Assembly (NCBI RefSeq): GCF_035581365.1
Contig: NZ_CP141590.1
Coordinates: forward strand, 1,240,001-1,304,000
DNA from: Tsuneonella sp. CC-YZS046
Lineage (GTDB): Bacteria; Pseudomonadota; Alphaproteobacteria; Sphingomonadales; Sphingomonadaceae
DNA: 64,000 bases
Reading direction: 5' to 3'
The stretch's first letter is position 1, and the number at the start of each line of letters is the position of its first letter. The notes under the pieces are model-generated. The model made no database searches. It was given only the letters and a program-made list of their open reading frames with translations, and was not told the DNA's origin. Shown in pieces: positions 1 through 64,000 of this stretch. The position numbers and the translations under genes are program-made.

Positions 1-31
1 TCGGTGCGTGAGGCCGAAAGGAGTATCCAGA

Positions 32-934
32 ATGACCAATTCCACCGTCGCCAATGACCTCGCTCTCCGGGGCATCACGCGCCGTACGCGGGGCCACGGG
101 CATGGCCCGATCACACGGCTGATGAGCCCTTCCGATCTCGGCCACGTCGTGAAGCCCTTTGTGTTCCTCGATATTTTCGATGCGAACAAGGCGACCATCG
201 GAGCAATGAGCGAAATGCCGCTGCATCCTCATTCCGGGATCGCCACGGTAACGGTCTTTACCGAAGGCTATATGCACTACAATGATCCGGCCATAGGCTC
301 CGGCGTGCTGGAATATGGCGGCGTCGAATGGATGCGCGCCGGAGGTGGCGTCTGGCACGGCAAGGAATTGTCGCCGGGGAATGTCGACCGCATCCAGGGC
401 TTCCAACTTTGGATCGCGTTGCCGCCCGATCTCGAAAACACGGCGCCGGTAAGCAACTATGTCGAGGCCAGGGACATGGCGCGGGCTGGTCCCGCCCATG
501 TCATCCTCGGCAAGTATAAGGGGACCCGAAGCCCCTTGTCGGCGTCCGCGCCCGCGGGCATCAACTACCTGCTTGTCACCTTGCAACCCGGCGAGAAGTG
601 GGCCTATCGCCCGCCGGAAGGCCATGCTGTCGGCTGGCTGGCGCTCGCCAAGGGCAAGCTGCGCGCCGATACGCCAATCGATGCGGGCGAAATGGTCATC
701 TTCGAGCAGGCCGAAACGCCAATCGCACTGGAAGCGGCGGGCGCTGGCGAAGCCGTGTTCGTCCTGGGTTCGGCGGTGCCGCATCCCCATCCGCTGCACC
801 TTGGTTATTATTCCGTCCACACCTCGGCGCAGGCCCTTGCGGCTGGCGAAAGCCGCATCGCGGAATTGGGGCGGAAGCTCCAGGAGGCGGGCGACCGGCG
901 CACGCAATCGGGAACGATTCCGGTATTCCGCTAA
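32..934 (+). CDS. Pirin family protein
   Basis: The 300-residue product is a bicupin of the pirin family, metal-binding cytoplasmic proteins; some members have quercetin 2,3-dioxygenase activity. Visible family marks are the N-terminal HPHSG motif with following glycine-rich cupin strands (EWMRAGGGVWHGKE) and a second histidine-rich segment near the C terminus (HPHPLHLGYY). The ATG at 32 is chosen over an in-frame GTG at 8 because AAAGGAG lies at a normal distance upstream. The substrate cannot be told from sequence. It is followed by a convergent tRNA-Ser gene. Length is normal for the family. Confidence 0.88.
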   Translation: MTNSTVANDLALRGITRRTRGHGHGPITRLMSPSDLGHVVKPFVFLDIFDANKATIGAMSEMPLHPHSGIATVTVFTEGYMHYNDPAIGSGVLEYGGVEWMRAGGGVWHGKELSPGNVDRIQGFQLWIALPPDLENTAPVSNYVEARDMARAGPAHVILGKYKGTRSPLSASAPAGINYLLVTLQPGEKWAYRPPEGHAVGWLALAKGKLRADTPIDAGEMVIFEQAETPIALEAAGAGEAVFVLGSAVPHPHPLHLGYYSVHTSAQALAAGESRIAELGRKLQEAGDRRTQSGTIPVFR

Positions 935-980
935 ATGCAGGAAGGAGCGCCCCAGGACACTTACGACCGGAAATCGGTTT

Positions 981-1070
981 TGGCGGACAGGGTGGGATTC
1001 GAACCCACGGTGGGCTTGCACCCACGCCGGTTTTCAAGACCGGTGCATTCAACCACTCTGCCACCTGTCC
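981..1070 (-). tRNA. tRNA-Ser (UGA anticodon)
   Basis: Read on the minus strand, this 90-nt sequence begins GGACAGG and ends CCTGTCC-G-CCA, so the seven-base acceptor stem pairs perfectly and CCA is encoded. The anticodon TGA (plus-strand tca at 1034-1036) lies in a CCGGT/ACCGG stem. The TGGGTTCGAATCCCA T arm and a long variable arm (GTGGG...CCCAC) are present, as expected for class II serine tRNAs. Confidence 0.97.
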
Positions 1071-1181
1071 GCATTGCCGGCTCGCTAGCGTGGCCGAAAC
1101 GGTTTGTCACCTGTCCCGGTTAGCCCACCGTTCGGACATCAAGGGATTACATGCAAGCGCTGACTGTGACACAATCGCAGG

Positions 1182-2216
1182 ATGAATCGCATAAGAATCC
1201 TGGCAGCCGTTTCCGCGCTTTCCCTTTGCCTCCCGATGGGTGGGGCGTCCGCCCAGTCCTCGGGCTATGGCGGCAGCTTTCCTGCCTATCTTCAGCTTCT
1301 CTCCGCCCAAGCACGGGCGGAAGGGGTGAGCGAGCGCACGATACAGCAGGTTATGCAGGGGCTTACCCCCAACCAGAGAGTGATCGACCTCGACCGGGCA
1401 CAGCCCGGTTCACCCACGACCAGCGGCTTTCCGCCCATGGCGCCTTATATTTCCCAGCATGTTGACGCGGCCCGGATCAACGGCGGACGGCGCGTCCTGG
1501 CTTCGATCTCGCCGGCCACGGCAACCGCAATCCAGCGTGAATATGGCGTGCCCCTACCGATCGTGGTCGCGATCTTCGGCCACGAAACCAATTACGGGAG
1601 CTATACGGGCGATTTCGATCTGGCCCGCTCTCTCGCCACTCTCGCATGGGAAGGCCGCAGGCGCGATCTCTTCGCCAGCGAGTTCATCGCGCTGCTCAAG
1701 ATGGTCGATCAGGGTGTGCCTCAATATCGGCTGAAAGGGAGCTGGGCCGGGGCCTTTGGCTACCCTCAATTCCTGCCGAGCGTCTATTTGCGCCTGGCTG
1801 TCGATGGGGATGGGGATGGCCGGCGCGATATCTGGTCGAGCAGGGCCGATACATTGGCTTCCATTGCGAACTATTTCCGCGATGCGGGCTGGAGGCCCGG
1901 GCAGCCTTGGGGCGTTCCGGCCTCTGTTCCTTCGAGCTTCAACCGCAGCGCCGTCCAGACCGGCCTTGCCTCGCCGGTATGCCCGCGCGTCCATATAAGG
2001 CTGAGCAAGTGGAAAACGGTGAAGGAATGGCGTGCGTTGGGTATTCAGCCCCAGCGCTATCTGGCTGACAATGTCATGGCGTCCCTGTTCGAACCGGACG
2101 GTCCGGGAAAACCTGCATACCTCTTAACCGGGAATTATAGGGTTATCCTCGAATATAACTGCTCGAACTACTACGCATTGTCCGTGGGGTTGCTTGCAGA
2201 TGAGATTTCGCGTTGA
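1182..2216 (+). CDS. Lytic murein transglycosylase (MltB type)
   Basis: The 344-residue exported enzyme is predicted to cleave the glycan strand of peptidoglycan between MurNAc and GlcNAc, forming 1,6-anhydro ends. An N-terminal signal peptide ends near residue 24 (ASA-Q); there is no lipobox, so it is probably soluble periplasmic. The catalytic glutamate is E135 in FGHETNYG, followed by the family segments WAGAFGYPQFLPS and DGDGDGRRDIW. It overlaps the start of the RlpA/SPOR lipoprotein gene, so both are probably made together as a cell-wall remodelling pair. Confidence 0.92.
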   Translation: MNRIRILAAVSALSLCLPMGGASAQSSGYGGSFPAYLQLLSAQARAEGVSERTIQQVMQGLTPNQRVIDLDRAQPGSPTTSGFPPMAPYISQHVDAARINGGRRVLASISPATATAIQREYGVPLPIVVAIFGHETNYGSYTGDFDLARSLATLAWEGRRRDLFASEFIALLKMVDQGVPQYRLKGSWAGAFGYPQFLPSVYLRLAVDGDGDGRRDIWSSRADTLASIANYFRDAGWRPGQPWGVPASVPSSFNRSAVQTGLASPVCPRVHIRLSKWKTVKEWRALGIQPQRYLADNVMASLFEPDGPGKPAYLLTGNYRVILEYNCSNYYALSVGLLADEISR

Positions 2217-3198
2217 TCATTTTTTCGTTCATTCCCTGTCGCTTGGCCTGCTGCTGACGCTTGCGGGCTGCGGCGGCGAGGGCAGGCCGGAGGCCCCCGT
2301 GGCGCCTCCGGCGAATGGGCCGGCCGCCGATTATCCCGTGGTGATCGGAGATCCGTTTACCATTGATGGCGTGACCTATACGCCGCTCGACACGCTGAAT
2401 TACGACGCAGTCGGATATGCGACCCTTGATGGGGAGGCTGGCCCCGGGGTGAGCGCAGCGCATCGCACTCTGCCTTTGCCGAGCTATGTGGAAGTCACAT
2501 CGCTGGACACGGGTCGCACCATCCTGGTCAGGGTCGAGCGCCGTGGACCGATGGAAGGCCCCTATCTGATCGCCTTGTCCGCGGATGCCGAAAAGCAGCT
2601 GGGTTCTTCGGGCAATGCTCCGATACGCGTGCGCCGGGTCAATCCGCCTGAGCAGGAGCGGGCATTGCTGCGGCAGAAAGAAGCCGCTCCCCTGCGAATG
2701 GACACGCCGAAATCGCTGGTCGAGGTATTGCGCCGGAAATTGCCGGCAAACCCTGCCTCTTCCGCGACGGCCGAACCGGAAAGGAATGCAGTTCCATTGC
2801 CTGGCCCGAGCGCGGTTGAACTGCCGCCCTCGGCCGCCGCCACTCCGGTTCTGGATGAAAAGTCTGGCACCGAGGCACCTCAAGCAGAAGCCGCGCCTGT
2901 AACTGCGCCGTCTCCTGTAGCTACGCCTGTGTCTCCTGCAATTACCGAAGGGGACAAGCCGCCGGAAGCGCGCGCAAAACCGACTGTAACCAATGGCTTC
3001 ATTGTTCAGGTCGGTGCATTTTCAACCGAAGAGCGCGCCAAGCGGGTCGCCGATGCGATCGGCGGCAGGGTGAAGAAAAGCAAGACTTTGTGGCTTGCCC
3101 AGACCGGGCCGTTCGCCACGAGGAAAGAGGCCGAAGCCTCCCTCGCCAAGGTTGCGGCCAAGGGTTATAGCGGATCTCGAATCTACCGCACCGATTAG
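2200..3198 (+). CDS. RlpA-like septal ring lipoprotein with SPOR domain
   Basis: The 332-residue product starts at ATG 2200, inside the end of the transglycosylase gene; the in-frame TTG at 2194 is less likely. The signal peptide ends in a lipobox (LAGC, Cys22). An RlpA-like double-psi beta-barrel region follows (about residues 50-150, including VEVTSLDTGRTILVRVERRGP), then a proline/alanine-rich linker, then a C-terminal SPOR domain (FIVQVGAFST to the end) that binds peptidoglycan stripped of stem peptides at division septa. In known RlpA proteins the barrel acts as a lytic transglycosylase or a binding module. Whether this one is catalytic is not clear. Confidence 0.85.
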   Translation: MRFRVDHFFVHSLSLGLLLTLAGCGGEGRPEAPVAPPANGPAADYPVVIGDPFTIDGVTYTPLDTLNYDAVGYATLDGEAGPGVSAAHRTLPLPSYVEVTSLDTGRTILVRVERRGPMEGPYLIALSADAEKQLGSSGNAPIRVRRVNPPEQERALLRQKEAAPLRMDTPKSLVEVLRRKLPANPASSATAEPERNAVPLPGPSAVELPPSAAATPVLDEKSGTEAPQAEAAPVTAPSPVATPVSPAITEGDKPPEARAKPTVTNGFIVQVGAFSTEERAKRVADAIGGRVKKSKTLWLAQTGPFATRKEAEASLAKVAAKGYSGSRIYRTD

Positions 3199-3231
3199 CA
3201 CCCCGCATCAAGGCGGGGCCTGGGAGAAACC

Positions 3232-4395
3232 TTGCGCCGCTTCGCCTCGATTTTGCCGATCGCCCTTCTTCTGGTTTCGGGTTTCCCGCATGCAATCGCT
3301 GCGGACAAGCACATAGTGCCCGCCCTTCCGGGACCGGAGATACCGGTCGCGCTGCTGGTCGATCAATCCTCGGGGCAGATTCTGTATGCGCGGGAAGCCG
3401 ACCGCCGCTTCGTTCCGGCGTCGATCACGAAGGTGATGACGCTTTACACCGCATTCGAGCTGATCAAGGCCGGAAAACTGACGGCCAATCAGCACTTCAC
3501 GGTGAGCGAAACGGCCTTTCGCGAGTGGTCGCGCAAGGGGTCCACCATGTTCCTCGCCAACGGCGCGCAGGTGAGCGTGGATGAATTGCTCAAGGGGATC
3601 AGCACCGTCTCCGCCAACGATGGATGCATAGTGCTGGCCGAAGGCGCATTGGGTTCTGTCGAGAAATGGGTCGCGCTGATGAATGCAAACGCCCGTTCAC
3701 TCGGTATGCGGGACAGCCATTTCGGCACGCCGAACGGGTGGATGGACGACGGATATACCTATGTTAGCGCCCGGGACCTCGTCCGCCTGGCTGACGCCCT
3801 GCTCGAACGACATCCCGAGCTGTTTCATCGCTACGTCGGCCACAAGAGCATGCTGTTCAACGGGATCGCCCAGAACAACCATGATCCGATGGTGGGCGTC
3901 GTGGATGGGGCCGACGGGATCAAGACAGGTTATACGAGGCAGGCGGGTTACGGCTATCTCGGCACGGCATCCAGAAACGGCCGCAGGCTGCTGATGGTGG
4001 TGGCGGGCGCCGACAATCCCGCCAATCGCGCGCGCGCATCCCGCGATCTCATGGAATGGGGGTTTTCCGCTTTCGACAGCAGACGGCTGCTCGCAAAGGG
4101 TGACAGCATCGGGCAGGCCAAGGTTCAGGGCGGCGCGGATCGCTCGGTGGGGCTGCTTGCGAGCCGCCCCGTATTCGCCACCGCGCCGCGCGGCTCGCTG
4201 GGCGAAGTAAAGCTCGCGATCCATTATCGCGGACCGATCCACGCCCCGATCGCCAAGGGGCAGGAAATTGCGAGCCTGGAAGTCCATATACCGGGGCAGC
4301 GCCCCTATTTCGTGCCGCTGGCCGCCGCCCATGAAGTGCCCGGCGCCAATGCCTGGCAAAGACTGCTCAACGGGCTGCTGGGCTTCCTGACCTGA
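3232..4395 (+). CDS. D-alanyl-D-alanine carboxypeptidase (PBP5/6-like, S11)
   Basis: The 387-residue periplasmic penicillin-binding protein removes the terminal D-Ala from peptidoglycan pentapeptides. All three active-site motifs are present: SITK (S64, K67), SAN (127-129) and KTG (231-233). A signal peptide precedes residue ~23 and a C-terminal beta-rich domain and tail follow, as in DacA/DacC. The start is a TTG at 3232 with GGGAGA upstream; no in-frame ATG gives a full signal peptide. Its TGA overlaps the tmk ATG (TGATG). Confidence 0.93.
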   Translation: MRRFASILPIALLLVSGFPHAIAADKHIVPALPGPEIPVALLVDQSSGQILYAREADRRFVPASITKVMTLYTAFELIKAGKLTANQHFTVSETAFREWSRKGSTMFLANGAQVSVDELLKGISTVSANDGCIVLAEGALGSVEKWVALMNANARSLGMRDSHFGTPNGWMDDGYTYVSARDLVRLADALLERHPELFHRYVGHKSMLFNGIAQNNHDPMVGVVDGADGIKTGYTRQAGYGYLGTASRNGRRLLMVVAGADNPANRARASRDLMEWGFSAFDSRRLLAKGDSIGQAKVQGGADRSVGLLASRPVFATAPRGSLGEVKLAIHYRGPIHAPIAKGQEIASLEVHIPGQRPYFVPLAAAHEVPGANAWQRLLNGLLGFLT

Positions 4396-5030
4396 TGGCC
4401 GGGCGATTCATCACCTTCGAAGGGGGCGAGGGGGCCGGGAAATCGACCCAGGCCCGGCTTCTTGCGGAAGCGCTTGCCGAGCGGGGAATCCAGGTGGAAC
4501 TGACCCGGGAGCCGGGCGGCACCGCAGGCGCGGAAGCGATCCGCGCGCTTCTGCTGGACCCGCCGGGAGACGGCTGGGACGCTAGGGCCGAAGCGCTGCT
4601 GTTCGCCGCCGCGCGCGCCGATCATCTGGCGCGCAGGATCGTTCCCGCTCTCGAAGCCGGGAAATGGGTGGTCTGCGACAGGTTTCTCGATTCCAGTCGC
4701 GCCTATCAGGGCGGCGCCGGGGGGCTGGACGACGCCGATCTGATGGAACTCCATCGCATAGGTTCGGGCGGCATCCTGCCGGATATGACCTTCCTCATCG
4801 AAGTATCGGAAGACATCGCTTCGGCCCGCCTTGCGTCACGCGATCAAGGCAGGATGGACGCGATCGAGGGGCGCGACCGAACCTACCATGAGAAAGTCGG
4901 CGAGACATTCCGGCGGCTGGCGATGCAAGCGCCGGAACGGTTCGTCAGGATCGACGGGAGCGGATCGCTATCCCAAACTCACGGGCAAGTGATGGCCGCC
5001 CTGAACCGCTTCGAGGAACTCCAGCGATGA
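4395..5030 (+). CDS. tmk: Thymidylate kinase
   Basis: The 211-residue cytoplasmic kinase converts dTMP to dTDP. The P-loop is GGEGAGKST (residues 10-18), the DRF/Y-type motif is CDRFLDSSRAYQG, and TREPGGT binds substrate. Length is typical. It is translationally coupled on both sides: TGATG with the carboxypeptidase gene and ATGA with holB. Confidence 0.96.
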   Translation: MAGRFITFEGGEGAGKSTQARLLAEALAERGIQVELTREPGGTAGAEAIRALLLDPPGDGWDARAEALLFAAARADHLARRIVPALEAGKWVVCDRFLDSSRAYQGGAGGLDDADLMELHRIGSGGILPDMTFLIEVSEDIASARLASRDQGRMDAIEGRDRTYHEKVGETFRRLAMQAPERFVRIDGSGSLSQTHGQVMAALNRFEELQR

Positions 5031-5983
5031 GTTTCGTAGGCCATGACGAGCCCTGGCGCATCTGGCGCGCGGCGCTTTCAGGCGATCGCATGCATCACGG
5101 CTGGATTCTGGCGGGCAAGAGCGGCGTGGGAAAGGCCGCTTTCGCGCAAGCCGCGGCGCAGGAACTCGTGCGGGAAGAGGGGGTTCCTCAACCTGCGGGC
5201 GAACACCCGGATATTACGCTGCTTACTCATCTTCCCGCCAGCCAGGAGGATGAAAAGAAGCGGGAGGAGGGCAAGCCCTATCAGGTGAAGCGCAGCATCG
5301 GCATCGCACAGATTCGCGAGATGCAGCGCCGCCTCGTGACAAGGCCGACGCTGGGGGCCCGTCGCGCGATCATCATCGATCCGGTGGACGATCTGGAGAA
5401 GCCCGCCGCCAATGCGCTCCTCAAGAGCCTTGAAGAACCGCCCGCCGGCACATTTTTCCTGCTGGTGAGCCACCGCCCGGGCAGACTGTTGCCCACGATC
5501 CGGTCGCGCTGCCGCATCTTGCGCTTTCCCGCGCTTACCGCCCCGCAGATCGACGCCATCCTGCGCGAACAGGCCCCACAGGCCGATTCTGACACCCGCG
5601 CGGCCGCGATTGTCGCGGCATCCGGCGCCCCCGGCGCGGCGCTCGATTTCGTGGAGCGGGATCTGGCCGGCCTGCACCGGATCATGCAGCGTATCGCCGC
5701 AGAAGGCGATACCCAGTTCCTCTTGCGCGGCAGCCTGTCCGAACAGATCGGTTCGCGACCGGATCGTGAACGCCTGCTGGCCGTGCTCGATCTCGCGCGC
5801 GCGGTCGTGGCCAGCGAGCTTTCCACCGCGGAAAGAGGGCGGCGGGCCAGGATCATCGACGCCCACGAGGAGTTGAGCAGGCTTTCCGGGCAGGCACCGA
5901 TCTACAATTTCGATCCCGCATTGCTTGCAATGGAAATCGGAACCTTGCTCGCCTCGACGGCCCCCGATAGGGAAGCCGCCTGA
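5027..5983 (+). CDS. holB: DNA polymerase III subunit delta'
   Basis: The 318-residue clamp-loader subunit belongs to the AAA+ family. It carries a Walker-A-like GKSGVGK near residue 31, a sensor region (DLEKPAANALLKSLEEPP) and the arginine-finger SRC motif (IRSRCR), all typical of HolB/DnaX-like proteins. It overlaps tmk by ATGA; the tmk-holB-metG-tatD-MBL order is common in alphaproteobacteria. Confidence 0.93.
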   Translation: MSFVGHDEPWRIWRAALSGDRMHHGWILAGKSGVGKAAFAQAAAQELVREEGVPQPAGEHPDITLLTHLPASQEDEKKREEGKPYQVKRSIGIAQIREMQRRLVTRPTLGARRAIIIDPVDDLEKPAANALLKSLEEPPAGTFFLLVSHRPGRLLPTIRSRCRILRFPALTAPQIDAILREQAPQADSDTRAAAIVAASGAPGAALDFVERDLAGLHRIMQRIAAEGDTQFLLRGSLSEQIGSRPDRERLLAVLDLARAVVASELSTAERGRRARIIDAHEELSRLSGQAPIYNFDPALLAMEIGTLLASTAPDREAA

Positions 5984-6029
5984 TCAAAGGCCGCATGGCC
6001 GGAATTCCTTAGGAAAGGCGAAGGGCCGC

Positions 6030-7580
6030 ATGGCCGGATCCTATTACATCACAACCGCCATCAGCTATCCCAACGGGAAGCCGCATATCGGCCACGCTTA
6101 TGAAGCGGTCGCCGCGGACGTCATCGCACGTTTCCAGCGACAGCTCGGCTGCAAGGTCCGCTTCCAGACGGGAACCGACGAACACGGCCTCAAGATGGCG
6201 CAGAAGGCTCGCGAACTCGAGACCACGCCGCAGGCGCTCGCGGATGAAATGTCTGCCTATTTCATTGCGATGTGCGATGGTTTGAACGTAGGCTATGATA
6301 AATTCCTGCGCACGACGGAGCAAGCTCATCACCGCGCAAGCCAGGCGCTCTGGCAAGCGATGGAGGCAAATGGCGACCTCTATCTGGATCGCTATGAGGG
6401 CTGGTACTCCGTCCGGGACGAAGCATATTACGACGAAAGTGAGTTGATCGAAGGCGAGGGGGGTGAAAAGCTCTCGCCGCAAGGCACGCCCGTCGAATGG
6501 ACCGTGGAGGAAAGCTGGTTCTTCCGCCTTTCGGCCTATCAGGAGCGACTCCTGGCGCTATATCGGGACCATCCTGAGTTCATCCAGCCTGACAGCCGCC
6601 GCAACGAAATGGTCGCTTTCGTATCTGGTGGCCTCAGGGATCTTTCGATCTCGCGAACCAGTTTCGATTGGGGCGTCCGGGTTCCGGGCAGCGACGAGCA
6701 TGTCATGTATGTATGGGTCGATGCCCTGACCAATTACCTCACCGGACTGGGCTATCCCGAGCAAACCGAAGATTTCGCGAGCTTCTGGCCGGCGAATCTC
6801 CATCTCATCGGCAAGGATATTGTCCGCTTCCATACGGTGTACTGGCCGGCCTTCCTGATGAGCGCCGGGCTACCGTTGCCGAAGACGGTGTTCGGGCATG
6901 GTTTCCTGCTGAATCGCGGGCAGAAGGAAAGCAAGTCCCTGGGGAATGTGACCGACCCGATGGAACTGGCCGATCGCTTCGGAGTGGACGTGCTCCGCTA
7001 TTTCCTGATGCGGGAAGTCGCGTTCGGGCAGGATGGCAGCTATTCTCCGGAAGCGATTGTATTACGATCCAATTCCGAACTGGCGAACAGCTTCGGCAAT
7101 CTCGCCCAACGCACCTTATCGATGATCTTCAAGAATCTCGGCGGAGAAGTGCCGCCACCCGGCGATGCTCCCGCCGACATCGCGCTTCTGCAGGATATAC
7201 GCAATGCGGTGGCGGGGGAAATGCGACAGCAATTCGAGAATTTGTCGTTCTCGACCGGCCTCGATGCCTGGATCAAGGCGGTGTTCGCGTGCAACGCCTA
7301 TGTCGACGAGATGGCGCCCTGGGCGCTTCGCAAGACCGATCCATCCCGCATGGCGCAGGTTCTGGGCACGCTTTATCGTTGCATCATCGACCTTGCGATC
7401 GGCCTCATTCCCGTGACGCCGGATGCCGCAAGCAGGCTGCTGGATGCGATGGGCGTGGCTCCCGGCGATCGCGATTACGACTGGATAAGCCGCGGCTCGT
7501 CGGGCAATCCTGCGCAACACAGGCTTGAGCAACCGAGCCCGATCTTTCCGCGGCTCGAACTACCTGAAGAGACTGTGTGA
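6030..7580 (+). CDS. metG: Methionyl-tRNA synthetase
   Basis: The 516-residue class I aminoacyl-tRNA synthetase charges tRNA-Met. The HIGH motif is HIGH at 19-22. The KMSKS loop reads KESKS at 299-303, a variant seen in many MetRS proteins. No C-terminal tRNA-binding extension is present, so it is the short form. ATG 6030 is chosen over an upstream in-frame start because the HIGH region must lie about 20 residues from the N terminus and AAAGGCGAAGGG lies upstream. The stop overlaps the tatD start. Confidence 0.96.
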   Translation: MAGSYYITTAISYPNGKPHIGHAYEAVAADVIARFQRQLGCKVRFQTGTDEHGLKMAQKARELETTPQALADEMSAYFIAMCDGLNVGYDKFLRTTEQAHHRASQALWQAMEANGDLYLDRYEGWYSVRDEAYYDESELIEGEGGEKLSPQGTPVEWTVEESWFFRLSAYQERLLALYRDHPEFIQPDSRRNEMVAFVSGGLRDLSISRTSFDWGVRVPGSDEHVMYVWVDALTNYLTGLGYPEQTEDFASFWPANLHLIGKDIVRFHTVYWPAFLMSAGLPLPKTVFGHGFLLNRGQKESKSLGNVTDPMELADRFGVDVLRYFLMREVAFGQDGSYSPEAIVLRSNSELANSFGNLAQRTLSMIFKNLGGEVPPPGDAPADIALLQDIRNAVAGEMRQQFENLSFSTGLDAWIKAVFACNAYVDEMAPWALRKTDPSRMAQVLGTLYRCIIDLAIGLIPVTPDAASRLLDAMGVAPGDRDYDWISRGSSGNPAQHRLEQPSPIFPRLELPEETV

Positions 7581-8356
7581 TGCTGATCGATTCCCATTGC
7601 CACCTCGAATATGAAGGGCTTGCCGAAGATCAGGACGGAGTGCTTCGCCGGGCACGGGAAGCAGGCGTCGCCGGCTTCCTGAACATCTCCACGCGCCGCA
7701 GCGAATGGGAGCGGGTGATCGGAACGGCCGAGCGGGAAGAGGACGTGTGGGCCAGTGTCGGCATACATCCCCATGAGGCGGATGCCCATTCGCAGATGGC
7801 CCTGGAGGCGCTGCTGGAAGCGACCGAGCACCCCCGCGTCATCGGAATTGGCGAAACCGGGCTCGATTATTATTACGAGAAGTCGGATCGGGACGTCCAG
7901 AAAGCGCTGTTCCGAACCCATATCAAGGCAGCCAGAAAGACGGGGCTTCCGCTGATTATCCACACGCGCGACGCGGAGGCCGACACAACCGCCATCCTCC
8001 GGGAAGAAATGGCAAAGGGCGCGTTCCCCGCCTTGATCCACTGCTTCACCGCTTCAGCCAAATTCGCGCGCAATGTGCTGGAACTGGGGCTGAGCATTTC
8101 GCTTTCCGGCATAGTGACCTTCAAGAATGCGCGGGAATTGCAGGATGTGGCCCGCAATCTCCCCGCAGATCGCCTGCTGGTGGAAACCGACGCTCCCTTT
8201 CTCGCACCCGTTCCTCACCGGGGGAAAACCTGCGAACCGGCATTCGTGGCGAATACGGCTGCGTTCCTCGCCGAGCTGCGAAGGGAGGACCCGGAGCAAA
8301 TGGCGGAGATGACAACGAAAAACTTCTACAAGCTGTTCAGGAAAGCGGCTGCGTGA
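7580..8356 (+). CDS. TatD family metal-dependent hydrolase
   Basis: The 258-residue protein is a TIM-barrel amidohydrolase of the TatD/YcfH family (3'-5' DNase activity in characterised members). It has the HxH metal motif near the N terminus (DSHCHLE), GIGETGLDYYY, HTRDAE, HCFTAS and ETDAPFLAP. ATG 7580 overlaps the metG stop; an in-frame GTG one codon earlier is less likely. Confidence 0.93.
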   Translation: MLIDSHCHLEYEGLAEDQDGVLRRAREAGVAGFLNISTRRSEWERVIGTAEREEDVWASVGIHPHEADAHSQMALEALLEATEHPRVIGIGETGLDYYYEKSDRDVQKALFRTHIKAARKTGLPLIIHTRDAEADTTAILREEMAKGAFPALIHCFTASAKFARNVLELGLSISLSGIVTFKNARELQDVARNLPADRLLVETDAPFLAPVPHRGKTCEPAFVANTAAFLAELRREDPEQMAEMTTKNFYKLFRKAAA

Positions 8357-9120
8357 AGTTGATCATGCTTGGTTCGGGCACGTCAACCGGCGTGCCCCGC
8401 GTAGGCAATGATTGGGGCGCCTGCGACCCGTCCGAGCCGCGCAACCGGCGGACGAGAGTATCCATCGTGGTAGAAAGCGACGAAGGCTCGCGTCTGCTGG
8501 TCGACACTTCGCCGGACTTGCGCAGCCAGCTCCTCGACAATGAGATCGACCGGCTCGATGCGGTTTTCTGGACCCACGACCATGCGGATCATTGTCACGG
8601 GATCGATGACCTGCGCGCATTGCGTTACGGCAGAAGCGGGCCATTGCCGGGCTTTGCCGCGGAAGAAACCGTGAGAAGGCTGCGTCAGCGCTTCGGCTAT
8701 GTCTTTGCGGGGCAATTCGGCTATCCGACCATTGTGAATCTGGATTCGCTGGATCGGTTGCGGATGTTCGCGGGCATTCGCATCGACACCTGCCAAATGG
8801 CGCACGGGCCAGCCCAAAGCACGGGATTTCGCTTCGATCAGAATGGAAAGTCTATTGGATATGCCACTGATTTCAGTGAAATCTCCGATAGCATGATCGG
8901 TCTTTTTCGCGACATCGGGATTCTCGTAGTCGATTGCTTGCGGCGCGAACCGCATCCGACCCATGCGCATCTTGCGATGGCGCTCGAACTGGCCAATCTA
9001 TGCGGCGCACGGCAGACCGTGCTGACCCATCTGGACAAGAGCATGGATTATGGCGCGCTTTCGGCGGAAGTGCCCGCGAACGTCTTGGTCGGTTATGACG
9101 GATTGAGGCTCCTGGCATGA
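8353..9120 (+). CDS. MBL-fold metallohydrolase (PhnP/RNase Z-like)
   Basis: The 255-residue product has the metallo-beta-lactamase signature THDHADH at about residues 74-80 and a downstream LTHLDKSMDYG histidine. The N-terminal MLGSGTSTGVPR is typical of the PhnP-like phosphodiesterase group found next to tatD. Translation starts at GTG 8353 (GTGA overlap with tatD). The substrate is unknown; a cyclic phosphodiester or RNA end is plausible by family. Confidence 0.86.
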   Translation: MKLIMLGSGTSTGVPRVGNDWGACDPSEPRNRRTRVSIVVESDEGSRLLVDTSPDLRSQLLDNEIDRLDAVFWTHDHADHCHGIDDLRALRYGRSGPLPGFAAEETVRRLRQRFGYVFAGQFGYPTIVNLDSLDRLRMFAGIRIDTCQMAHGPAQSTGFRFDQNGKSIGYATDFSEISDSMIGLFRDIGILVVDCLRREPHPTHAHLAMALELANLCGARQTVLTHLDKSMDYGALSAEVPANVLVGYDGLRLLA

Positions 9121-9287
9121 ATGGCAGCGTCTGGATGTCGCTGCTGCTGGTGGCGCTTGCGCTGATATTGCCGATTGCCGCCTTGCGAGACCGAAGACTT
9201 CCACAGCGAAAGCTCGTCAAGCTCGGGATCGTATGGCTGGTAATTTTCGTGGGGCTGGCGATTACGATCAAACTCGCCGGGGGATGA
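9117..9287 (+). CDS. Small two-helix membrane protein
   Basis: This 56-residue ORF begins at the ATGA overlap with the MBL hydrolase gene. It has two hydrophobic segments (about residues 6-22 and 37-53) separated by a basic loop (LRDRRLPQRKLVK), so it is predicted to span the inner membrane twice. Its position as the last coupled cistron of the metG-tatD group supports it being real. No function can be assigned. Confidence 0.7.
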   Translation: MNGSVWMSLLLVALALILPIAALRDRRLPQRKLVKLGIVWLVIFVGLAITIKLAGG

Positions 9288-9335
9288 TCCCGCCGGATAT
9301 GGCGATACGCTCGAGCGCAACGCCATGAGGCCGGG

Positions 9336-9473
9336 ATGCAGGCAGCATCAGCCGCATCACGAGTGGACCCCGAACTCGAGCAGTTGCAACGTGTGATTGC
9401 GGAGAAGCTCGGCTATCGCCTGGTGGACCACCGGCTGGAACTCTACGGCGTGAAACTGGCAGAGAAGGAATGA
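9336..9473 (+). pseudogene. Fur-like C-terminal remnant
   Basis: The 45-codon ORF ends in a segment resembling the C-terminal dimerisation region of Fur family metalloregulators: LEQLQRVIAEKLGYRLVDHR then LELYGVKL. No DNA-binding domain and no metal-site HHDH motif lie upstream in any linked frame, so this is at best a decayed 3' fragment of a fur-like gene. It lies about 90 bp left of the dif/attachment site. The match rests on one short segment only. Confidence 0.45.
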
Positions 9474-9560
9474 CCGCCAGCGCCGCGATATGGAGCGACT
9501 GTGTGTGTGACATACCGCATCGGATCGCGTATCGGCTCCGAATGCTCATACTACTCACTT

Positions 9561-9588
9561 ATTTAACATAATATATATTATCATCCCG
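9561..9588. other. dif-like XerC/XerD site at left prophage junction (attL)
   Basis: The sequence reads ATTTAACATAA, TATATA, then TTATCATCCCG. The first arm and most of the spacer match the reverse complement of the proteobacterial dif consensus (XerD arm ATTTAACATAA, 6-bp centre, XerC arm starting TTAT). The left arm is host sequence; the right arm after TTATCAT comes from the phage. With the right junction at 14220-14234 it defines the inserted element. The uninterrupted host site would be ATTTAACATAA + TATATA + TTATCATTCTG, so this window likely contains the chromosome dimer-resolution site. Confidence 0.8.
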
Positions 9589-9599
9589 GACTTCAGTTT

Positions 9600-9619
9600 A
9601 AAAAAGAGGCTCTCGCCTC
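9600..9619 (-). terminator. Intrinsic terminator at the end of the phage gene block
   Basis: On the minus strand GAGGC-GAGA-GCCTC is followed directly by six T residues. It overlaps the stop codon of the basic protein gene and would end transcription of the rightmost phage cistrons before the attachment site. Confidence 0.85.
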
Positions 9620-9842
9620 AATACTTTGCTTTTCCCGGCTTTTTCGCTTCGGTCTGGATCATCGGACCGATGGCCCGCGAAACATTGGAGACCGGGATTT
9701 GCTCCACAACAATGCGGAGCGTCTGGGCGCTTACACGACTACCAGAACGGCGCCGACTTGCCGTGCTACGTCGAGCACGACGGGCGGGAGAACGCCGACT
9801 TGTGTAAGAACGCCGACGGCTGCTAGCGCGACGGTAAGCCAT
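9618..9842 (-). CDS. Basic J-like DNA-packaging protein of the microvirus
   Basis: The 74-residue product has an arginine/serine-rich N-terminal half (about 16 arginines in the first 36 residues) followed by a short hydrophobic strand (QTLRIVVEQIPV) and a lysine-rich tail. Size and charge fit the small DNA-binding protein that Microviridae package with their ssDNA (protein J of phiX174, or the small basic ORF of gokushoviruses). An AAGGAAGG ribosome site lies upstream of the ATG. It starts 20 nt after the stop of the preceding gene and is the last cistron before the terminator. Assignment is by composition and context. Confidence 0.7.
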   Translation of the reverse strand: MAYRRASSRRRSYTSRRSPARRARRSTASRRRSGSRVSAQTLRIVVEQIPVSNVSRAIGPMIQTEAKKPGKAKY

Positions 9843-9861
9843 TTAGTCAATCCTTCCTTCA

Positions 9862-11205
9862 TTACCAAACTGCCTTCAAATCTACCTGCGCGTCCAACAT
9901 GGCCTGCAGGTAATCGTTAAACTCCATCATCGAATGATCGAGCGCCGACCCCGTATTGCGAGGGATCGTCCGGTTTATATAGCCGAGAATTTTATCCTGT
10001 ATCTCGTTCTTGATGATGTTTTCCACAGCTGTCTGAACATCGACCTTATGGAAGTTGTGGTAAAGCGCCTGCGCTTTGCAATCAGCATTGTCTATGCCGT
10101 ATTGTCCCGCCTGATCGATACCGAAATCAGAGCGGTTACACTTCCACTTCTTGCGGGTTTCCTCAGGCAAAGCCTCATACAACGCGTCAACGACTTCGGC
10201 ACTTTCTGACATCTTGTCCAATATCTTGAACAAGGCAATGCCGATCCGCGCGGAACGCGACAGCATCTTGCGTTCACGCTCACGACGACGCGGCGGCCTT
10301 CGGCGGCGCGGCCGCGCGGGATAGATACCGGACAGACCAATAGTCTTAGCGACAGCAACCGCAGGTTGCGTCTCGGTTGCGGTATCCGTTGCCAGATCAG
10401 GCTTAGGCTCCAACTCAGGCACGGTTGGCATACCCCGCATGACATTAGGGTTCATCGCCGTGCCGATGGCGGGCGCTGGCTGCATCTGCACCTCATAATG
10501 TTCCGGCACCTCATCGACATAGGGAGGCTCAACCCATGTCGTTTTCTTGAGCCACCGCTGAGACGGACGCACGTCCTTCCAACCATTGGTGCGCACCTCA
10601 TACATCTCGTAATTGATCGAATTCGGCCAAGGCGGGGCCAACGTAACTACCCGTGGTGCCCAGCGGGTCCCCTCAACATTGTAGCTTGGCGAGTAAGGTG
10701 CCACCGAGCCACAGGAGCTATACCCCTGATTAAGAGCCGGAGATTGAAGCGGACGGTTACAGTCCAGCACGAGATCATAACTCGGCTTCCAATTATAATA
10801 TCCCGGCTGATACGGCTTGTGCTTGAAATGGTAATACCACGCATCATAGCCGTCCAGATTGTCCTTTAGGTCCATAAGCGGACCCAGCCACGGAACAATA
10901 CGCCGCCCCAAGCCACCGAAGCGAGGGCCACGCGCAGGGAGGCGATACGGCGGCAACTTCTTTGGGGCGGACGTAGGAGACGGAGAAGCCTTAGGCTCCT
11001 TGAACCAGTCAGGCTTCTCAGGTGGCCATGTGCCTATCTGAGGCGCACGGCGGTGCGCGGGTAAAACCCGCTTACCCGGATTTAAAGGCCGATGCTTAGG
11101 CGACTTATAGCCCGGATCGCCTTCCGTTTTCGGAACTGGCACATCGGCAAAATCGGACGGGCGGAACTTCTTAGTCGCGCCCTGTTCAATAACTTCGTTG
11201 CTCAT
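9862..11205 (-). CDS. Microvirus protein of unknown role, candidate pilot/structural protein
   Basis: The 447-residue product (450 if the GTG at 11214 is used) is not recognised. The first ~270 residues are rich in proline, tryptophan and tyrosine (for example YDAWYYHFKHKPYQPGYYNW). A polybasic stretch follows near residues 310-325 (RPRRRRPPRRRERER), then a helical C-terminal domain of about 120 residues with two cysteines. It occupies the place where a microvirus usually has its DNA pilot (VP2/H-like) or minor structural protein. The polybasic patch may contact DNA. Typical VP2 features such as an N-terminal membrane helix and long coiled coil are not obvious, so the role is inferred from position only. 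Confidence 0.6.
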   Translation of the reverse strand: MSNEVIEQGATKKFRPSDFADVPVPKTEGDPGYKSPKHRPLNPGKRVLPAHRRAPQIGTWPPEKPDWFKEPKASPSPTSAPKKLPPYRLPARGPRFGGLGRRIVPWLGPLMDLKDNLDGYDAWYYHFKHKPYQPGYYNWKPSYDLVLDCNRPLQSPALNQGYSSCGSVAPYSPSYNVEGTRWAPRVVTLAPPWPNSINYEMYEVRTNGWKDVRPSQRWLKKTTWVEPPYVDEVPEHYEVQMQPAPAIGTAMNPNVMRGMPTVPELEPKPDLATDTATETQPAVAVAKTIGLSGIYPARPRRRRPPRRRERERKMLSRSARIGIALFKILDKMSESAEVVDALYEALPEETRKKWKCNRSDFGIDQAGQYGIDNADCKAQALYHNFHKVDVQTAVENIIKNEIQDKILGYINRTIPRNTGSALDHSMMEFNDYLQAMLDAQVDLKAVW

Positions 11206-11249
11206 TTCATACACCTATCAACAAAAGACTTTATCGTGGTCAAAACGAG

Positions 11250-11267
11250 GTAGGGTCACTACCCTAC
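11250..11267. repeat. Perfect inverted repeat between rep and the 447-aa gene
   Basis: GTAGGGT-CACT-ACCCTAC is a perfect 7-bp dyad in the 150-bp gap between the replication gene stop (11356) and the next phage start (11205). On the minus strand a short T-containing stretch follows. It could be a weak terminator/attenuator or an operator for the downstream phage genes. Confidence 0.55.
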
Positions 11268-11355
11268 ACTCTTGGGTTTGCGGAGATCGCTTCCGCTCCC
11301 CCTTCCCCTTTTGACAGAGGATTTCCCTTCCGGGTGCGGTTTGCCCGCTCCCGCG

Positions 11356-12171
11356 TCACTGCTTCGCTGCGTTCCGTATCAAGCCTGCGGGCTGTCCATA
11401 CCGCCGAGACGCTCTAACGCGCGTCATGGCGGACTTGCTGATGTATTTGCAGACATACCCAACATGGGCGACTTCACCCGCTGGAACGAGCCGAAAATTG
11501 GAGAAGCCGTAGCTCCACTTTTCTTCCAGCGTTCTCTTAGCTACGGGCTGTCCCCGTTCATGCAAGAGAAGGTGGAAGTGCGGAAACTCGTCTTTGTGTG
11601 GTTCGCACACAAGCAAATACCTCAGTTGCGCGCGTGACGCTTTGCGCACACGCTTCATCCATCGCGTGACCTCAGGCTGTAGCTCCCGAGCGATGGCGCG
11701 GGTCCGTTCAACGCTGCTTAGGCTCGACAGGCTTTCGCAGCGGGTGTTGGACACCCGTTTGTCGGCCAGCATCGTCGCCTGAAAACGGCGTTCAGGCGAG
11801 ACGGTCAGAGTGCCGAACCATGTTCTCATCGACCAGCGGACCTCATCCATTGCCCGCGCCGTCCAGAGGCGGCGCTTGTGAGCAAGGCACCGAGCGCACT
11901 TGCGGCAACGGACCCGGACGTAGACCGTCCGGGTTGCCGGTTCCTTAAAGTCACCGAGCATTCCATGCCCCTCGACATAATCGAGGTCATCATCGTCTTG
12001 CCATTGGCCAAGACGGGCCAGTGCCACCGATCCCACCCCGCGCAAGGCGCGGTCAACAGGCGACAGGCAGTCGCCATGCATCTCCGCAGCGTCGGAGCCT
12101 GCGATATGCGCTTGCCACGCATAGTCCGTTGCGGTTCGCAGGGGGATTTGAGGGATCGGCTGTGAGCGCAC
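11356..12171 (-). CDS. Microvirus replication initiation protein (HUH endonuclease, VP4/gpA-like)
   Basis: The 271-residue protein nicks viral dsDNA to start rolling-circle synthesis. Characteristic microvirus Rep features are visible: a cysteine/arginine block C89-x2-C92-x2-C95 followed by HKRRLW and R106, the HUH metal motif HFH at 198-200 (FPHFHLLLHE), and the two-tyrosine motif Y239-x2-KY-x2-K (GYVCKYISK) supplying Y239 and Y243 as nucleophiles. The start is GTG 12171; an internal ATG at 12081 is the alternative. Upstream lies a strong dyad (12186-12231). Confidence 0.9.
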   Translation of the reverse strand: MRSQPIPQIPLRTATDYAWQAHIAGSDAAEMHGDCLSPVDRALRGVGSVALARLGQWQDDDDLDYVEGHGMLGDFKEPATRTVYVRVRCRKCARCLAHKRRLWTARAMDEVRWSMRTWFGTLTVSPERRFQATMLADKRVSNTRCESLSSLSSVERTRAIARELQPEVTRWMKRVRKASRAQLRYLLVCEPHKDEFPHFHLLLHERGQPVAKRTLEEKWSYGFSNFRLVPAGEVAHVGYVCKYISKSAMTRVRASRRYGQPAGLIRNAAKQ

Positions 12172-12185
12172 AGGGTGGTGTCACT

Positions 12186-12231
12186 TGTGCAGGTATAATC
12201 AAGTCCCCGCTTCGCGGGATATAACTGCACA
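12186..12231. promoter_or_regulatory. Nested dyad upstream of the phage rep gene
   Basis: The outer arms TGTGCAG (12186-12192) and CTGCACA (12225-12231) are perfectly complementary. They enclose a second hairpin, CCCGC-TTC-GCGGG (12206-12218), and a TATAAT hexamer at 12194-12199 on the plus strand. It lies 15-60 bp before the rep start in a 195-bp non-coding gap, the longest in the phage. It could be the replication origin, a repressor site or a leader structure; the sequence alone does not decide. Confidence 0.5.
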
Positions 12232-12366
12232 GATTGAGCGGGCTTATCAGGGACGCGGGAGGCCATCGGACTGGAACCGCTCGGCTCCCCCCGCGTGGAG
12301 ACGTCCAGACAAGACCAGACGCCGTAAGGGGTAAGCGTTGGGGGCGACTGCCCCCAACACCCCCGA

Positions 12367-12483
12367 CTAGTTGTCGTTTCGGGCATAGTGCGCGATGTCA
12401 CGCCTTTGCCAGTATGGCAGCACGAACAACGACATGAGACAGGTCATGTTGCGATGCCGGAGAGAGTGCCAGAACCTACTCAT
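12367..12483 (-). CDS. 38-residue phage ORF, possible lysis or packaging peptide
   Basis: The ATG overlaps the stop of the DUF2778-like gene (ATGA), which suggests translational coupling. The 38-residue product has a basic N terminus (MSRFWHSLRHRN), a short hydrophobic core (MTCLMSLFVLPYW) and a charged tail. Small ORFs at comparable places in microviruses encode lysis peptides or packaging factors. There is no sequence match that I recognise, so existence is supported by the overlap and function is unknown. Confidence 0.45.
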   Translation of the reverse strand: MSRFWHSLRHRNMTCLMSLFVLPYWQRRDIAHYARNDN

Positions 12484-12869
12484 GGCACGACCGTCAGAAC
12501 GGGATCGGCTCCAGCGAGTAATTCTCGCCGGAGTCGTAATCGAGCGGCGCGGTCGATAACGATACATCCCGTGGATGCACTCCGGTTTCTGGCTCGGTTG
12601 TCCCCGTGTATCCAGAAGCCGGTTCGACCGAACGTTTCGGTTCCTTCGAGCGGGACGAGCGCATAGGCCGGATACGCGAAACGCGGATGCGAACGCTCGT
12701 AGATGCGATAACGACCTTGAGGGATCGGTCCGCATGACCGAACTCGAGCCTTCTCAGGATCATTAATGCAATCCTTAGCCCCAGCGTAGCCAATGGCGAT
12801 AATGCCAGCGCCTGAGCCGCGCTCAGACACGAGCCTTCCACTACGGGTTTCATAACGGAAGCCCCCCAT
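12480..12869 (-). CDS. DUF2778/L,D-transpeptidase-like peptidoglycan enzyme of the microvirus
   Basis: The 129-residue product carries marks of the DUF2778 (Tlde1-like) cysteine peptidase/transpeptidase fold: GPIPQGRY at 47-54, FWIHGD with H88, and a STGCIVI loop with C102, the expected His/Cys catalytic pair. Relatives act on peptidoglycan tetrapeptide stems. No signal peptide is visible. The ATG at 12869 overlaps the capsid gene stop (TGATG); an in-frame TTG at 12884 is less likely. Directly after the capsid gene, it is a good candidate for host lysis or DNA entry. A hydrolase of this family is unusual for Microviridae as far as I know. Confidence 0.75.
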   Translation of the reverse strand: MGGFRYETRSGRLVSERGSGAGIIAIGYAGAKDCINDPEKARVRSCGPIPQGRYRIYERSHPRFAYPAYALVPLEGTETFGRTGFWIHGDNRARNRSASTGCIVIDRAARLRLRRELLAGADPVLTVVP

Positions 12870-14170
12870 CACTGCGCAACCCAAGGACCGGCTTGCGTCT
12901 CGCGAACCTTTCCCTGGATATGCAAGGAAACGTATCCGTCCTGGCGGACATGGTTCGCACCAGCTTCCGAAACAAACAGGCCCTTGGCCATGGCCTCGGT
13001 CGGATATTTGTAATCCTGATGATTGTCGCCCGGAGGCAACGCGAGCAGGTGATTGGCATAATCAGCCGCCAAAGCCGCGTTGTCAGTCCATGCCTTCATA
13101 TTCTGGAACTGATCCCCATGCAGGAACAAATCACGCATCTCGACCCAATAGCTATCGGTCGCGGTCGCACGATCCCCGAGAGGACCGCCGTCAGCCGCGA
13201 ACTTTTTGAAAGCCGTGTCTGGCAAAGGAATGATCGAATTTTCGTTAAGATAATTCGGTATCCAGTCCCATGCCCGCGTCAGGTGAGCCGCAAGATTGCC
13301 TGCCAGACCGCCGAAGTAAACCTTCGGCCGCGTGATCGACAAACCGATAACAAATCCGGGTTCCTTAAAGAACTTCGGATCGCGCTTGCCGTTCTTGAAC
13401 ACCCAAGACACGGCAGAAGACGGTGAACCATCCGCCGGATTAATCGTGTTACTCGGATATTGGAAATCCGAATAGCGCGCGAGCAATTCCGGTTTCTTCT
13501 CATCAACAGCTTCAGGCACCGTAATACCATACGAGCGTATGAAATCCTCATACGACATATCAGCCACGCCAATCTGGCGGAGCTGATCGTAAGCCTCATA
13601 GAGCGCCTGCAATTGCTCCATATTGGTCGGACTATCGCCAGTAGCACCCGGATCAGTCGCCAAAGGCGCATCGTCCTTATCCGTGATGCTATCCAGCCAG
13701 AGACGATCGCGGATTTGCACGATGGGCATACCATCGGCAGTTAGATAATCCCCGAACGCTTCACCTTCGTCCCTGAAATGCGCCTCAATAATTGAGATGA
13801 CCGAGCGCTTGAGATAGTCAACGCCGCCCTTCGCCGTATACCAAGGGCCGGACGAATTGGCGACACCGAGCGTTGCGGAAATATCCGTGTTGAGCGGATC
13901 AATGAACATCTCCCTGATTGCATCCACCAACAGCAAAGTCACCGGCACGTAGAAGAAGTAATATTCCTTCTTCCAACCGATGATCGAGTTTTTGATGGGA
14001 TCAGAAATAACCCGGCTCTCGAAATACAGGTTCTTGAGCGTCTCGCCCGGAAGCACCGGCGCGATCATAAACGGTTGCGCCGTGAACGGGATTTCCTTCG
14101 TCATAAAGGGGTGCTTGGGATAACGCCCGACGCGTTCGGTCGGGTTCAATGGCGTCAATGCACGTGCCAT
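12869..14170 (-). CDS. Microvirus major capsid protein (VP1/F-like)
   Basis: The 433-residue protein is recognised as a Microviridae major capsid protein. It has an N-terminal ...HPFMTKEIPFTAQPF segment, PVLPGETLKN, then ESRVISDPI and WKKEYYFFYVPV, the conserved order in VP1 of alphaproteobacterial and gokushovirus-like phages. It is shorter than gokushovirus VP1 (about 530-570 residues), implying smaller surface loops. GGAG lies 8 nt before the ATG on the minus strand, at the foot of a hairpin (14173-14197). It is the first gene after the attachment site and is coupled to the enzyme gene by TGATG. Confidence 0.93.
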   Translation of the reverse strand: MARALTPLNPTERVGRYPKHPFMTKEIPFTAQPFMIAPVLPGETLKNLYFESRVISDPIKNSIIGWKKEYYFFYVPVTLLLVDAIREMFIDPLNTDISATLGVANSSGPWYTAKGGVDYLKRSVISIIEAHFRDEGEAFGDYLTADGMPIVQIRDRLWLDSITDKDDAPLATDPGATGDSPTNMEQLQALYEAYDQLRQIGVADMSYEDFIRSYGITVPEAVDEKKPELLARYSDFQYPSNTINPADGSPSSAVSWVFKNGKRDPKFFKEPGFVIGLSITRPKVYFGGLAGNLAAHLTRAWDWIPNYLNENSIIPLPDTAFKKFAADGGPLGDRATATDSYWVEMRDLFLHGDQFQNMKAWTDNAALAADYANHLLALPPGDNHQDYKYPTEAMAKGLFVSEAGANHVRQDGYVSLHIQGKVRETQAGPWVAQ

Positions 14171-14172
14171 CT

Positions 14173-14197
14173 GGACTTCTCCATAGAGAAGAAGTCC
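14173..14197 (-). promoter_or_regulatory. Leader hairpin before the capsid gene
   Basis: GGACTTCT and AGAAGTCC are perfect 8-bp arms around a 9-nt loop. The ribosome site GGAG lies partly in the loop and partly in the 3' arm, only 8 nt from the capsid ATG, so folding could limit capsid translation. The arm shares sequence with the terminal inverted repeat (CCCGGACTTC/GAAGTCCGGG) of the element. Confidence 0.55.
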
Positions 14198-14219
14198 GGG
14201 AATTTCACATATTCGCAGG

Positions 14220-14234
14220 AATATATATTATCAT
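14220..14234. other. Right attachment repeat (attR) abutting mazG
   Basis: AATATATATTATCAT repeats positions 9570-9584 exactly. Left of it, phage sequence (ATTCGCAGG) replaces the host XerD arm; right of it, TCTG is the host continuation of the XerC arm. The mazG ATG begins 6 bp after the repeat. Confidence 0.85.
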
Positions 14235-14240
14235 TCTGAT

Positions 14241-15023
14241 ATGTCCGAACAGCTTCATCGCCTCCTCTCGATAATGGCCCGCCTGCGCGATCCGGAGCAC
14301 GGCTGCGAATGGGACCGCGCGCAGGATTTTGCGACGATAGCGCCCTATACGATCGAGGAGGCCTATGAAGTTGCCGACGCAATCGCGCGGGCCGACTTCC
14401 AGGAGCTGCGCGAAGAGCTTGGCGACCTTCTGCTGCAAGTGGTGTTCCATTCGCGCATGGCGGAAGAAGCCGGCCTGTTCGATTTCGAGGATGTCGCTCG
14501 CTCTATTGCCAGCAAGATGGAAGCTCGCCACCCCCATATCTTCGGCGACGGTGCTTCCGGCGAGGAAGATCGCGAAACGCGCTGGGAAGCGATCAAGGCC
14601 CGGGAACGGGCCGCCAAGGGCGCCAGCAGCGCGATGGACGGGATCGCTCTCGCGCTTCCAGCGCTCCTGCGCGCCGAAAAGCTCCAGAAACGCGCCGCCC
14701 GGGACGGCTTCGACTGGCCCGATCCAGACGGCCCTGCCGCCAAACTTTCGGAAGAGGCCATGGAACTGGCCACGGCATCCTGCGACGATACCAGATTGGA
14801 GGAAGCGGGCGATCTCCTGTTCGCCGCGGTCAATCTGGTGCGGGCTTACGGCATAGCGCCGGAAGACGCCCTGCACGCCGCAAACCGCAAGTTCGAGCGG
14901 CGATACCGCGCGATGGAAGCCCTGGCAGGCCGGCAGGGCCGATCCTTCGCGGGGCTTTCCCTGGAGCAACAGGAAAGGCTGTGGCTGGACGTGAAATCGT
15001 CAGAGAGTGACAAAACGCCCTAG
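14241..15023 (+). CDS. mazG: Nucleoside triphosphate pyrophosphohydrolase MazG
   Basis: The 260-residue all-alpha enzyme hydrolyses (d)NTPs to NMP and PPi and can lower (p)ppGpp or clean oxidised nucleotides. Two MazG domains are seen: the first with CEWDRAQDF, TIEEAYEV and EELGDLLLQV, the second with KLSEEAMEL and EEAGDLLF. The start is fixed by the conserved N-terminal pattern (LLSIMARLRDP). It lies 6 bp after the prophage junction, with no good ribosome site nearby, so the prophage now supplies its leader. The 3' end overlaps the convergent hflX end by 24 bp. Confidence 0.94.
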   Translation: MSEQLHRLLSIMARLRDPEHGCEWDRAQDFATIAPYTIEEAYEVADAIARADFQELREELGDLLLQVVFHSRMAEEAGLFDFEDVARSIASKMEARHPHIFGDGASGEEDRETRWEAIKARERAAKGASSAMDGIALALPALLRAEKLQKRAARDGFDWPDPDGPAAKLSEEAMELATASCDDTRLEEAGDLLFAAVNLVRAYGIAPEDALHAANRKFERRYRAMEALAGRQGRSFAGLSLEQQERLWLDVKSSESDKTP

Positions 15024-16271
15024 CTCGCGTTGCGTGAGGCGGACGTCCAGCTTGCGCAACGGGCCATCCTCGCCCTCTCCCGCATCGTCCTCGGCCAGCA
15101 CTTCGCCATGCGCATGAAGCCAGGCAATCCGTTGCCCATCGCTGGCGGGGAGCACGAAGCTATGCACATGCGCCCCTTCGGTCAGGATCGAACCGAGGCG
15201 TTTCAGCAAAGGCTCGGTCCCTTCGCCGGTCAGCGCGGACAGGATGACGATGGAATCGTCCCCGGCGGCCGCGGCCGCAAGCTCGCTCCTGCGCTCCTCG
15301 GAAAGCAGGTCGGACTTGTTCCAGACTTCCAGAATGGGAATCCGGCTGTCGCCCCCTTCTCCCTCGATGACGCCCAGCTCGGCAAGCACGCCAAGCACTT
15401 CCTGTCTCTGGGCCGCACTGGCCGGATTGGCGATGTCGCGAACATGCAGGATGAGGTCGGCGCCCGTCACCTCCTCCAGCGTAGCGCGAAAGGCCGCGAC
15501 AAGCTGGGTCGGCAGATCGGATATGAAGCCGACCGTATCCGAGAGGATCGCCTTTTCCACTCCGGGCAGCGCGATTGCCCGCATGGTGGGGTCCAGAGTG
15601 GCGAAGAGCATGTCTTCCGCCATGACGCCAGATCCCGTCAATCTGTTGAAAAGAGTTGATTTTCCGGCGTTTGTGTAACCCACCAGGGCGATCACGGGCC
15701 ACGGCGCCTTCCCCCGCCGCTCGCGATGAAGCGCCCGGGTTCGCCGGACCTGGTCCAGTTCCTTCCTCAGCCGTCCCATCCGGCCGCGGATCATGCGCCG
15801 GTCGGCTTCGATCTGGGTTTCGCCCGGCCCGCCCAGGAAGCCGAAGCCGCCGCGCTGGCGCTCAAGGTGAGTCCAGCTCCGCACAAGCCGGCTTTGCTGA
15901 TAATCGAGATGAGCAAGCTCCACCTGAAGCCGGCCTTCGGCGGTGGCCGCCCTTTCCCCGAATATCTCGAGGATCAGGCCGGTGCGGTCGATGACCTTTC
16001 GCTTGAGGCGTTCTTCAAGATTGCGCTGCTGGATTGCGGAAAGCGCGCCATCGACGATGACCAGTTCCGCATCGCCCTGCTCGCAAGCGGTGCCGATGCG
16101 CGCGATCTGCCCTTCCCCGAACAAGGTGCCGGGGCGGACATCGCGGATAGGAATGACGAAACCTTCGGCCACGACGATCCCGATCGCCAGGGCAAGGCTG
16201 CATGCTTCCTCAAGCCGTTCCTCCGGCTCGATGCTGGCGGGCCGCCCCCGGATATCCGGGCATACGACCAC
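15000..16271 (-). CDS. hflX: GTPase HflX
   Basis: The product of about 423 residues is a ribosome-associated GTPase that splits stalled or heat-damaged 70S ribosomes. It has the HflX N-terminal domain (GTLFGEGQ, VIDRTGLILEIF, GGPGETQIE) and a G domain with GYTNAGKST, DTVGFI and NKSD. The start is uncertain: the only standard in-frame start is a GTG at 16271, but family alignment suggests translation from further upstream, near the hfq stop, where only CTG or ATT codons are in frame. It is the last gene of the ntr-hfq-hflX run. Confidence 0.93.
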   Translation of the reverse strand: MVVCPDIRGRPASIEPEERLEEACSLALAIGIVVAEGFVIPIRDVRPGTLFGEGQIARIGTACEQGDAELVIVDGALSAIQQRNLEERLKRKVIDRTGLILEIFGERAATAEGRLQVELAHLDYQQSRLVRSWTHLERQRGGFGFLGGPGETQIEADRRMIRGRMGRLRKELDQVRRTRALHRERRGKAPWPVIALVGYTNAGKSTLFNRLTGSGVMAEDMLFATLDPTMRAIALPGVEKAILSDTVGFISDLPTQLVAAFRATLEEVTGADLILHVRDIANPASAAQRQEVLGVLAELGVIEGEGGDSRIPILEVWNKSDLLSEERRSELAAAAAGDDSIVILSALTGEGTEPLLKRLGSILTEGAHVHSFVLPASDGQRIAWLHAHGEVLAEDDAGEGEDGPLRKLDVRLTQRELGRFVTL

Positions 16272-16318
16272 GGCGCGCGCGCCGCGCGTTACCTCGCCCG
16301 CCAGTTCCTCACCGAAAA

Positions 16319-16888
16319 TCAGTCTTCGTCGCTTTCTTCATCCACATCGCCGGTCAGGTCCACAGGGACAGCCGGCTGAATGGTGGATACCGCATGCTTG
16401 TAGGCAAGCTGCACATAGCCTTCGCGCTCCAGCAAAGTGCAGAACAGATCGAAGGCGGCGATCTTGCCTTGCAGCATCACGCCGTTCACCAGGAACATCG
16501 TCACCTGCACGCCGGCGTCCCGCACGCTGGTCAGGAACACATCCTGCAGCAGGCGCTGCTTGCGATTCACCTCGCCAATCGCGCCGAACTGCCGCGCATC
16601 GAGCGGCTGGCTGGGCATCACCGTGGAAATGGCATGCTTGTATACCAGCTGGGACTGGCCATCGCGGCGCAGCAGGATCGAAAAATTGTCGAACCAGGTC
16701 ACGATTCCCTGCAGCTTCACGCCCTTGACCAGGAACATCGTCACCGGGGTCTTGTTCTTGCGCAGCAGATTGAGAAACGCGTCCTGCAGATTCTGGCTCT
16801 TTCCCGTCACGGCGGGCGCTGGCGGCGTTTCCTCTTCAACCGCCTTCGACGGCCGGGAACGGACAGACAATGTCTTGCCAGTGGTCAT
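16319..16888 (-). CDS. hfq: RNA chaperone Hfq with two tandem Sm domains
   Basis: The 189-residue protein contains two complete Hfq/Sm domains (about residues 30-94 and 110-173). Each has the Sm1 block (TMFLVKG / TMFLVNG) and an Sm2 YKHA signature (83-86 and 163-166), followed by an acidic tail. Hfq is normally a hexamer of single-domain ~80-residue subunits that pairs sRNAs with mRNAs; a tandem protein could form a ring from three chains. Duplicated Hfq is known in Zymomonas and relatives. ATG 16888 is preceded by AAGGAG. The two domains differ in distal-face residues, suggesting specialisation. Confidence 0.95.
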
Positions 16889-17049
16889 TTCGCTGACTCC
16901 TTTTGTTGGCGACGATGGCAAACGCCGCATTCTGGCCCCCATAACTGCGCTTAGATGAGCAGAATATGACAACCGGTTTGAATTGCTGATTTTATGGATT
17001 TTTGCGAAATCAGGCAATGCGTTTTTTGCAATAGCGAAAAAGCCCTTGC

Positions 17050-18435
17050 CTATTCCTCGTCTTCATCGAGCTTGCGGTCGGCCATCCCGAGCAGTTTCAG
17101 CTTCCGGTGAAGGGCGGAACGCTCCATCCCGATAAAGCCCGCCGTCTTCGAAATATTCCCGGAAAAGCGCCGAATCTGGATGCGCAGATATTCCCGCTCG
17201 AAACTTTCGCGGGCCTCGCGCAAAGGCACCCCCATCAAGGTGGCGATGCCTGCTTCCCCTTCCCCGCCCTGGCCTGAAATTTCCGGCGGCAGCATGTCTG
17301 GGTCGATCCTGTCCAGGCGCTCGCGCGGGGCCAGAATGACGGTCCTTTCGATCACGTTGCGCAGTTGCCTCACATTGCCCGGCCAATCATGCGCTTCCAG
17401 CGCGGCCATGGCTTCCGCGCTGATTTCCGGAGGAGAAACGCCCAGCTCGGAGGCGAATCGGGCGAAGAAATGGGTTGCCAGCGCGGGAATGTCCTCCCGC
17501 CGGCGCGCCAGAGCCGGCACTTCCACCGGCACGACGTTCAGGCGGTAATAGAGATCTTCCCTGAAGCGCCGCTCCGCGATTTCACTTTCCAGATCCCGCG
17601 ATGTCGCGGAAACCACCCGCACATCGACGCCGATCTGCCGATTGCCGCCAACCCGTACAAAGCTCTGCTCGGTCAGCACGCGCAGAATGCGGGCCTGGGT
17701 GGATTCCGGCATGTCCGCCACTTCATCCAGAAACAGCGTGCCGCCATCCGCCAGTTCCAGCAGCCCGGTGCGGACGAGCTTGCCGTCCGCTTCTTCACCG
17801 AACAGTTCCTGCTCGAAGCGCTCCGCCGTTATCCGGGCGGAATTGACGATGACGAAGGCCTTGTCGTTCCGCCCGCTCCAGCTGTGCAGCAGGCGGGCGG
17901 CCACTTCCTTGCCGGAACCGGCCGGCCCGGTGATGAGAACACGGCTGCCGGTATTGGCGACCCTTTTCAGCGTCGCCCGCACCTGATTGACGACATTGCT
18001 GGACCCGGTGAATTCATCCGCGATCGCGCTGCTCTGCTTGAGCCGCGCGTTCTCCCGCTTCAGGCGCTCCGTCTCCGTGGCGCGCTCCACCAGCAGCAGC
18101 AGCCGTTCCGCCTCGAACGGCTTCTCGATGAAATCCACCGCACCCCGGCTGATCGCCGAGACGGCGGTGTCGATATTGCCATGGCCGGAGAATATGATGA
18201 CGGGAAGGTCCGGCTCGCGGCTCTTGATGGCATCCAGCACTTCAAGCCCATCCATCGGGCTGCCATGCAGCCACACGTCCAGCAGCACCAGGCTGGGCCT
18301 GCGCTGGTCGACCGCTTCCAGCGCCGAAGTGCTGTCGGCGGCGGTCCGGCATTCGTAGCCTTCATCGCTCAGCACCCCCGCGACCAGCTCGCGGATATCC
18401 CGTTCATCGTCGACGATCAGGATGTCCAGCGCCAT
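17050..18435 (-). CDS. ntrX: Nitrogen response regulator NtrX
   Basis: The 461-residue protein has a receiver domain (D53 as phosphate acceptor), an AAA+ sigma-54 interaction domain (GPAGSGKE Walker [10 protein letters not shown] Walker B) and a C-terminal Fis-type helix-turn-helix. The sigma-54-contacting GAFTGA loop is missing: the corresponding stretch is [13 protein letters not shown]. It may therefore act as an activator or repressor without sigma-54, as proposed for other NtrX proteins. AGGAAAGGA lies before ATG 18435. It is the partner of NtrY immediately upstream. Confidence 0.93.
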
Positions 18436-18466
18436 ATTCCCAAATCCTTTCCTGATTGAGTTTCGA

Positions 18467-20683
18467 TCATTCCGCGGCCTGGCTTCCACCGCGAGCGAGA
18501 GGATCGCGCGCGAAATGCAGGGTGACGCAGGTTCCGCCGTCCTCTTCGCTGGCGAAAGTCATCTCTCCGCCATGTTCCTCGACGATCTTGGTCACGATCG
18601 CGAGGCCCAATCCCGTCCCTTTTTCGCGGGTCGTGACGTAAGGCTCGACAATCCGCTCGCGATCTTTCGGCAAGCCGATGCCATTGTCCCGCACCTCTAT
18701 CCGGACGAAATCCCCGTCGCCGGCGAAGTTCACCGAGATCCGTCCCCGATAATCGGGTCCGGCCGTCGCAGCCCGGCTTTCGACGGCTTCCACCGCATTC
18801 TTGAGGATATTGGTCATGGCCTGACCGAACTGATGGCGGTCGCAAGCGATGACCTCCGGCGCATCCTCGTCCGCCGAGAAGCTGAAATCGATATCGCTAT
18901 GGGCGACATCCTGCAGGAAAAGCGCCTGACGGACGAGATCGATCGCATTTTCCGCCCGGAACACGGGCTTGGGCAAGCGCGCGAAGCTGGAAAATTCGTC
19001 GACCATCCGCCGCAAATCGCCCACCTGCCGGATAATGGTGCTGGTAAGCTCCTCGAACAATTCCCCGTCCTGCGCGATCTGCTTGCGGTAACGGCGGCTT
19101 AGCCTTTCGGTCGCAAGCTGGATCGGCGTGAGCGGATTCTTGATCTCATGGGCGATGCGGCGGGCCACATCCGACCAAGCGGCCTGCCGCTGGTCGATGA
19201 TCTGGCGCGTGATGTCCTCGAAGGTAATCACATAGCCGGAGGTGGCCGGAGCGATCTTGACCGCCAGGGTCAGCAGATCGCCCTTCCGGCTGTATCGCAC
19301 AAGCCCGCTCTGGAGCTTGGCGGAAAGCATGCCGGCAAGCTGCGGCGCGACCTGCTCCAGCTCCTGCCCGATAGGCGCCGGCCCCGTATCGTCCGACAGG
19401 ATCTTCTTGGCAGAGCTGTTCATCAGCAGGATGCGGCCGTCCTGATCCGCCGAGATGATCCCGGCCGTGATCGATTCCAGCACCGCCTCGGTGAAGGCCC
19501 GCCGTTCATCGAGCTGGCGGTTCGCCCCCACCAGAGCCATCGTCTGCTGCTCGATCTGCGCGGTCATCCGGTTGAAGGCCCGGTTGAGCGCGCCGATCTC
19601 GTCGGCTCCGGTTCGCCCTTCCACGCGAAGCGCATAATTGCCGCCGCCCACCTTTCGCGCGGCGGTGACCAGATCAGTCAGCGGCTGCACCTGCCGGTCC
19701 GCATAACGCAGCGCGAACCAGATCGTCAGCCACACCAGGCCGAGCGAGACGAAGAACAGCGCCAGATTGAACCGCAGCTGCAGGACCCGGGCGCGGTGCG
19801 TCAGCACCTCATAGGCGTGGCGGACGCTTTGCGCGCGCTCCCACTGGCTTAGCATCAGCGCATCGGAGCCGCGCGCGGCGTAGAGATAGATTCCCGCCGT
19901 CCGGTCGATCGCGGTGAAGGCTTCGATCCGGTTCGCGCTGGCGGTGACCACCACCGGCTCGCCTTCGTCAACCCGGCGGAGCATTTCCTTGCTTACGCGA
20001 TTCATGTTCGGATTCGCCTCCGGGTCCACAATCGCGGCCGTGTTGAGCCGCCCGTCGGGACCCTTCTGGAGGATCGCCGATTCATTCAGCTTCCTGCCCA
20101 CGACCTGATAGGAATAGCCTTCCGCGAACTCGGGGCTGACGAGGCTGCTCTGGGTCAGATAGGAACGCAAGTCGCCGGCCATGGTCACCGTTTCATTCCC
20201 GACATCGCGCAAATTCTGCTCGTAATATCCTCTCGCCAGCTTGTTCGCGTTCTCCAGCATTCCCCTGGAATTGTCCGAGAACCAGAATTCGATTCCGGAC
20301 TGGAACAGGATCGCCGCGAAGATCGCCACCAGCAGCGTCGGGATCGCGGCGATCAGCGAAAAGAAGAAGACCAGGCGAACATGCAGCAGCCCTGCCCCGC
20401 CCATGGCCCGGCGCAATGCCAGCCTGCGCCCGATCAGCACCAGCAGAGCCATCGCAGGCATCAATGTGCCGATCAGCAGGGCGGCCGCGCGCCCCGAAGG
20501 CAGCAGATTGCCCTGTTCCGGCTCGGACGAAAAGGCGATCCAGCTGGTTACGACCATGACAGCCAGAATCGCGGCGGAGATTATCTCCAGCAGGAGAAAG
20601 AAATTCGCCCGGCGCGACGCCACCAGGGTCCGGCGCCACCATCTCGGCCAATTCTTGCTGAAAAAGGGTGACGCGCCAGCCAT
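18467..20683 (-). CDS. ntrY: Sensor histidine kinase NtrY
   Basis: The 738-residue membrane kinase has several N-terminal transmembrane helices, a periplasmic loop, another helix (LALFFVSLGLVWLTIWFAL), a HAMP domain, a PAS domain (FTEAVLESITAGIISADQDG), and HisKA ([10 protein letters not shown]) and HATPase (DNGIGLP, GTGLGLAI) domains. It phosphorylates NtrX in nitrogen and redox responses in alphaproteobacteria. ATG 20683 is chosen because the family sequence begins there; the longer ORF upstream reads into the ntrC end. Confidence 0.93.
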   Translation of the reverse strand: MAGASPFFSKNWPRWWRRTLVASRRANFFLLLEIISAAILAVMVVTSWIAFSSEPEQGNLLPSGRAAALLIGTLMPAMALLVLIGRRLALRRAMGGAGLLHVRLVFFFSLIAAIPTLLVAIFAAILFQSGIEFWFSDNSRGMLENANKLARGYYEQNLRDVGNETVTMAGDLRSYLTQSSLVSPEFAEGYSYQVVGRKLNESAILQKGPDGRLNTAAIVDPEANPNMNRVSKEMLRRVDEGEPVVVTASANRIEAFTAIDRTAGIYLYAARGSDALMLSQWERAQSVRHAYEVLTHRARVLQLRFNLALFFVSLGLVWLTIWFALRYADRQVQPLTDLVTAARKVGGGNYALRVEGRTGADEIGALNRAFNRMTAQIEQQTMALVGANRQLDERRAFTEAVLESITAGIISADQDGRILLMNSSAKKILSDDTGPAPIGQELEQVAPQLAGMLSAKLQSGLVRYSRKGDLLTLAVKIAPATSGYVITFEDITRQIIDQRQAAWSDVARRIAHEIKNPLTPIQLATERLSRRYRKQIAQDGELFEELTSTIIRQVGDLRRMVDEFSSFARLPKPVFRAENAIDLVRQALFLQDVAHSDIDFSFSADEDAPEVIACDRHQFGQAMTNILKNAVEAVESRAATAGPDYRGRISVNFAGDGDFVRIEVRDNGIGLPKDRERIVEPYVTTREKGTGLGLAIVTKIVEEHGGEMTFASEEDGGTCVTLHFARDPLARGGSQAAE

Positions 20684-20774
20684 AGTTGCCTGATTACAAT
20701 GCCCCTGTTGCAAAAATGCAAGCCGGTTTTTCGTAAAGTGCGCCAGGGGCAGGCCAGCAGAGCCGGTTTTGCGA

Positions 20775-22187
20775 TCAACCCTGCCCGGTGAATCGATCCG
20801 GATCGATCGCAAGCTCCGCCAGGCGCTTGCGCAGGGTGTTCCGATTGATGCCGAGTATCTGGGCCGCTCTCAGCTGGTTGCCGCCCGTCCGCGCCAGCAC
20901 CAGCTCGAACAAGGGGCGTTCGAATGCGGCCAGCGCACTGTGATAAAGAGTGCCCGCGGGGGCATCGGCTTCCGTCATCCAGTTTTCCACCGCCGCATTG
21001 AAATCGGGCGCGCCTCCTTCCGCCTTGGCGGCCGGCCGCTCCTGCAGCAGCGAATGGACCGTTGCCGTGTTGATAACCTCCTCGCGGGCCATCAAGGCGA
21101 TCCGATACATGAAATTGCGCAGTTCGCGGACATTTCCCCGCCACTGCTGCTGCGTCAGCACCTCGAGCGCGGCCGCGTCGAGCCGATGGATCGGCAGTCC
21201 CTCCTCCACGGCCTGATTCAGGAAGTGTTCCGCCAGCGCGGGAATATCCTCGGCCCGTTCCCGCAGAGGCGGCAACTGGATGGGAACGACATTGAGGCGA
21301 TAGAACAGATCCTCGCGGAACGTGCCGGCCTCGATCATGGGCTGGAGATCGCGATTGGTGGCGGCAACGATGCGCACGTCGATCGCGATTTCCTCCCTTC
21401 CGCCAACCCGACGAATCCTGCCGGATTGCAGCGCCCTGAGGAGGCGCGTCTGGGCCTCGAACGGCATGTCTCCGATTTCGTCGAGGAAGAGCGTGCCGCC
21501 ATTGGCCTGCTCGAACTTGCCGATCGTGCGGGCCACCGCGCCGGTGAAAGCGCCCTTCTCATGCCCGAACAGCTCGCTCTCGATCAGCTCCTTGGGAATG
21601 GCGGCGGTGTTCACCGCGACAAACGGCCCGGTCTTGCGATGGCCCAACTCGTGGATCGCTTCCGCGACCAGTTCCTTGCCGGTGCCGGATTCACCCAGAA
21701 TCAGCACCGTCAGATCGTTGCGCAAGACGCGCGTAATCATGCGATAGACGCCCTGCATTGCCGGGCTGCGGCCGACCAGCGGCAAGCTGTCCCCCCGATC
21801 CGGCGCGGGATCGACACTCGCCGCCCTGCTGTCGACCGCCTGGCGGACCGCGCGGACCAGCTCATCCAAATCGAACGGCTTCGGAAAATATTCAAAGGCG
21901 CCGGTGTCGCTCGCGCGCACCGCCGTATCGAGCGTGTTCTGGGCCGAAAGGATGATGATCGGCAAATCGGGATGAGCGTGCCTGACGTCGCCCAGGCTCT
22001 CTATTCCGTCGCCATCGGTGAGCATGACATCGGTCAGGAGAACATCGTAGTTCCCATCGGCAAGCATCTCATCGCGGCATGAAATGCTCTCGCAGCGGTC
22101 CACCTGGAGGCCCTCGGCCTCTAGCGCGGCCTTGATCACGATGGCGATGGATTCATCGTCCTCGACAAGGAGAACCATCTTGCTCAT
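20775..22187 (-). CDS. ntrC: Nitrogen regulation response regulator NtrC
   Basis: The 470-residue sigma-54 activator has a receiver domain (D53), an AAA+ domain with GESGTGKE, an intact GAFTGA loop (GHEKGAFTGA) and [12 protein letters not shown], plus a C-terminal Fis-type HTH (GNQLRAAQILGINRNTLRKR). It switches on nitrogen-assimilation promoters when phosphorylated by NtrB. Encoded 19 bp after ntrB. Confidence 0.95.
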   Translation of the reverse strand: MSKMVLLVEDDESIAIVIKAALEAEGLQVDRCESISCRDEMLADGNYDVLLTDVMLTDGDGIESLGDVRHAHPDLPIIILSAQNTLDTAVRASDTGAFEYFPKPFDLDELVRAVRQAVDSRAASVDPAPDRGDSLPLVGRSPAMQGVYRMITRVLRNDLTVLILGESGTGKELVAEAIHELGHRKTGPFVAVNTAAIPKELIESELFGHEKGAFTGAVARTIGKFEQANGGTLFLDEIGDMPFEAQTRLLRALQSGRIRRVGGREEIAIDVRIVAATNRDLQPMIEAGTFREDLFYRLNVVPIQLPPLRERAEDIPALAEHFLNQAVEEGLPIHRLDAAALEVLTQQQWRGNVRELRNFMYRIALMAREEVINTATVHSLLQERPAAKAEGGAPDFNAAVENWMTEADAPAGTLYHSALAAFERPLFELVLARTGGNQLRAAQILGINRNTLRKRLAELAIDPDRFTGQG

Positions 22188-22206
22188 TGCGCAGCCTCAC
22201 CCGCTC

Positions 22207-23262
22207 TCATGATTTCGCGACCGGCAGATGAACGCTGAAATGCGTCCAGCCGCCGGATTCGTCGCGTTCATGGCTGATCCGCCCATCCATGTCGCGAACC
22301 AGCTTCTTCACCAGCGCCAGCCCCAGCCCCTGCCCGTTCTTCTTGCTGCTGACGAATGGCTCGAAAATATGGTCCCGCAAGACCGGATCGATGCCCGGGC
22401 CGTTGTCGCTCACGCGCACTTCGATGGGCAGCCGTATCGGACGGCCGAGACGGATCGCGCTCATGACGAAGCCGCTGACGAACCGGGTCCGGATCATGAC
22501 CCTGGGATTCTCGGAACGGCTGCAGGCGTCACGCGCGTTGGAGATGAGGTTTATCATCACCTGGACCAGCCCGTCGGCATTGCCCAGCACCGGCGGCAGC
22601 GAGGGGTCGAACTCCTCGGTTACGGGAACGCCGGCGTCCCCCGCCGCTTCCACCACCGCGCGGGCGCGCCGGATGACTTCATGCAGGTTGCAGGGGCTGA
22701 CAGGCTCCGGCTGCTCCCGCCCCAGCGACTGCATGCGGTCGATCAGCTTGGCGATGCGATCCACCTCGTCCGTTATCAGCCGCACCATCGCATGATCGCC
22801 GGCAGGCATCTTGCGTTCGAGCAGCTGGGCCGCGCCCCGGATCGCCGCAAGCGGGTTCTTGATCTCATGCGCCAGGATCGCCGGGGTGCGGACCGCAATC
22901 GCGCGATCCTCGTCGAGCGTTTCGACCTTTTTCGATTCCTGCAGCGTAATCATCTGCCAGCCAGGCTCGCGGCTGACCGGCGCAATGGTGAGATCGACCT
23001 GCCGGGCCGGAAGATGCTCGACCTGCAGGGCCACGCCATGCGCCGCGACCTGGGCGTCACGCTGCGCCAGCCAGTCGTTAAGCCGGGTCTGGTCGAACCG
23101 CAGCAGCTTGCTGACGGACTGCCCGACAATCCGGCTCGCTCCAACGCCGAGCAATTGCTCCGCCGCCGGATTTGCCCCGCGAATGACGAGTTCCGGATCG
23201 ACCAGCAGCACAGCCAGCGCAAGGCTGGCAAGTTGCTGTTGCGCATCGGGGAGCGCGGTCAC
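22207..23262 (-). CDS. ntrB: Nitrogen regulation sensor kinase NtrB
   Basis: The 351-residue soluble kinase has an N-terminal PAS domain, HisKA with H132 in [10 protein letters not shown], and an HATPase domain ([20 protein letters not shown]). It phosphorylates or dephosphorylates NtrC under PII control. The GTG start overlaps the dusB stop (GTGA), matching the dusB-ntrB coupling seen across alphaproteobacteria. Confidence 0.94.
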
Positions 23263-24275
23263 GCAGCCCTGCGGCAGAGGAACGGTTCGTAGAATCTGGA
23301 AAGTTCGTCACGCACCGTTTGCGGATCGTCGATGAAGTTCACCCTGTTCCGGAACTCCGCCGAACCGAACATTCCGCGCGTATACCAGCCCAGATGCTTG
23401 CGGGCCATCTTGACCCCCACTTCGGCGCCATAGTGTTCCAGCATGGCGTCGTAATGCGCGCGCACCAGATCATATTGCTCGTTGAAGCCCGGGCCGGGCA
23501 AACCCTCGCCGGTCCGCCACCAATGCATGACCTGCCCCAGCAGCCACGGCTGGCCATAGGCGCCCCGGCCGATCATCAGGCCATCCGCGCCGCTCTGCTC
23601 CAGCGCCGTCGCGGCATCGGCTATGCCGCAGATGTCGCCGTTGACGATCACCGGGATGGAAACCGCATCCTTCACCTTGCGGACGAAGCTCCAGTCGGCG
23701 CTGCCCTTGTACATCTGGCAACGTGTGCGGCCATGCACGGTAATCATCCTCGCGCCGAGGTCTTCCGCGATCCGCGCCAATTCCGGCGCATTGAGCGAGT
23801 GATGATCCCACCCCATCCGCATCTTGACGGTGACGGGCACATTCACCGCCTTGACTGTGGCTTCGATCAGGCTGGCGGCAAGGGGAAGGTCGCGCATCAG
23901 CGCGGAACCGGCGTCGCCCTTCACCACCTTCTTGACCGGACAGCCCATGTTGATGTCGATGATGGCCGCGCCGCGATCCTCGTTGAGCTTCGCGGCCTCC
24001 GCCATTTCCTCCGGAACGCAGCCGGCAAGCTGGAGCGATACCGGCTCCTCCACCTCGTCCCAGGCGGCCTTCTGCAGGGATTGGCGGGTTTCCCGGATCA
24101 TCGCCGGAGAAGCGATCATCTCCGTGACGTTCAGGCCAGAACCGTAGCGGCGCACCAGGGTGCGGAACGGCATGTCGGTGACGCCCGTCATCGGCGCAAG
24201 GATGACCGGGCAATCTATCGTGACCGGACCGATCCGGATCGGCTTGAGGGCCGGAGGGGTGGGAAGCGGGATCAT
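23259..24275 (-). CDS. dusB: tRNA-dihydrouridine synthase DusB
   Basis: The 338-residue flavoenzyme reduces uridine to dihydrouridine in the tRNA D loop. Motifs include [22 protein letters not shown] with the catalytic cysteine, MRMGWD, VHGRTR and IGRGAYG. ATG 24275 is chosen by family N terminus (PIRIGPV follows). It is the first gene of the ntr operon and divergent from ispDF. Confidence 0.94.
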
Positions 24276-24353
24276 CAGCAATCTGTGCCTAAAAAACAGG
24301 CAGCGCATAGTGCATTGCCTGCTTGGGGACAAGCCGGTACGCGCAAGGCCCAG

Positions 24354-25511
24354 ATGTCTGCCTTACCGACCCAAGCGCTCACTCCCTTTGCCGCCGTCAT
24401 CGTCGCGGCCGGCAAGGGGCTGCGCACGGGGCTTCCGCTCCCCAAGCAATTCGCCCGCTGGCGCGGCGAGCCGGTGCTGCGGCACTCGGCCGAAACGCTG
24501 GCCCAGGCAGGCGCCGCGCCCATTGTCGTCGCCATCCCGCCGGGTGCGGACGAACTGGCGGCGGAATGCCTGCACGGCCTGCCAGGCGTCCTGCTCGTCA
24601 CCGGCGGGGAAACCCGCCAGCAGTCCGTCGCGGCCGCGCTGGAATGCCTCGCCCCGAATCCGCCCGCCAGGGTTCTCATCCACGATGCGGCCCGCCCGAT
24701 CCTGCCGATGACGGTGATCGAGCGGCTGCTGGGGGCGCTGGAAAAATATCCCGCGGCGATTCCCGTCCTGCCGGTGGTGGACAGCCTGGCGGTTGCGCGT
24801 GATGGTGCGATGGCCGGTTCCGCTGCCCGAGAGGAACTGCGCCGGGTGCAAACCCCCCAGGCGTTCCGGTTCCAGCCAATTCTCGAAGCGCACCGGCAAT
24901 GGAACCCGGCCAGGGAAGCCGGCGACGACGCGCAGGTGGCGCAGGCGGCGGGGCTGGACATTGCCCTGACCGAAGGCGATGAGCGGCTGCGCAAGCTGAC
25001 TTTTTCGGAGGATTTCGTGCAGGCCCGCCCTCTCATGCGAGTCGGAACCGGATTCGATGTTCACAGGCTGGCGGAAGGCGAGGAATTGTGGCTCGCGGGC
25101 GTGCGGATCGATCACAGCCACGGCCTCTCCGGCCACAGCGATGCCGATGTGGCGATTCACGCGCTGGTGGATGCCTTGCTGGGCGCAATCGGCGAAGGCG
25201 ACATCGGCTCCCATTTCCCGCCGTCCGATCCGCAATGGCGCGGCGCCCGGTCGGGCCAGTTCCTGACCCATGCCGCAGGGCTGGTGCGCAAGGCCGGTTA
25301 CGAAATCTCCAATTGCGATCTCACGATCATCTGCGAAGCCCCCAGAATCGGCCCCCATCGCGAGGCCATGCGCCGCCAACTGGCGGAATTGGCGGGGCTG
25401 GACAGCGGCCAGATCAGTGTAAAGGCGACGACGACGGAAAGGCTGGGCTTCACCGGCCGCAAGGAAGGCATTGCAGCGGAAGCTGTGGTATGCCTGATCC
25501 GCGAAGATTGA
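24354..25511 (+). CDS. ispDF: Bifunctional IspD/IspF isoprenoid enzyme
   Basis: The 385-residue fusion catalyses two non-consecutive steps of the MEP pathway. The N-terminal IspD domain (residues ~1-225; [15 protein letters not shown]) makes CDP-methylerythritol, and the C-terminal IspF domain (from ~228; [27 protein letters not shown]) forms the cyclodiphosphate. Fusion of these two genes is common in alpha- and epsilonproteobacteria. The true start is ATG 24354; the ORF stays open for another kb upstream only as antisense of dusB. Confidence 0.95.
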
Positions 25512-25542
25512 ACGCAGGCACAAAAATCATCAGAGGTATCCT

Positions 25543-26061
25543 ATGCAGCCCAAGCGATTGTCAGCGGCGCTCATCGCGTTTGCCGCCCTGGCCCAGGCCC
25601 AGGCCGCGATGGCGGCCGAATGCGTGACCGAGCGGGAAGTATCGGGGCTTGCGATCTACGCCCTGCCTTCGATCGTCAACGGGATCGACCCCATCTGCAC
25701 CCCGCATCTGGCCTCGGACGGCTATCTCGCGCAAAACAGCCAAGGCCTGGCGGAACGCTATGCCCGGCTTGGCGACGCGAACTGGCCGCTGGCGAAGTCG
25801 GCCATGCTCAAGTTCATCGGCGAGAAGGATGCGGGCTTCGAAACGATTGCGAGCCTGCCTGACGAGGCGGTCCGCCCGCTTATCGAGGCAGTGCTGGTGC
25901 AGAAGATCGCCGGCGACGTAAAGCCGCAAAATTGCCCGAAGATAGAAAGGGGTTTTGAACTTATCGACAAGCTTCCGCCGGAAACCGTTGGCGAAGTCAT
26001 CGGTTTCGTGATGGGGCTGGTGAAACCCAAAAGCCCGGAAATCTGCCCGGAACAGCCATGA
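25543..26061 (+). CDS. Exported hypothetical protein
   Basis: The 172-residue protein has a signal peptide with cleavage near AMA-AE (residue 24) and no recognisable catalytic motif. Three or four cysteines in the mature part (AEC, PIC, NCPK, ICPE) could form disulfides. It overlaps the cinA-type gene by ATGA and follows ispDF by 31 bp. I do not recognise the family. Confidence 0.75.
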   Translation: MQPKRLSAALIAFAALAQAQAAMAAECVTEREVSGLAIYALPSIVNGIDPICTPHLASDGYLAQNSQGLAERYARLGDANWPLAKSAMLKFIGEKDAGFETIASLPDEAVRPLIEAVLVQKIAGDVKPQNCPKIERGFELIDKLPPETVGEVIGFVMGLVKPKSPEICPEQP

Positions 26062-26555
26062 GCGACTTTATCCTTCCCGACGACATCGTGGCGCTCGCGC
26101 GCCGCGTCATCGAAGAAAACGCCAGAGCCGGGCGGCGCATCGCGTTGGCCGAGAGCTGCACCGGAGGGCTGGTCGCGGCGGCGCTGACCGAAATACCGGG
26201 TTCGTCCTCGGTGCTGGATCGCGGCTTCGTCACCTACTCCGATCAGGCCAAGGAAGGCCTGCTGGGAGTCGCGAGCGATATTATCGAGACATTCGGCGCC
26301 GTCTCGGTCGCCTGCGTCTGGGCGATGGCGCAAGGCGCGCTGAAGAACAGCGAGGCCGATGTGGCCGTGGCGATCAGCGGGGTGGCCGGGCCGGACGGAG
26401 GCAGCGAAAAGAAGCCGGTGGGCACCGTCGTATTCGCCCGCGCCCTTCGCGGATCGGAAGAACCCGAAGCGGAAATGCGCACCCTGGACGGCTCAAGCCG
26501 GGCGATCGTGCGCCATCAGGCGACGCTGGTGGCGCTGGAATTGCTGCTGCCGTAA
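26058..26555 (+). CDS. CinA C-terminal domain protein (NMN amidohydrolase, PncC-type)
   Basis: The 165-residue protein consists only of the CinA C-terminal domain, with ESCTGG-LVAAALTEIPGSS, FVTYSDQAKEGLLGV and the GVAGPDGGSEKKPVGTV loop. PncC deamidates nicotinamide mononucleotide for NAD recycling. Its 3' end overlaps that of the convergent COQ10-like gene by 40 bp. Confidence 0.92.
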   Translation: MSDFILPDDIVALARRVIEENARAGRRIALAESCTGGLVAAALTEIPGSSSVLDRGFVTYSDQAKEGLLGVASDIIETFGAVSVACVWAMAQGALKNSEADVAVAISGVAGPDGGSEKKPVGTVVFARALRGSEEPEAEMRTLDGSSRAIVRHQATLVALELLLP

Positions 26556-26977
26556 AGCTCGTCCGCCCGCGTCTCGAACGCGGCAACCATCTTGCGGAAG
26601 GCCCGGTCGAAATATTGGCCGGCCAGGGCCTCGAACACCCGGTTCTTGAAGGTGAACTCGACGGAAAAATCCACCTCGCAACCGCCGTCGGGCAAGGGCG
26701 CGAAGGTCCATCGGTTGTCGAGGTCCTTCAATGGCCCGTCGACATAATGCACCTCTATTTCCCGCGGACGCCGCTTGTGGACGCGGGAGGTGAACTTTTC
26801 CCGCAAGGCCTTGAACCCCACCAGCATGTCGGCGACCATTTCGGTATCGGAATCCGATTTTACGCGCGTCGCCACCACCCATGGCAGAAATTCGCCATAG
26901 CGCCCGACGTCCGCGACGAGGTCGAACATCTGTTCCGCGCTATAGGGCAAGCGCCTGACTTCACGGATGCCGGGCAT
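26516..26977 (-). CDS. COQ10/RatA-like START-domain protein
   Basis: The 153-residue SRPBCC-fold protein resembles the COQ10/RatA family (REVRRLPYSAEQMFDLVADVGRYGEFLPW; WTFAPL..GCEVDFSVEFTFKN). Eukaryotic and many proteobacterial members bind ubiquinone and support respiration; RatA in E. coli was described as a toxin. In alphaproteobacteria, linkage to lipA is common. The ATG overlaps the lipA stop (TAATG). Confidence 0.9.
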   Translation of the reverse strand: MPGIREVRRLPYSAEQMFDLVADVGRYGEFLPWVVATRVKSDSDTEMVADMLVGFKALREKFTSRVHKRRPREIEVHYVDGPLKDLDNRWTFAPLPDGGCEVDFSVEFTFKNRVFEALAGQYFDRAFRKMVAAFETRADELYGSSNSSATSVA

Positions 26978-27912
26978 TACGCTCCCTTCTTCGCAAGCCT
27001 GGCGTCACGCGCGGCGCGCATCTGCGCGAAGTCTTCCCCGGCATGATAGCTCGAGCGGGTCAGCGGGCTGGCCGCGACCTGCAGGAACCCTTTTGCCCGG
27101 GCAATCGCGCCATAGGCGTCGAAGGCCTGCGGCGTGACGAATTCCTCCACCCTGGCGTGCTTGGGGGTAGGCTGGAGATATTGCCCCATGGTGAGGAAAT
27201 CGACATCGGCGGAGCGCATGTCGTCCATCACCTGATGGACCTCAAGCCTCCCCTCGCCCAATCCGAGCATGATCCCGGACTTGGTGAATATGCGGGGATC
27301 ATGACGCTTCACCTCTTCGAGCAGGCGCAAGGATGCGTAATAGCGCGCGCCCGGCCTGATCGTGGGATACAGCCGGGGCACCGTTTCCAGATTGTGGTTG
27401 TAGACATCCGGGCCGGCGGCCACGATCGCTTCGACCGCCGGGCGCATCCGCCCCCGGAAATCGGGGGTGAGTATCTCGATCGTGGTGTCCGGCGTATTGC
27501 GGCGCAGGGCCTCGATCACCTTGACGAACTGCCCTGCCCCGCCATCCGGCAGATCGTCGCGGTCCACCGAAGTGACCACGATATGCTCCAGCCCCAGCTT
27601 GGCGGCGGCCACCGCCACATTTTCCGGTTCATGCGGGTTCACCGCGCGCGGCATCCCGGTCTTGACGTTGCAGAAGGCGCAGGCGCGCGTGCAGACATCG
27701 CCCAGAATCATCACCGTGGCGTGCTTCTTGGTCCAGCATTCCCCGATATTGGGGCAGGCCGCCTCTTCGCACACCGTGTTCAGCCCAAGCTCCCGCATCA
27801 GATCGCGGGTGCTGAGATAACCCCGGCTGACCGGCGCTTTGACCCGTAGCCAATCGGGCTTTCTCGGCCGATCCGCGATGGAAGGAGTGGAGAGCTTGTT
27901 CATGGCGTCCAT
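26977..27912 (-). CDS. lipA: Lipoyl synthase
   Basis: The 311-residue radical-SAM enzyme inserts two sulfurs into octanoyl groups on lipoyl domains. Both 4Fe-4S clusters are represented: C48/C53/C59 ([12 protein letters not shown]) for the auxiliary cluster and C74/C78/C81 (CTRACAFC) for the SAM cluster, plus the C-terminal RSSYHA serine. Its product is needed by the pyruvate dehydrogenase encoded at 40.9-43.3 kb. An alternative start is the ATG three codons downstream. Confidence 0.96.
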
Positions 27913-27967
27913 CTAGTGACAAAAGCTGGCACTTGCCAGTGGCTAGAGCACAAGGCATTGGACATCC

Positions 27968-28618
27968 ATGACGGATGCTTCACCGGAACTGGATCACTTG
28001 CTTGCCGGCTACCGGCGCTTTCGGGAGTCGAACTGGATACCGGAACGCGAGCGCTGGTCCCGCCTGCGCGAAGGCCAGGAACCGCGCGTGATGGTAATCG
28101 CCTGTTCCGACAGCAGGGTGGACCCGGCCCAGATCTTCGACGTCGATCCCGGCGAAATATTCGTGGTGCGCAATGTTGCGGCCATGGTGCCCCCCTTCGA
28201 GACGACGCCGGGGCTCCACGGTGTATCGGCGGCGCTGGAATTTGCCGTGCAGGTGCTCAAGGTGCGTGAAATCCTCGTCATGGGCCATGGCATGTGCGGC
28301 GGCGCGAAAGCCGCGCTGACCCAGGAACTGCACGGCAGCGAACCCGGCCAGGGCGGCTTCATCGCGAACTGGATCGGATTGCTGGACGAAGTGCGCGAGG
28401 ATGTGGTCGCCCATCATGGAACCAGCGGCCACGAGGCCGAGCGGGCGATGGAGCAGGCCGGAGTCCGCGCCAGCCTCGCCAATCTGCGCACATTCCCCTG
28501 CATCATCGCCAAGGAACGGTCGGGAAAGCTCAGGCTTCGCGGCGCCTTCTTCGCGATAAGCGACGGCATACTGCATCTCCTCGACGAGAAAAGCGGCACT
28601 TTCCACCCCGCCGACTGA
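27968..28618 (+). CDS. Beta-carbonic anhydrase
   Basis: The 216-residue zinc enzyme interconverts CO2 and bicarbonate. Zinc ligands and catalytic dyad are C46/D48/R50 (CSDSR), H107 and C110 (GHGMCGG). Cytoplasmic; no signal peptide. Divergent from lipA. Confidence 0.94.
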   Translation: MTDASPELDHLLAGYRRFRESNWIPERERWSRLREGQEPRVMVIACSDSRVDPAQIFDVDPGEIFVVRNVAAMVPPFETTPGLHGVSAALEFAVQVLKVREILVMGHGMCGGAKAALTQELHGSEPGQGGFIANWIGLLDEVREDVVAHHGTSGHEAERAMEQAGVRASLANLRTFPCIIAKERSGKLRLRGAFFAISDGILHLLDEKSGTFHPAD

Positions 28619-28653
28619 CTTGCATAGGATCGTGACAGGCGGCATCACGGGGC

Positions 28654-29376
28654 ATGTCTGAAGAACCCCTCAAAAATATCGCCTTGCTGATCGATGCCGA
28701 CAACGCTTCGCCCGACGGCATCGACCCCGTGCTCACAGCGATGGCCCAGCTGGGGCAGGTCAATATCCGCCGCGCCTATGGCAATTGGGCCAAGCCCGCG
28801 CTGCGCCGTTGGGCCACACTCAGCAATCGCTATGGCATTCGCCCCCAGCAGCAGTTCGACCTGACCAAGGGCAAGAACGCGACCGACATGGCCATGACCA
28901 TCGACGCCATCGACCTGCTGTATCAGGGCAAGGTCGACGGTTTCGGCATCATGAGTTCGGACAGCGATTTCACGCCGCTGGCGACGAGGCTCCGGCAGGA
29001 TGGGCTGCTGGTATACGGCTTCGGCACGGAAAAGACGCCCGAGGCCTTCAAGACCGCCTGCACCCGCTTCATCGTGGTGGAGGCCCTGATCCGCTCCGAC
29101 GAGGAAGACACGCCCGTCGAAGCGCCCGCCGCCGAAGCCGCGACGCAGGAAGTTCCGCCGGAAGTGATCGACCTGCTGGGCAAGGCCTGGAAGGCCGCGA
29201 AGCGGGACGAGGAAGGGTTCGCCGCGTTGAGCGTGGTGGGGCAACTCGCCAACAACCGCTCGAGCTTCGACGCGCGCAACTACGGCTTCAAGAACCTGAT
29301 CGACCTGATCCGCGCCGACAATCACTTCAAGGTGAAGATGGTCGGCTCCCACCCCTGGATCAAACGGGTCCGCTGA
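28654..29376 (+). CDS. NYN-domain nuclease with C-terminal OST-HTH domain
   Basis: The 240-residue protein has an N-terminal NYN/PIN-like RNase domain with conserved acidic residues (LLIDADNAS, KNATDMAMTIDAIDLLY, MSSDSDFTPL). After an acidic linker (~150-170) there is an OST-HTH/LOTUS-type RNA-binding domain of about 65 residues (LLGKAWKAAKRDEEGFAAL...NYGFKNLIDLI). This architecture is found in LabA-like proteins with a presumed RNA-processing role. The target is unknown. Confidence 0.88.
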   Translation: MSEEPLKNIALLIDADNASPDGIDPVLTAMAQLGQVNIRRAYGNWAKPALRRWATLSNRYGIRPQQQFDLTKGKNATDMAMTIDAIDLLYQGKVDGFGIMSSDSDFTPLATRLRQDGLLVYGFGTEKTPEAFKTACTRFIVVEALIRSDEEDTPVEAPAAEAATQEVPPEVIDLLGKAWKAAKRDEEGFAALSVVGQLANNRSSFDARNYGFKNLIDLIRADNHFKVKMVGSHPWIKRVR

Positions 29377-29382
29377 ATCGAA

Positions 29383-29411
29383 AAGGGCGGCCCCGCACAG
29401 GGGCCGCCCTT
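29383..29411. terminator. Bidirectional terminator between convergent genes
   Basis: A perfect 12-bp stem, AAGGGCGGCCCC / GGGGCCGCCCTT, surrounds the 5-nt loop GCACA, with A residues on the left and T on the right. It lies between the NYN gene stop (29376) and the TPR-like gene stop (29435). Confidence 0.85.
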
Positions 29412-29434
29412 CCAACCTGATCTCAAGACCGCGT

Positions 29435-30751
29435 TCAGGCGCCCTTGTTCACTTCCTTGATGCGCAGCAGCCAGAGGTCGGCGACAGGCTTGCGAAGGCC
29501 GTTCACCTGCGAGAAGTTCTGAGCGGCTTCCGCATATTTGCCTTGGTCGTATTGAGCGATGCCGAGGCGGGTCAGCACCACATCGCGGTCGGAACCGGCC
29601 TTGCTGAGCGCGGCCTTGTAGAGGTCTTCCGCCTGGGCGGCATCGCCATAGTTCAGGAATGCATCGGCCAGCGACTGCGCGACCTTGCCCGAAGCCGCCG
29701 ACTTGGCGCTTCCGACCTGGCTCGGCAAGGAAGCCTTGTCGGCCGCGATCCGGCCTGAAGCGTTGGTCCGCGCTTCCTGGACCCACTGGTCGGACTTGCT
29801 CAGGGCGCCCGTCGCCAGGCCCTTGTCGGCCACGCGGACCACCTCGCCCGGCAGGCGGCGCGGATCGGCCGCTTCGATATATTCCTTGAACTCGCCGCTG
29901 ACGAACTTGGGATCGTTATCCAGCGCGCCCGCGCGGTCCATCAGCCGGAACAGGTCGAGCGTGGCCTGCGGATCGAGATTGCCGAACGTGCGGACCATCT
30001 GCGACGCGTTCAGCCAGTTGAACTTGCTGGGATGCTCCTCCACCAGAAGCTTGGCGAAATCGATGGTCTGCGGCCCGGCCTTGGCGTTGTAGGCCACGAC
30101 CACCGAGCGGCTGAGCCAGGATTCCGGAACCGGCTTGCCGGCCGCCTTGGTAGCGTCGATCGCCGCGCGGGCGGCGGTCAGCCCTTCCGCGGGCTTGCCG
30201 GCCTTGCCGTAGGATTCCACCAGCAGCGGCACCAGCTGCTCATCGGTGACGCCGCTTTTCGCGGCCTCCGAAAGAGCCGTCGCCGCCGTGGCATAATCCT
30301 CGGTCGCATAGGCGAAATTGCCGAGGTAGAACTGGAAGGTGGGGATCTGGTCCGGCTTCAGCTCTCCGCTGTCGAGCATGGCTTGCACGCCCCGCTTGCG
30401 CAGGGCCATGTCATCGCTCCAGCCGCCCACGGTGACCGCATACTGGCCGGCGATGATCTTGTCCTTGCCGGTGCTGGCAGCGGCCAATGCCTTCTCGATG
30501 TCGGGAGTGACGGCCTTGGCGCCCGCGGCCAGTTCCGCCTTGGCGGCGGCATCGCCCGCGTCGGCCTTCGGCTTCAGCTTTTCCAGGTCCTTGAGCTTGG
30601 CCTGGACCGGACCCGCCGCAGCGACGAATTCCTTGGAATTGCCCTTCGATTGGGCATGTGCCGCATTGAGACCGAATCCGGAAAGGGCGACGCCTGCTGC
30701 AACCGCGATTGCCAGCGCACTACCCGACTGAAACCGGAACAAACCTCGCAT
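29435..30751 (-). CDS. Exported tetratricopeptide-like repeat protein
   Basis: The 438-residue protein has a signal peptide ending at AHAQ (residue ~33) followed by helical repeats with TPR-like spacing (FQFYLGNFAYATEDYATAATAL; DAFLNYGDAAQAEDLYKAAL; LGIAQYDQGKYAEAAQNF). It is probably a periplasmic scaffold or cell-envelope factor. ATG 30751 has AGGAGAG upstream. No precise family is recognised. The 283 bp before it, shared with gyrA, hold no gene that I can see. Confidence 0.82.
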   Translation of the reverse strand: MRGLFRFQSGSALAIAVAAGVALSGFGLNAAHAQSKGNSKEFVAAAGPVQAKLKDLEKLKPKADAGDAAAKAELAAGAKAVTPDIEKALAAASTGKDKIIAGQYAVTVGGWSDDMALRKRGVQAMLDSGELKPDQIPTFQFYLGNFAYATEDYATAATALSEAAKSGVTDEQLVPLLVESYGKAGKPAEGLTAARAAIDATKAAGKPVPESWLSRSVVVAYNAKAGPQTIDFAKLLVEEHPSKFNWLNASQMVRTFGNLDPQATLDLFRLMDRAGALDNDPKFVSGEFKEYIEAADPRRLPGEVVRVADKGLATGALSKSDQWVQEARTNASGRIAADKASLPSQVGSAKSAASGKVAQSLADAFLNYGDAAQAEDLYKAALSKAGSDRDVVLTRLGIAQYDQGKYAEAAQNFSQVNGLRKPVADLWLLRIKEVNKGA

Positions 30752-31034
30752 GGAAAACTCTCCTCTATTGGCCATCGGATCGGCCTCTGCACCCAGGTGA
30801 GCATGCTAGTGACGCGAAAAGCCCCCTTTGGCAACCACGGGCTTATTGACTCGGCACGGCTGAACCCCATTTGAATGATGCAAACGCGCGCGGTTCAGCA
30901 TTGCTCCGGCAACCACGGCAAGCCAGCCAAATGTGGAAAACGTCGCGTTTTGGCAAGGCATTGCTGGCCTTTCCGGATAGCATGGCCTAGGCCCCCAGGC
31001 ACCTTCCCACCCAACGCCAGAGATCTGTTTTCAC

Positions 31035-33827
31035 GTGAGCGACGATACCGATACCATTGACCCTGTGGCCCCGTCTTCGGAGCCGGAAATCGAGCGGATC
31101 GACATCGTCGACGAGATGAAGACGAGCTACCTCGATTACGCGATGAGCGTGATCGTGTCCCGCGCGCTGCCGGACGTGCGCGACGGGCTCAAGCCGGTCC
31201 ACCGCCGGATTCTCTTCGCGAGCCAGGAAGGCGGCTTCGTGGCGGGCCGGCCCTATCGCAAGTCGGCCAAGATCGTCGGCGACGTGATGGGCAACTATCA
31301 CCCCCACGGCGACGCCGCGATCTACGATGCGCTGGCCCGCATGACCCAGCCCTGGTCGATGCGCCTGCCGCTGATCGACGGCCAGGGCAATTTCGGCTCG
31401 ATGGACCCGGACCCGCCAGCCTCCATGCGCTATACCGAAGCGCGGCTGGCCAAGGTCACCAACTCGCTGCTGGAAGACCTCGACAAGGATACGGTCGATT
31501 TCCAGGACAATTACGACGGGTCCCGGAGAGAGCCGCAGGTCATGCCCGCGCGCTTCCCCAACCTGCTGGTCAATGGCGCGGGCGGCATCGCCGTCGGCAT
31601 GGCCACCAACATCCCTCCCCACAATCTCGGAGAGGTGATCGACGGCTGCCTCGCCTTCATCGAAAACCCCGGGATCACCACCGAAGAACTGTTCGAGATC
31701 ATTCCCGGCCCGGATTTCCCCACCGCGCCGCTGATCCTCGGCTCGTCCGGCTCGCGCTCCGCCTATATGACCGGCCGCGGCTCGATCCTGCAGCGCTGCC
31801 GCCACAAGATCGAGGAAGGCCGGGGCGACCGGCGCTCCATCGTGCTGACCTCCATTCCCTTCCAGGTCGGCAAGTCCGGCCTGGTCGAGAAGATCGCCGA
31901 AGCCGCCAAGGACAAGCGGATCGAGGGCGTTTCCGACATTCGCGACGAATCCAGCCGCGAAGGCGTGCGCGTGGTCATCGACCTCAAGCGCGACGCGACT
32001 CCCGAAGTGGTGCTGAACCAGCTTTGGCGACACACTCCGGCGCAGGCGAGCTTTCCGGCCAACATGCTGGCGATCCGGGGCGGAAGGCCGGAAGTGCTGG
32101 CGCTGCGGGACATCATCCAGTCGTTCATCGCCTTCCGCGAGGAGGTCATCACCCGCCGCACCAAGTTCGAGCTGAACAAGGCGCGGGACCGGGCCCACAT
32201 TTTGCTCGGCCTCGTCGTCGCAGTGTCCAACCTCGACGAGGTGGTCGCCATCATCCGGGGCGCGTCCAATCCGGCGGAAGCGCGGCAGAAGCTGCTGGTG
32301 CGGGAGTGGCCGATCGGCGAGATCGCGCAATATATCCGGCTGGTCGAAGCGATCGAGCCGAATATCGAGCAGGAGGGCGGCACCTACCGCCTCTCGGAAA
32401 TCCAGGTCCGCGCGATCCTCGACCTGCGCCTTCACCGCCTCACAGCGCTCGGCCGCGACGAAATCGGCGATGAGCTGAAAGAGCTTGCGGCGGCGATCGA
32501 GGAATATCTCTCGATCCTCGCCGACCGGGCGAAGCTCTATGGCGTGATGCGCGCGGAGCTGGAGGAAGTGCGCGCCAATTATGCGACGCCGCGCGTGTCG
32601 GAAATCGCGCCTGCTTGGGACGGGCTGGAAGACGAAGACCTGATCGAGCGGGACGACATGGTCGTCACCGTCACGCTGGACGGCTATATCAAGCGCACCC
32701 CGCTTTCCACCTTCCGCGCACAGAACCGTGGCGGCAAGGGCCGGTCCGGCATGGCGACCAAGGAAGAGGATGCGGTCAGCGCCATGTTCGTGACCAGCAC
32801 CCACAACCCGGTGCTGTTCTTCTCCACCGCCGGCAAGGTCTATCGCCTCAAGGTCTGGCGGCTGCCGGAAGGCGGACCCACCACGCGCGGGCGGCCGATC
32901 GTCAACCTTCTGCCCGCGCTGGACGAAGGGGAAACCATCGCGACTGTCCTGCCGCTGCCGGAGGACGAGCAGAGCTGGGGCGCGCTCAATGTGGTATTCG
33001 CCACCGCCAGGGGCGGCGTGCGCCGCAACAGCATGGATGCCTTCGCCAATATCCCGTCCAACGGCAAGCTCGCCATGCGGTTCGAGGATGGCTCGGATGA
33101 CCGGCTGATCGGCGTGGCCCTGCTCGATTCCGGGGATGACGTGCTGCTCGCCTCGCGCCAGGGCAAGGCGATCCGCTTCGCCGCCGACGATGTGCGCGAG
33201 TTCCAGTCGCGCACCTCCACCGGGGTTCGCGGCATGACGCTGAAGGACGGGGACGAGGTCGTCTCGCTCTCGATCCTCCACCGCGTCGGCACCTCCGCCG
33301 AGGAGCGGGAAGCCTATCTGCGCTTCGCGCCCTGGAAGGCCGAGAAGGAAGGCGAGCCGGACCTCGCGCCGGAACGGTTCGAGGAGCTGGTGGAGAAGGA
33401 GCAGTTCATCCTCACCATCTGCGCCAATGGCTACGGCAAGCTCTCATCCGCCTATGAATATCGCCGCACCGGGCGAGGCGGACAAGGCATCGTCAACATC
33501 GACAATATCCGCCGCAATGGCCCGGTCGTGGCGAGCTTCGCCGCCAAGCAGAGCGAGCAGCTGATGCTGGTGACCGACCAGGCCAAGCTCATCCGCATCA
33601 GCCTGGATTCCCTGCGGGTGATCGGGCGCGGCAGCGCCGGGGTCCGCCTGTTCGACGTCGCCGATGACGAGCATGTGGTGAGCGCGGTGCGCCTCGACGA
33701 GAACGAAGCGCCGGAGAACGAGGCGGAAGAAGCCGTGGTCGAGGAAATGGCGGTCCGCAATTCCACGCAGACCGAGCCGGAAACTCCGCCGGACCGCGAC
33801 GATCCCACCCCGCTCGACTTCGAGTAA
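31035..33827 (+). CDS. gyrA: DNA gyrase subunit A
   Basis: The 930-residue type II topoisomerase subunit breaks and rejoins DNA to introduce negative supercoils. The catalytic tyrosine is Y133 (MRYTEARL), the GyrA box is QNRGGKG, and six beta-pinwheel repeats fill the C-terminal half, followed by an acidic tail. In the quinolone-resistance region the residue equivalent to E. coli S83 is alanine (A94, [10 protein letters not shown]) while the D87 equivalent (D98) is kept. Start is GTG 31035. Encoded alone, without gyrB nearby. Confidence 0.95.
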
Positions 33828-33832
33828 CCCCG

Positions 33833-34495
33833 TCAGCGCGGGCGGCCCGGCCCTCGCAACGACTGGATCACGCCGGTGACGACGAGAAACTGGCCGATGT
33901 AATACAGCGGCCAGGAGAGCCAGCTTGCGGCGAGCGCGCCCCATGGATGGGCGAACCCGGCGACCAGCAGCACATGGCCCGCCGCGATCAGCAAGGCCCC
34001 CGTCCCCACCCGATAGCGGGGAAAGCGGCTCATCCACGCGGCGGCGGCCATGCCGGACAGGCTCAGCGCATAGATCGAGGCGGAGGCGAAGCCGGGCTGC
34101 CCCAGCATGGCGAGCGCCACGATCAGCGGCAGCAGGATCAATATGGCCACGGCCGCCAGCTTCTGGCTGCCGCTGGGCGCGCGCCTCGGATGACGCAGAT
34201 AGAGGTTCAGCGCGAACAGATGCGCGCCGAAGAACAGGAGCAGGGCATAGGCGGGATAAAGCTCGAGCGCGATGTCGCCCGACGCGGCCATGGCGAGACT
34301 GCCGGCCAGCAGGCGCGTGTCCGTCCCGGCATGGCGCAGCAGCGCATAGATCGCGAGCAGCCCCGCCGCCGCGCCCTTCAACCCGATCAGATACAGCCCG
34401 CCGATCTCGGCGTCGGCCAGAAGATAATAGGCCAGCGCGCTGGCAAGGCTCCCCAGCAGCCACGGCCTTCGTTCCAACAATGCGCGTCCCGGCAT
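33833..34495 (-). CDS. YhhN family membrane protein (lysoplasmalogenase-like)
   Basis: The 220-residue protein has about eight hydrophobic helices and matches the YhhN/TMEM86 family pattern (GDIALELYPAYALLLFFGAHLFALNLYL; later GTGALLIAAGHVLLV). Some members hydrolyse the vinyl-ether bond of lysoplasmalogens. ATG 34495 has GGGGGTGG upstream; the ORF extension further upstream lacks family similarity. Convergent with gyrA, 5 bp between stops. Confidence 0.82.
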   Translation of the reverse strand: MPGRALLERRPWLLGSLASALAYYLLADAEIGGLYLIGLKGAAAGLLAIYALLRHAGTDTRLLAGSLAMAASGDIALELYPAYALLLFFGAHLFALNLYLRHPRRAPSGSQKLAAVAILILLPLIVALAMLGQPGFASASIYALSLSGMAAAAWMSRFPRYRVGTGALLIAAGHVLLVAGFAHPWGALAASWLSWPLYYIGQFLVVTGVIQSLRGPGRPR

Positions 34496-34639
34496 AGGCC
34501 ACCCCCTTGGCGGCCTTGCATGGCTGCGAACCGCCCGCCATGCAAGGCTGGGATGGTGTGCGGGGAATTGCCCCCCCTCCCCCTGACACTTTCCTACCCG
34601 GCGAAAATCTGGCTTATCCTGAGGGATGACAAGCGAAGC

Positions 34640-34835
34640 ATCCCGCACCGCCCGCTGGCCGGCTTACCGTCATTCCAGCCCTATTCGTCATGCCTGCCCC
34701 ATTCGTCATCCCAGCGAATGCTGGGATCACTGTGAAGGGGACAGCACATTGCCGAAAGAGATGCCAGCCTGCCCAATGGGGCAGTTTATCCTGAGCGGCT
34801 GGCTTGGCGACCGAAGGGCTGGCATGACGGCAAAT
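34640..34835. repeat. REP-like extragenic palindromic repeats in a 513-bp gap
   Basis: The gap 34496-35008 contains no convincing gene. It holds several copies of a motif of the form CGTCAT-N-CC-A/T-GC: at about 34670, 34687 and 34704 on the plus strand and about 34817 on the minus strand. One copy forms the perfect palindrome ATCCCAGC-GAAT-GCTGGGAT (34708-34727). The arrangement resembles short interspersed palindromes found between genes in many Sphingomonadales. Confidence 0.6.
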
Positions 34836-35008
34836 TCACGAAAGGTCACACTGAAAAGCGCGCGCGGATCGCCAAGGAAGCGCCGTTCCTCGCGGGGATA
34901 CGGCGCGCGGAAGGCCCGGATCGAAATGCACATTTCCGGCGTTCCGCGTCAACCGCTCGCCGGCAATTTCGCATACCCTCGCCCAGGGCACGGTGGTAGG
35001 GCGCGCGC

Positions 35009-36355
35009 ATGACCTATGACGTGCATATAATCGGCGGCGGCCTGGCGGGCTGCGAGGCAGCCTGGCAACTCGGGCGGCGCGGCTTTCGCGTGAGATTGTC
35101 GGAAATGCGCGGATCGGGCAGCTCGACCGCCGCGCACCAGACAGACGGACTGGCCGAGCTGGTATGCTCCAACAGCTTCCGTTCCGACGATGACGAGAAG
35201 AACGCGGTCGGCCTGCTCCACCATGAAATGCGCCGGCTCGATTCCCTGTTGATGGCCGCCGCGAAGATCGCGCAGGTGCCCGCCGGCTCCGCGCTCGCCG
35301 TGGACCGCGACATCTTCTCGCACGAGGTGGAACGCGCCTTGCGGGCGCTGCCGAATGTGGAGATCGTCCGCGAACGGGTGGACCGCCTGCCGGACGAAGG
35401 CCTTGCGATCGTCGCCACGGGGCCGCTGACCGCCGCCGCGCTGGCGGACAGCATCGCGGGCGCAACCGGGGCGGACGCCCTCGCCTTCTTCGATGCGATC
35501 GCGCCGATCATCCATCGCGAAACCATCGACATGTCGGTCTGCTGGATGGCGTCACGCTGGGGAAAATCATCGGCTTTGGGGGGCGAGACGAAGGACTACA
35601 TCAATTGCCCGATGAACAGGGAGCAATATCTGGCGTTCCATGCCGGGCTGCTGGCGGGCGAGAAGACCGAGTTCAAGGAATGGGAAGCGAACACGCCCTA
35701 TTTCGACGGCTGCATGCCGATCGAGGTCATGGCGGAACGCGGGGTCGACACGCTGCGATACGGCCCGATGAAGCCGGTGGGCCTCGACGATCCGCGCACC
35801 GGGCGCTGGCCCTATGCCGTCGTCCAGCTTCGCCAGGACAATACGCTGGGCACCTTGTGGAACATGGTCGGGTTCCAGACCAAGCTCAAGCATGGCGAGC
35901 AGAAGCGATTGTTCCGCACCATCCCCGGGCTGGAGCAGGCGGAATTCGCGCGGCTGGGTGGGCTGCACCGCAACACCTTCATCAATTCGCCGGTGGTGCT
36001 GGACCGGCAGTTGCGGCTCAAGACCGCGAGCCGCATCCGCTTCGCCGGGCAGATCACCGGCTGCGAAGGCTATGTGGAAAGCGGCGCGGTGGGGCTGATG
36101 GCCGGGTTGATGGCGGCGGCCGAGCTGGCCGGGCGAAGCTGGGCCGCCCCGCCCCGCACCACGGCGCTGGGCGCCCTGCTCGCCCATATCACCGGCGATG
36201 CCGATGCGGAGAGCTATCAGCCGATGAACGTCAATTTCGGGCTGTTCCCGCCCCTGCACGATGTGAAGAAGAAGCAGCGCAAGGAAGCCTATACCTCGCG
36301 CGCCAAGGCCGATCTCGCGGAATGGATCGGCGCGCTTGCGGGGGCGCCGGGGTAA
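35009..36355 (+). CDS. trmFO: Folate-dependent tRNA (uracil-54-C5) methyltransferase
   Basis: The 448-residue FAD protein methylates U54 of tRNA (T loop) using methylene-tetrahydrofolate. It has the FAD-binding [13 protein letters not shown] at the N terminus, then [19 protein letters not shown] with a conserved cysteine, and [12 protein letters not shown] near the C terminus. Length is typical. It ends directly against the convergent EF-hand gene with no gap. Confidence 0.95.
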
Positions 36356-36814
36356 TCAGCATTTGCAGGCGGGGCGCTTGGCCGGCTTGGGCCGGGTGGT
36401 GGCGAACTCCTCGGGAGTAAGCTCCAGATCGCCGTTCCGGTCGGCCGCGCTGAACTTGTTGGCGGTGGCGACGGCCCATTCCTCGAAGGTCAGGAGATTG
36501 TTGCCATCGACATCAAGTTTGCGAAACGCCTCGGCGCGGCTGGCCAGCATTTCATTGCGGGAAATGCGCAGGTCGCGGTTGCGGTCATAGCGGAAGAAGC
36601 GCTTCTGCTCCTGCGTCAGATCATCCGCTTCCGGCGGCTCCGGCCCGCGCAGGCCGGATATGTCGGCGCTCGGCAATTCGCCGTCCGCCCCGGCGGTTGC
36701 TTCGCTGTAAGGCGGGGGTGCGCCCGCTGCGATCTCCGCCCGTCCCTGCCACCAGAACAGGCCGATTCCGGCAAGGGCAAGCGTGATGACTGCCCCCAAT
36801 ATCGCGCCCTTCAT
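36356..36814 (-). CDS. EF-hand domain protein, membrane-anchored
   Basis: The 152-residue protein has one N-terminal transmembrane helix (residues ~5-22), a proline/acidic linker, and EF-hand-like loops: DRNRDLRISRNE, DVDGNNLLTFEE and DRNGDLELTPEE. The last two fit the 12-residue calcium-loop pattern well. It ends in a lysine/cysteine tail (KRPACKC). Probably a periplasm-facing calcium-binding protein of unknown role. Confidence 0.8.
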   Translation of the reverse strand: MKGAILGAVITLALAGIGLFWWQGRAEIAAGAPPPYSEATAGADGELPSADISGLRGPEPPEADDLTQEQKRFFRYDRNRDLRISRNEMLASRAEAFRKLDVDGNNLLTFEEWAVATANKFSAADRNGDLELTPEEFATTRPKPAKRPACKC

Positions 36815-36849
36815 CCTGCCCCCTCGCTGCGTGAAAGATTTACCATAAT

Positions 36850-37509
36850 TCAGCGGCCTAGAATGCCAAGGCGCATCGCAAGCAGCCCTGTCGCGGCACC
36901 GTCAAGCATGGGAGCCCCGCCTCTCGCCACGCTGCGGCGAGCCAATCCCGCCAGCACCGAAAGCGGCCGCAGCGCGCGGGGCAGTTTGGCCGGCGCATGG
37001 GCCGCGCCGCGCGCGATGGACAGGGCAATCTCCCTTTCGGCAGGCTCGGTCACGCCGCCGGCAAGATCGGCCATGGCCCAGAGCAGCCCGGCCCGAGCCG
37101 CCGGTTCGGCATGGCCGGGTTGGCCGCTCAACCGCGCCAGGGCCGCTACGGCGCTGCCGCGCGCCTGCCCGAAACGCATGATCTGTTGTTCGGAAAGCGG
37201 CGGTTCGGCCAGCAGGATTTCCCAGCCTTCCGCCAGTCCGGCCAGGGCCTGCTCCTCGCCCCGCCAATCGGCGAGAATTTCCAGCAAAGGCTCCGCCGAA
37301 GGCCGCGCCGCAGGCTCCTTTTCCAGGGTTTCCCGCCACCAGGCCAGCCGCATCTGGGCAAGGATCGGCTCCTTTCCCTGCCGAATCATCCCGGCCAGCC
37401 TTGAATCCAGAGCGAAAAATCCGAGGAAAAGCGGTCGCGACCGGGCCGGGGCATAGGACAGGGCCAGGCGCACGGGCAATGGCAGGCCGGCAATGATCTC
37501 GTCCGTCAT
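36850..37509 (-). CDS. Squalene/phytoene synthase-like protein
   Basis: The 219-residue product aligns with the trans-isoprenyl synthase-like family common in Sphingomonadales (FFALDSRLAGMIRQGKEPILAQMRLAWWRETLE). It is short, and the two aspartate-rich DxxxD motifs needed for prenyl diphosphate chemistry are not clear, so it may be a non-catalytic relative (NDUFAF6-type). ATG 37509 is chosen over an upstream extension lacking similarity. Divergent from the Tad-like group. Confidence 0.68.
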   Translation of the reverse strand: MTDEIIAGLPLPVRLALSYAPARSRPLFLGFFALDSRLAGMIRQGKEPILAQMRLAWWRETLEKEPAARPSAEPLLEILADWRGEEQALAGLAEGWEILLAEPPLSEQQIMRFGQARGSAVAALARLSGQPGHAEPAARAGLLWAMADLAGGVTEPAEREIALSIARGAAHAPAKLPRALRPLSVLAGLARRSVARGGAPMLDGAATGLLAMRLGILGR

Positions 37510-37614
37510 CCAACCGCCTTCCCTGAGCAGGCAGCAACGAGTCAACCGAATTAGGCATCGATTAACGTCTTTGGCCTAAGCGGACCATTGGGGAATAGTG
37601 TCAAGGACGACCAG

Positions 37615-39618
37615 ATGACGCAACGGGGCGAATTCCGGGAAGGTTTGTTCAAGCGGCTTATCGAGGATCGCGCGGGCAATACGCTTGCGATCGTGGCCGC
37701 TTCGACCTTGCCCATGATGGCGATTATCGGCGGCGGCGTGGATATCAGCCGGGCCTATATGGCGAAGACGCAATTACAGTCCGCCTGCGACGCGGGCGTG
37801 CTGGCCGGGCGCCGCGCAATGAGCAAGACGTCCGAATATGGCGAGGACGAAAAGGACAAGGCGAATGCCATGTTCGACTTCAACTTCGATGCGGACGCCG
37901 TCCAAGCCGATGACATCACCTTCGAATCCGATGACAATGACGATGGCCAGGTGCTGGGCACCGCCACGGCCACCGTACCGACCGCCATCATGAAGATCTT
38001 CGGAAAGACCGAGATCGAGTTGCAGGTCGACTGCATGGCCGAATTGCAGCTCGCCAATGTCGATGTGATGTTCGTGCTCGACACCACCGGCTCCATGTCT
38101 GGGTCAAAAATCGAAGGCTTGCGGGATGCCGTGCGCGATTTCCATGCGACGTTGGCGACCGCTGTGACCGATGCCGAAACGCGCGTACGCTATGGCTTCG
38201 TGCCTTATTCAATGACAGTAAACGTAAGCGAACTCATCAGTACTGGCACCATGCCACTTTCCTATATAGCTGATGAAGGGACATACCAATCGCGCACAGC
38301 ACTGTTCGATACATCAGCATTGGTTGGTGTTCCTGAAACGCCAGTCAACACCACCGAATGGTATGGCGGTGCAGATAAAATTAAAATCTCCAGCAGCAAT
38401 TGCACAAACTATGGGAAGAATACTTTCCCCAGCGGATCAGGTGGAACACCTATAAATTCAGGTGGCCCTGCCCCAGCAGATACCATAAAAACGGAATACT
38501 CCTATGGCGGCAGAGGCTCAGAAAGCGGGAGCAATAAATCTTGCTGGAGAAATGTAAAAACAACAACTACTTCCTATCATACAAAGTATGAGTTTACGAA
38601 GTGGAAGTATGCTCCGATTACGCTGGACACTTCTGATTTTAAAACTGGATCATCTGTAAAACTAGTTTCAGAGAGTAGCTCAGCTCTAAATTCCGCATAT
38701 GTTGACACACCAGGTTGGTACGACACCCACCAACTAGCCAGGAAAACCGGTGTATCGGGCACAGGTGTTACCGGCGTAACAACGCGATCAGTGACATGGG
38801 GCGGCTGCATAGAAGAAGCCGATACTGTGGAAACCGATGACTTCAATCCGGTGCCGGATGAGGCATATGATCTCCATATTAATCTTGAGCCGGATAGTCT
38901 TGAAACCCGCTGGAAACCAATCTGGTCTGATGCGACCTTTATGCGAAGCAATAAATCTGGTGAATATTACGATGGCCGTGAACTGTCTTTAGCATACCCA
39001 ATTAACCCAGATGGGAAGAATTCGAATGGATCTGATGACAAGACTTATACCACAAGTATAGGTGAGAATTGCCCTGCACCTATGAAACTGTTTCAGACAA
39101 TCGACCTATCCAGCACTACTGTTCCCACGTGGCTCAACACATATCTGAATAATTTAGTTGCGGTCGGCAACACCTATCATGATATAGGTATGATCTGGGG
39201 TGGGAGACTTGGAAGTTCACGAGGTATATTTTCAGATAATGTTAACGAAGGAATTGATGACGGTTCAATTCGCTCAGTTAGCAGGCATTTGATATTTATG
39301 ACTGACGGCAAGATGGAGCCAACTCTAACTGGATACTCAGCCTATGGTATCGAGAAGTATGCGAACAAGATCGCTCCACGCTTGAGTTCTACTTCAACAG
39401 TCACATCAAGACACAACCTTCGCTTCCGGGCAGCATGCGATGCGGCAAAAGCGGAAGGATACATTATCTATGTCGTGGCATTCGGCACAACTGTCAGCAA
39501 CGACATGAAATATTGCTCGAGCGACAACCGCTGGTATTATTCAGACAATACCGCCAGCCTGCGCAACACCTTCAAATTCATCGCCTCGCAGGTGGCCGAT
39601 CTGAGGCTGGGCGCATGA
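37615..39618 (+). CDS. TadG-like pilus assembly protein with von Willebrand A domain
   Basis: The 667-residue protein starts with a TadE/TadG-type N terminus (EDRAGNTLAIVAASTLPMMAIIGGGVDISRAY) giving one membrane helix. A von Willebrand A domain follows, beginning MFVLDTTGSMSG (MIDAS) and resuming near FMTDGKMEP at the C-terminal end. Between them lies a roughly 400-residue insert rich in Ser, Thr, Gly and Tyr whose DNA (about 38200-39480) is much more AT-rich than both ends. It overlaps the following TadE gene (ATGA). Likely secreted or surface-exposed and linked to Flp-type pili; the rest of the tad cluster is not in the window. Confidence 0.85.
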   Translation: MTQRGEFREGLFKRLIEDRAGNTLAIVAASTLPMMAIIGGGVDISRAYMAKTQLQSACDAGVLAGRRAMSKTSEYGEDEKDKANAMFDFNFDADAVQADDITFESDDNDDGQVLGTATATVPTAIMKIFGKTEIELQVDCMAELQLANVDVMFVLDTTGSMSGSKIEGLRDAVRDFHATLATAVTDAETRVRYGFVPYSMTVNVSELISTGTMPLSYIADEGTYQSRTALFDTSALVGVPETPVNTTEWYGGADKIKISSSNCTNYGKNTFPSGSGGTPINSGGPAPADTIKTEYSYGGRGSESGSNKSCWRNVKTTTTSYHTKYEFTKWKYAPITLDTSDFKTGSSVKLVSESSSALNSAYVDTPGWYDTHQLARKTGVSGTGVTGVTTRSVTWGGCIEEADTVETDDFNPVPDEAYDLHINLEPDSLETRWKPIWSDATFMRSNKSGEYYDGRELSLAYPINPDGKNSNGSDDKTYTTSIGENCPAPMKLFQTIDLSSTTVPTWLNTYLNNLVAVGNTYHDIGMIWGGRLGSSRGIFSDNVNEGIDDGSIRSVSRHLIFMTDGKMEPTLTGYSAYGIEKYANKIAPRLSSTSTVTSRHNLRFRAACDAAKAEGYIIYVVAFGTTVSNDMKYCSSDNRWYYSDNTASLRNTFKFIASQVADLRLGA

Positions 39619-40214
39619 CCCGGCTGCTCCGCCGCATCGGGCGCGCCAGCGACGGCGCCACGCTGGTCGAGTTCGCTCTGGTCGCCCCCGTGTTCTTCGC
39701 CCTGCTGATGGGTCTCTTCGATCTGGGCCAGAGCGTCTATGTGCGCTCCACCTTGCAGGGCGCCCTGCAGGAAGGCGGCAGAAACTCCGGCCTGGAAAGC
39801 GGATCGCTCAATGAAACGGCCATCGACGATTATGTCCGCGACCAGGTGCAGGCGGTGACGGGCAGCGCGCGCGTCGAATTCGAACGGCTCAATTACCGGG
39901 ACTTTTCGAATGTCGGCACGCCGGAAGATTTCACCGACAGCAACGGCAACGGCGTTTACGATGCGACCGAGTGCTTTTTCGATGCCAACGGCAACGGCGA
40001 ATGGGATACCGACAGGGGTGTCGAAGGCCTTGGCGGCGCGAACGACGTCGTGGTCTATACCGCCACGGTGACCTACCGCCGCATCTTCCCCTTCTGGGAA
40101 CTGATCGGCCTCGCGCCCATCACTCGCATTTCCGCTTCGACCATCCTGCGCAACCAGCCCTTCAGCACGCAAGACGTGCGCCAGACAACGCAGATCTGCC
40201 CCCCAAGTGCGTAA
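39615..40214 (+). CDS. TadE-like pseudopilin
   Basis: The 199-residue protein has the TadE signature near the N terminus (DGATLVEFALVAPVFFALLMGLFDLGQ) with a single hydrophobic helix cleaved or anchored as in prepilin-like proteins. A calcium-binding-like stretch follows (DSNGNGVYDATE, DANGNGEWDTD), the pattern of dockerin/EF-type loops. It is coupled to the VWA gene by ATGA and overlaps the next TadE gene. Confidence 0.85.
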   Translation: MTRLLRRIGRASDGATLVEFALVAPVFFALLMGLFDLGQSVYVRSTLQGALQEGGRNSGLESGSLNETAIDDYVRDQVQAVTGSARVEFERLNYRDFSNVGTPEDFTDSNGNGVYDATECFFDANGNGEWDTDRGVEGLGGANDVVVYTATVTYRRIFPFWELIGLAPITRISASTILRNQPFSTQDVRQTTQICPPSA

Positions 40215-40863
40215 GCTCATCTCCTCCATGCCCGCCCACCTGCGGCGGCTTCGCAAGGACAATGGCGCGGTCGCATTGGTCGAGTTCGCCCTGAGCCTGC
40301 CCCTGCTCCTGCTTATGGGGCTGGGCGGCGTGGAGACGGCGAATTACGCCGTCACCCACATGCGGGTCGCGCAGATCGCCGTTTCCCTGGCGGACAATGC
40401 CTCGCGCGCGAAGCAGGACGTGGCCTCGGGCATGCCGCGTATGCGGGAAGCCGATGTGAACGAGGCGTTCACGGCCGCGGAATTGCAGGCGGCGAACCTG
40501 GACATCGCGGAGAACGGACGCCTGATCCTCTCCAGCCTCGAAGTGAACGCCGATGGCGGCCAATGGATTCACTGGCAACGCTGCTTCGGCGACGCCCCCT
40601 ATATCTCCAGTTACGGCGTGCAGGGCGACGGCGCCACAGGCACGAGCGTGACCGGAATGGGCCCGGCGGACCGGCGTGTGGCCGCAGAGTCCGGTTTCGC
40701 CGTGATGTTCGCCGAAGTCGTCTATGACTATCAGCCGATAATCTTCGGCTCATTGATACCGGACGACCCGATCCGGAAGATCGCGGCGATGTATGTCCGC
40801 GACGACCGCGACCTGTCGAATATTTTCAACCCGTCGCCCGCCGCCCCCGTGCGCAGCTGCTGA
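40207..40863 (+). CDS. TadE/TadF-like pseudopilin
   Basis: The 218-residue protein starts at GTG 40207 inside the previous gene. It has the TadE pattern (DNGAVALVEFALSLPLLLLMGLGGVE) and an otherwise extracytoplasmic body with one disulfide candidate near the C terminus (VRSC). Third gene of the VWA-TadE-TadE group. Confidence 0.83.
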   Translation: MRKLISSMPAHLRRLRKDNGAVALVEFALSLPLLLLMGLGGVETANYAVTHMRVAQIAVSLADNASRAKQDVASGMPRMREADVNEAFTAAELQAANLDIAENGRLILSSLEVNADGGQWIHWQRCFGDAPYISSYGVQGDGATGTSVTGMGPADRRVAAESGFAVMFAEVVYDYQPIIFGSLIPDDPIRKIAAMYVRDDRDLSNIFNPSPAAPVRSC

Positions 40864-40866
40864 TTT

Positions 40867-42240
40867 TCAGCCCTGCCGATAGCAGACCTTGCGGGCCGCA
40901 TCCGCGATACGGGCCGAGGTCACCAGGGCGAGCTTCTCCAGATTGGCGGCATAGGGCAAGGGCACGTCCGCATTGCAGACCCGCAGGACCGGCGCATCCA
41001 GATAGTCGAACCCGTCCTCCATGCAGATCGAAATGATTTCCGAAGCGATGGAGCACTGCGGCCATCCTTCTTCGGCCACGATGAGCCGGTTGGTCTTGGC
41101 CAGGCTCGCAAGCACCGCTTCGCGGTCCAGCGGGCGCAGGGTGCGCAAATCCAGCACCTCGGCCTCGATCCCCTCCTCGGCCAGACTGGCCGCCGCTTCG
41201 AGCGCAAGGCCGACCCCTACGGAATAGCTCACGATGGTGACATCGGAGCCTTCGCGGACCACCCTCGCCTTGCCGATCGGAAGAACGAAATCCTCGATCT
41301 CCGGAACCTCGAAGCTGCGCCCGTAAACCAGCTCGTTTTCCAGGAAGACCACCGGGTCCTCGCACCGGATCGCGGCCTTCAGCAGGCCCTTGGCGTCCGC
41401 CGCATCGTAGGGAGATATTACGATAAGCCCCGGCACACTCGCATACCAGGGCGCAAAATTCTGGCTGTGCTGCGCGGCGACCCGGCTTGCGGCGCCATTG
41501 GGGCCGCGAAACACCACCGGGCAGCGCATCTGGCCGCCGGACATGTAATTGGTCTTGGCGGCGGAGTTCACGATATGGTCGATTGCCTGCATGGCGAAAT
41601 TGAACGTCATGAACTCGACGATCGGCCGCAATCCCCCCATGGCCGCGCCCGTGCCCAGGCCGGCGAAACCATATTCCGTGATGGGCGTATCCACCACGCG
41701 CTTCGGCCCGAACTCTTCCAGCAAACCTTGCGTGACCTTGTAGGCGCCCTGATATTCGGCCACTTCCTCACCCATCACGAAGACGCGGTCGTCCTTGCGC
41801 ATCTCCTCGGCCATGGCGTCGCGCAGCGCCTCGCGCAGCGTCAGCGACACCATCGGCGTTCCTTCCGGCACTTCGGGGATGACCTGCTGTGGCGCTGGCG
41901 CAGGCCGGGCGATTTCCGGTTCCGCATCCTGCACGTCCGGCTCCGGGGCTTTCGGCGTAGGAGCCGCAGCACTTTCCGCCGGGGCCGCCTGGGGCTCACC
42001 TTCTCCGGAAAGCCGGGCGATCACCGTGCCGACCTTCACGCCCTCGGTGCCTTCCGGCACGAGGATCTGGCCGATCGTGCCCTCGTCCACCGCTTCGAAT
42101 TCCATGGTGGCCTTGTCCGTCTCGATCTCGGCGAGAATATCGCCCGAGCGCACTTCATCGCCTTCCTTCACCAGCCATTTGGCCAGGGTGCCTTCTTCCA
42201 TGGTGGGGGACAGCGCCGGCATCTTCAATTCGATCGACAT
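40867..42240 (-). CDS. pdhB: Pyruvate dehydrogenase E1 beta subunit with N-terminal lipoyl domain
   Basis: The 457-residue protein joins a lipoyl domain (lipoyl lysine K43 in [12 protein letters not shown]), an Ala/Pro-rich linker (~80-125) and the E1 beta catalytic/transketolase C-terminal domains ([12 protein letters not shown] onward). A lipoyl domain fused to E1 beta is typical of alphaproteobacteria. ATG 42240 overlaps the pdhA stop (TGATG). It forms the heterotetrameric E1 with PdhA; lipA in this window makes its cofactor. Confidence 0.95.
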
Positions 42241-43316
42241 CAATAGCTCCCAACCAGAACATCGGTATGGAGTTCCGACGGATCGGGTTCCGGAGAGCTT
42301 TCGGCAAAGTCCGCCGCCTCCGCCACCTTGGCGCGGATGCGCTTGTCGATATCCTTCAAGGCATCTTCGGCAATGCCGCGCTCGATCAATTCATGCCTGG
42401 CCGCCTCGATCGGATCGCGCTTCTCGCGGACCTCCTGCACCTCCTCGCGGCTGCGGTATTTCGCGGGATCGGACATGGAATGGCCGCGATAGCGATAGGT
42501 GTTCAGCTCCATCAGCACCGGCCCGTTGCCGCCGCGCACGAAATCTATGGCGATATTCGCCGCCTGCCGGACTTCCAGAACATCCATCCCGTTCACATCA
42601 AGGCCGGGTATGCGAAACGCCGTCCCGCGCCGGTAGAAATGAGTCTCCGCCGAGCTGCGCCGAACCGCGGTGCCCATCGCATACTGGTTGTTCTCGATCA
42701 CGAATACGATCGGCAATTTCCAGAGGCTCGCCATGTTGAAGGTTTCATAGACCTGGCCCTGGTTTGCCGCTCCGTCGCCGAAATAGGCAAGGCACACTCC
42801 GCCATCGCCGCGATATTTGTGAGCGAAGGCCAGCCCCGCCCCGAGCGGAACCTGCGCGCCCACGATTCCATGCCCGCCGTAAAAGGCATGTTCCGTGGAG
42901 AACATATGCATGGAACCGCCCTTGCCCTTCGATATGCCCGCGTGCCGGCCGGTCAGTTCGGCCATGATGACCTTCGGGTCGATCCCGTAGGCGAGCATGT
43001 GGCCGTGATCCCGATAGCCGGTAATCACGCTGTCCTTGCCCGCCATCAATGCGGATTGCAGGCCGACTGCCACGGCTTCCTGGCCGATATAGAGATGGCA
43101 GAAGCCCCCGATCAGGCCCAGGCCATAAAGCTGCCCGGCTTTTTCCTCGAAGCGGCGGATAAGCAGCATCTGCTCGTAGAAGTGGAGCAACTCGTCATCG
43201 CTGGCGCTGTAGCGATGATCCTTCGCATAGCTTTCCTGCAGGCTGCGCAATGCGAAATCGGCTTCGTCTTCCACGGCCTTGGCAGGGGTTTTGCGGGTAC
43301 GGGCAGGTTTCGCCAA
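42240..43316 (-). CDS. pdhA: Pyruvate dehydrogenase E1 alpha subunit
   Basis: The 358-residue thiamine-diphosphate enzyme decarboxylates pyruvate. It carries the TPP motif [17 protein letters not shown], the phosphorylation-loop region ([19 protein letters not shown]) and [19 protein letters not shown]. It is translated with PdhB. The 5' 145 bp to ftsB contain no other gene. Confidence 0.95.
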
Positions 43317-43461
43317 ATCACTTATCCCAGAATGAGGATGCCGGAAGCGTGCCCGGCCGGACTGTCGAAAAAGCTATAGGACAAAGCCGTCAAATGACGC
43401 AACGCCATCCCGAGAACAATGCTGCAGGAGAAGGTTGGAAAGCGAACCGAGGCGAATGCCT

Positions 43462-43773
43462 TCAGTCGAGCGTGATGACCACCTCGTCCGGATGCGCGAC
43501 ATTCAGGTTCTTGCGGAGCAGTTCTCCGACCAGATCCGGGTCCGCGTGTCGAGGGTCGAGCAATGCGACCCGATTGCGCAGTTCATCCCGCTCCGCCTCG
43601 AGCCGCGCGATCTGGCTGTGCCGCTTGTCGAGCATGGACAGATTCTCGCCCCATGCGAGCACGCCGCTCGGACCCGCAAGAGCCAGACCGCCCAGGACGA
43701 CCAGACAGGCAAATGCCGCGCCCCGCGCGAGGCGCCCACGACCGAAACGGTGAAAGGAATCTTGAGTTTTCAC
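43462..43773 (-). CDS. ftsB: FtsB/DivIC-type septum formation initiator
   Basis: The 103-residue protein has one N-terminal transmembrane helix (~17-38) followed by a coiled coil (LDKRHSQIARLEAERDELRNRVALL) and a conserved LDPRHADPDLVGELLRKNLNV segment, typical of FtsB in alphaproteobacteria upstream of pdhA. It bridges FtsQ and FtsL at the divisome. Confidence 0.9.
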   Translation of the reverse strand: MKTQDSFHRFGRGRLARGAAFACLVVLGGLALAGPSGVLAWGENLSMLDKRHSQIARLEAERDELRNRVALLDPRHADPDLVGELLRKNLNVAHPDEVVITLD

Positions 43774-44033
43774 GATATTAGAGAATCACAGTTACCTGCG
43801 GCATTCAAGCGCTATTTGAGCCTGAAAGGAAATTGTGAAGCCTGACGTCGGCAGAATGAGAGGATTTCCCCGGACCTGCATTGCAAGACCGTAGTCGAAC
43901 GTTACCCGATTGAACCTAGGGGCGGGTGCATCCACTGGCGGAGAGATACATCATTCCGCGCCTGAGCATCGCAAGCCATTGGCGGGGCCGGGAAACCTTC
44001 CCCTTCCCAATTCGCCCATCGATGTATTTGCCT

Positions 44034-44071
44034 TGACAGGCTCCGCTTACAAAATCGTAAGCATCCTGTCA
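44034..44071. promoter_or_regulatory. Cop-box-like operator and promoter for the efflux operon
   Basis: The gap 43774-44106 (333 bp) holds no gene but ends in a nested dyad: outer arms TGACAGG (44034-44040) and CCTGTCA (44065-44071), inner arms GCTTAC (44045-44050) and GTAAGC (44057-44062) around AAAATC. The inner half-sites resemble cop/cus boxes (TTAC-AAAAT-GTAA pattern) bound by CopR/CusR-type regulators, one of which is the fourth gene of this operon. A perfect TTGACA (-35) lies at 44033-44038. It ends 35 bp before the adaptor ATG. Confidence 0.6.
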
Positions 44072-44106
44072 GTTTAACGACCCGATCGGACGATATCGCG
44101 AACCCC

Positions 44107-45291
44107 ATGCCCAGCAGTGACACGCACGACAGGTTCCGATGGATTCGCGAACACCCCAAACCGGCCATCATCATCGCCCTGGTCCTGCTCGGCCTGGCAT
44201 TTCTGATCCTGCGCCTGGTGTTCGGCCAGGACAACGAACCCAAGGCGCCCAAGGCGGTGCCGATCGAGGTGGTCCGGGCAGAACGTCGCGACGTGCCGCA
44301 TCTGATGCAGGCGGTCGGCACTGTCCAATCGCTGCAAGCCGTGACCGTTCGCGCCCAGGTGGACGGCATTCTGACCCGCATCCATTTCCGGGAAGGAGAA
44401 TTGGTCGCCCGCGGGCAGCTGCTGGCGAATATCGACGACCGCGCGTGGAAGGCTTCGCTTGCCGCGTCACAGGCCCAGTTGGCGCGGGACCAGGCGCAAC
44501 TCCGCCTCGCCGAGCTTGATCTGGATCGCTACGAGGAACTGCTGAAACGCGATGCGATCGCCCGTCAGACCGTGGACCAGCAGCGCGCGCAGGTCGCCCA
44601 GCTCCGGGGCACGGTCGCGCTCGACCGGGCGAACGTGAACGCGGCCCAGGTCAATCTTTCCTTCACGCGGATTGTCGCGCCGGTCGCAGGCAGAGTCGGC
44701 ATCCGCCAGGTGGATCAAGGAAATCTGGTGCGAATGAGCGACCCGAACGGTATCGTCACCGTCGCCCAGATCGACCCCATTTCCATCATCTTCCCGGTGC
44801 CGCAGAACGCCCTGAGCCAGCTTCAGGCCAACTTCAGGCAACCGGGGGCGCGGATCGTCGAGGCCCTGGATCGGGAAACCGGCGGCATTCTAGGCGAAGG
44901 AGAAATAACGGCTATCGACAACCAGATCGATGCGGCAAGCGGAACAGCGCGGGTGCGGGCGCAGTTCGTCAACAGGCAAGGCACGCTCAACCCCGGGTCC
45001 TTCGTCGCGGTCCAGGTGCGCACCGGCTTCTCCCACAACGCCGTGGTCCTGCCCGCCAAGGTCGTCCGCCCGGGCGTGGAGGGCCAATTCGTCTACCGGG
45101 TGGAGAACGGCGTCGCGAAACGTGCCCGCGTTTCGCTCGGCTTCGCCAGCGACACCATCGCCGTGATAACCGAAGGCGTGGCTCCGGGCGATCTGATCGT
45201 GAGCGACGGCTATTCCCGCCTTCGCGATGGCGCCAAGGTGGCGATCTCCAACAAGGCGGCCGAGGCTGGCCCCAAGGCTGCCGCGCCATGA
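44107..45291 (+). CDS. RND efflux periplasmic adaptor (MdtA-like)
   Basis: The 394-residue membrane fusion protein has an N-terminal membrane helix (~residues 21-39), a barrel-sandwich hybrid (VRAQVDGILTRIHFREGELVARGQ and its partner LSFTRIVAPVAGRVG), an alpha-helical hairpin between them, and beta-barrel/MP domains. It links the inner-membrane pump to the outer-membrane channel. First gene of a five-gene operon with 4-nt overlaps throughout. Confidence 0.93.
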   Translation: MPSSDTHDRFRWIREHPKPAIIIALVLLGLAFLILRLVFGQDNEPKAPKAVPIEVVRAERRDVPHLMQAVGTVQSLQAVTVRAQVDGILTRIHFREGELVARGQLLANIDDRAWKASLAASQAQLARDQAQLRLAELDLDRYEELLKRDAIARQTVDQQRAQVAQLRGTVALDRANVNAAQVNLSFTRIVAPVAGRVGIRQVDQGNLVRMSDPNGIVTVAQIDPISIIFPVPQNALSQLQANFRQPGARIVEALDRETGGILGEGEITAIDNQIDAASGTARVRAQFVNRQGTLNPGSFVAVQVRTGFSHNAVVLPAKVVRPGVEGQFVYRVENGVAKRARVSLGFASDTIAVITEGVAPGDLIVSDGYSRLRDGAKVAISNKAAEAGPKAAAP

Positions 45292-48200
45292 ACGTGACTG
45301 ACCCGGAAGCTGGGCCTGACCACGAACCGGCGCCGAGAGGCAGGGGGATTTCTTCCGGCTTCATCCGTAGGCCGGTGGCGACGATTCTGCTCACTCTTGC
45401 CGCGATACTGCTGGGAATCGCGGCCTTTCCGCTCCTGCCGGTCGCCCCCCTGCCCGAAACCGATTTCCCCACTATCCAGGTTTCGGCCAACCTGCCCGGC
45501 GCCAGCCCCGAAACCATGGCATCTTCGGTCGCCACGCCGCTGGAGGTGGCTTTCACCGCGATCCCCGGGATCACGGAGATGACCTCGACCAGCGCGCTGG
45601 GGCGGACCCAGATCCAGATCCAGTTCACATTGGAACGCGATGTCGATGTCGCCGCGCAGGAAGTCCAGGCGGCGATCAACAGCGTGGCCGGGCGGCTGCC
45701 CGCGGACCTGCCCAACCTGCCGACCTGGAGGAAAGTCAATCCGGCCGACAGCCCCGTCGTGGTGCTCAACGTCCAGTCCGACGACATGCCGCTCACCGAG
45801 TTGAGCGATCTCGTCGAAACCCGGCTTTCCCGTCAGCTGAGCCAGATAGATGGCGTGGGGGATGTGAACATCGTCGGGCAGCAGAAGCCATCCATCCGGG
45901 TGAGAAGCTGGCCGGACCGGCTTGCCGCATATGGCGTGAGCATGGCCGAGGTGCGCAGCGCGCTTCGAGCCGCCAGCGTCAATCAGGCGAAAGGCACGGT
46001 GCATGGCGCGAACGCCACGACCACTTTCGAGGCCAATGACCAGCTTTTCCAGCCGGGCGAGTATGAAGATGTAGTGGTGGCCTGGCGCAACGGCGCGCCG
46101 GTGCATCTGCGCGATGTGGCCCAGATCTCGACCGGCCCGGAAAATGCCTATGTCGGCGCATTCCCGAATGGAAAGCCGGGCCTTGCCCTGATCGTGCAGC
46201 GTCAGCCGGGCGCCAACATCGTGCGCATCGCCGACGCGATCAACGAAGAACTGCCCGCGCTCAGCGCATCGCTGCCGGCAAGCGTCGATGTGAGCGTGCT
46301 GAACGACCGCACGCTCACCATACGTTCGTCCCTGCATGAGGTGGAGATCACGCTGATACTGACGATCATCCTGGTGGTTGCCGTCATGGGCATATTCCTG
46401 CGGCAGCTTTCAGCCACGCTGATCGTCGCGGCGGTTCTCGCGGTCGCCGTGATAACGACCTTTGCAGCCATGTATCTCATGGGGTTCAGCCTCAACAATC
46501 TGACGCTGGTGGCCCTGGTCATCGCGGTCGGCTTCGTGGTCGACGACGCGATCGTGGTGGTGGAAAACATTCATCGCCATATGGAGATGGGAAAAACGCC
46601 CCTGCAAGCCGCGTTGGATGGCGCAAGGGAGATCGGCTTCACCGTCATCTCGATCACCCTTTCCCTGATCGCCGCCTTTATTCCACTCCTGTTCATGGGC
46701 GGGATCATTGGCCGCCTGTTCCGCGAATTCTCCCTAACGGTGACGGTCGCGCTCCTTATCTCGCTCGTCTTCGCGCTTACGCTCGCCCCCACCCTCAGCG
46801 CCCGTTACATGAAAACCTCGGCTCATCGTGAAAGCGGCAAGAAGCGAGCAACGGAGCGTCTCCAGGATGCTTATGCCAAGGCCTTGCGCTGGACGCTGGC
46901 GCGGCGGACACTCACCCTGTTCTCTTTCTTCCTGACCATCGCCATAGCCGTTGCCGGATATATCCTGATCCCGAAAGGCTTCTTCCCGCTTCAGGACAAT
47001 GCGTTCATCATGGGCCAGACGCAGGCGGCGGAAGACATTTCCTATCCCGAAATGCTCCGCAAGCATGAGCGGATGGCCGAAATCGTGGCGAAAGATCCCG
47101 CGGTGCTCAGTTACAATCACGCCGTCGGCATGACAGCGGGCAGTTCTTCCCTTTCCACCGGGCGTCTCTGGATCGTGCTGAAACCCCGTGGCGAGCGCGA
47201 CGTCTCGACCGAGGAGCTTATTGCCCGCCTCAGCCCAAAGTTCGAGAAAATCCCCGGCCTGCAAGTTTCCATGCGTTCGGCGCAGGACATCAATATCGGA
47301 TCTCGCGGGGGTGGCGGCCAGTACTCCTATGTGCTCAAGTCGTCCGACACGGATGCGCTGGGGCTCTGGGCGAACCGTATGACGCAGGCCTTGAGCGAGT
47401 CATCCTCTTTCCGGGACGTCCGCAACGACATGCAGCAGGGCATGCGGATGCAAGGACTGACCATCGACCGCGCGGCCGCGGCCCGCTACGGGCTGAGCGT
47501 CGAAGATATCGACCAGGCACTCTACGACAGCTACGGCCAGCGCCAAATCCAGCAATACCAGACCCAGACCAACCAGTATTGGGTCGTCCTGGAAGCCGAC
47601 CCCAGCCGCTTCGGCAGCGTATCGAGCCTGCATGCGCAGTTCCTTCGATCCCCGACGACCGGAGCGATGATCCCGCTGTCCGCCGTTACCAGGATCGAGC
47701 CTCAAACGGCCGGCCCCTTGCAGATAGCCCGCAACGGATTGCAGCCGGCAGCCAACATCAGCTTCAACCTGCCGGCCGGCGTGGCGCTTGGCGATGCAAT
47801 GGCTGAAATCGAAACTATCCGCCAACAGATCGGCATGCCGGCAAGCGTCACCGGAACCGCTCAGGGCAGCGCCCAAGCCTTCCAGGATTCGCTTGCATCC
47901 CAGCCCTGGCTGATCCTGGCCGCGCTGCTTGCCGTCTACATCATTCTGGGCGTGCTTTACGAAAGCTACTCCACGCCTCTCACCATCCTGTCGACGCTGC
48001 CTTCCGCGGGTCTGGGCGCGGTGTTCATGCTCTGGCTGTTCGGCCTCGATTTCTCGATCATGGCGCTGATCGGCATCATCATGCTGATCGGGATCGTGAA
48101 AAAGAACGGCATCCTCATGGTGGATTTCGCGCTGGATGCCCAGCGCAAGCGCGGCGCCAAGCCCGAGGAAGCGATTTTCGAGGCTGCCGTAACCCGCTTC

Positions 48201-48443
48201 CGCCCGATCATAATGACCACAATCGCGGCGGGGCTGGCGGCAATCCCGCTCATGCTGGCCTTCGGCACGGGTTCGGAGCTGCGCCAGCCGCTCGGCGTGG
48301 CCGTTGTCGGCGGGCTGATCGTCAGCCAGGTGCTGACGCTGTTCACGACCCCGGTCGTCTATCTGGCCATCGAACGTCTTTTCCACCGCAAGCGGGACAA
48401 GGAACCTCGCTTGAAGACCATGCTGGAAGGAGATCCGGCATGA
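45288..48443 (+). CDS. RND multidrug efflux permease (MdtB/C-like)
   Basis: The 1,051-residue pump has two repeats of six transmembrane helices and large periplasmic loops (PLLPVAPLPETDFPTIQVSANLPGAS; GLDFSIMALIGIIMLIGIVKKNGILMVDFAL). The TM4 VDDAIVVVENIHRHME aspartate pair, needed for proton relay, is present. It resembles the MdtBC/HAE1 class that exports organic compounds; heavy-metal-class marks are absent, although its regulators are CopRS-like. Confidence 0.94.
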   Translation: MNVTDPEAGPDHEPAPRGRGISSGFIRRPVATILLTLAAILLGIAAFPLLPVAPLPETDFPTIQVSANLPGASPETMASSVATPLEVAFTAIPGITEMTSTSALGRTQIQIQFTLERDVDVAAQEVQAAINSVAGRLPADLPNLPTWRKVNPADSPVVVLNVQSDDMPLTELSDLVETRLSRQLSQIDGVGDVNIVGQQKPSIRVRSWPDRLAAYGVSMAEVRSALRAASVNQAKGTVHGANATTTFEANDQLFQPGEYEDVVVAWRNGAPVHLRDVAQISTGPENAYVGAFPNGKPGLALIVQRQPGANIVRIADAINEELPALSASLPASVDVSVLNDRTLTIRSSLHEVEITLILTIILVVAVMGIFLRQLSATLIVAAVLAVAVITTFAAMYLMGFSLNNLTLVALVIAVGFVVDDAIVVVENIHRHMEMGKTPLQAALDGAREIGFTVISITLSLIAAFIPLLFMGGIIGRLFREFSLTVTVALLISLVFALTLAPTLSARYMKTSAHRESGKKRATERLQDAYAKALRWTLARRTLTLFSFFLTIAIAVAGYILIPKGFFPLQDNAFIMGQTQAAEDISYPEMLRKHERMAEIVAKDPAVLSYNHAVGMTAGSSSLSTGRLWIVLKPRGERDVSTEELIARLSPKFEKIPGLQVSMRSAQDINIGSRGGGGQYSYVLKSSDTDALGLWANRMTQALSESSSFRDVRNDMQQGMRMQGLTIDRAAAARYGLSVEDIDQALYDSYGQRQIQQYQTQTNQYWVVLEADPSRFGSVSSLHAQFLRSPTTGAMIPLSAVTRIEPQTAGPLQIARNGLQPAANISFNLPAGVALGDAMAEIETIRQQIGMPASVTGTAQGSAQAFQDSLASQPWLILAALLAVYIILGVLYESYSTPLTILSTLPSAGLGAVFMLWLFGLDFSIMALIGIIMLIGIVKKNGILMVDFALDAQRKRGAKPEEAIFEAAVTRFRPIIMTTIAAGLAAIPLMLAFGTGSELRQPLGVAVVGGLIVSQVLTLFTTPVVYLAIERLFHRKRDKEPRLKTMLEGDPA

Positions 48444-49864
48444 CCCTGCGCCATGCTCTCCTGCCCTTGCTCTGTTGCCTTGCCGCCTGCGCCCACACCC
48501 CCACCTCTCCGCCCGAGCCCGATTCCATAAACAGCACCTGGGAAGGCGGAATCGCACAGGACGCCGAAGCAGCAGCCGGGGCATGGTGGACCAATTTCCA
48601 AGATCCCGTCCTCGATGCACTGATCGACGATGCGCAGCGGCGCAATGTCGACCTGCGTCTGGCTGCGGAACGGGTAATGGGGTCGCAGGCGCTCCGCCGG
48701 GCGGCACGGGCCGGATTGTTTCCTGAAATCTCCGGAGAAGCGCAACTCAGTCAAACCGACCGGGGTTCCCGGGCCAGCGGCGGCAACCAAGGCGGTAACG
48801 CTTCGCTGGGCTTCTCCGCGATCTGGGAACCCGATCTGTCCGGGCGCCTGTCCGCCGCGGTGCGAGTAGCCAGCGCGAATGTCATGGCGAGCCAGGCGGA
48901 CGCGGAAACGGTGCGCCTGTTGCTGTTGCAGGAAGTAGCCAGCGCCTACGTCGATTATCGCCTGCAGCGCGCGCTGTTGCGGCTAACGGAAAGGACCGCC
49001 CTCGCCCAGGAAGGCACGCTCAGGATCACTCGGGATCGTTACGCATTCGGCATGGTCAGCTCGCTCGAGGTCAGCAGAGGCGAGACGCTGGTGGCGCAGA
49101 CCCGCGCCGAACACGAACGCGCGGTGGAAAACGCCGCTTCCGCGCGCTATCGGCTGGCCTATCTTCTCTCCACCACGCCGGATGACATCACTGCCCGCTT
49201 AGGAGACGGAGATACGATCCCGTTGGCCAACCCCCTCCAGGTGCTGGCCTCGCCGGCCACCGTCCTCGAGCGCCGGCCGGATATTCGCGCTGCCGCGGCG
49301 CGCTATGCTGCTGCCGCAGGCGAGCGGGACATCGCAATCTCCGCGCGGTTTCCCCTGCTCTCCCTGTCAGGTTTGATCGGCGTCGATTCCGGCTCCGTCT
49401 CTTCGCTCTTCGATCGCGGCACCGGCATTGCCAGCGTGCTGGGCAGCCTGGTCATGCCCCTGCTCGATTTCGGGCGGCGGCAGGCGGACCTCGATGCGGC
49501 GGATTCGACGCTCCGCCAGGCTGGCCTCGAATATGAGCAGGTGACTCGCGCCGCGCTGCGCGAAACGCAAACGGCAATCATCTCCTATATCCAGGCGCAG
49601 GCGATCGAAGTCGAGTTGAGGCGCGCCGCCGAAGCCGCGCAAAAGGCCGAACGCGTATCGCTCCTCCAATATGACAGCGGCACACTGTCGCAATTCGAGG
49701 TTCTCGATGCGGCGCGCACGGTCTATCAGACCGAACGGGATCATGCGGCATCCGTGGCCGATGTGTCTGCGCGCCTCATAGCCCTGTTTCGCGCGTTGGG
49801 CTCCGCGCCAGAGAGTCCCACCGCTCCCGTCACCCCGTTTTCCGGAGATAGAGCCGCACCGTGA
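48440..49864 (+). CDS. Outer-membrane efflux lipoprotein (NodT family)
   Basis: The 474-residue TolC-like channel has a signal peptide with a lipobox (LAAC, Cys17) and the duplicated outer-membrane-efflux domains (WWTNFQDPVLDALIDDAQRRNVDL; LERRPDIRAAAARYAAAAGERDIA). Such lipoproteins form the outer part of RND systems. Coupled on both sides (ATGA, GTGA). Confidence 0.92.
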   Translation: MTLRHALLPLLCCLAACAHTPTSPPEPDSINSTWEGGIAQDAEAAAGAWWTNFQDPVLDALIDDAQRRNVDLRLAAERVMGSQALRRAARAGLFPEISGEAQLSQTDRGSRASGGNQGGNASLGFSAIWEPDLSGRLSAAVRVASANVMASQADAETVRLLLLQEVASAYVDYRLQRALLRLTERTALAQEGTLRITRDRYAFGMVSSLEVSRGETLVAQTRAEHERAVENAASARYRLAYLLSTTPDDITARLGDGDTIPLANPLQVLASPATVLERRPDIRAAAARYAAAAGERDIAISARFPLLSLSGLIGVDSGSVSSLFDRGTGIASVLGSLVMPLLDFGRRQADLDAADSTLRQAGLEYEQVTRAALRETQTAIISYIQAQAIEVELRRAAEAAQKAERVSLLQYDSGTLSQFEVLDAARTVYQTERDHAASVADVSARLIALFRALGSAPESPTAPVTPFSGDRAAP

Positions 49865-50547
49865 AAGTCTTGATCGTCGAGGACGAGCAGAAGACGGGAG
49901 ACTATCTGCGACGCGGCCTTTCGGAAGAAGGCTGGACGGCAGAATGCGCGCGCACGGGGCCGGAAGGGCTCTATCTTGCCCAGACGGGCCTGTATGACGC
50001 TGTGATCCTCGATGTCATGCTTCCCGGCATAGACGGGTTCAGCGTGCTGCAGAGATTGCGCGAAACCCACAGCACCCCGGTTATCATGCTGACGGCGCGC
50101 GATCAGGTCGATGATCGCCTGCGCGGCCTGCGCGGAGGCGCGGACGATTATCTGGTGAAACCGTTCTCGTTCCTTGAGCTTCTCGCAAGATTGCGCCTGA
50201 TCGTCCGCAGGAACCACCGGCAGGACGTTACCCAGGTCCAGATCGCCGACCTGCATATTGATTTCCTCGGCCGCCGCGTGACGCGTGGCCGCCGCAGGCT
50301 GACCTTGACGGTGAAGGAGTTCGCCCTGCTCGAAGTGCTGGCCCGCCGGCAGTCGCAGATCGTTTCGAAGACCGCCATCGCCGAACTGGTCTGGGACATC
50401 AATTTCGACACCAATACGAATGTCGTGGAAGTGGCCGTAAAGCGATTGCGCGCGAAGCTGGAGCTGCCTGGCGAAGGGAAGCTGATCCATACCGTGCGCG
50501 GCATGGGCTATACGCTTGAACAGCGCGGCGAGGATATGCTCTCATGA
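49861..50547 (+). CDS. OmpR-type response regulator (CopR/CusR class)
   Basis: The 228-residue regulator has a receiver (D51) and a winged-helix DNA-binding domain (TLTVKEFALLEVLARRQSQIVSKT; TNVVEVAVKRLRAKL). The N terminus KVLIVEDEQKTGDYLRRGL is typical of the heavy-metal response group (CopR/SilR/CzcR). It starts with GTG, and is probably autoregulated through the dyad at 44034-44071. Confidence 0.9.
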   Translation: MKVLIVEDEQKTGDYLRRGLSEEGWTAECARTGPEGLYLAQTGLYDAVILDVMLPGIDGFSVLQRLRETHSTPVIMLTARDQVDDRLRGLRGGADDYLVKPFSFLELLARLRLIVRRNHRQDVTQVQIADLHIDFLGRRVTRGRRRLTLTVKEFALLEVLARRQSQIVSKTAIAELVWDINFDTNTNVVEVAVKRLRAKLELPGEGKLIHTVRGMGYTLEQRGEDMLS

Positions 50548-51992
50548 ATGGCGCGCGCTCCATCTCCTTGCGTCTCGCCGCCATGTTCGGCCTTGCCCCT
50601 ACGCTGGTTTCCATAGTCGCCGGCGTTGCGCTCTTCTTCCTCCAGACCTCTGAATTCAATCGGCATACGCAGGAGGAATTGAGGGGCCGCTTCGTCATAG
50701 TGGAACGAATGGTGCAGCATAACACCGGAGGTCAGAGGTGGGCGCGCCTCGAGGAAAAGCTGGCGGATTTCACCCCTACGGACGGTAGCGTGCGCTTCCT
50801 GATCGACAGCGACGATCCGGATTACCGGATCGGAACCGACTTTCTGTCCGGAGCGGCTTTCACCGGGGAGGCCGAGGGTTTCGGAACCGCGACTGTGGGA
50901 GAGCGCCACTTCTCCACCCTTGCGAGCGATATTCCCGCCAAGGCGGAACGGCCGCCGGTGCGGCTGCTCATCGCCGTAGACCAGCGGCCGCAGGAGACTT
51001 CCAGGATGATGCTGGCTTACGGCATCCTGTTCGTCTCGCTGCTGACCATCATCGCCGTTTCGACCCTTGGCTGGTGGATCGCCCGGCGCGGCCTCGCCCC
51101 GGTCGACCGGCTTTCCGATCATGCCCAGGATCTTGGCGAAGGGGATCTGGCGCTCCGCCTGCCTGCCGAACGCCTGCCGACCGAACTGGAAGGCCTTGTG
51201 CTTTCCCTGAACGCCGCGCTCGAGCGGCTGCAACGCTCGCACCAGAAGCTCTCGGACTTCAACGCGGACGTGGCGCATGAATTGCGCACGCCGCTGACCA
51301 ATCTCATCGGCGAAACCCAGGTTGCGCTTACCCGCGACAGAAACACCGGCGACCTGACGGCCGTGCTGCAATCCAATCTCGAAGAGCTGGAGCGGATGCG
51401 CGCGATAATCAACGACATGCTTTTCCTCGCACGCGCGGACGCGGGCGACATTGCCGGAAACCTCGTGCTTGTCGATCTTGCCGAGGAGTGCAAACGCACC
51501 ATCGAGTTCATGGATGTGCTGTTCGAGGAAGCGGGAACCGAAGTCGTCATCGAAGGCGGCGCACAAGGCCAGATCGAGCCATCCCTGATTGGCCGGGCGC
51601 TCAGCAACCTGCTCGATAATGCGCTGAGGCACGGCAACCCGGGCGCGAAGGTCATCGTCCGCATAGAGGACAAGCCGGAAAGCGTTGCGGTTTCCGTCGT
51701 CAATTCAGGAAAGCCGATAGCGCCCGACGCGTTGCCCAGAATATTCGATCGCTTCTACTGTGCCGACCCTTCGCGCCAATCGGACGGCAGAAGCCATGGG
51801 CTGGGGCTGGCGATCGTCAAGGCAGTCGCCCGCATGCATGGTGGCACGGTTCACGCCTTCAATCGGGACGGGACGGTGTCGGTCGGCTTCGAACTTCCCA
51901 AACAGGCGACTGCAGCCGGAACCCATGCGCCCAAGGCAAGGAAAGTTGCGTGGAAAAGCCCGGGCGTTCAGACAAGGCCGAATATTGCCTGA
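50544..51992 (+). CDS. Sensor histidine kinase (CopS/CusS class)
   Basis: The 482-residue kinase has two membrane helices flanking a periplasmic sensor of about 130 residues, a HAMP domain, HisKA (VAHELRTPLTNLIGETQVAL) and HATPase (SNLLDNALRHG; SHGLGLAIV). Its N-terminal half resembles CusS/CopS-type metal sensors. The periplasmic part lacks an obvious cluster of metal-binding His/Met, so the signal may be different. Last gene of the efflux operon. Confidence 0.9.
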   Translation: MNGARSISLRLAAMFGLAPTLVSIVAGVALFFLQTSEFNRHTQEELRGRFVIVERMVQHNTGGQRWARLEEKLADFTPTDGSVRFLIDSDDPDYRIGTDFLSGAAFTGEAEGFGTATVGERHFSTLASDIPAKAERPPVRLLIAVDQRPQETSRMMLAYGILFVSLLTIIAVSTLGWWIARRGLAPVDRLSDHAQDLGEGDLALRLPAERLPTELEGLVLSLNAALERLQRSHQKLSDFNADVAHELRTPLTNLIGETQVALTRDRNTGDLTAVLQSNLEELERMRAIINDMLFLARADAGDIAGNLVLVDLAEECKRTIEFMDVLFEEAGTEVVIEGGAQGQIEPSLIGRALSNLLDNALRHGNPGAKVIVRIEDKPESVAVSVVNSGKPIAPDALPRIFDRFYCADPSRQSDGRSHGLGLAIVKAVARMHGGTVHAFNRDGTVSVGFELPKQATAAGTHAPKARKVAWKSPGVQTRPNIA

Positions 51993-52083
51993 TGAGTGGG
52001 GCTTGGCTGGCTGGCAAAGGCCAGGCATTTCGTATCTGGCCACCCGCGGTTGCCAGAACTAAAACGAAACGCCTAATAGCGCC

Positions 52084-53427
52084 ATGCAGTTGCAATCGCT
52101 CCAGACACAACAGTCTTCCTTCAAGCGCATTCTCCTGAATACGGCTTGGCTGCTGGGTGGGAAGGGTTTCGGAGCCGTCTGCGGCATCGCCTATCTGGCG
52201 ATCCTGACCCGGTCGCTCGGCCTCAAGGACTTCGGTCACTTCTCGCTGATCTTCGGCACTGCGCTCGCGCTGCAGGGGATCACCGGCGTGCAGAGCTGGC
52301 GCACGGTGGTCCGCTATGGAACCTCGCATATCCACGAGGAGGCCTGGGACAGGTTCGGCAGGCTCTCCATGTTCTGCGGATTGCTGGACATGCTCGGGGC
52401 CGTCGCCGGCTGCCTGATCGCCTTCGTCGCGATCTATGGCTTCGGCGAAGCGCTCGATCTCAATGCCGCTTATGTCAATGAGGCATTCTGGTTCTGCTGC
52501 GGCATGGTCTGGGCCCTGGTGTCGGCGCCCACCGGCGTCGTGAGAGCGCTTCATCGGTTCGATTCCGCGGTCTATGTCGAGGCAACCGTCCCCATCGGCC
52601 GGGTGATCGCGGCTCTGCTCATCTGGCATTTCGGCGCGACCGTGGGGGATTTCCTGTTGGCCTGGGTCCTGATCGATATGCTCGAGGCGATCTGCTACTG
52701 GGTAATGGCCCGCAAGCTGTGCCCTCAGTCGATCAAGCTCCGACACCTCGGCGAGTGGCGCCAGGCCCTGGCGGAAAATCCCGGGCTGATCCGCTTTTTC
52801 CTCTTCAGCCATGTCACCGTGACGCTCGACGCGGCCGTCCGTTTCGGCCCCTTGCTGGCGGTCGGCGGACTGGTCGGCACCAGGGCGGCGGGCCTGTACC
52901 GATTGGCCAGCCAGATCACCCAGGCGCTGGGCAAGCTGTCCATGCTGCTCACCAGGGTCGTCTATGCCGAGGTCGCGCGCGCGAAAGTCGCCATCGATGC
53001 CGCCGAGTTCCGCAAGCTCGCGCTTCGCACCAGCCTTGCCGCTGCCGTCGCCGGGGCCATCGTCATCTTCATCGCGCTTACCGCCGGTGAAACTCTTCTC
53101 GTATGGCTAGGCGGCGAGGAATTTCGCGGCGGCGCGGTCATCCTCGTGCCGCTGGCGGTGGCGGCCAGCCTGGAACTCGCCAGCGTCGCCTTCGAACCCG
53201 TCCTGCACGCCAGCAGCCGCGCCGGCCAGGCCCTGATTGCGCGCGGAATCACGCTGAGCATCCTGGTGACCGCGATCCTGACGGTGAAGGATCACGGCAG
53301 TGTCGGGATCGCCTGGGCGGTCGCCTTCGCGTCGGGCGTCGGATATCTGGCGACGGCCGCTCTCACCTATCGCGCGCTGCATTCGCCCGGGCCAGCCGCA
53401 GCAGCGGCAGACCAAATCCTGACCTGA
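52084..53427 (+). CDS. Polysaccharide flippase (Wzx/MOP family)
   Basis: The 447-residue inner-membrane protein has about 12-14 hydrophobic helices. Its start, AWLLGGKGFGAVCGIAYLAILTRSLGLKDFG, is typical of Wzx/RfbX lipid-linked oligosaccharide flippases. Next to the amidotransferase it suggests exopolysaccharide or O-antigen assembly; no glycosyltransferases are in the window. Confidence 0.85.
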   Translation: MQLQSLQTQQSSFKRILLNTAWLLGGKGFGAVCGIAYLAILTRSLGLKDFGHFSLIFGTALALQGITGVQSWRTVVRYGTSHIHEEAWDRFGRLSMFCGLLDMLGAVAGCLIAFVAIYGFGEALDLNAAYVNEAFWFCCGMVWALVSAPTGVVRALHRFDSAVYVEATVPIGRVIAALLIWHFGATVGDFLLAWVLIDMLEAICYWVMARKLCPQSIKLRHLGEWRQALAENPGLIRFFLFSHVTVTLDAAVRFGPLLAVGGLVGTRAAGLYRLASQITQALGKLSMLLTRVVYAEVARAKVAIDAAEFRKLALRTSLAAAVAGAIVIFIALTAGETLLVWLGGEEFRGGAVILVPLAVAASLELASVAFEPVLHASSRAGQALIARGITLSILVTAILTVKDHGSVGIAWAVAFASGVGYLATAALTYRALHSPGPAAAAADQILT

Positions 53428-53588
53428 GGATTGCCCCCGATTGCCCGAACATGGGCGAAATCAAATCTTGCGCCAATCCATGGCCCATCCGCGCATCCTA
53501 TCGACCTCCCCGCAAATCTTTCAACACACGCGGCGTCGATCGAACTCACCGGGTCCGAACACGTTCCGCATTACTGCGGGGCATTCCC

Positions 53589-55514
53589 ATGTGCGGATTC
53601 GCTGGCTGGTATCGTCGATCATCGCAAGCGGTCGCGCCTGAACATATCCGCAGGCAATGCGACGCCATCGTCCATCGCGGCCCGGACGACGACGGCTATT
53701 TCCTCGACGGCGATTTCGGCTTCGGGATGCGGCGCCTCAGCATCATCGACATTGCCGGCGGCGCCCAGCCGATGACGAGCGCAGATGGCCGCTACGTCAT
53801 CGTCTCCAACGGCGAGATCTACAACCATATGGAGCTGCGGCGCGACCTTGAAGCAGCGGGGCGGAGCTTCAGCACGCGGAGCGATACCGAGACGCTGCTC
53901 GCCAGCTATCTGCACTGGGGCGACGATGCCTGGCCCCGGCTCGAGGGCATGTATGCGACCGCGATCTGGGACCGGCGCGACCGCGTCCTGACGCTGGCGC
54001 GCGACCCGCTAGGGATCAAGCCGCTCTATATCACCCAGCAGAACGGCGGCATCGCCTTCGCTTCCGAAATCCGCTCGCTTCGCGTGCTCCCGCACCACGA
54101 GTTCGGCGTCAACGAACGGGCAGTCCACGACTTCTTCAAGTTCGGCCATGTCCAGCGCCCGCGGTCGATCTTCAGCGAAGTGCGCAGCCTGGACCCGGGC
54201 CACGTGCTTCGCATCGGCCCTGACGGCGGCGCATCGGTCAAGGCGTTCTGGACCCCCAGCTTCCAGCTCGACCCCGGCCTGTCGGAGGACGAGTGGATCG
54301 AGGAAACTCGGTCGCGCCTGCTCGATACGGTGAAGCGGCACATGCTGTCCGACGTGCCGCTGGGCGTTTTCCTTTCGGGCGGCGTCGATTCCAGTGCCAT
54401 GGCGGCCGCCATGACCCAGCTCGATGCCGCGCCGTTCAAAGCTTTCACCATCGGCTTTCCCAACTCGCAAATCGACGAAACGGAAGCCGCGTCGCGGATC
54501 GCCAGGCATCTGGGCATCGAGCATATCGTGCTGCCGCTGGAGCCTGCCAAGACTGCCGAATTGCTGCCCGCGGTGCAATCGGCCTTTGACGAGCCCTGCG
54601 CGGCGACCTCCGCCGTGCCGCACTGGCACCTTTCCAGGCTTGCCGCCGAGCATGTCAAGGTGGTGCTCTGCGGAGAGGGTTCGGACGAGATCTTCGCCGG
54701 CTACAAGCGGCAGCGGACGGCGCTCAATGCGGCGCGCTGGAGCCCGCTCATCCGGGGGCTGGGACCGCTGGCGAACATGCTCCAGTCGATCCCCACGACC
54801 TCGTCGACGAAGCTGAACTATCTCAAGCAGAACGCCTCCCGCTTCGTCGACTCCGCGCGACTGGACAACAGTTTCCAGCGCTTCTTCGCGGGCACGCAGA
54901 TGTCATCGCCAGGAACCCGCCAACGCCTCTACGATCCCGGTTTCCTCGCCCGCCATGATTCCTCCCGCCCGTTCGCCCGGTTGGAAGAGGAATATTTCCC
55001 CTCGCCCGAACTGCGCAAGCTCGAGCCTCTGCAGCAATTCCAGCTCGCCGACCTCACGGTGCATATGCCGGGATCGCTGCTCACACGGCTCGATCGGCCG
55101 AGCATGGCCCATTCGCTGGAAGCGCGCGTACCGTTCCTGTCGCACAAGTTCGTCGACTGGACGCTGTCCATGCCGATTTCGATGAAGCTGCGGGGCAAGA
55201 CTGGTAAATATGTGCTGCGCAAGGCCGCCGAGCCCTGGCTGCCCAAGGCCGCGCTGGATATGCGCAAGCTGGGCTTTCAGTTGCCCTTCGCCGAATGGTT
55301 CCGCAGCGACTTCAGTGAATTCGCACGGGAAGCGTGGAATGACAGCGGCGCTTCGAAGGCGGGATATCTGAACGAACGCGCTGTCGAAGAACTGTTCGCC
55401 GAACATCGCACCGGCATCGCGAACCATGGCCGGATGCTCTATGCTCTGGCGATGTTCGGCTGCTGGTGGACGCAGAACATGCCCGCCCCGGCAAAGACCG
55501 CGGTTGCCGCCTAA
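53589..55514 (+). CDS. asnB: Asparagine synthetase (glutamine-hydrolysing)
   Basis: The 641-residue enzyme has an N-terminal Ntn glutaminase domain starting at Cys2 (MCGFAG), with HRGPDDDG and NGEIYN, and a C-terminal ATP-pyrophosphatase domain with SGGVDSS at 263-269. It makes asparagine, or amidates a sugar or lipid in polysaccharide clusters: relatives next to flippases are often cell-surface amidotransferases. ATG 53589 is fixed by the catalytic cysteine; a longer ORF upstream is a shadow. Confidence 0.88.
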   Translation: MCGFAGWYRRSSQAVAPEHIRRQCDAIVHRGPDDDGYFLDGDFGFGMRRLSIIDIAGGAQPMTSADGRYVIVSNGEIYNHMELRRDLEAAGRSFSTRSDTETLLASYLHWGDDAWPRLEGMYATAIWDRRDRVLTLARDPLGIKPLYITQQNGGIAFASEIRSLRVLPHHEFGVNERAVHDFFKFGHVQRPRSIFSEVRSLDPGHVLRIGPDGGASVKAFWTPSFQLDPGLSEDEWIEETRSRLLDTVKRHMLSDVPLGVFLSGGVDSSAMAAAMTQLDAAPFKAFTIGFPNSQIDETEAASRIARHLGIEHIVLPLEPAKTAELLPAVQSAFDEPCAATSAVPHWHLSRLAAEHVKVVLCGEGSDEIFAGYKRQRTALNAARWSPLIRGLGPLANMLQSIPTTSSTKLNYLKQNASRFVDSARLDNSFQRFFAGTQMSSPGTRQRLYDPGFLARHDSSRPFARLEEEYFPSPELRKLEPLQQFQLADLTVHMPGSLLTRLDRPSMAHSLEARVPFLSHKFVDWTLSMPISMKLRGKTGKYVLRKAAEPWLPKAALDMRKLGFQLPFAEWFRSDFSEFAREAWNDSGASKAGYLNERAVEELFAEHRTGIANHGRMLYALAMFGCWWTQNMPAPAKTAVAA

Positions 55515-55566
55515 ACCGTTGTCTCTCGGCCCGGCTTGTCGCATGGTTTTCGGGTAGCCAAGGTAG

Positions 55567-56253
55567 ATGCACCCAATGCAGATATTGCTGATCGAGGACG
55601 ATGAGAGCCTGGCAGGGCATGTCGCCCGCGCGCTGCGAGAAGCGGGCCATGTCATCGATCACCGGGCGGACGGCCGCGACGGCTTGGTCCAGGCGACATG
55701 CGAAACCTACGACGTGCTCATCCTCGACCGCATGCTGCCTTCGGTGGACGGCCTCAAGATCCTTACCGCCCTGCGCGCAACCGATGATGCGACGCCGGTC
55801 CTGATTCTCAGCGCGCTGGATGATGTCGACGAACGAGTCAAAGGGCTCCGCGCGGGCGGTGACGACTATCTGCCCAAGCCCTTCGTGCTGTCGGAGCTTA
55901 TTGCCAGGGTGGAAGCGCTGGGGCGGCGCGGGCCGCTCACGGCGGAGCCGCCGCGCAGCCTGCAGGTCGGCGATCTCGAGATCGACCTGCTTGGCCAGGC
56001 CGTTCGCCGTGGCGGCCAGAAGATCGAGGTCACCACCCGGGAGTTCCGTATCCTGGCCTATCTCGCCCGCAACGAGGGCCGCGTCGTCACCCGCTCCATG
56101 CTGCTGGAGAATGTCTGGGACTATAACTTCGACCCGCAGACCAACATCATCGACCAGCATATCAGCAATCTGCGGCAGAAAATCGACCGGGACCACGACA
56201 GCCCACTGATCCACACCGTGCGCGGCGCCGGCTATGTGATGCGCGCGGGATGA
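55567..56253 (+). CDS. OmpR-type response regulator
   Basis: The 228-residue regulator has a receiver domain (D54, LILDRMLPSVDGL) and a winged-helix effector (TTREFRILAYLARNEGRVVTRSML; NIIDQHISNLRQKI). ATG 55567 has AAGG close upstream; an ATG at 55576 is also possible. Coupled to the kinase gene by ATGA. Confidence 0.92.
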   Translation: MHPMQILLIEDDESLAGHVARALREAGHVIDHRADGRDGLVQATCETYDVLILDRMLPSVDGLKILTALRATDDATPVLILSALDDVDERVKGLRAGGDDYLPKPFVLSELIARVEALGRRGPLTAEPPRSLQVGDLEIDLLGQAVRRGGQKIEVTTREFRILAYLARNEGRVVTRSMLLENVWDYNFDPQTNIIDQHISNLRQKIDRDHDSPLIHTVRGAGYVMRAG

Positions 56254-57602
56254 GGAAACTGCTCCAGAGCCTCTCGTTCCGCCTCGCCCTGACCTATGTC
56301 TTCCTGTTCTGCCTGTCCGTCGCCCTCATCGCCGGCCTATTCTACTGGACGACCGTCATCCGCCCGACCGATGCATTGAAGGCGCAGGTGGAGCGCGAAG
56401 GACGGGTTCTGTCGCGGCTTTATCTCGACGGTGGCCGGGAGGCATTGAAACAGGCCCTGGAGCGGCGGACCGCAGAACCCAACGAGCGCAAGGCATTCCA
56501 CGCCTTCCTCGATCCGCAGGGTATGCCGGTGACAGCCAATCTGCCGAGCTGGCCGCGCGAAAGTTCCTCGCGCTGGATCGAGATCGAGGCCGACACCTAT
56601 CTCGAAGGCGATGAGATCGACCATAATTCGCTCGTCCAGGATCACCGATTTCCCGATGGCGCGAGACTGCTGATCGGCCGCGACGCGGAAGACATCACGG
56701 CGCGCGACGAAATCATCCGGACGGGGGCGTTGTGGGTCCTGTCCGCAACCCTTGTCCTCGGCGTTGCCGTGGGGCTGCTGATGAGCCGGGCGATCGGGCA
56801 TCGCATCGATACGATCAACCTCGCGGCTCGCCGCATCATGGATGGAGAGTTCAGCGGCCGGGTCCCGGTCCGCGGCAGCAACGATGACTTCGACCGACTG
56901 GGAGAGACGCTCAACCTCATGCTCGAGCGCATCCAGGAATCGTTCGAGGCGGTGCGCCGGGTATCCGACAACGTCTCGCACGAACTCCGAACGCCGCTTG
57001 CGCGCCTGGTGGCAAGGCTGGAACGCCTCGAGCCGGAAAACGGCGATCCTTCTCAGCGCCTCGTGCTGCAGGATCTCGCAATCGACGAGGCGCGAAGGCT
57101 GCAACGTATTTTCGACGCCCTGTTGCGGATCGCCCGGATCGAAAGCGGCGGCCGGGAGAAGGACTTGCGGTTCACCGACGTGTCGCTGCTTCTGACCGAC
57201 GTCGCCGAATATCATGCGCCCGAAGCGGCCAGGCGCACGGTTCAGCTGATTAGCGCCATCGAACCGGGATTGACTGCCGAGGCGGACCCGGACCTGCTGT
57301 TCCAGGCAGTTTCCAACCTGCTCGACAATGCGCTGAAATATGTGCCGGAAGGCGGGAAAGTCTGCCTGCAGGCGCGAAAAACCGACAGCCGGATTCAAAT
57401 CCGGATCAGCGACAATGGCCCCGGCCTGGAGGCCGATGAGATAGATAGAGTGACGGAGCGGTTCTACCGTGGCGCAAACGCCAAGGCATCGCCCGGCGAA
57501 GGGCTCGGCCTCAGCGTTGTCGCAGCCATTGCCAAGTTCCATGCGGCCGACCTGCGGCTTGTCGCGCTGAACCCCGGCCTCGCCGTTGAATTCACGATCT
57601 GA
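56250..57602 (+). CDS. Sensor histidine kinase (PhoQ/QseC-like)
   Basis: The 450-residue kinase has a first membrane helix (~10-28), a periplasmic domain of about 140 residues, a second helix (LWVLSATLVLGVAVGLLMSRAI), HAMP, HisKA (VSDNVSHELRTPLARLVARL) and HATPase (NLLDNALKYVPEGG; GEGLGLSVV). The periplasmic sensor resembles no domain I can name. Partner of the preceding regulator. Confidence 0.9.
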   Translation: MRKLLQSLSFRLALTYVFLFCLSVALIAGLFYWTTVIRPTDALKAQVEREGRVLSRLYLDGGREALKQALERRTAEPNERKAFHAFLDPQGMPVTANLPSWPRESSSRWIEIEADTYLEGDEIDHNSLVQDHRFPDGARLLIGRDAEDITARDEIIRTGALWVLSATLVLGVAVGLLMSRAIGHRIDTINLAARRIMDGEFSGRVPVRGSNDDFDRLGETLNLMLERIQESFEAVRRVSDNVSHELRTPLARLVARLERLEPENGDPSQRLVLQDLAIDEARRLQRIFDALLRIARIESGGREKDLRFTDVSLLLTDVAEYHAPEAARRTVQLISAIEPGLTAEADPDLLFQAVSNLLDNALKYVPEGGKVCLQARKTDSRIQIRISDNGPGLEADEIDRVTERFYRGANAKASPGEGLGLSVVAAIAKFHAADLRLVALNPGLAVEFTI

Positions 57603-57785
57603 GCCATCGGCGCCAAACGACGCAATTTGGGGTTGCCACGCACCGGACAGATTCGATTACTGCGGCCCCGTTTCCCTGCCGGGCGAGGCCGGAAGAACGC
57701 CTTGAGATGGGCCAACAAAAAATGCGGTTTACCGCGTGTTTCAAACTGCTAAACGACATCTTGCCAAGGCGTCCACGCTAGGCGC

Positions 57786-57808
57786 TCCGTCACGCGGGAA
57801 GTGACGGA
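57786..57808. promoter_or_regulatory. Perfect dyad in the 320-bp gap after the second kinase
   Basis: TCCGTCAC-GCGGGAA-GTGACGGA is a perfect 8-bp inverted repeat. A second short dyad, GCGGT-TT-ACCGC, lies at 57724-57735. The gap 57603-57922 has no gene that I recognise. The first dyad could be the terminator of the two-component operon or an operator for the sulfur genes that follow. Confidence 0.4.
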
Positions 57809-57922
57809 AATGCTTGCCTAATCCTTCAGCAGCAATCTCGTATCCGGAACTTGGCTTCTGCTTTTTCGCGATAGCTAGCAAGAATGGGCACGCGGTGTTC
57901 CAGCATTTGAAGATCAGCGATC

Positions 57923-58216
57923 ATGCAACAAGCGTCGGCGAATATATCTGAAGGCCCCAATGCCTCTGCGGAGTATAACCTTGCAGAGGTAAGCAATCAT
58001 TTGCGCATCGCTCGCGAGGAATGGCGCCACTCGCAAGCTCGCCATGCCGAATATGGCGATCACGGCTTCCCCTCGCGCCACGCAATCGGAAGGATCATCG
58101 ATGTCCTGAGCGCCTCGCTCTTTCCGATCCGCCTGGGTCCGCCGGAACTGACGCCCGCAAGCGAAGAGAGCTTCGTGCTGGCGTCGCTCCAATCCGCCCT
58201 TCCCCTGCTCGCCCTG
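57923..58216 (+). pseudogene. Truncated serine acetyltransferase (5' fragment)
   Basis: About 98 codons match the N-terminal alpha-helical domain of EpsC/SrpH-type serine acetyltransferases (FPSRHAIGRIIDVLSASLFP then IRLGPPELTPASEESFVLAS). The hexapeptide-repeat catalytic domain is absent: after about 58216 the reading frame runs antisense into the substrate-binding protein gene. Full-length homologues make O-acetylserine and are often found in sulfonate/sulfur clusters, in keeping with the neighbours. Confidence 0.7.
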
Positions 58217-58666
58217 AAGATTGGGCTGATAAAGGCCGATCACGCCCTGCTTGGCCTGGCCAGTGCGGAGCAGCAATATCTTGGTCTTGCCCTTTTCGAT
58301 CTTGATCTTGTTGGAGGCCGCGATGACCCGCAGCTTGCCCGATGCGGCGTTGCCACTTTCCAGGATAAGCGCGGTCGATCCGCCCTGCCCCAGATCGACG
58401 GCGCCGCTGCGCATCGCCTCCAGCAGCGCGGGCGTGGCGTTGAACTCCGACCATTCGATACGATAGGGCAGATCCTTGAGTTCGTTCGCGGCCTCGAGCA
58501 GCGCGCGGTTGCCGGCCTTGTTGGGCAATCCCACGCGAAGCACCGGCAGATCGCCGTCCCCTTCGCCGCAGCCGGTCAGCGCCAGCGCCCCCAGGGCCGC
58601 CAGCAGCAACACAAGCCAGCGCCCCAAGAGCGGCACGATGCCGCCCGCCGCGATACCGCCAGCCAT
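58217..58666 (-). pseudogene. Truncated sulfonate-type ABC substrate-binding lipoprotein
   Basis: The reading frame starts at ATG 58666 with a signal peptide and lipobox (ALTGC, Cys33) and continues with an SsuA-like first lobe (LRVGLPNKAGNRALLEAANE then LKDLPYRIEWSEFNATPALL, then EAMRSGAVDLGQGGS). Family similarity fades around codon 125-150, and the frame then runs antisense through the serine acetyltransferase fragment to a stop at 57914. The second ligand-binding lobe is missing. It starts 3 bp after the monooxygenase stop, so it was part of that operon. Confidence 0.7.
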
Positions 58667-58668
58667 GC

Positions 58669-60036
58669 TCAACCCGCGCGGGCCAATCTTGCCGTGCTGG
58701 CCGCTTGCGTGGCGTAGCGGTTGGCCGGGCGTGCAAGCCCCAGATGCTCTCGCAGAGTGCTGCCCTCATATTCCTTGCGGAACAGACCGCGCCGCTGAAG
58801 CTCGGGCACCACATGGGTCGCAAACTCGGTGAACCCCTTGAGCATATAGGGCGCGAACAGGACGAAGCCGTCGGCGGCGCCTTCGGTAAACCATTGCTCC
58901 AGATCGTCGGCGATCGTCCTGGTACTGCCAACGATCACATGATGACGATAGGAATTGGCGACGCGCAGATAGAGCTGCCGTATCGTCAGCCCCTCCCGCC
59001 GCGCCAAATTGACCGCCACCTGCTGCTGGCTCTTGGACTCGTTGGTTTCCGGCAGGTCGGGCAACGGGCCGTCGAGGGGATAGCCGGACAGATCGACCCC
59101 ACAGATGGATTCGAGCGTGCGCAAGCCTACGTCAGGATGGATCAGCGCCTGCATCTCTTCATGCCGCTGCCAGGCAATCTCGTCGGTTTCGCCCCATATC
59201 ACCGAGGCGCCAGGCAGGATGAGCACCTCCGACGGATCGCGTCCGGCGGCGGCGGCGCGCTGCTTCACGTCGCGATAGAAGTCCTGCCCGTCCTCCAGCG
59301 TCTGGTGCGCCGTGAAGATGATGTCGGCCGTGCGGGCGCCCAAATCCCTGCCGGACTCGGACGAGCCGGCCTGCGACACCACCGGATGCCCTTGGGGCGG
59401 CCGGGCGATGCGCAGCGGACCGGCAACCGAGAAGAACTCGCCCTGATGGTCGAGCGTGTGGGACTTCTCTATATCGAAATAGATGCCCGCCTCCTTGTCC
59501 AGGACGAAGGCGTCGTCCTCGAAACTGTCCCACAGGCCCTTGACCACGTCCAGGAACTCGGCCGCGCGGCGATAGCGCTCGCCGTGGAGCATATGCTCGT
59601 CCTTGCCGAAATTCGCGCTGGTCTTGGGATTCTTGGTGGTGACAAGGTTCCAGCCCGCGCGCCCCTTGCTCAGATGGTCGAGCGAGGCCAGGGCGCGAGC
59701 CACCATGTATGGCTCCTCATAAGTGGTGCCAGCGGTGTAGATCAGGCCGATCTTCTCCGAATGGGCCGACAGCACCGACATCAGCGAGAGCGGCTCGAAC
59801 ACGCTGACGCCAGGCAATCTGGCGCGCGCCTCCGGATGCGCGATAGGATAGTCGCCGCTGTAGGAATCCGCCAGAAACACGGCGTCGAACTTCGCATCCT
59901 CCGAAACCTTGGTGACAGCCCGGTAATAGTCGATGTCCAGCGCCATGTCGGCCTGCACGTCGGGATGGCGCCAGGACGACCTCTGGGCGAAGGGATAAAT
60001 GAATGTGGCGAGATGGATCTGACGGGGGTTGGTCAT
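58669..60036 (-). CDS. FMN-dependent monooxygenase (DszA/NtaA/SnaA family)
   Basis: The 455-residue luciferase-like flavoenzyme matches the NtaA/SnaA/DszA subfamily: ATFIYPF.QRSSWRHPD near the start, FLADSYSG, AHSEKIGLIYTAGTTYEEPY, GRAGWNLVTTKNPKTSANFG and PVVSQAGSSESGRDL. Such enzymes use FMNH2 from a separate reductase to attack organosulfur or chelator substrates. With the truncated acetyltransferase and binding protein, a role in sulfonate or sulfone use is likely. AGGATAG precedes the ATG, 9 bp after the receptor gene stop. Confidence 0.88.
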   Translation of the reverse strand: MTNPRQIHLATFIYPFAQRSSWRHPDVQADMALDIDYYRAVTKVSEDAKFDAVFLADSYSGDYPIAHPEARARLPGVSVFEPLSLMSVLSAHSEKIGLIYTAGTTYEEPYMVARALASLDHLSKGRAGWNLVTTKNPKTSANFGKDEHMLHGERYRRAAEFLDVVKGLWDSFEDDAFVLDKEAGIYFDIEKSHTLDHQGEFFSVAGPLRIARPPQGHPVVSQAGSSESGRDLGARTADIIFTAHQTLEDGQDFYRDVKQRAAAAGRDPSEVLILPGASVIWGETDEIAWQRHEEMQALIHPDVGLRTLESICGVDLSGYPLDGPLPDLPETNESKSQQQVAVNLARREGLTIRQLYLRVANSYRHHVIVGSTRTIADDLEQWFTEGAADGFVLFAPYMLKGFTEFATHVVPELQRRGLFRKEYEGSTLREHLGLARPANRYATQAASTARLARAG

Positions 60037-60045
60037 TGCTCTATC

Positions 60046-62520
60046 CTAGAAGTTCAGGTCCAGACGGGTGTAATAGAAACCGCCGGTCATTCCGAAGGGC
60101 GAAGCCGCGCCATAGGCTCCGAATCCGGTGCTGTTCGGGTTTTGGGCGCGCGGTTTCTTGCGCGGATAAACGTCGAACAGATTGTTCGCCCCGACCGACA
60201 GGCGCACCCTTTCCGACACATGATAGCTGACCGACAGGTCGGTGATCCAGCGCGCCGGATAGGAGAAATCCTGCGACCCGTTGAGCGCCGAGCCATATTC
60301 CACATAGCGGCCGTAGCGGCTGACGCGCGTATTCACGTTGAGGCCGCCCCATGTCCAGTCCGCGCCGAATACAACCTTGTCGCGCGGCGTGTTGATGACA
60401 AAGCCCTGGCTCTGCCTGTTGAAATAGATGTAGCTGCTGCCCAGCGCGGCCAGCGCGGGGGGCGTCTCGCGAATATCCAGGATACGGGCCTTGTTGTAGT
60501 TGTAGGCAGCGGTCAGCCGCAACGATCCCGCGCTCGCCAGGTCGAGCGCATAGGTGCCAACGATGTCGAAGCCTTTGGTCTTGGTGTCCATGGCGTTGGC
60601 GAAATACTGGATGCGGTTCGCCGGCCCACTATAGTCGGCGGGAAGACCCAGGATATTGTTGACCGCCGTGCCGGTCAGCGGGCTGACGGTGGTGATGCGG
60701 TCGTCGAGCCATATCTGGTAGTAATCACCCGTTACGGTCAGGCCCCGGACCGGCTCCAATGTGGCGCCGACGCTGAAATCCTTCGACTTTTCAGGTTTCA
60801 GCGGAACCGCGCCCAGCGCGATGGCGATGGGGTTGTCCGGCGTTACGTAGCGGGCGAGCACCGGCCGCTCGACACCCAGCAGCACCTGGATAGCCGCATT
60901 GGTCTGCTGGAAGGTCAGCTTCTGCAGCGAAGGCGCGCGGAAACCCGTGCCCGCCGATGCGCGCACCGCGAAGCCGGGCAATATCTCATAACGCGTCGAG
61001 ACCTTGGCGTTTGCGGTGGACCCGGAAAAGTCGTCATAGTGCTGGAACCGCCCGGCAAAACCCAGATAGAATTTGTCGGTCGGGTTGAGCCCCAGGTCGA
61101 CATAAACCGAATAGACGTTACGCGATTTGCTGCCCGCATCCGCCGCAGAGGCGAATTGCACGCCCTGAACGAAGGCAGGGGGCTGGCGCCCCGCATAGAA
61201 GCCGCTGGGAATGACGTAGCCGCCATCCACTTCGTTCAGCGGATCGCCGGCAATCAACGTATAGGTTTCGTGCCTGACGTCACCGCCGAAAGCGACTTCG
61301 AGCGGCCCGCCAAGGCCGATGTCGAACGACCGGCTGACGTCGAGCGTGCCGATGAACTGCGTATAGCGGCTCTTCTGCGCCAGGAAGCTGGTGGGCGAGG
61401 CCGGGCCGAGCGACGGATTGAGCGTCTCCCGAGCGACATAGGTGGCGGAATTGCGGGCATAGCTGAGGCTCGCATCCCAGTTCCAGCCGCTCAGCACGCC
61501 CTTCAGGCCCGTAACCGCTTCTATATCCCATTCCTTCACGTCGACCCTCGGATAGAAGCCCTCGGGATAGATTTCGGGCAGGCTGACGATGTCCTTGGGC
61601 AAGCGCGGTATATATTTGGACCAGCCATCGCGATAGCCGACAGTGGCGAAGGAATAGAGGTCGACATTGTCGCCGAGCGGCACTTCCGCATTGAAGGAAC
61701 CGACATAGATAGCCGCCGGAACCGCGCCGTTATGCCGGTAGCGGTGGCGTTCGGCCGTGGCCTCCCGCGGATCGGGCGAGCCGTCCGGAAGCGGATTATA
61801 TATGGTGCCCACGACATCGTCGGAGCGATCCGCAACGCCGCGATATTTTGCGACGAACGCCAGGTTGATGAAGCCATCGGAGCCGCCGAGGCTGCTGCCG
61901 TAGTTCAACTCCTGCTGATACAGCTCGCCATCGCCCTCGTAATTCTGGCCGAGCTGGGTGGTGGCGCGGAACCCTTCCGACTCACTGCGCAGAATGATGT
62001 TGATGACGCCGCCGATGGCGTCCGACCCATATTGCGCCGACGCAGCCGACCGCAACACCTCAACGCGTTCGATCGCGCTCGTCGGAATGAAGTCGAGGTC
62101 CACGGGCGAGCCGATGCTGTAGCCGTCGGGATTGAACGAGGAAGACGCATGGCGCCGCCGGCCATTCACCAGAAACAATGTGCGGTCCGGCCCCAGGCCG
62201 CGAAGGCTGCCGCTGCGCATGAGCGCAACCGCGCGGCCAGTCGCCTGAACGGCGGGCGCGTTGAACGAGGGCAAGGTCTGCGCGAGCGCGTCCAGCAGCG
62301 CAGGCTTACCGCCGTCGCGCACCTGCTGGCCGCTGATGACGTCGATGGGCACGGGGCTGGTGGCGACGGTGCGGGCGGAGCCGGCGCGATTGCCGGTAAC
62401 GACGATGGTCGTGTCGGCAGCGTCAGCCGCCGCATCGGCAGCCAGCTCGGAATCCGCCTCGACATCCGCCAGCGCCGGAGATGACTGCAAGGCAAATGCA
62501 GCGGACGTAGACAGCAGCAC
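60046..62520 (-). CDS. TonB-dependent outer-membrane receptor (5' end uncertain)
   Basis: The protein of about 824 residues has the plug domain (TTIVVTGNRAGSARTVATSP, then VPIDVISGQQV), the DAIGGVINIIL segment, and a 22-strand barrel ending in aromatic F (FYYTRLDLNF). A signal-peptide core (LLSTSAAFALQSSPALA) is present, but the only standard in-frame start is a GTG at 62520 that leaves no basic n-region. An ATG at 62567 gives a basic start (MPTPKRGSRG) in another frame; one extra G in the G4 run at 62539-62542 would join them. Co-transcribed with the monooxygenase, so it probably imports an organosulfur compound. Confidence 0.85.
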   Translation of the reverse strand: MLLSTSAAFALQSSPALADVEADSELAADAAADAADTTIVVTGNRAGSARTVATSPVPIDVISGQQVRDGGKPALLDALAQTLPSFNAPAVQATGRAVALMRSGSLRGLGPDRTLFLVNGRRRHASSSFNPDGYSIGSPVDLDFIPTSAIERVEVLRSAASAQYGSDAIGGVINIILRSESEGFRATTQLGQNYEGDGELYQQELNYGSSLGGSDGFINLAFVAKYRGVADRSDDVVGTIYNPLPDGSPDPREATAERHRYRHNGAVPAAIYVGSFNAEVPLGDNVDLYSFATVGYRDGWSKYIPRLPKDIVSLPEIYPEGFYPRVDVKEWDIEAVTGLKGVLSGWNWDASLSYARNSATYVARETLNPSLGPASPTSFLAQKSRYTQFIGTLDVSRSFDIGLGGPLEVAFGGDVRHETYTLIAGDPLNEVDGGYVIPSGFYAGRQPPAFVQGVQFASAADAGSKSRNVYSVYVDLGLNPTDKFYLGFAGRFQHYDDFSGSTANAKVSTRYEILPGFAVRASAGTGFRAPSLQKLTFQQTNAAIQVLLGVERPVLARYVTPDNPIAIALGAVPLKPEKSKDFSVGATLEPVRGLTVTGDYYQIWLDDRITTVSPLTGTAVNNILGLPADYSGPANRIQYFANAMDTKTKGFDIVGTYALDLASAGSLRLTAAYNYNKARILDIRETPPALAALGSSYIYFNRQSQGFVINTPRDKVVFGADWTWGGLNVNTRVSRYGRYVEYGSALNGSQDFSYPARWITDLSVSYHVSERVRLSVGANNLFDVYPRKKPRAQNPNSTGFGAYGAASPFGMTGGFYYTRLDLNF

Positions 62521-62682
62521 AAATCGGGTCCCGTTTATCCCCTTGAACCACGCTTGGGCGTAGGCATATGAAACCGCCGCAATTGGATTACGGCCAACGC
62601 AAAAGGCGCTCTGGCATGAGCGCTGGGGATAAGCGTTATAGATAACGTTGCGTCTGCGGCACCGCGCTGCTATACGGTAGTG

Positions 62683-63234
62683 ATGACAGCGAATCCCATC
62701 AGCGCCGAACTTGCGGCATCGCGCGCAGAGGTCGCTAATCTGCGCGCTGAAATGGAGCGTGTGGCCAAGGCTCTTAGTGTGGCCGAGGCGCGCCTCGATG
62801 CCTTTGAGATCGCTTATGCGGCCTTTGAAAATGCGGCCCCTAAATCGAAACCATCCAGCGCGAAGCGGAAGCGGAACCGTTTGCCAAACGAGCAATGGCA
62901 AGGTGTATTCCGTGAAATATACGAAGCCCTAGATAACGAGTTCGGCTATGACGACATCGTGGATACCGCTGTGCAACACGGCATGGACGTGAAGCGAGCA
63001 AGCCTCCGCACAAAAATGATGAATTACGCCGATGGGGGCTACGTCGAACGCAAAGACGCAGGGCGATTTGCTATCACCCCCAAGGGCATCCCATATTTCA
63101 AGATCGAGGCTCGTGCCTCCAAAGAGAATGAGCCACACAGCGAGAATGCTGGTGGCTCAGACGCCGGATGGGGAGGCGCTGCAACGCCTGCCCGTCCTTG
63201 GAATCAACCCTCTGATCAAACCGCAGACTGGTAG
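62683..63234 (+). CDS. Hypothetical protein with coiled coil and winged-helix-like domain
   Basis: The 183-residue product has an N-terminal coiled coil (SAELAASRAEVANLRAEMER through LSVAEARLDAFE), a lysine/arginine linker (PSSAKRKRNRLP), then about 75 residues with a winged-helix-like pattern (VFREIYEALDNE...LRTKMMNYADGGYVERKDAGRFAITPKG). The tail is low-complexity. ATG 62683 is preferred over the GTG one codon earlier. GC is lower than the chromosome average, as in mobile genes. A terminator follows at 63288-63310. No function is assigned. Confidence 0.65.
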   Translation: MTANPISAELAASRAEVANLRAEMERVAKALSVAEARLDAFEIAYAAFENAAPKSKPSSAKRKRNRLPNEQWQGVFREIYEALDNEFGYDDIVDTAVQHGMDVKRASLRTKMMNYADGGYVERKDAGRFAITPKGIPYFKIEARASKENEPHSENAGGSDAGWGGAATPARPWNQPSDQTADW

Positions 63235-63287
63235 AAAGAGAGAATCCCTATGTGGCAAACCGCCTTGTTAGATTGACTTAGCGGACT

Positions 63288-63310
63288 GCGCCGGGGTTTC
63301 GCCCCGGCGC
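63288..63310. terminator. Intrinsic terminator
   Basis: GCGCCGGGG-TTTCG-CCCCGGCGC is a perfect 9-bp stem followed by TTTCC, placed 54 bp after the hypothetical gene and before the VapD gene. Confidence 0.8.
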
Positions 63311-63383
63311 TTTCCATCTAGCAAAATCCACCGGATTCGTCTAGTCGGAAAGTGCATTTCCACGTTTTTCGAGAGGATGATCT

Positions 63384-63746
63384 ATGTCTGTAAAAATGAT
63401 GTCCCCGAGGAGAGGCATGGGGCATCGCCCTCTGAAAGGAACAGGTCGCGTGTACGCAATCGCTTACGACCTGAATACCGACGCTGCTGAAAAGCATGGT
63501 GCGTGGGGCAAGATTGCCCGCGTTTTCGAAAGCCACGGCTTTCGCCGCCAACAAGGCAGCGTATTCTATGGTGACGAGAGCACGTCCGCCATGACGTGCG
63601 CTCGTGCGGTACTGGAATTGCACGACAAGTATGCCTGGTTTTGGGAAGTGGTGCGCGACATGCGTATGCTTCGCATTTCAGAACAGGACGACTTGTTGGC
63701 GATTGTGCCGAACCGCCTGCGCTTCGACCAGCAGGACGCAGCGTAA
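63384..63746 (+). CDS. VapD-like endoribonuclease (toxin of a TA module)
   Basis: The 120-residue protein matches VapD, a Cas2-like ferredoxin-fold RNase: YAIAYDLNTD with D29, a GFRRQQGSVFYGDES stretch (residues 52-66), ACT-like core TCARAVLEL and FWEVVRDMRMLRI. A non-family N-terminal extension of about 20 residues is included; AGAGGATGATCT precedes the ATG. The downstream ORF overlaps its stop (TAATG). Confidence 0.85.
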   Translation: MSVKMMSPRRGMGHRPLKGTGRVYAIAYDLNTDAAEKHGAWGKIARVFESHGFRRQQGSVFYGDESTSAMTCARAVLELHDKYAWFWEVVRDMRMLRISEQDDLLAIVPNRLRFDQQDAA

Positions 63747-63946
63747 TGACCGCGACCGCTCGCTTAACCCTTTCGGAGGCTCTGGCGAGCGGTCGTTTGG
63801 ACGAGTTTGTTTCGCAAGCCGAGGCCGAAGGCATCGGCCCCGCCGACCGCGCTCAATTCGATGCAATGGTGGGGCATGTCACAGCGCCCCAACCAGAAGG
63901 TCGAACATCCAGTTCACCCGGCCCCGGTTCGAAGCGCGGAAAGTGA
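63746..63946 (+). pseudogene. VapD partner (antitoxin-like), 3' end replaced by IS sequence
   Basis: The first ~43 codons (LTLSEALASGRLDEFVSQAE, then AEGIGPADRAQFDAMV) resemble small partner proteins found next to toxins of this kind. From about 63871 the frame enters the IS1595-type element, so the last ~23 residues (proline/serine-rich) are antisense of the transposase C terminus. The native C-terminal end is lost. Whether the remaining part neutralises VapD is unknown. Confidence 0.6.
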
Positions 63947-64000
63947 ACTCGTCCAGATAGCGCTGCATATGTTTGGCGCTGATCTGCACATGGGTCGATC
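63879..64000 (-). mobile_element. IS1595-family transposase, C-terminal end (cut by window edge)
   Basis: Read on the minus strand from the window edge, the frame gives THVQISAKHMQRYLDEFTFR followed by ASNRGRVNWMFDLL and a stop at 63879-63881. HVxxxxKHLxRYLxEFxFR is characteristic of the C terminus of ISXO2-like DDE transposases of the IS1595 family. The left inverted repeat must lie close to 63871, inside the antitoxin-like gene. The rest of the element is beyond the window. Confidence 0.75.

Follow-up and report, generated by a model that had tools for sequence, protein, structure and literature searches.

Within the 64,000-nucleotide stretch of the Tsuneonella sp. CC-YZS046 chromosome analysed here (the window), a 4,650-bp unit is inserted exactly in the chromosomal dif site; together with both junctions it occupies positions 9561-14238. 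Judged by its sequence, the unit is an integrated microvirus of the type of the proposed subfamily Amoyvirinae, and we consider it very probable that it was integrated at dif by the host recombinases XerC and XerD, with one good dif kept by the chromosome. For the lineage, this analysis contributes dif junctions resolved to the base, a control in the form of the empty site, and four prophages that can be compared; no published base-exact dif junctions for the Amoyvirinae-type lineage were found in the literature searched.

The ends of the unit are marked by a 15-bp direct repeat, AATATATATTATCAT, at 9570-9584 and 14220-14234 (start-to-start spacing 4,650 bp), and these are the only two copies in the whole 3.35-Mb genome. 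An exact repeat of 15 bp also turned up in 8 of 500 shuffled versions (first-order Markov) of the 5.2-kb region, so by itself it is a moderately rare feature only. The decisive evidence for insertion in dif is rather that the left copy lies inside a 28-bp dif (attL, Table 1). Both the repeat-bounded unit and the match of the left junction to the XerD arm and centre of dif had been proposed in a first-pass annotation of this DNA, and both stand. The attL site still resembles a complete dif, agreeing with the native dif of three relatives at 27 (L016, L017) or 26 (L012) of the 28 positions and with that of seven others at 18-25; attR is a poor dif. Joining the left junction's XerD arm and centre to the right junction's XerC arm gives a reconstructed empty site identical, at 28/28 positions, to the native empty dif of G187, a relative in another genus; recombination of the two hybrid sites bounding the unit would thus restore a native dif, as in XerCD/dif elements. 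Synteny agrees with this, the order metallo-hydrolase, dif, mazG, hflX being kept around the empty dif in eight of the ten relatives read (L010-L017, three genera). Across the order, the 17-mer core of dif was present in 159 of 396 genomes, at no more than one copy per genome among the genomes listed, and the reversed-control columns of this search were all zero. Within the window, cumulative GC skew reaches its maximum at dif; the position of the site, 39% rather than 50% of the way round from dnaA, counts against our explanation.

Table 1. Features of the integrated unit and its host flanks (window positions).
Feature	Position	Strand	Content or basis
Left host flank, metallo-beta-lactamase-fold hydrolase	8353..9120	+	Pfam Lactamase_B_2; same neighbour at empty dif of relatives
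attL	9561..9588	+	host XerD arm ATTTAACATAA, centre TATATA, phage XerC arm TTATCATCCCG
Terminator-like hairpin and T-run, end of phage genes	9606..9619	-	8 such sites in region versus 4.8 expected from shuffles
J-type basic protein, 74 aa	9618..9842	-	tblastn matches G587, P1, FLY; G188 second half only
Predicted membrane protein, 43 aa	9731..9862	-	overlaps J in another frame; hydropathy 2.0
447-aa protein, homologue of phage P1 gpD	9862..11205	-	tblastn matches
HUH replication-initiation protein (Rep), 271 aa, GTG start	11356..12171	-	Pfam REP_ORF2-G2P E 1.7e-13; PHROG 942 E 7.5e-18
Tlde1/YkuD-type protein, 129 aa, probable peptidoglycan-acting lysin	12480..12869	-	Pfam Tlde1_dom E 1.4e-14
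Nested +1-frame ORF, 119 aa	12494..12853	-	one hydrophobic stretch; best conserved part about 12674-12853
Major capsid protein, 433 aa	12869..14170	-	annotated Microviridae capsid identity; PHROG 514; weak Pfam Phage_F; tree
attR	14211..14238	+	phage XerD-side arm ATTCGCAGGAA (degenerate), centre TATATA, host XerC arm TTATCATTCTG
Right host flank, mazG	14241..15023	+	Pfam MazG E 3e-36; same neighbour at empty dif of relatives

Six ORFs of 43-447 aa, all open, lie on the minus strand of the unit: capsid, Tlde1-type lysin, HUH Rep, the 447-aa protein, a small membrane protein and a basic J-type protein. The first-pass annotation had read a recognisable Microviridae capsid, an HUH Rep and four other uninterrupted genes on one strand, with no integrase. 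Its Rep is upheld by a Pfam match above the cut-off and by PHROG 942, and no recombinase was found among the unit proteins tested against Pfam and PHROGs; its gene list falls short of a probable nested seventh gene, described below. For the capsid, the firm evidence is the comparison with annotated Microviridae capsids, the three best of which are 56-57% identical to it over 97%, and not the weak match to Pfam Phage_F (E 5.8e-4, short of the curated cut-off), a Pfam capsid model that matches two of seven relatives' capsids at E 0.01; PHROG 514 (major head protein) was matched at E 4.8e-5. The capsid phylogeny called for at the outset, a tree of 16 rows, places the protein in a seven-row clade with Citromicrobium phage P1 (support 100/100). 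A profile of the seven capsids gave no match among PDB sequences, nor did the lysin, and a capsid structure model (AlphaFold2, four-row alignment) was too poor for use, with a mean pLDDT of 33.7.

Capsid type and Rep fit the Microviridae, and the unit length of 4,650 bp fits the circular ssDNA genome in a tailless virion that is typical of them. The grouping with P1 and the gene order capsid, gpB, Rep, gpD, gpE, gpF point to the Amoyvirinae, the equivalence of gpE being judged by position, overlap and hydrophobic stretch without a scored alignment. The absence of a recognisable VP2 pilot protein, described as an Amoyvirinae feature (PMC9239249), is seen here as well: the 447-aa protein has no match in Pfam or PHROGs. 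Its first part is proline/arginine-rich and its last third conserved, with tblastn matches in the P1, Flyfo, Rattus and Manatee microvirus records, in G188 and G587, and weakly in G122; it is a possible minor virion protein. The J-type protein, likewise without a family match in Pfam or PHROGs, probably binds DNA, and ORFs similar to the 43-aa gene that overlaps it occur in the ORF lists of G587, P1, RAT, MAN and L032. Start and stop signals overlap at the capsid-lysin boundary (TGATG) and at the start of the 43-aa gene (TAATG). The lysin carries the motif HGDN...SASTGC (read by eye). A 122-aa ORF at 12367-12735, without a Pfam or PHROG family match, was dropped as a gene; a 191-aa ORF at 11826-12401 overlaps Rep.

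As to the proposed search for the same dif insertion in other genomes of the order, a second prophage, in G188 (another genus), sits at the same locus between the same flanking genes, with a capsid 78% identical, and two further ones (G122, G587) lie between dif-like sites. Sphingomonadaceae genomes were searched in part; the genome-contig capsid search confirmed one of 18 candidates, the class-wide search one of 385 (the genome itself), and in IMG/VR none of 52 candidate stretches was confirmed with a single-capsid query and two of 73 with a profile. Plasmid records held no capsid relatives. The family of the host genome (f1) probably also includes a Novosphingobium MAG. No dif-like site within four mismatches of the 17-mer was found in the phage records of four relatives (one of these records is linear), so integration is not shared by the entire lineage.

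Of the three complete relatives, two are broken: in G188 the first half of J is missing, as is the end of the 447-aa gene, and in G122 the 447-aa gene region carries a Mutator-type transposase. This, together with the poor attR, is what would be expected if the present unit were also a remnant, an old dif insertion that is now a dead (cryptic) prophage yielding neither excision nor particles. We regard this as rather unlikely, given that all six ORFs are open, that overlapping start-stop signals, the J gene and the terminator-like hairpin are retained, and that the differences from G188 in capsid and Rep are mostly silent (pN/pS 0.23 and 0.31; lysin 0.65, 447-aa gene 0.67), although much of this divergence may predate the insertion. 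We infer that the phage is temperate.

In three prophages, conservation of the +1 frame within the lysin gene exceeds chance expectation, with a maximum z of 5.8-7.4 against up to 3.3 in control genes, suggesting a probable seventh gene. Over codons 5-35, the first position of frame 0, which is the wobble position of the +1 frame, is the least conserved in all three pairs (0.60, 0.57, 0.53), and the third position of frame 0 is the most or equal most conserved (0.83, 0.77, 0.77). In all three genomes the +1 frame is free of stops from its ATG to its own end and the +2 frame has many; openness alone is weak evidence for a gene, as 7-18% of synonymous randomisations per genome also leave the +1 frame without stops. 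Lysin starts for G188, G587 and P1 were provisional in some of these comparisons; G587 has no clear in-frame ATG for the lysin between the capsid stop and the conserved part. Conservation of a DNA or RNA element (an origin, packaging or regulatory structure) with no protein would also raise the +2 frame, which does exceed the controls in the lysin gene (maximum z 5.7, 5.0, 3.3), and it would accommodate both the mixed position pattern of codons 35-65 and the lack of +1-frame amino-acid conservation in phage P1; the free wobble position over codons 5-35 and the contrast in stops between the two frames make it improbable. That P1 conserves the nested protein was ruled out (9 of 60 residues identical, null mean 10.8): its +1 frame is open and has a hydrophobic stretch, and the sequence is not conserved. 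Searches of phage records with the nested protein gave no match at E up to 10. The product of the nested gene is a predicted one-helix membrane protein, perhaps a holin-like lysis protein, the computed feature behind this being the one hydrophobic stretch; it offers a concrete candidate for how such very small phages lyse their host.

The arms of the four prophages suggest how integration would proceed. In all four, the phage XerC arm retains TTATC and the T is missing from position 9 of the phage XerD arm; three share the spacer TATATA, and the fourth has CTATTA at both its ends. From junctions, synteny, gene order, homology and conservation, the order of recombination, excision and gene function can be proposed as follows. 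The double-stranded replicative circle would carry a dif-like attP whose XerC half-site is good and whose XerD half-site is degenerate; host XerC and XerD would recombine this attP with the chromosomal dif, the first exchange most likely by XerC. This would leave the phage between attL, with host XerD and phage XerC arm, able to serve as the new chromosomal dif, and attR, with its poor XerD arm. With TTATC intact in the phage XerC arm and the same T gone from the phage XerD arm each time, one good dif probably remains in the lysogen, and the prophage would be only poorly excised. After excision, six to seven genes (capsid, lysin with nested membrane protein, Rep, 447-aa protein, small membrane protein, J) would probably be expressed together, and the HUH Rep would drive rolling-circle replication. 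In L005 the same locus holds an oppositely oriented relative; the simple arm rule does not predict this, and it counts against our explanation. XerC- and XerD-like recombinase genes are present in the host genome at 1.20 and 1.00 Mb; XerC and XerD are respectively their best-scoring equivalog models, yet the scores fall below those models' cut-offs, and the XerD-like protein exceeds the cut-off of the general recombinase model PRK00283. An alternative is that homologous recombination, or an integrase carried by a plasmid or phage, made the insertion, and the genome does have other tyrosine recombinases (10 PF00589 matches, counting the two Xer-like ones). This is very improbable, as the hybrid sites of all four prophages break between the dif arms, each site pairing a host arm with a phage arm, and the unit proteins tested include no recombinase. 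The arms suggest a simple rule that would let an integrase-less phage stay integrated at a site the host cannot do without. Tentatively, as a combination somewhat short of probable, we propose a temperate Amoyvirinae sub-lineage in which a holin-like one-helix gene is nested in the lysin gene, holin and lysin sharing the same bases, and an asymmetric attP, its XerC arm good and its XerD arm broken, gives entry to dif and leaves the host exactly one working dif.

The closest known system is Citromicrobium phage P1 (vB_Cib_ssDNA_P1, MG214764), whose host also belongs to the Sphingomonadaceae (PMC6030365): its six corresponding genes are identically ordered, a Tlde1-type gene follows the capsid, and the capsids are 56% identical. 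P1 differs in having been isolated as a free, plaque-forming phage (PMC6030365), and no dif-like site was found in it. A prophage of the same lineage, without an integrase, was described in Novosphingobium tardaugens NBRC16725 by Zheng et al. (2018; PMC6030365), who inferred use of the host dimer-resolution machinery; the published passages give no dif junctions, and the likeness is one of description, not sequence. Lineage, gene set and Novosphingobium prophage have thus been in print since 2018, and the first-pass suggestion that the unit adds a lineage with a different gene set cannot be maintained; use of the chromosome-resolution system in this lineage had been only inferred in that publication. 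In the gokushovirus prophages of enterobacteria (EC6098), dif integration was shown experimentally to need both XerC and XerD (Kirchberger and Ochman, 2020; PMC7062461), and, as here, one dif is reported as conserved (upstream) and one as degenerate, the downstream site varying in spacer and XerD arm; they belong to another Microviridae subfamily and host class, whereas in the prophages described here, the CTATTA one included, the spacer is identical at both ends. Rhodobacter phage Ebor (proposed Tainavirinae) is likewise described as an alphaproteobacterial microvirus prophage with XerCD/dif motifs on its flanks and a lysin gene, but is 6.6 kb long, integrated in the cbbII operon, and of another subfamily (PMC11980548).

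The unit outlined in the first-pass annotation is present in the window (Table), bounded by two copies of the exact repeat AATATATATTATCAT, which occurs at these places only across the 3,353,183-base genome. Chance alone yields a 15-bp exact repeat in 8 of 500 Markov-shuffled versions of the region, and it is therefore dif rather than the repeat that carries the case. The repeat is the common middle of two 28-bp dif-like sites spaced 4,650 bp apart, and of 396 genomes in the order 159 contain the 17-mer AACATAATATATATTAT, with at most one copy per listed genome and zeros in the reversed-control columns. Ten loci of relatives carrying the 17-mer site were read (L008-L017); in eight, from three genera (L010-L017), the empty dif is flanked as in the window, by a metallo-hydrolase gene and, across the site, by mazG and hflX, while among these ten L008 has mazG alone, at a greater distance, and L009 showed no flanking gene of the window. 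Joining the left junction's XerD arm and centre to the XerC arm of the right reconstructs an empty site identical to the site in one relative (L012, genome G187) at 28 of 28 positions and to the other nine at 19-27; the 15-bp repeat, expected in the dif of uninfected relatives, is complete in four of the ten empty sites (L011, L012, L016 and L017). The insertion site is dif. Cumulative GC skew has its maximum at about 10 kb in the window, as expected of a terminus, and dif lies 39% of the way round from dnaA, against half way expected.

Table. Coordinates of the prophage junctions and of other features in the window and in loci of relatives
Feature	Record	Position	Strand	Remark
attL (J side)	window	9561-9588
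Repeat, first copy	window	9570-9584
Small hydrophobic ORF	window	9731-9862		other frame, overlaps J gene
Nested ORF	window	12494-12853	minus	+1 frame of lysin gene, 119 codons
attR (capsid side)	window	14211-14238
Repeat, second copy	window	14220-14234
Low-GC stretch	window	37588-40214		49-53% GC; 676-aa protein with TadG-like beginning, TadE-like neighbour (judged by eye)
Relative at same dif	L005	5913-5980
M15-type peptidase	L007	4301-4786	opposite to capsid	assigned by Pfam
M15-type peptidase	L032	4597-5004	opposite to capsid	judged by eye
M15-type peptidase	L033	1226-1735		judged by eye
Small hydrophobic ORF	L032	2974-3159		other frame, overlaps J gene
dif-like sites, G587 contig 3	L025	6140-10640

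As first described, the six ORFs are open and share one strand, which is the minus strand. The capsid comes first, then the Tlde1-type lysin, Rep, a protein of 447 aa, a membrane protein of 43 aa and J, and a terminator-like hairpin closes the series; start and stop codons overlap between capsid and lysin (TGATG) and between the 447-aa and membrane protein genes (TAATG). The capsid matches 24 records of annotated microviruses, 22 across at least 80% of the protein, with a top identity of 57%, and by this comparison its homology to Microviridae is firm. A phylogeny of 16 capsids places the window protein, with support of 100/100, in a clade with Citromicrobium phage vB_Cib_ssDNA_P1 (P1; MG214764), Flyfo and Rattus (both animal-associated records), a spring record and the prophages of two relatives, G188 and G587; the capsid of a third prophage, in G122, branches outside this clade, and "sphingomonad prophage" as a label must change at least twice along the tree.

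The proposed search for insertions in other genomes used a single capsid protein against 397 genomes of the family and a profile against 396 of the order, 385 of the class and 4 and 195 of two genera, sets that overlap and sample the larger groups only in part. Beyond the genome itself it found relatives in G188 (78% capsid identity), G587 (63-65%), G122 (41%, or 37.5% by tblastn) and G1125, the last truncated by a contig end and with contig coordinates that match a Novosphingobium MAG record (L005). The G188 prophage lies between the same host genes as ours, with a J gene missing its first half and a 447-aa gene missing its end; that of G122 has a transposase within the 447-aa gene region. 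None of these kinds of damage was seen in the window copy. In G122 the place of the Tlde1-type gene is taken by an M15 peptidase encoded on the other strand, and the position between capsid and Rep is an exchangeable lysin slot. Some relatives carry a Tlde1-type gene there and others an M15-type gene (Table). A small hydrophobic ORF overlapping J also occurs in G587, P1 and the Rattus and Manatee microvirus records, and starts exactly 17 bases ahead of J in G587, Manatee and L032.

We compared the att sites of the four complete prophages (window, G188, G122 and G587), written as XerD arm, centre and XerC arm. The J-side site, ATTTAACATAA-TATATA-TTATC... in the first three and AATTAACATAA-CTATTA-TTATC... 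in G587, combines the host XerD arm with the phage XerC arm, whereas the capsid-side sites carry the phage XerD-side arm (ATTCGCAGGAA, ATTAAACACTC, TGATAACACTA and GTTTAACAAAA). In all four the phage XerC arm retains TTATC and the phage XerD arm lacks T at position 9, with damage at 3 to 6 of its 11 positions. XerC- and XerD-like genes were found in the host genome. The asymmetry probably reflects an integration at dif that XerC would lead, and that would leave one competent and one poor dif. The relative in L005 occupies the same dif reversed, host XerD arm and centre adjoining the phage capsid side, an arrangement that the palindromic centre TATATA would permit; this orientation, resting on the assembly as deposited, with a contig that ends inside the capsid gene, counts against a strict arm rule. 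The dif-like sites on G587 contig 3 (632 kb), with CTATTA in place of TATATA, may represent a second replicon's dif.

The lysin gene contains a nested ORF, starting at the ATG inside TATGA of Tyr-Glu codons, of 110 codons in G188 and 120 in G587 (126 with an earlier ATG). Over 60 residues, for the pairs window-G188, window-G587 and G188-G587 in this order throughout, 44, 32 and 35 are identical in the nested frame and 34, 30 and 28 in the lysin frame, against null means of 20.7, 16.8 and 17.7 for the +1 frame with synonymous codons redrawn; conservation of the nested frame equals or exceeds that of the lysin itself. Maximum z in 60-codon windows of the +1 frame is 7.4, 5.8 and 6.6, against at most 3.3 in every window of capsid, Rep and 447-aa control genes in both alternative frames; the lysin +2 frame, full of stops, is also raised (5.7, 5.0, 3.3), as would be expected because the bases are shared. 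Codons 5-35 invert the pattern of normal coding, with no frame-0 position better conserved than the wobble position and the first position conserved least; the pattern is mixed at codons 35-65, and at codons 95-130 wobble is least conserved, as normal. Fourfold sites are identical at 20/26, 16/24 and 17/21 in the first 90 alignment columns of the lysin versus 68/154, 52/133 and 49/131 in the capsid gene (one-sided Fisher 0.0017, 0.011, 0.0002; over the entire lysin gene, two-sided 0.021, 0.34, 0.0055). The nested protein has a single hydrophobic stretch (mean hydropathy 1.82-1.96 across 19 residues). Gene E of phiX174 is located inside gene D, and by analogy a role in lysis would be the natural guess here.

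No paper among the open-licence full texts combined Microviridae with Tlde1, or with XerC and Sphingomonas, and of open-licence papers on overlapping genes, holins or endolysins of Microviridae none, by title, concerned this lineage; its dif junctions and probable nested gene were not found in the open-licence literature searched. Published work describes the lineage and a prophage in N. tardaugens, with host machinery inferred (Zheng et al., 2018; PMC6030365), dif motifs around the prophage of Ebor, another alphaproteobacterial microvirus (PMC11980548), further alphaproteobacterial microvirus prophages (PMC8224337; PMC8682789) and rhizobial members of Amoyvirinae, the proposed subfamily that includes P1, one with an annotated endolysin (PMC9512667; PMC10190252). 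Since lineage, prophages and dif motifs are already in print, the window prophage adds to a known group. The earlier suggestion of a new lineage with a different gene set is thus not supported, the corresponding genes of P1 standing in identical order. P1 gpB, annotated as hypothetical, matches Pfam Tlde1_dom at 8.3e-12, and in the P1 +1 frame, which is open, a hydrophobic stretch lies at the corresponding position; sequence conservation of that frame with the nested ORFs of the prophages was looked for and none was found. The variable XerD arm at one prophage end resembles that reported for enterobacterial gokushoviruses, where the downstream site varies in spacer and XerD arm, and where mutants were used to test XerC and XerD (PMC7062461).
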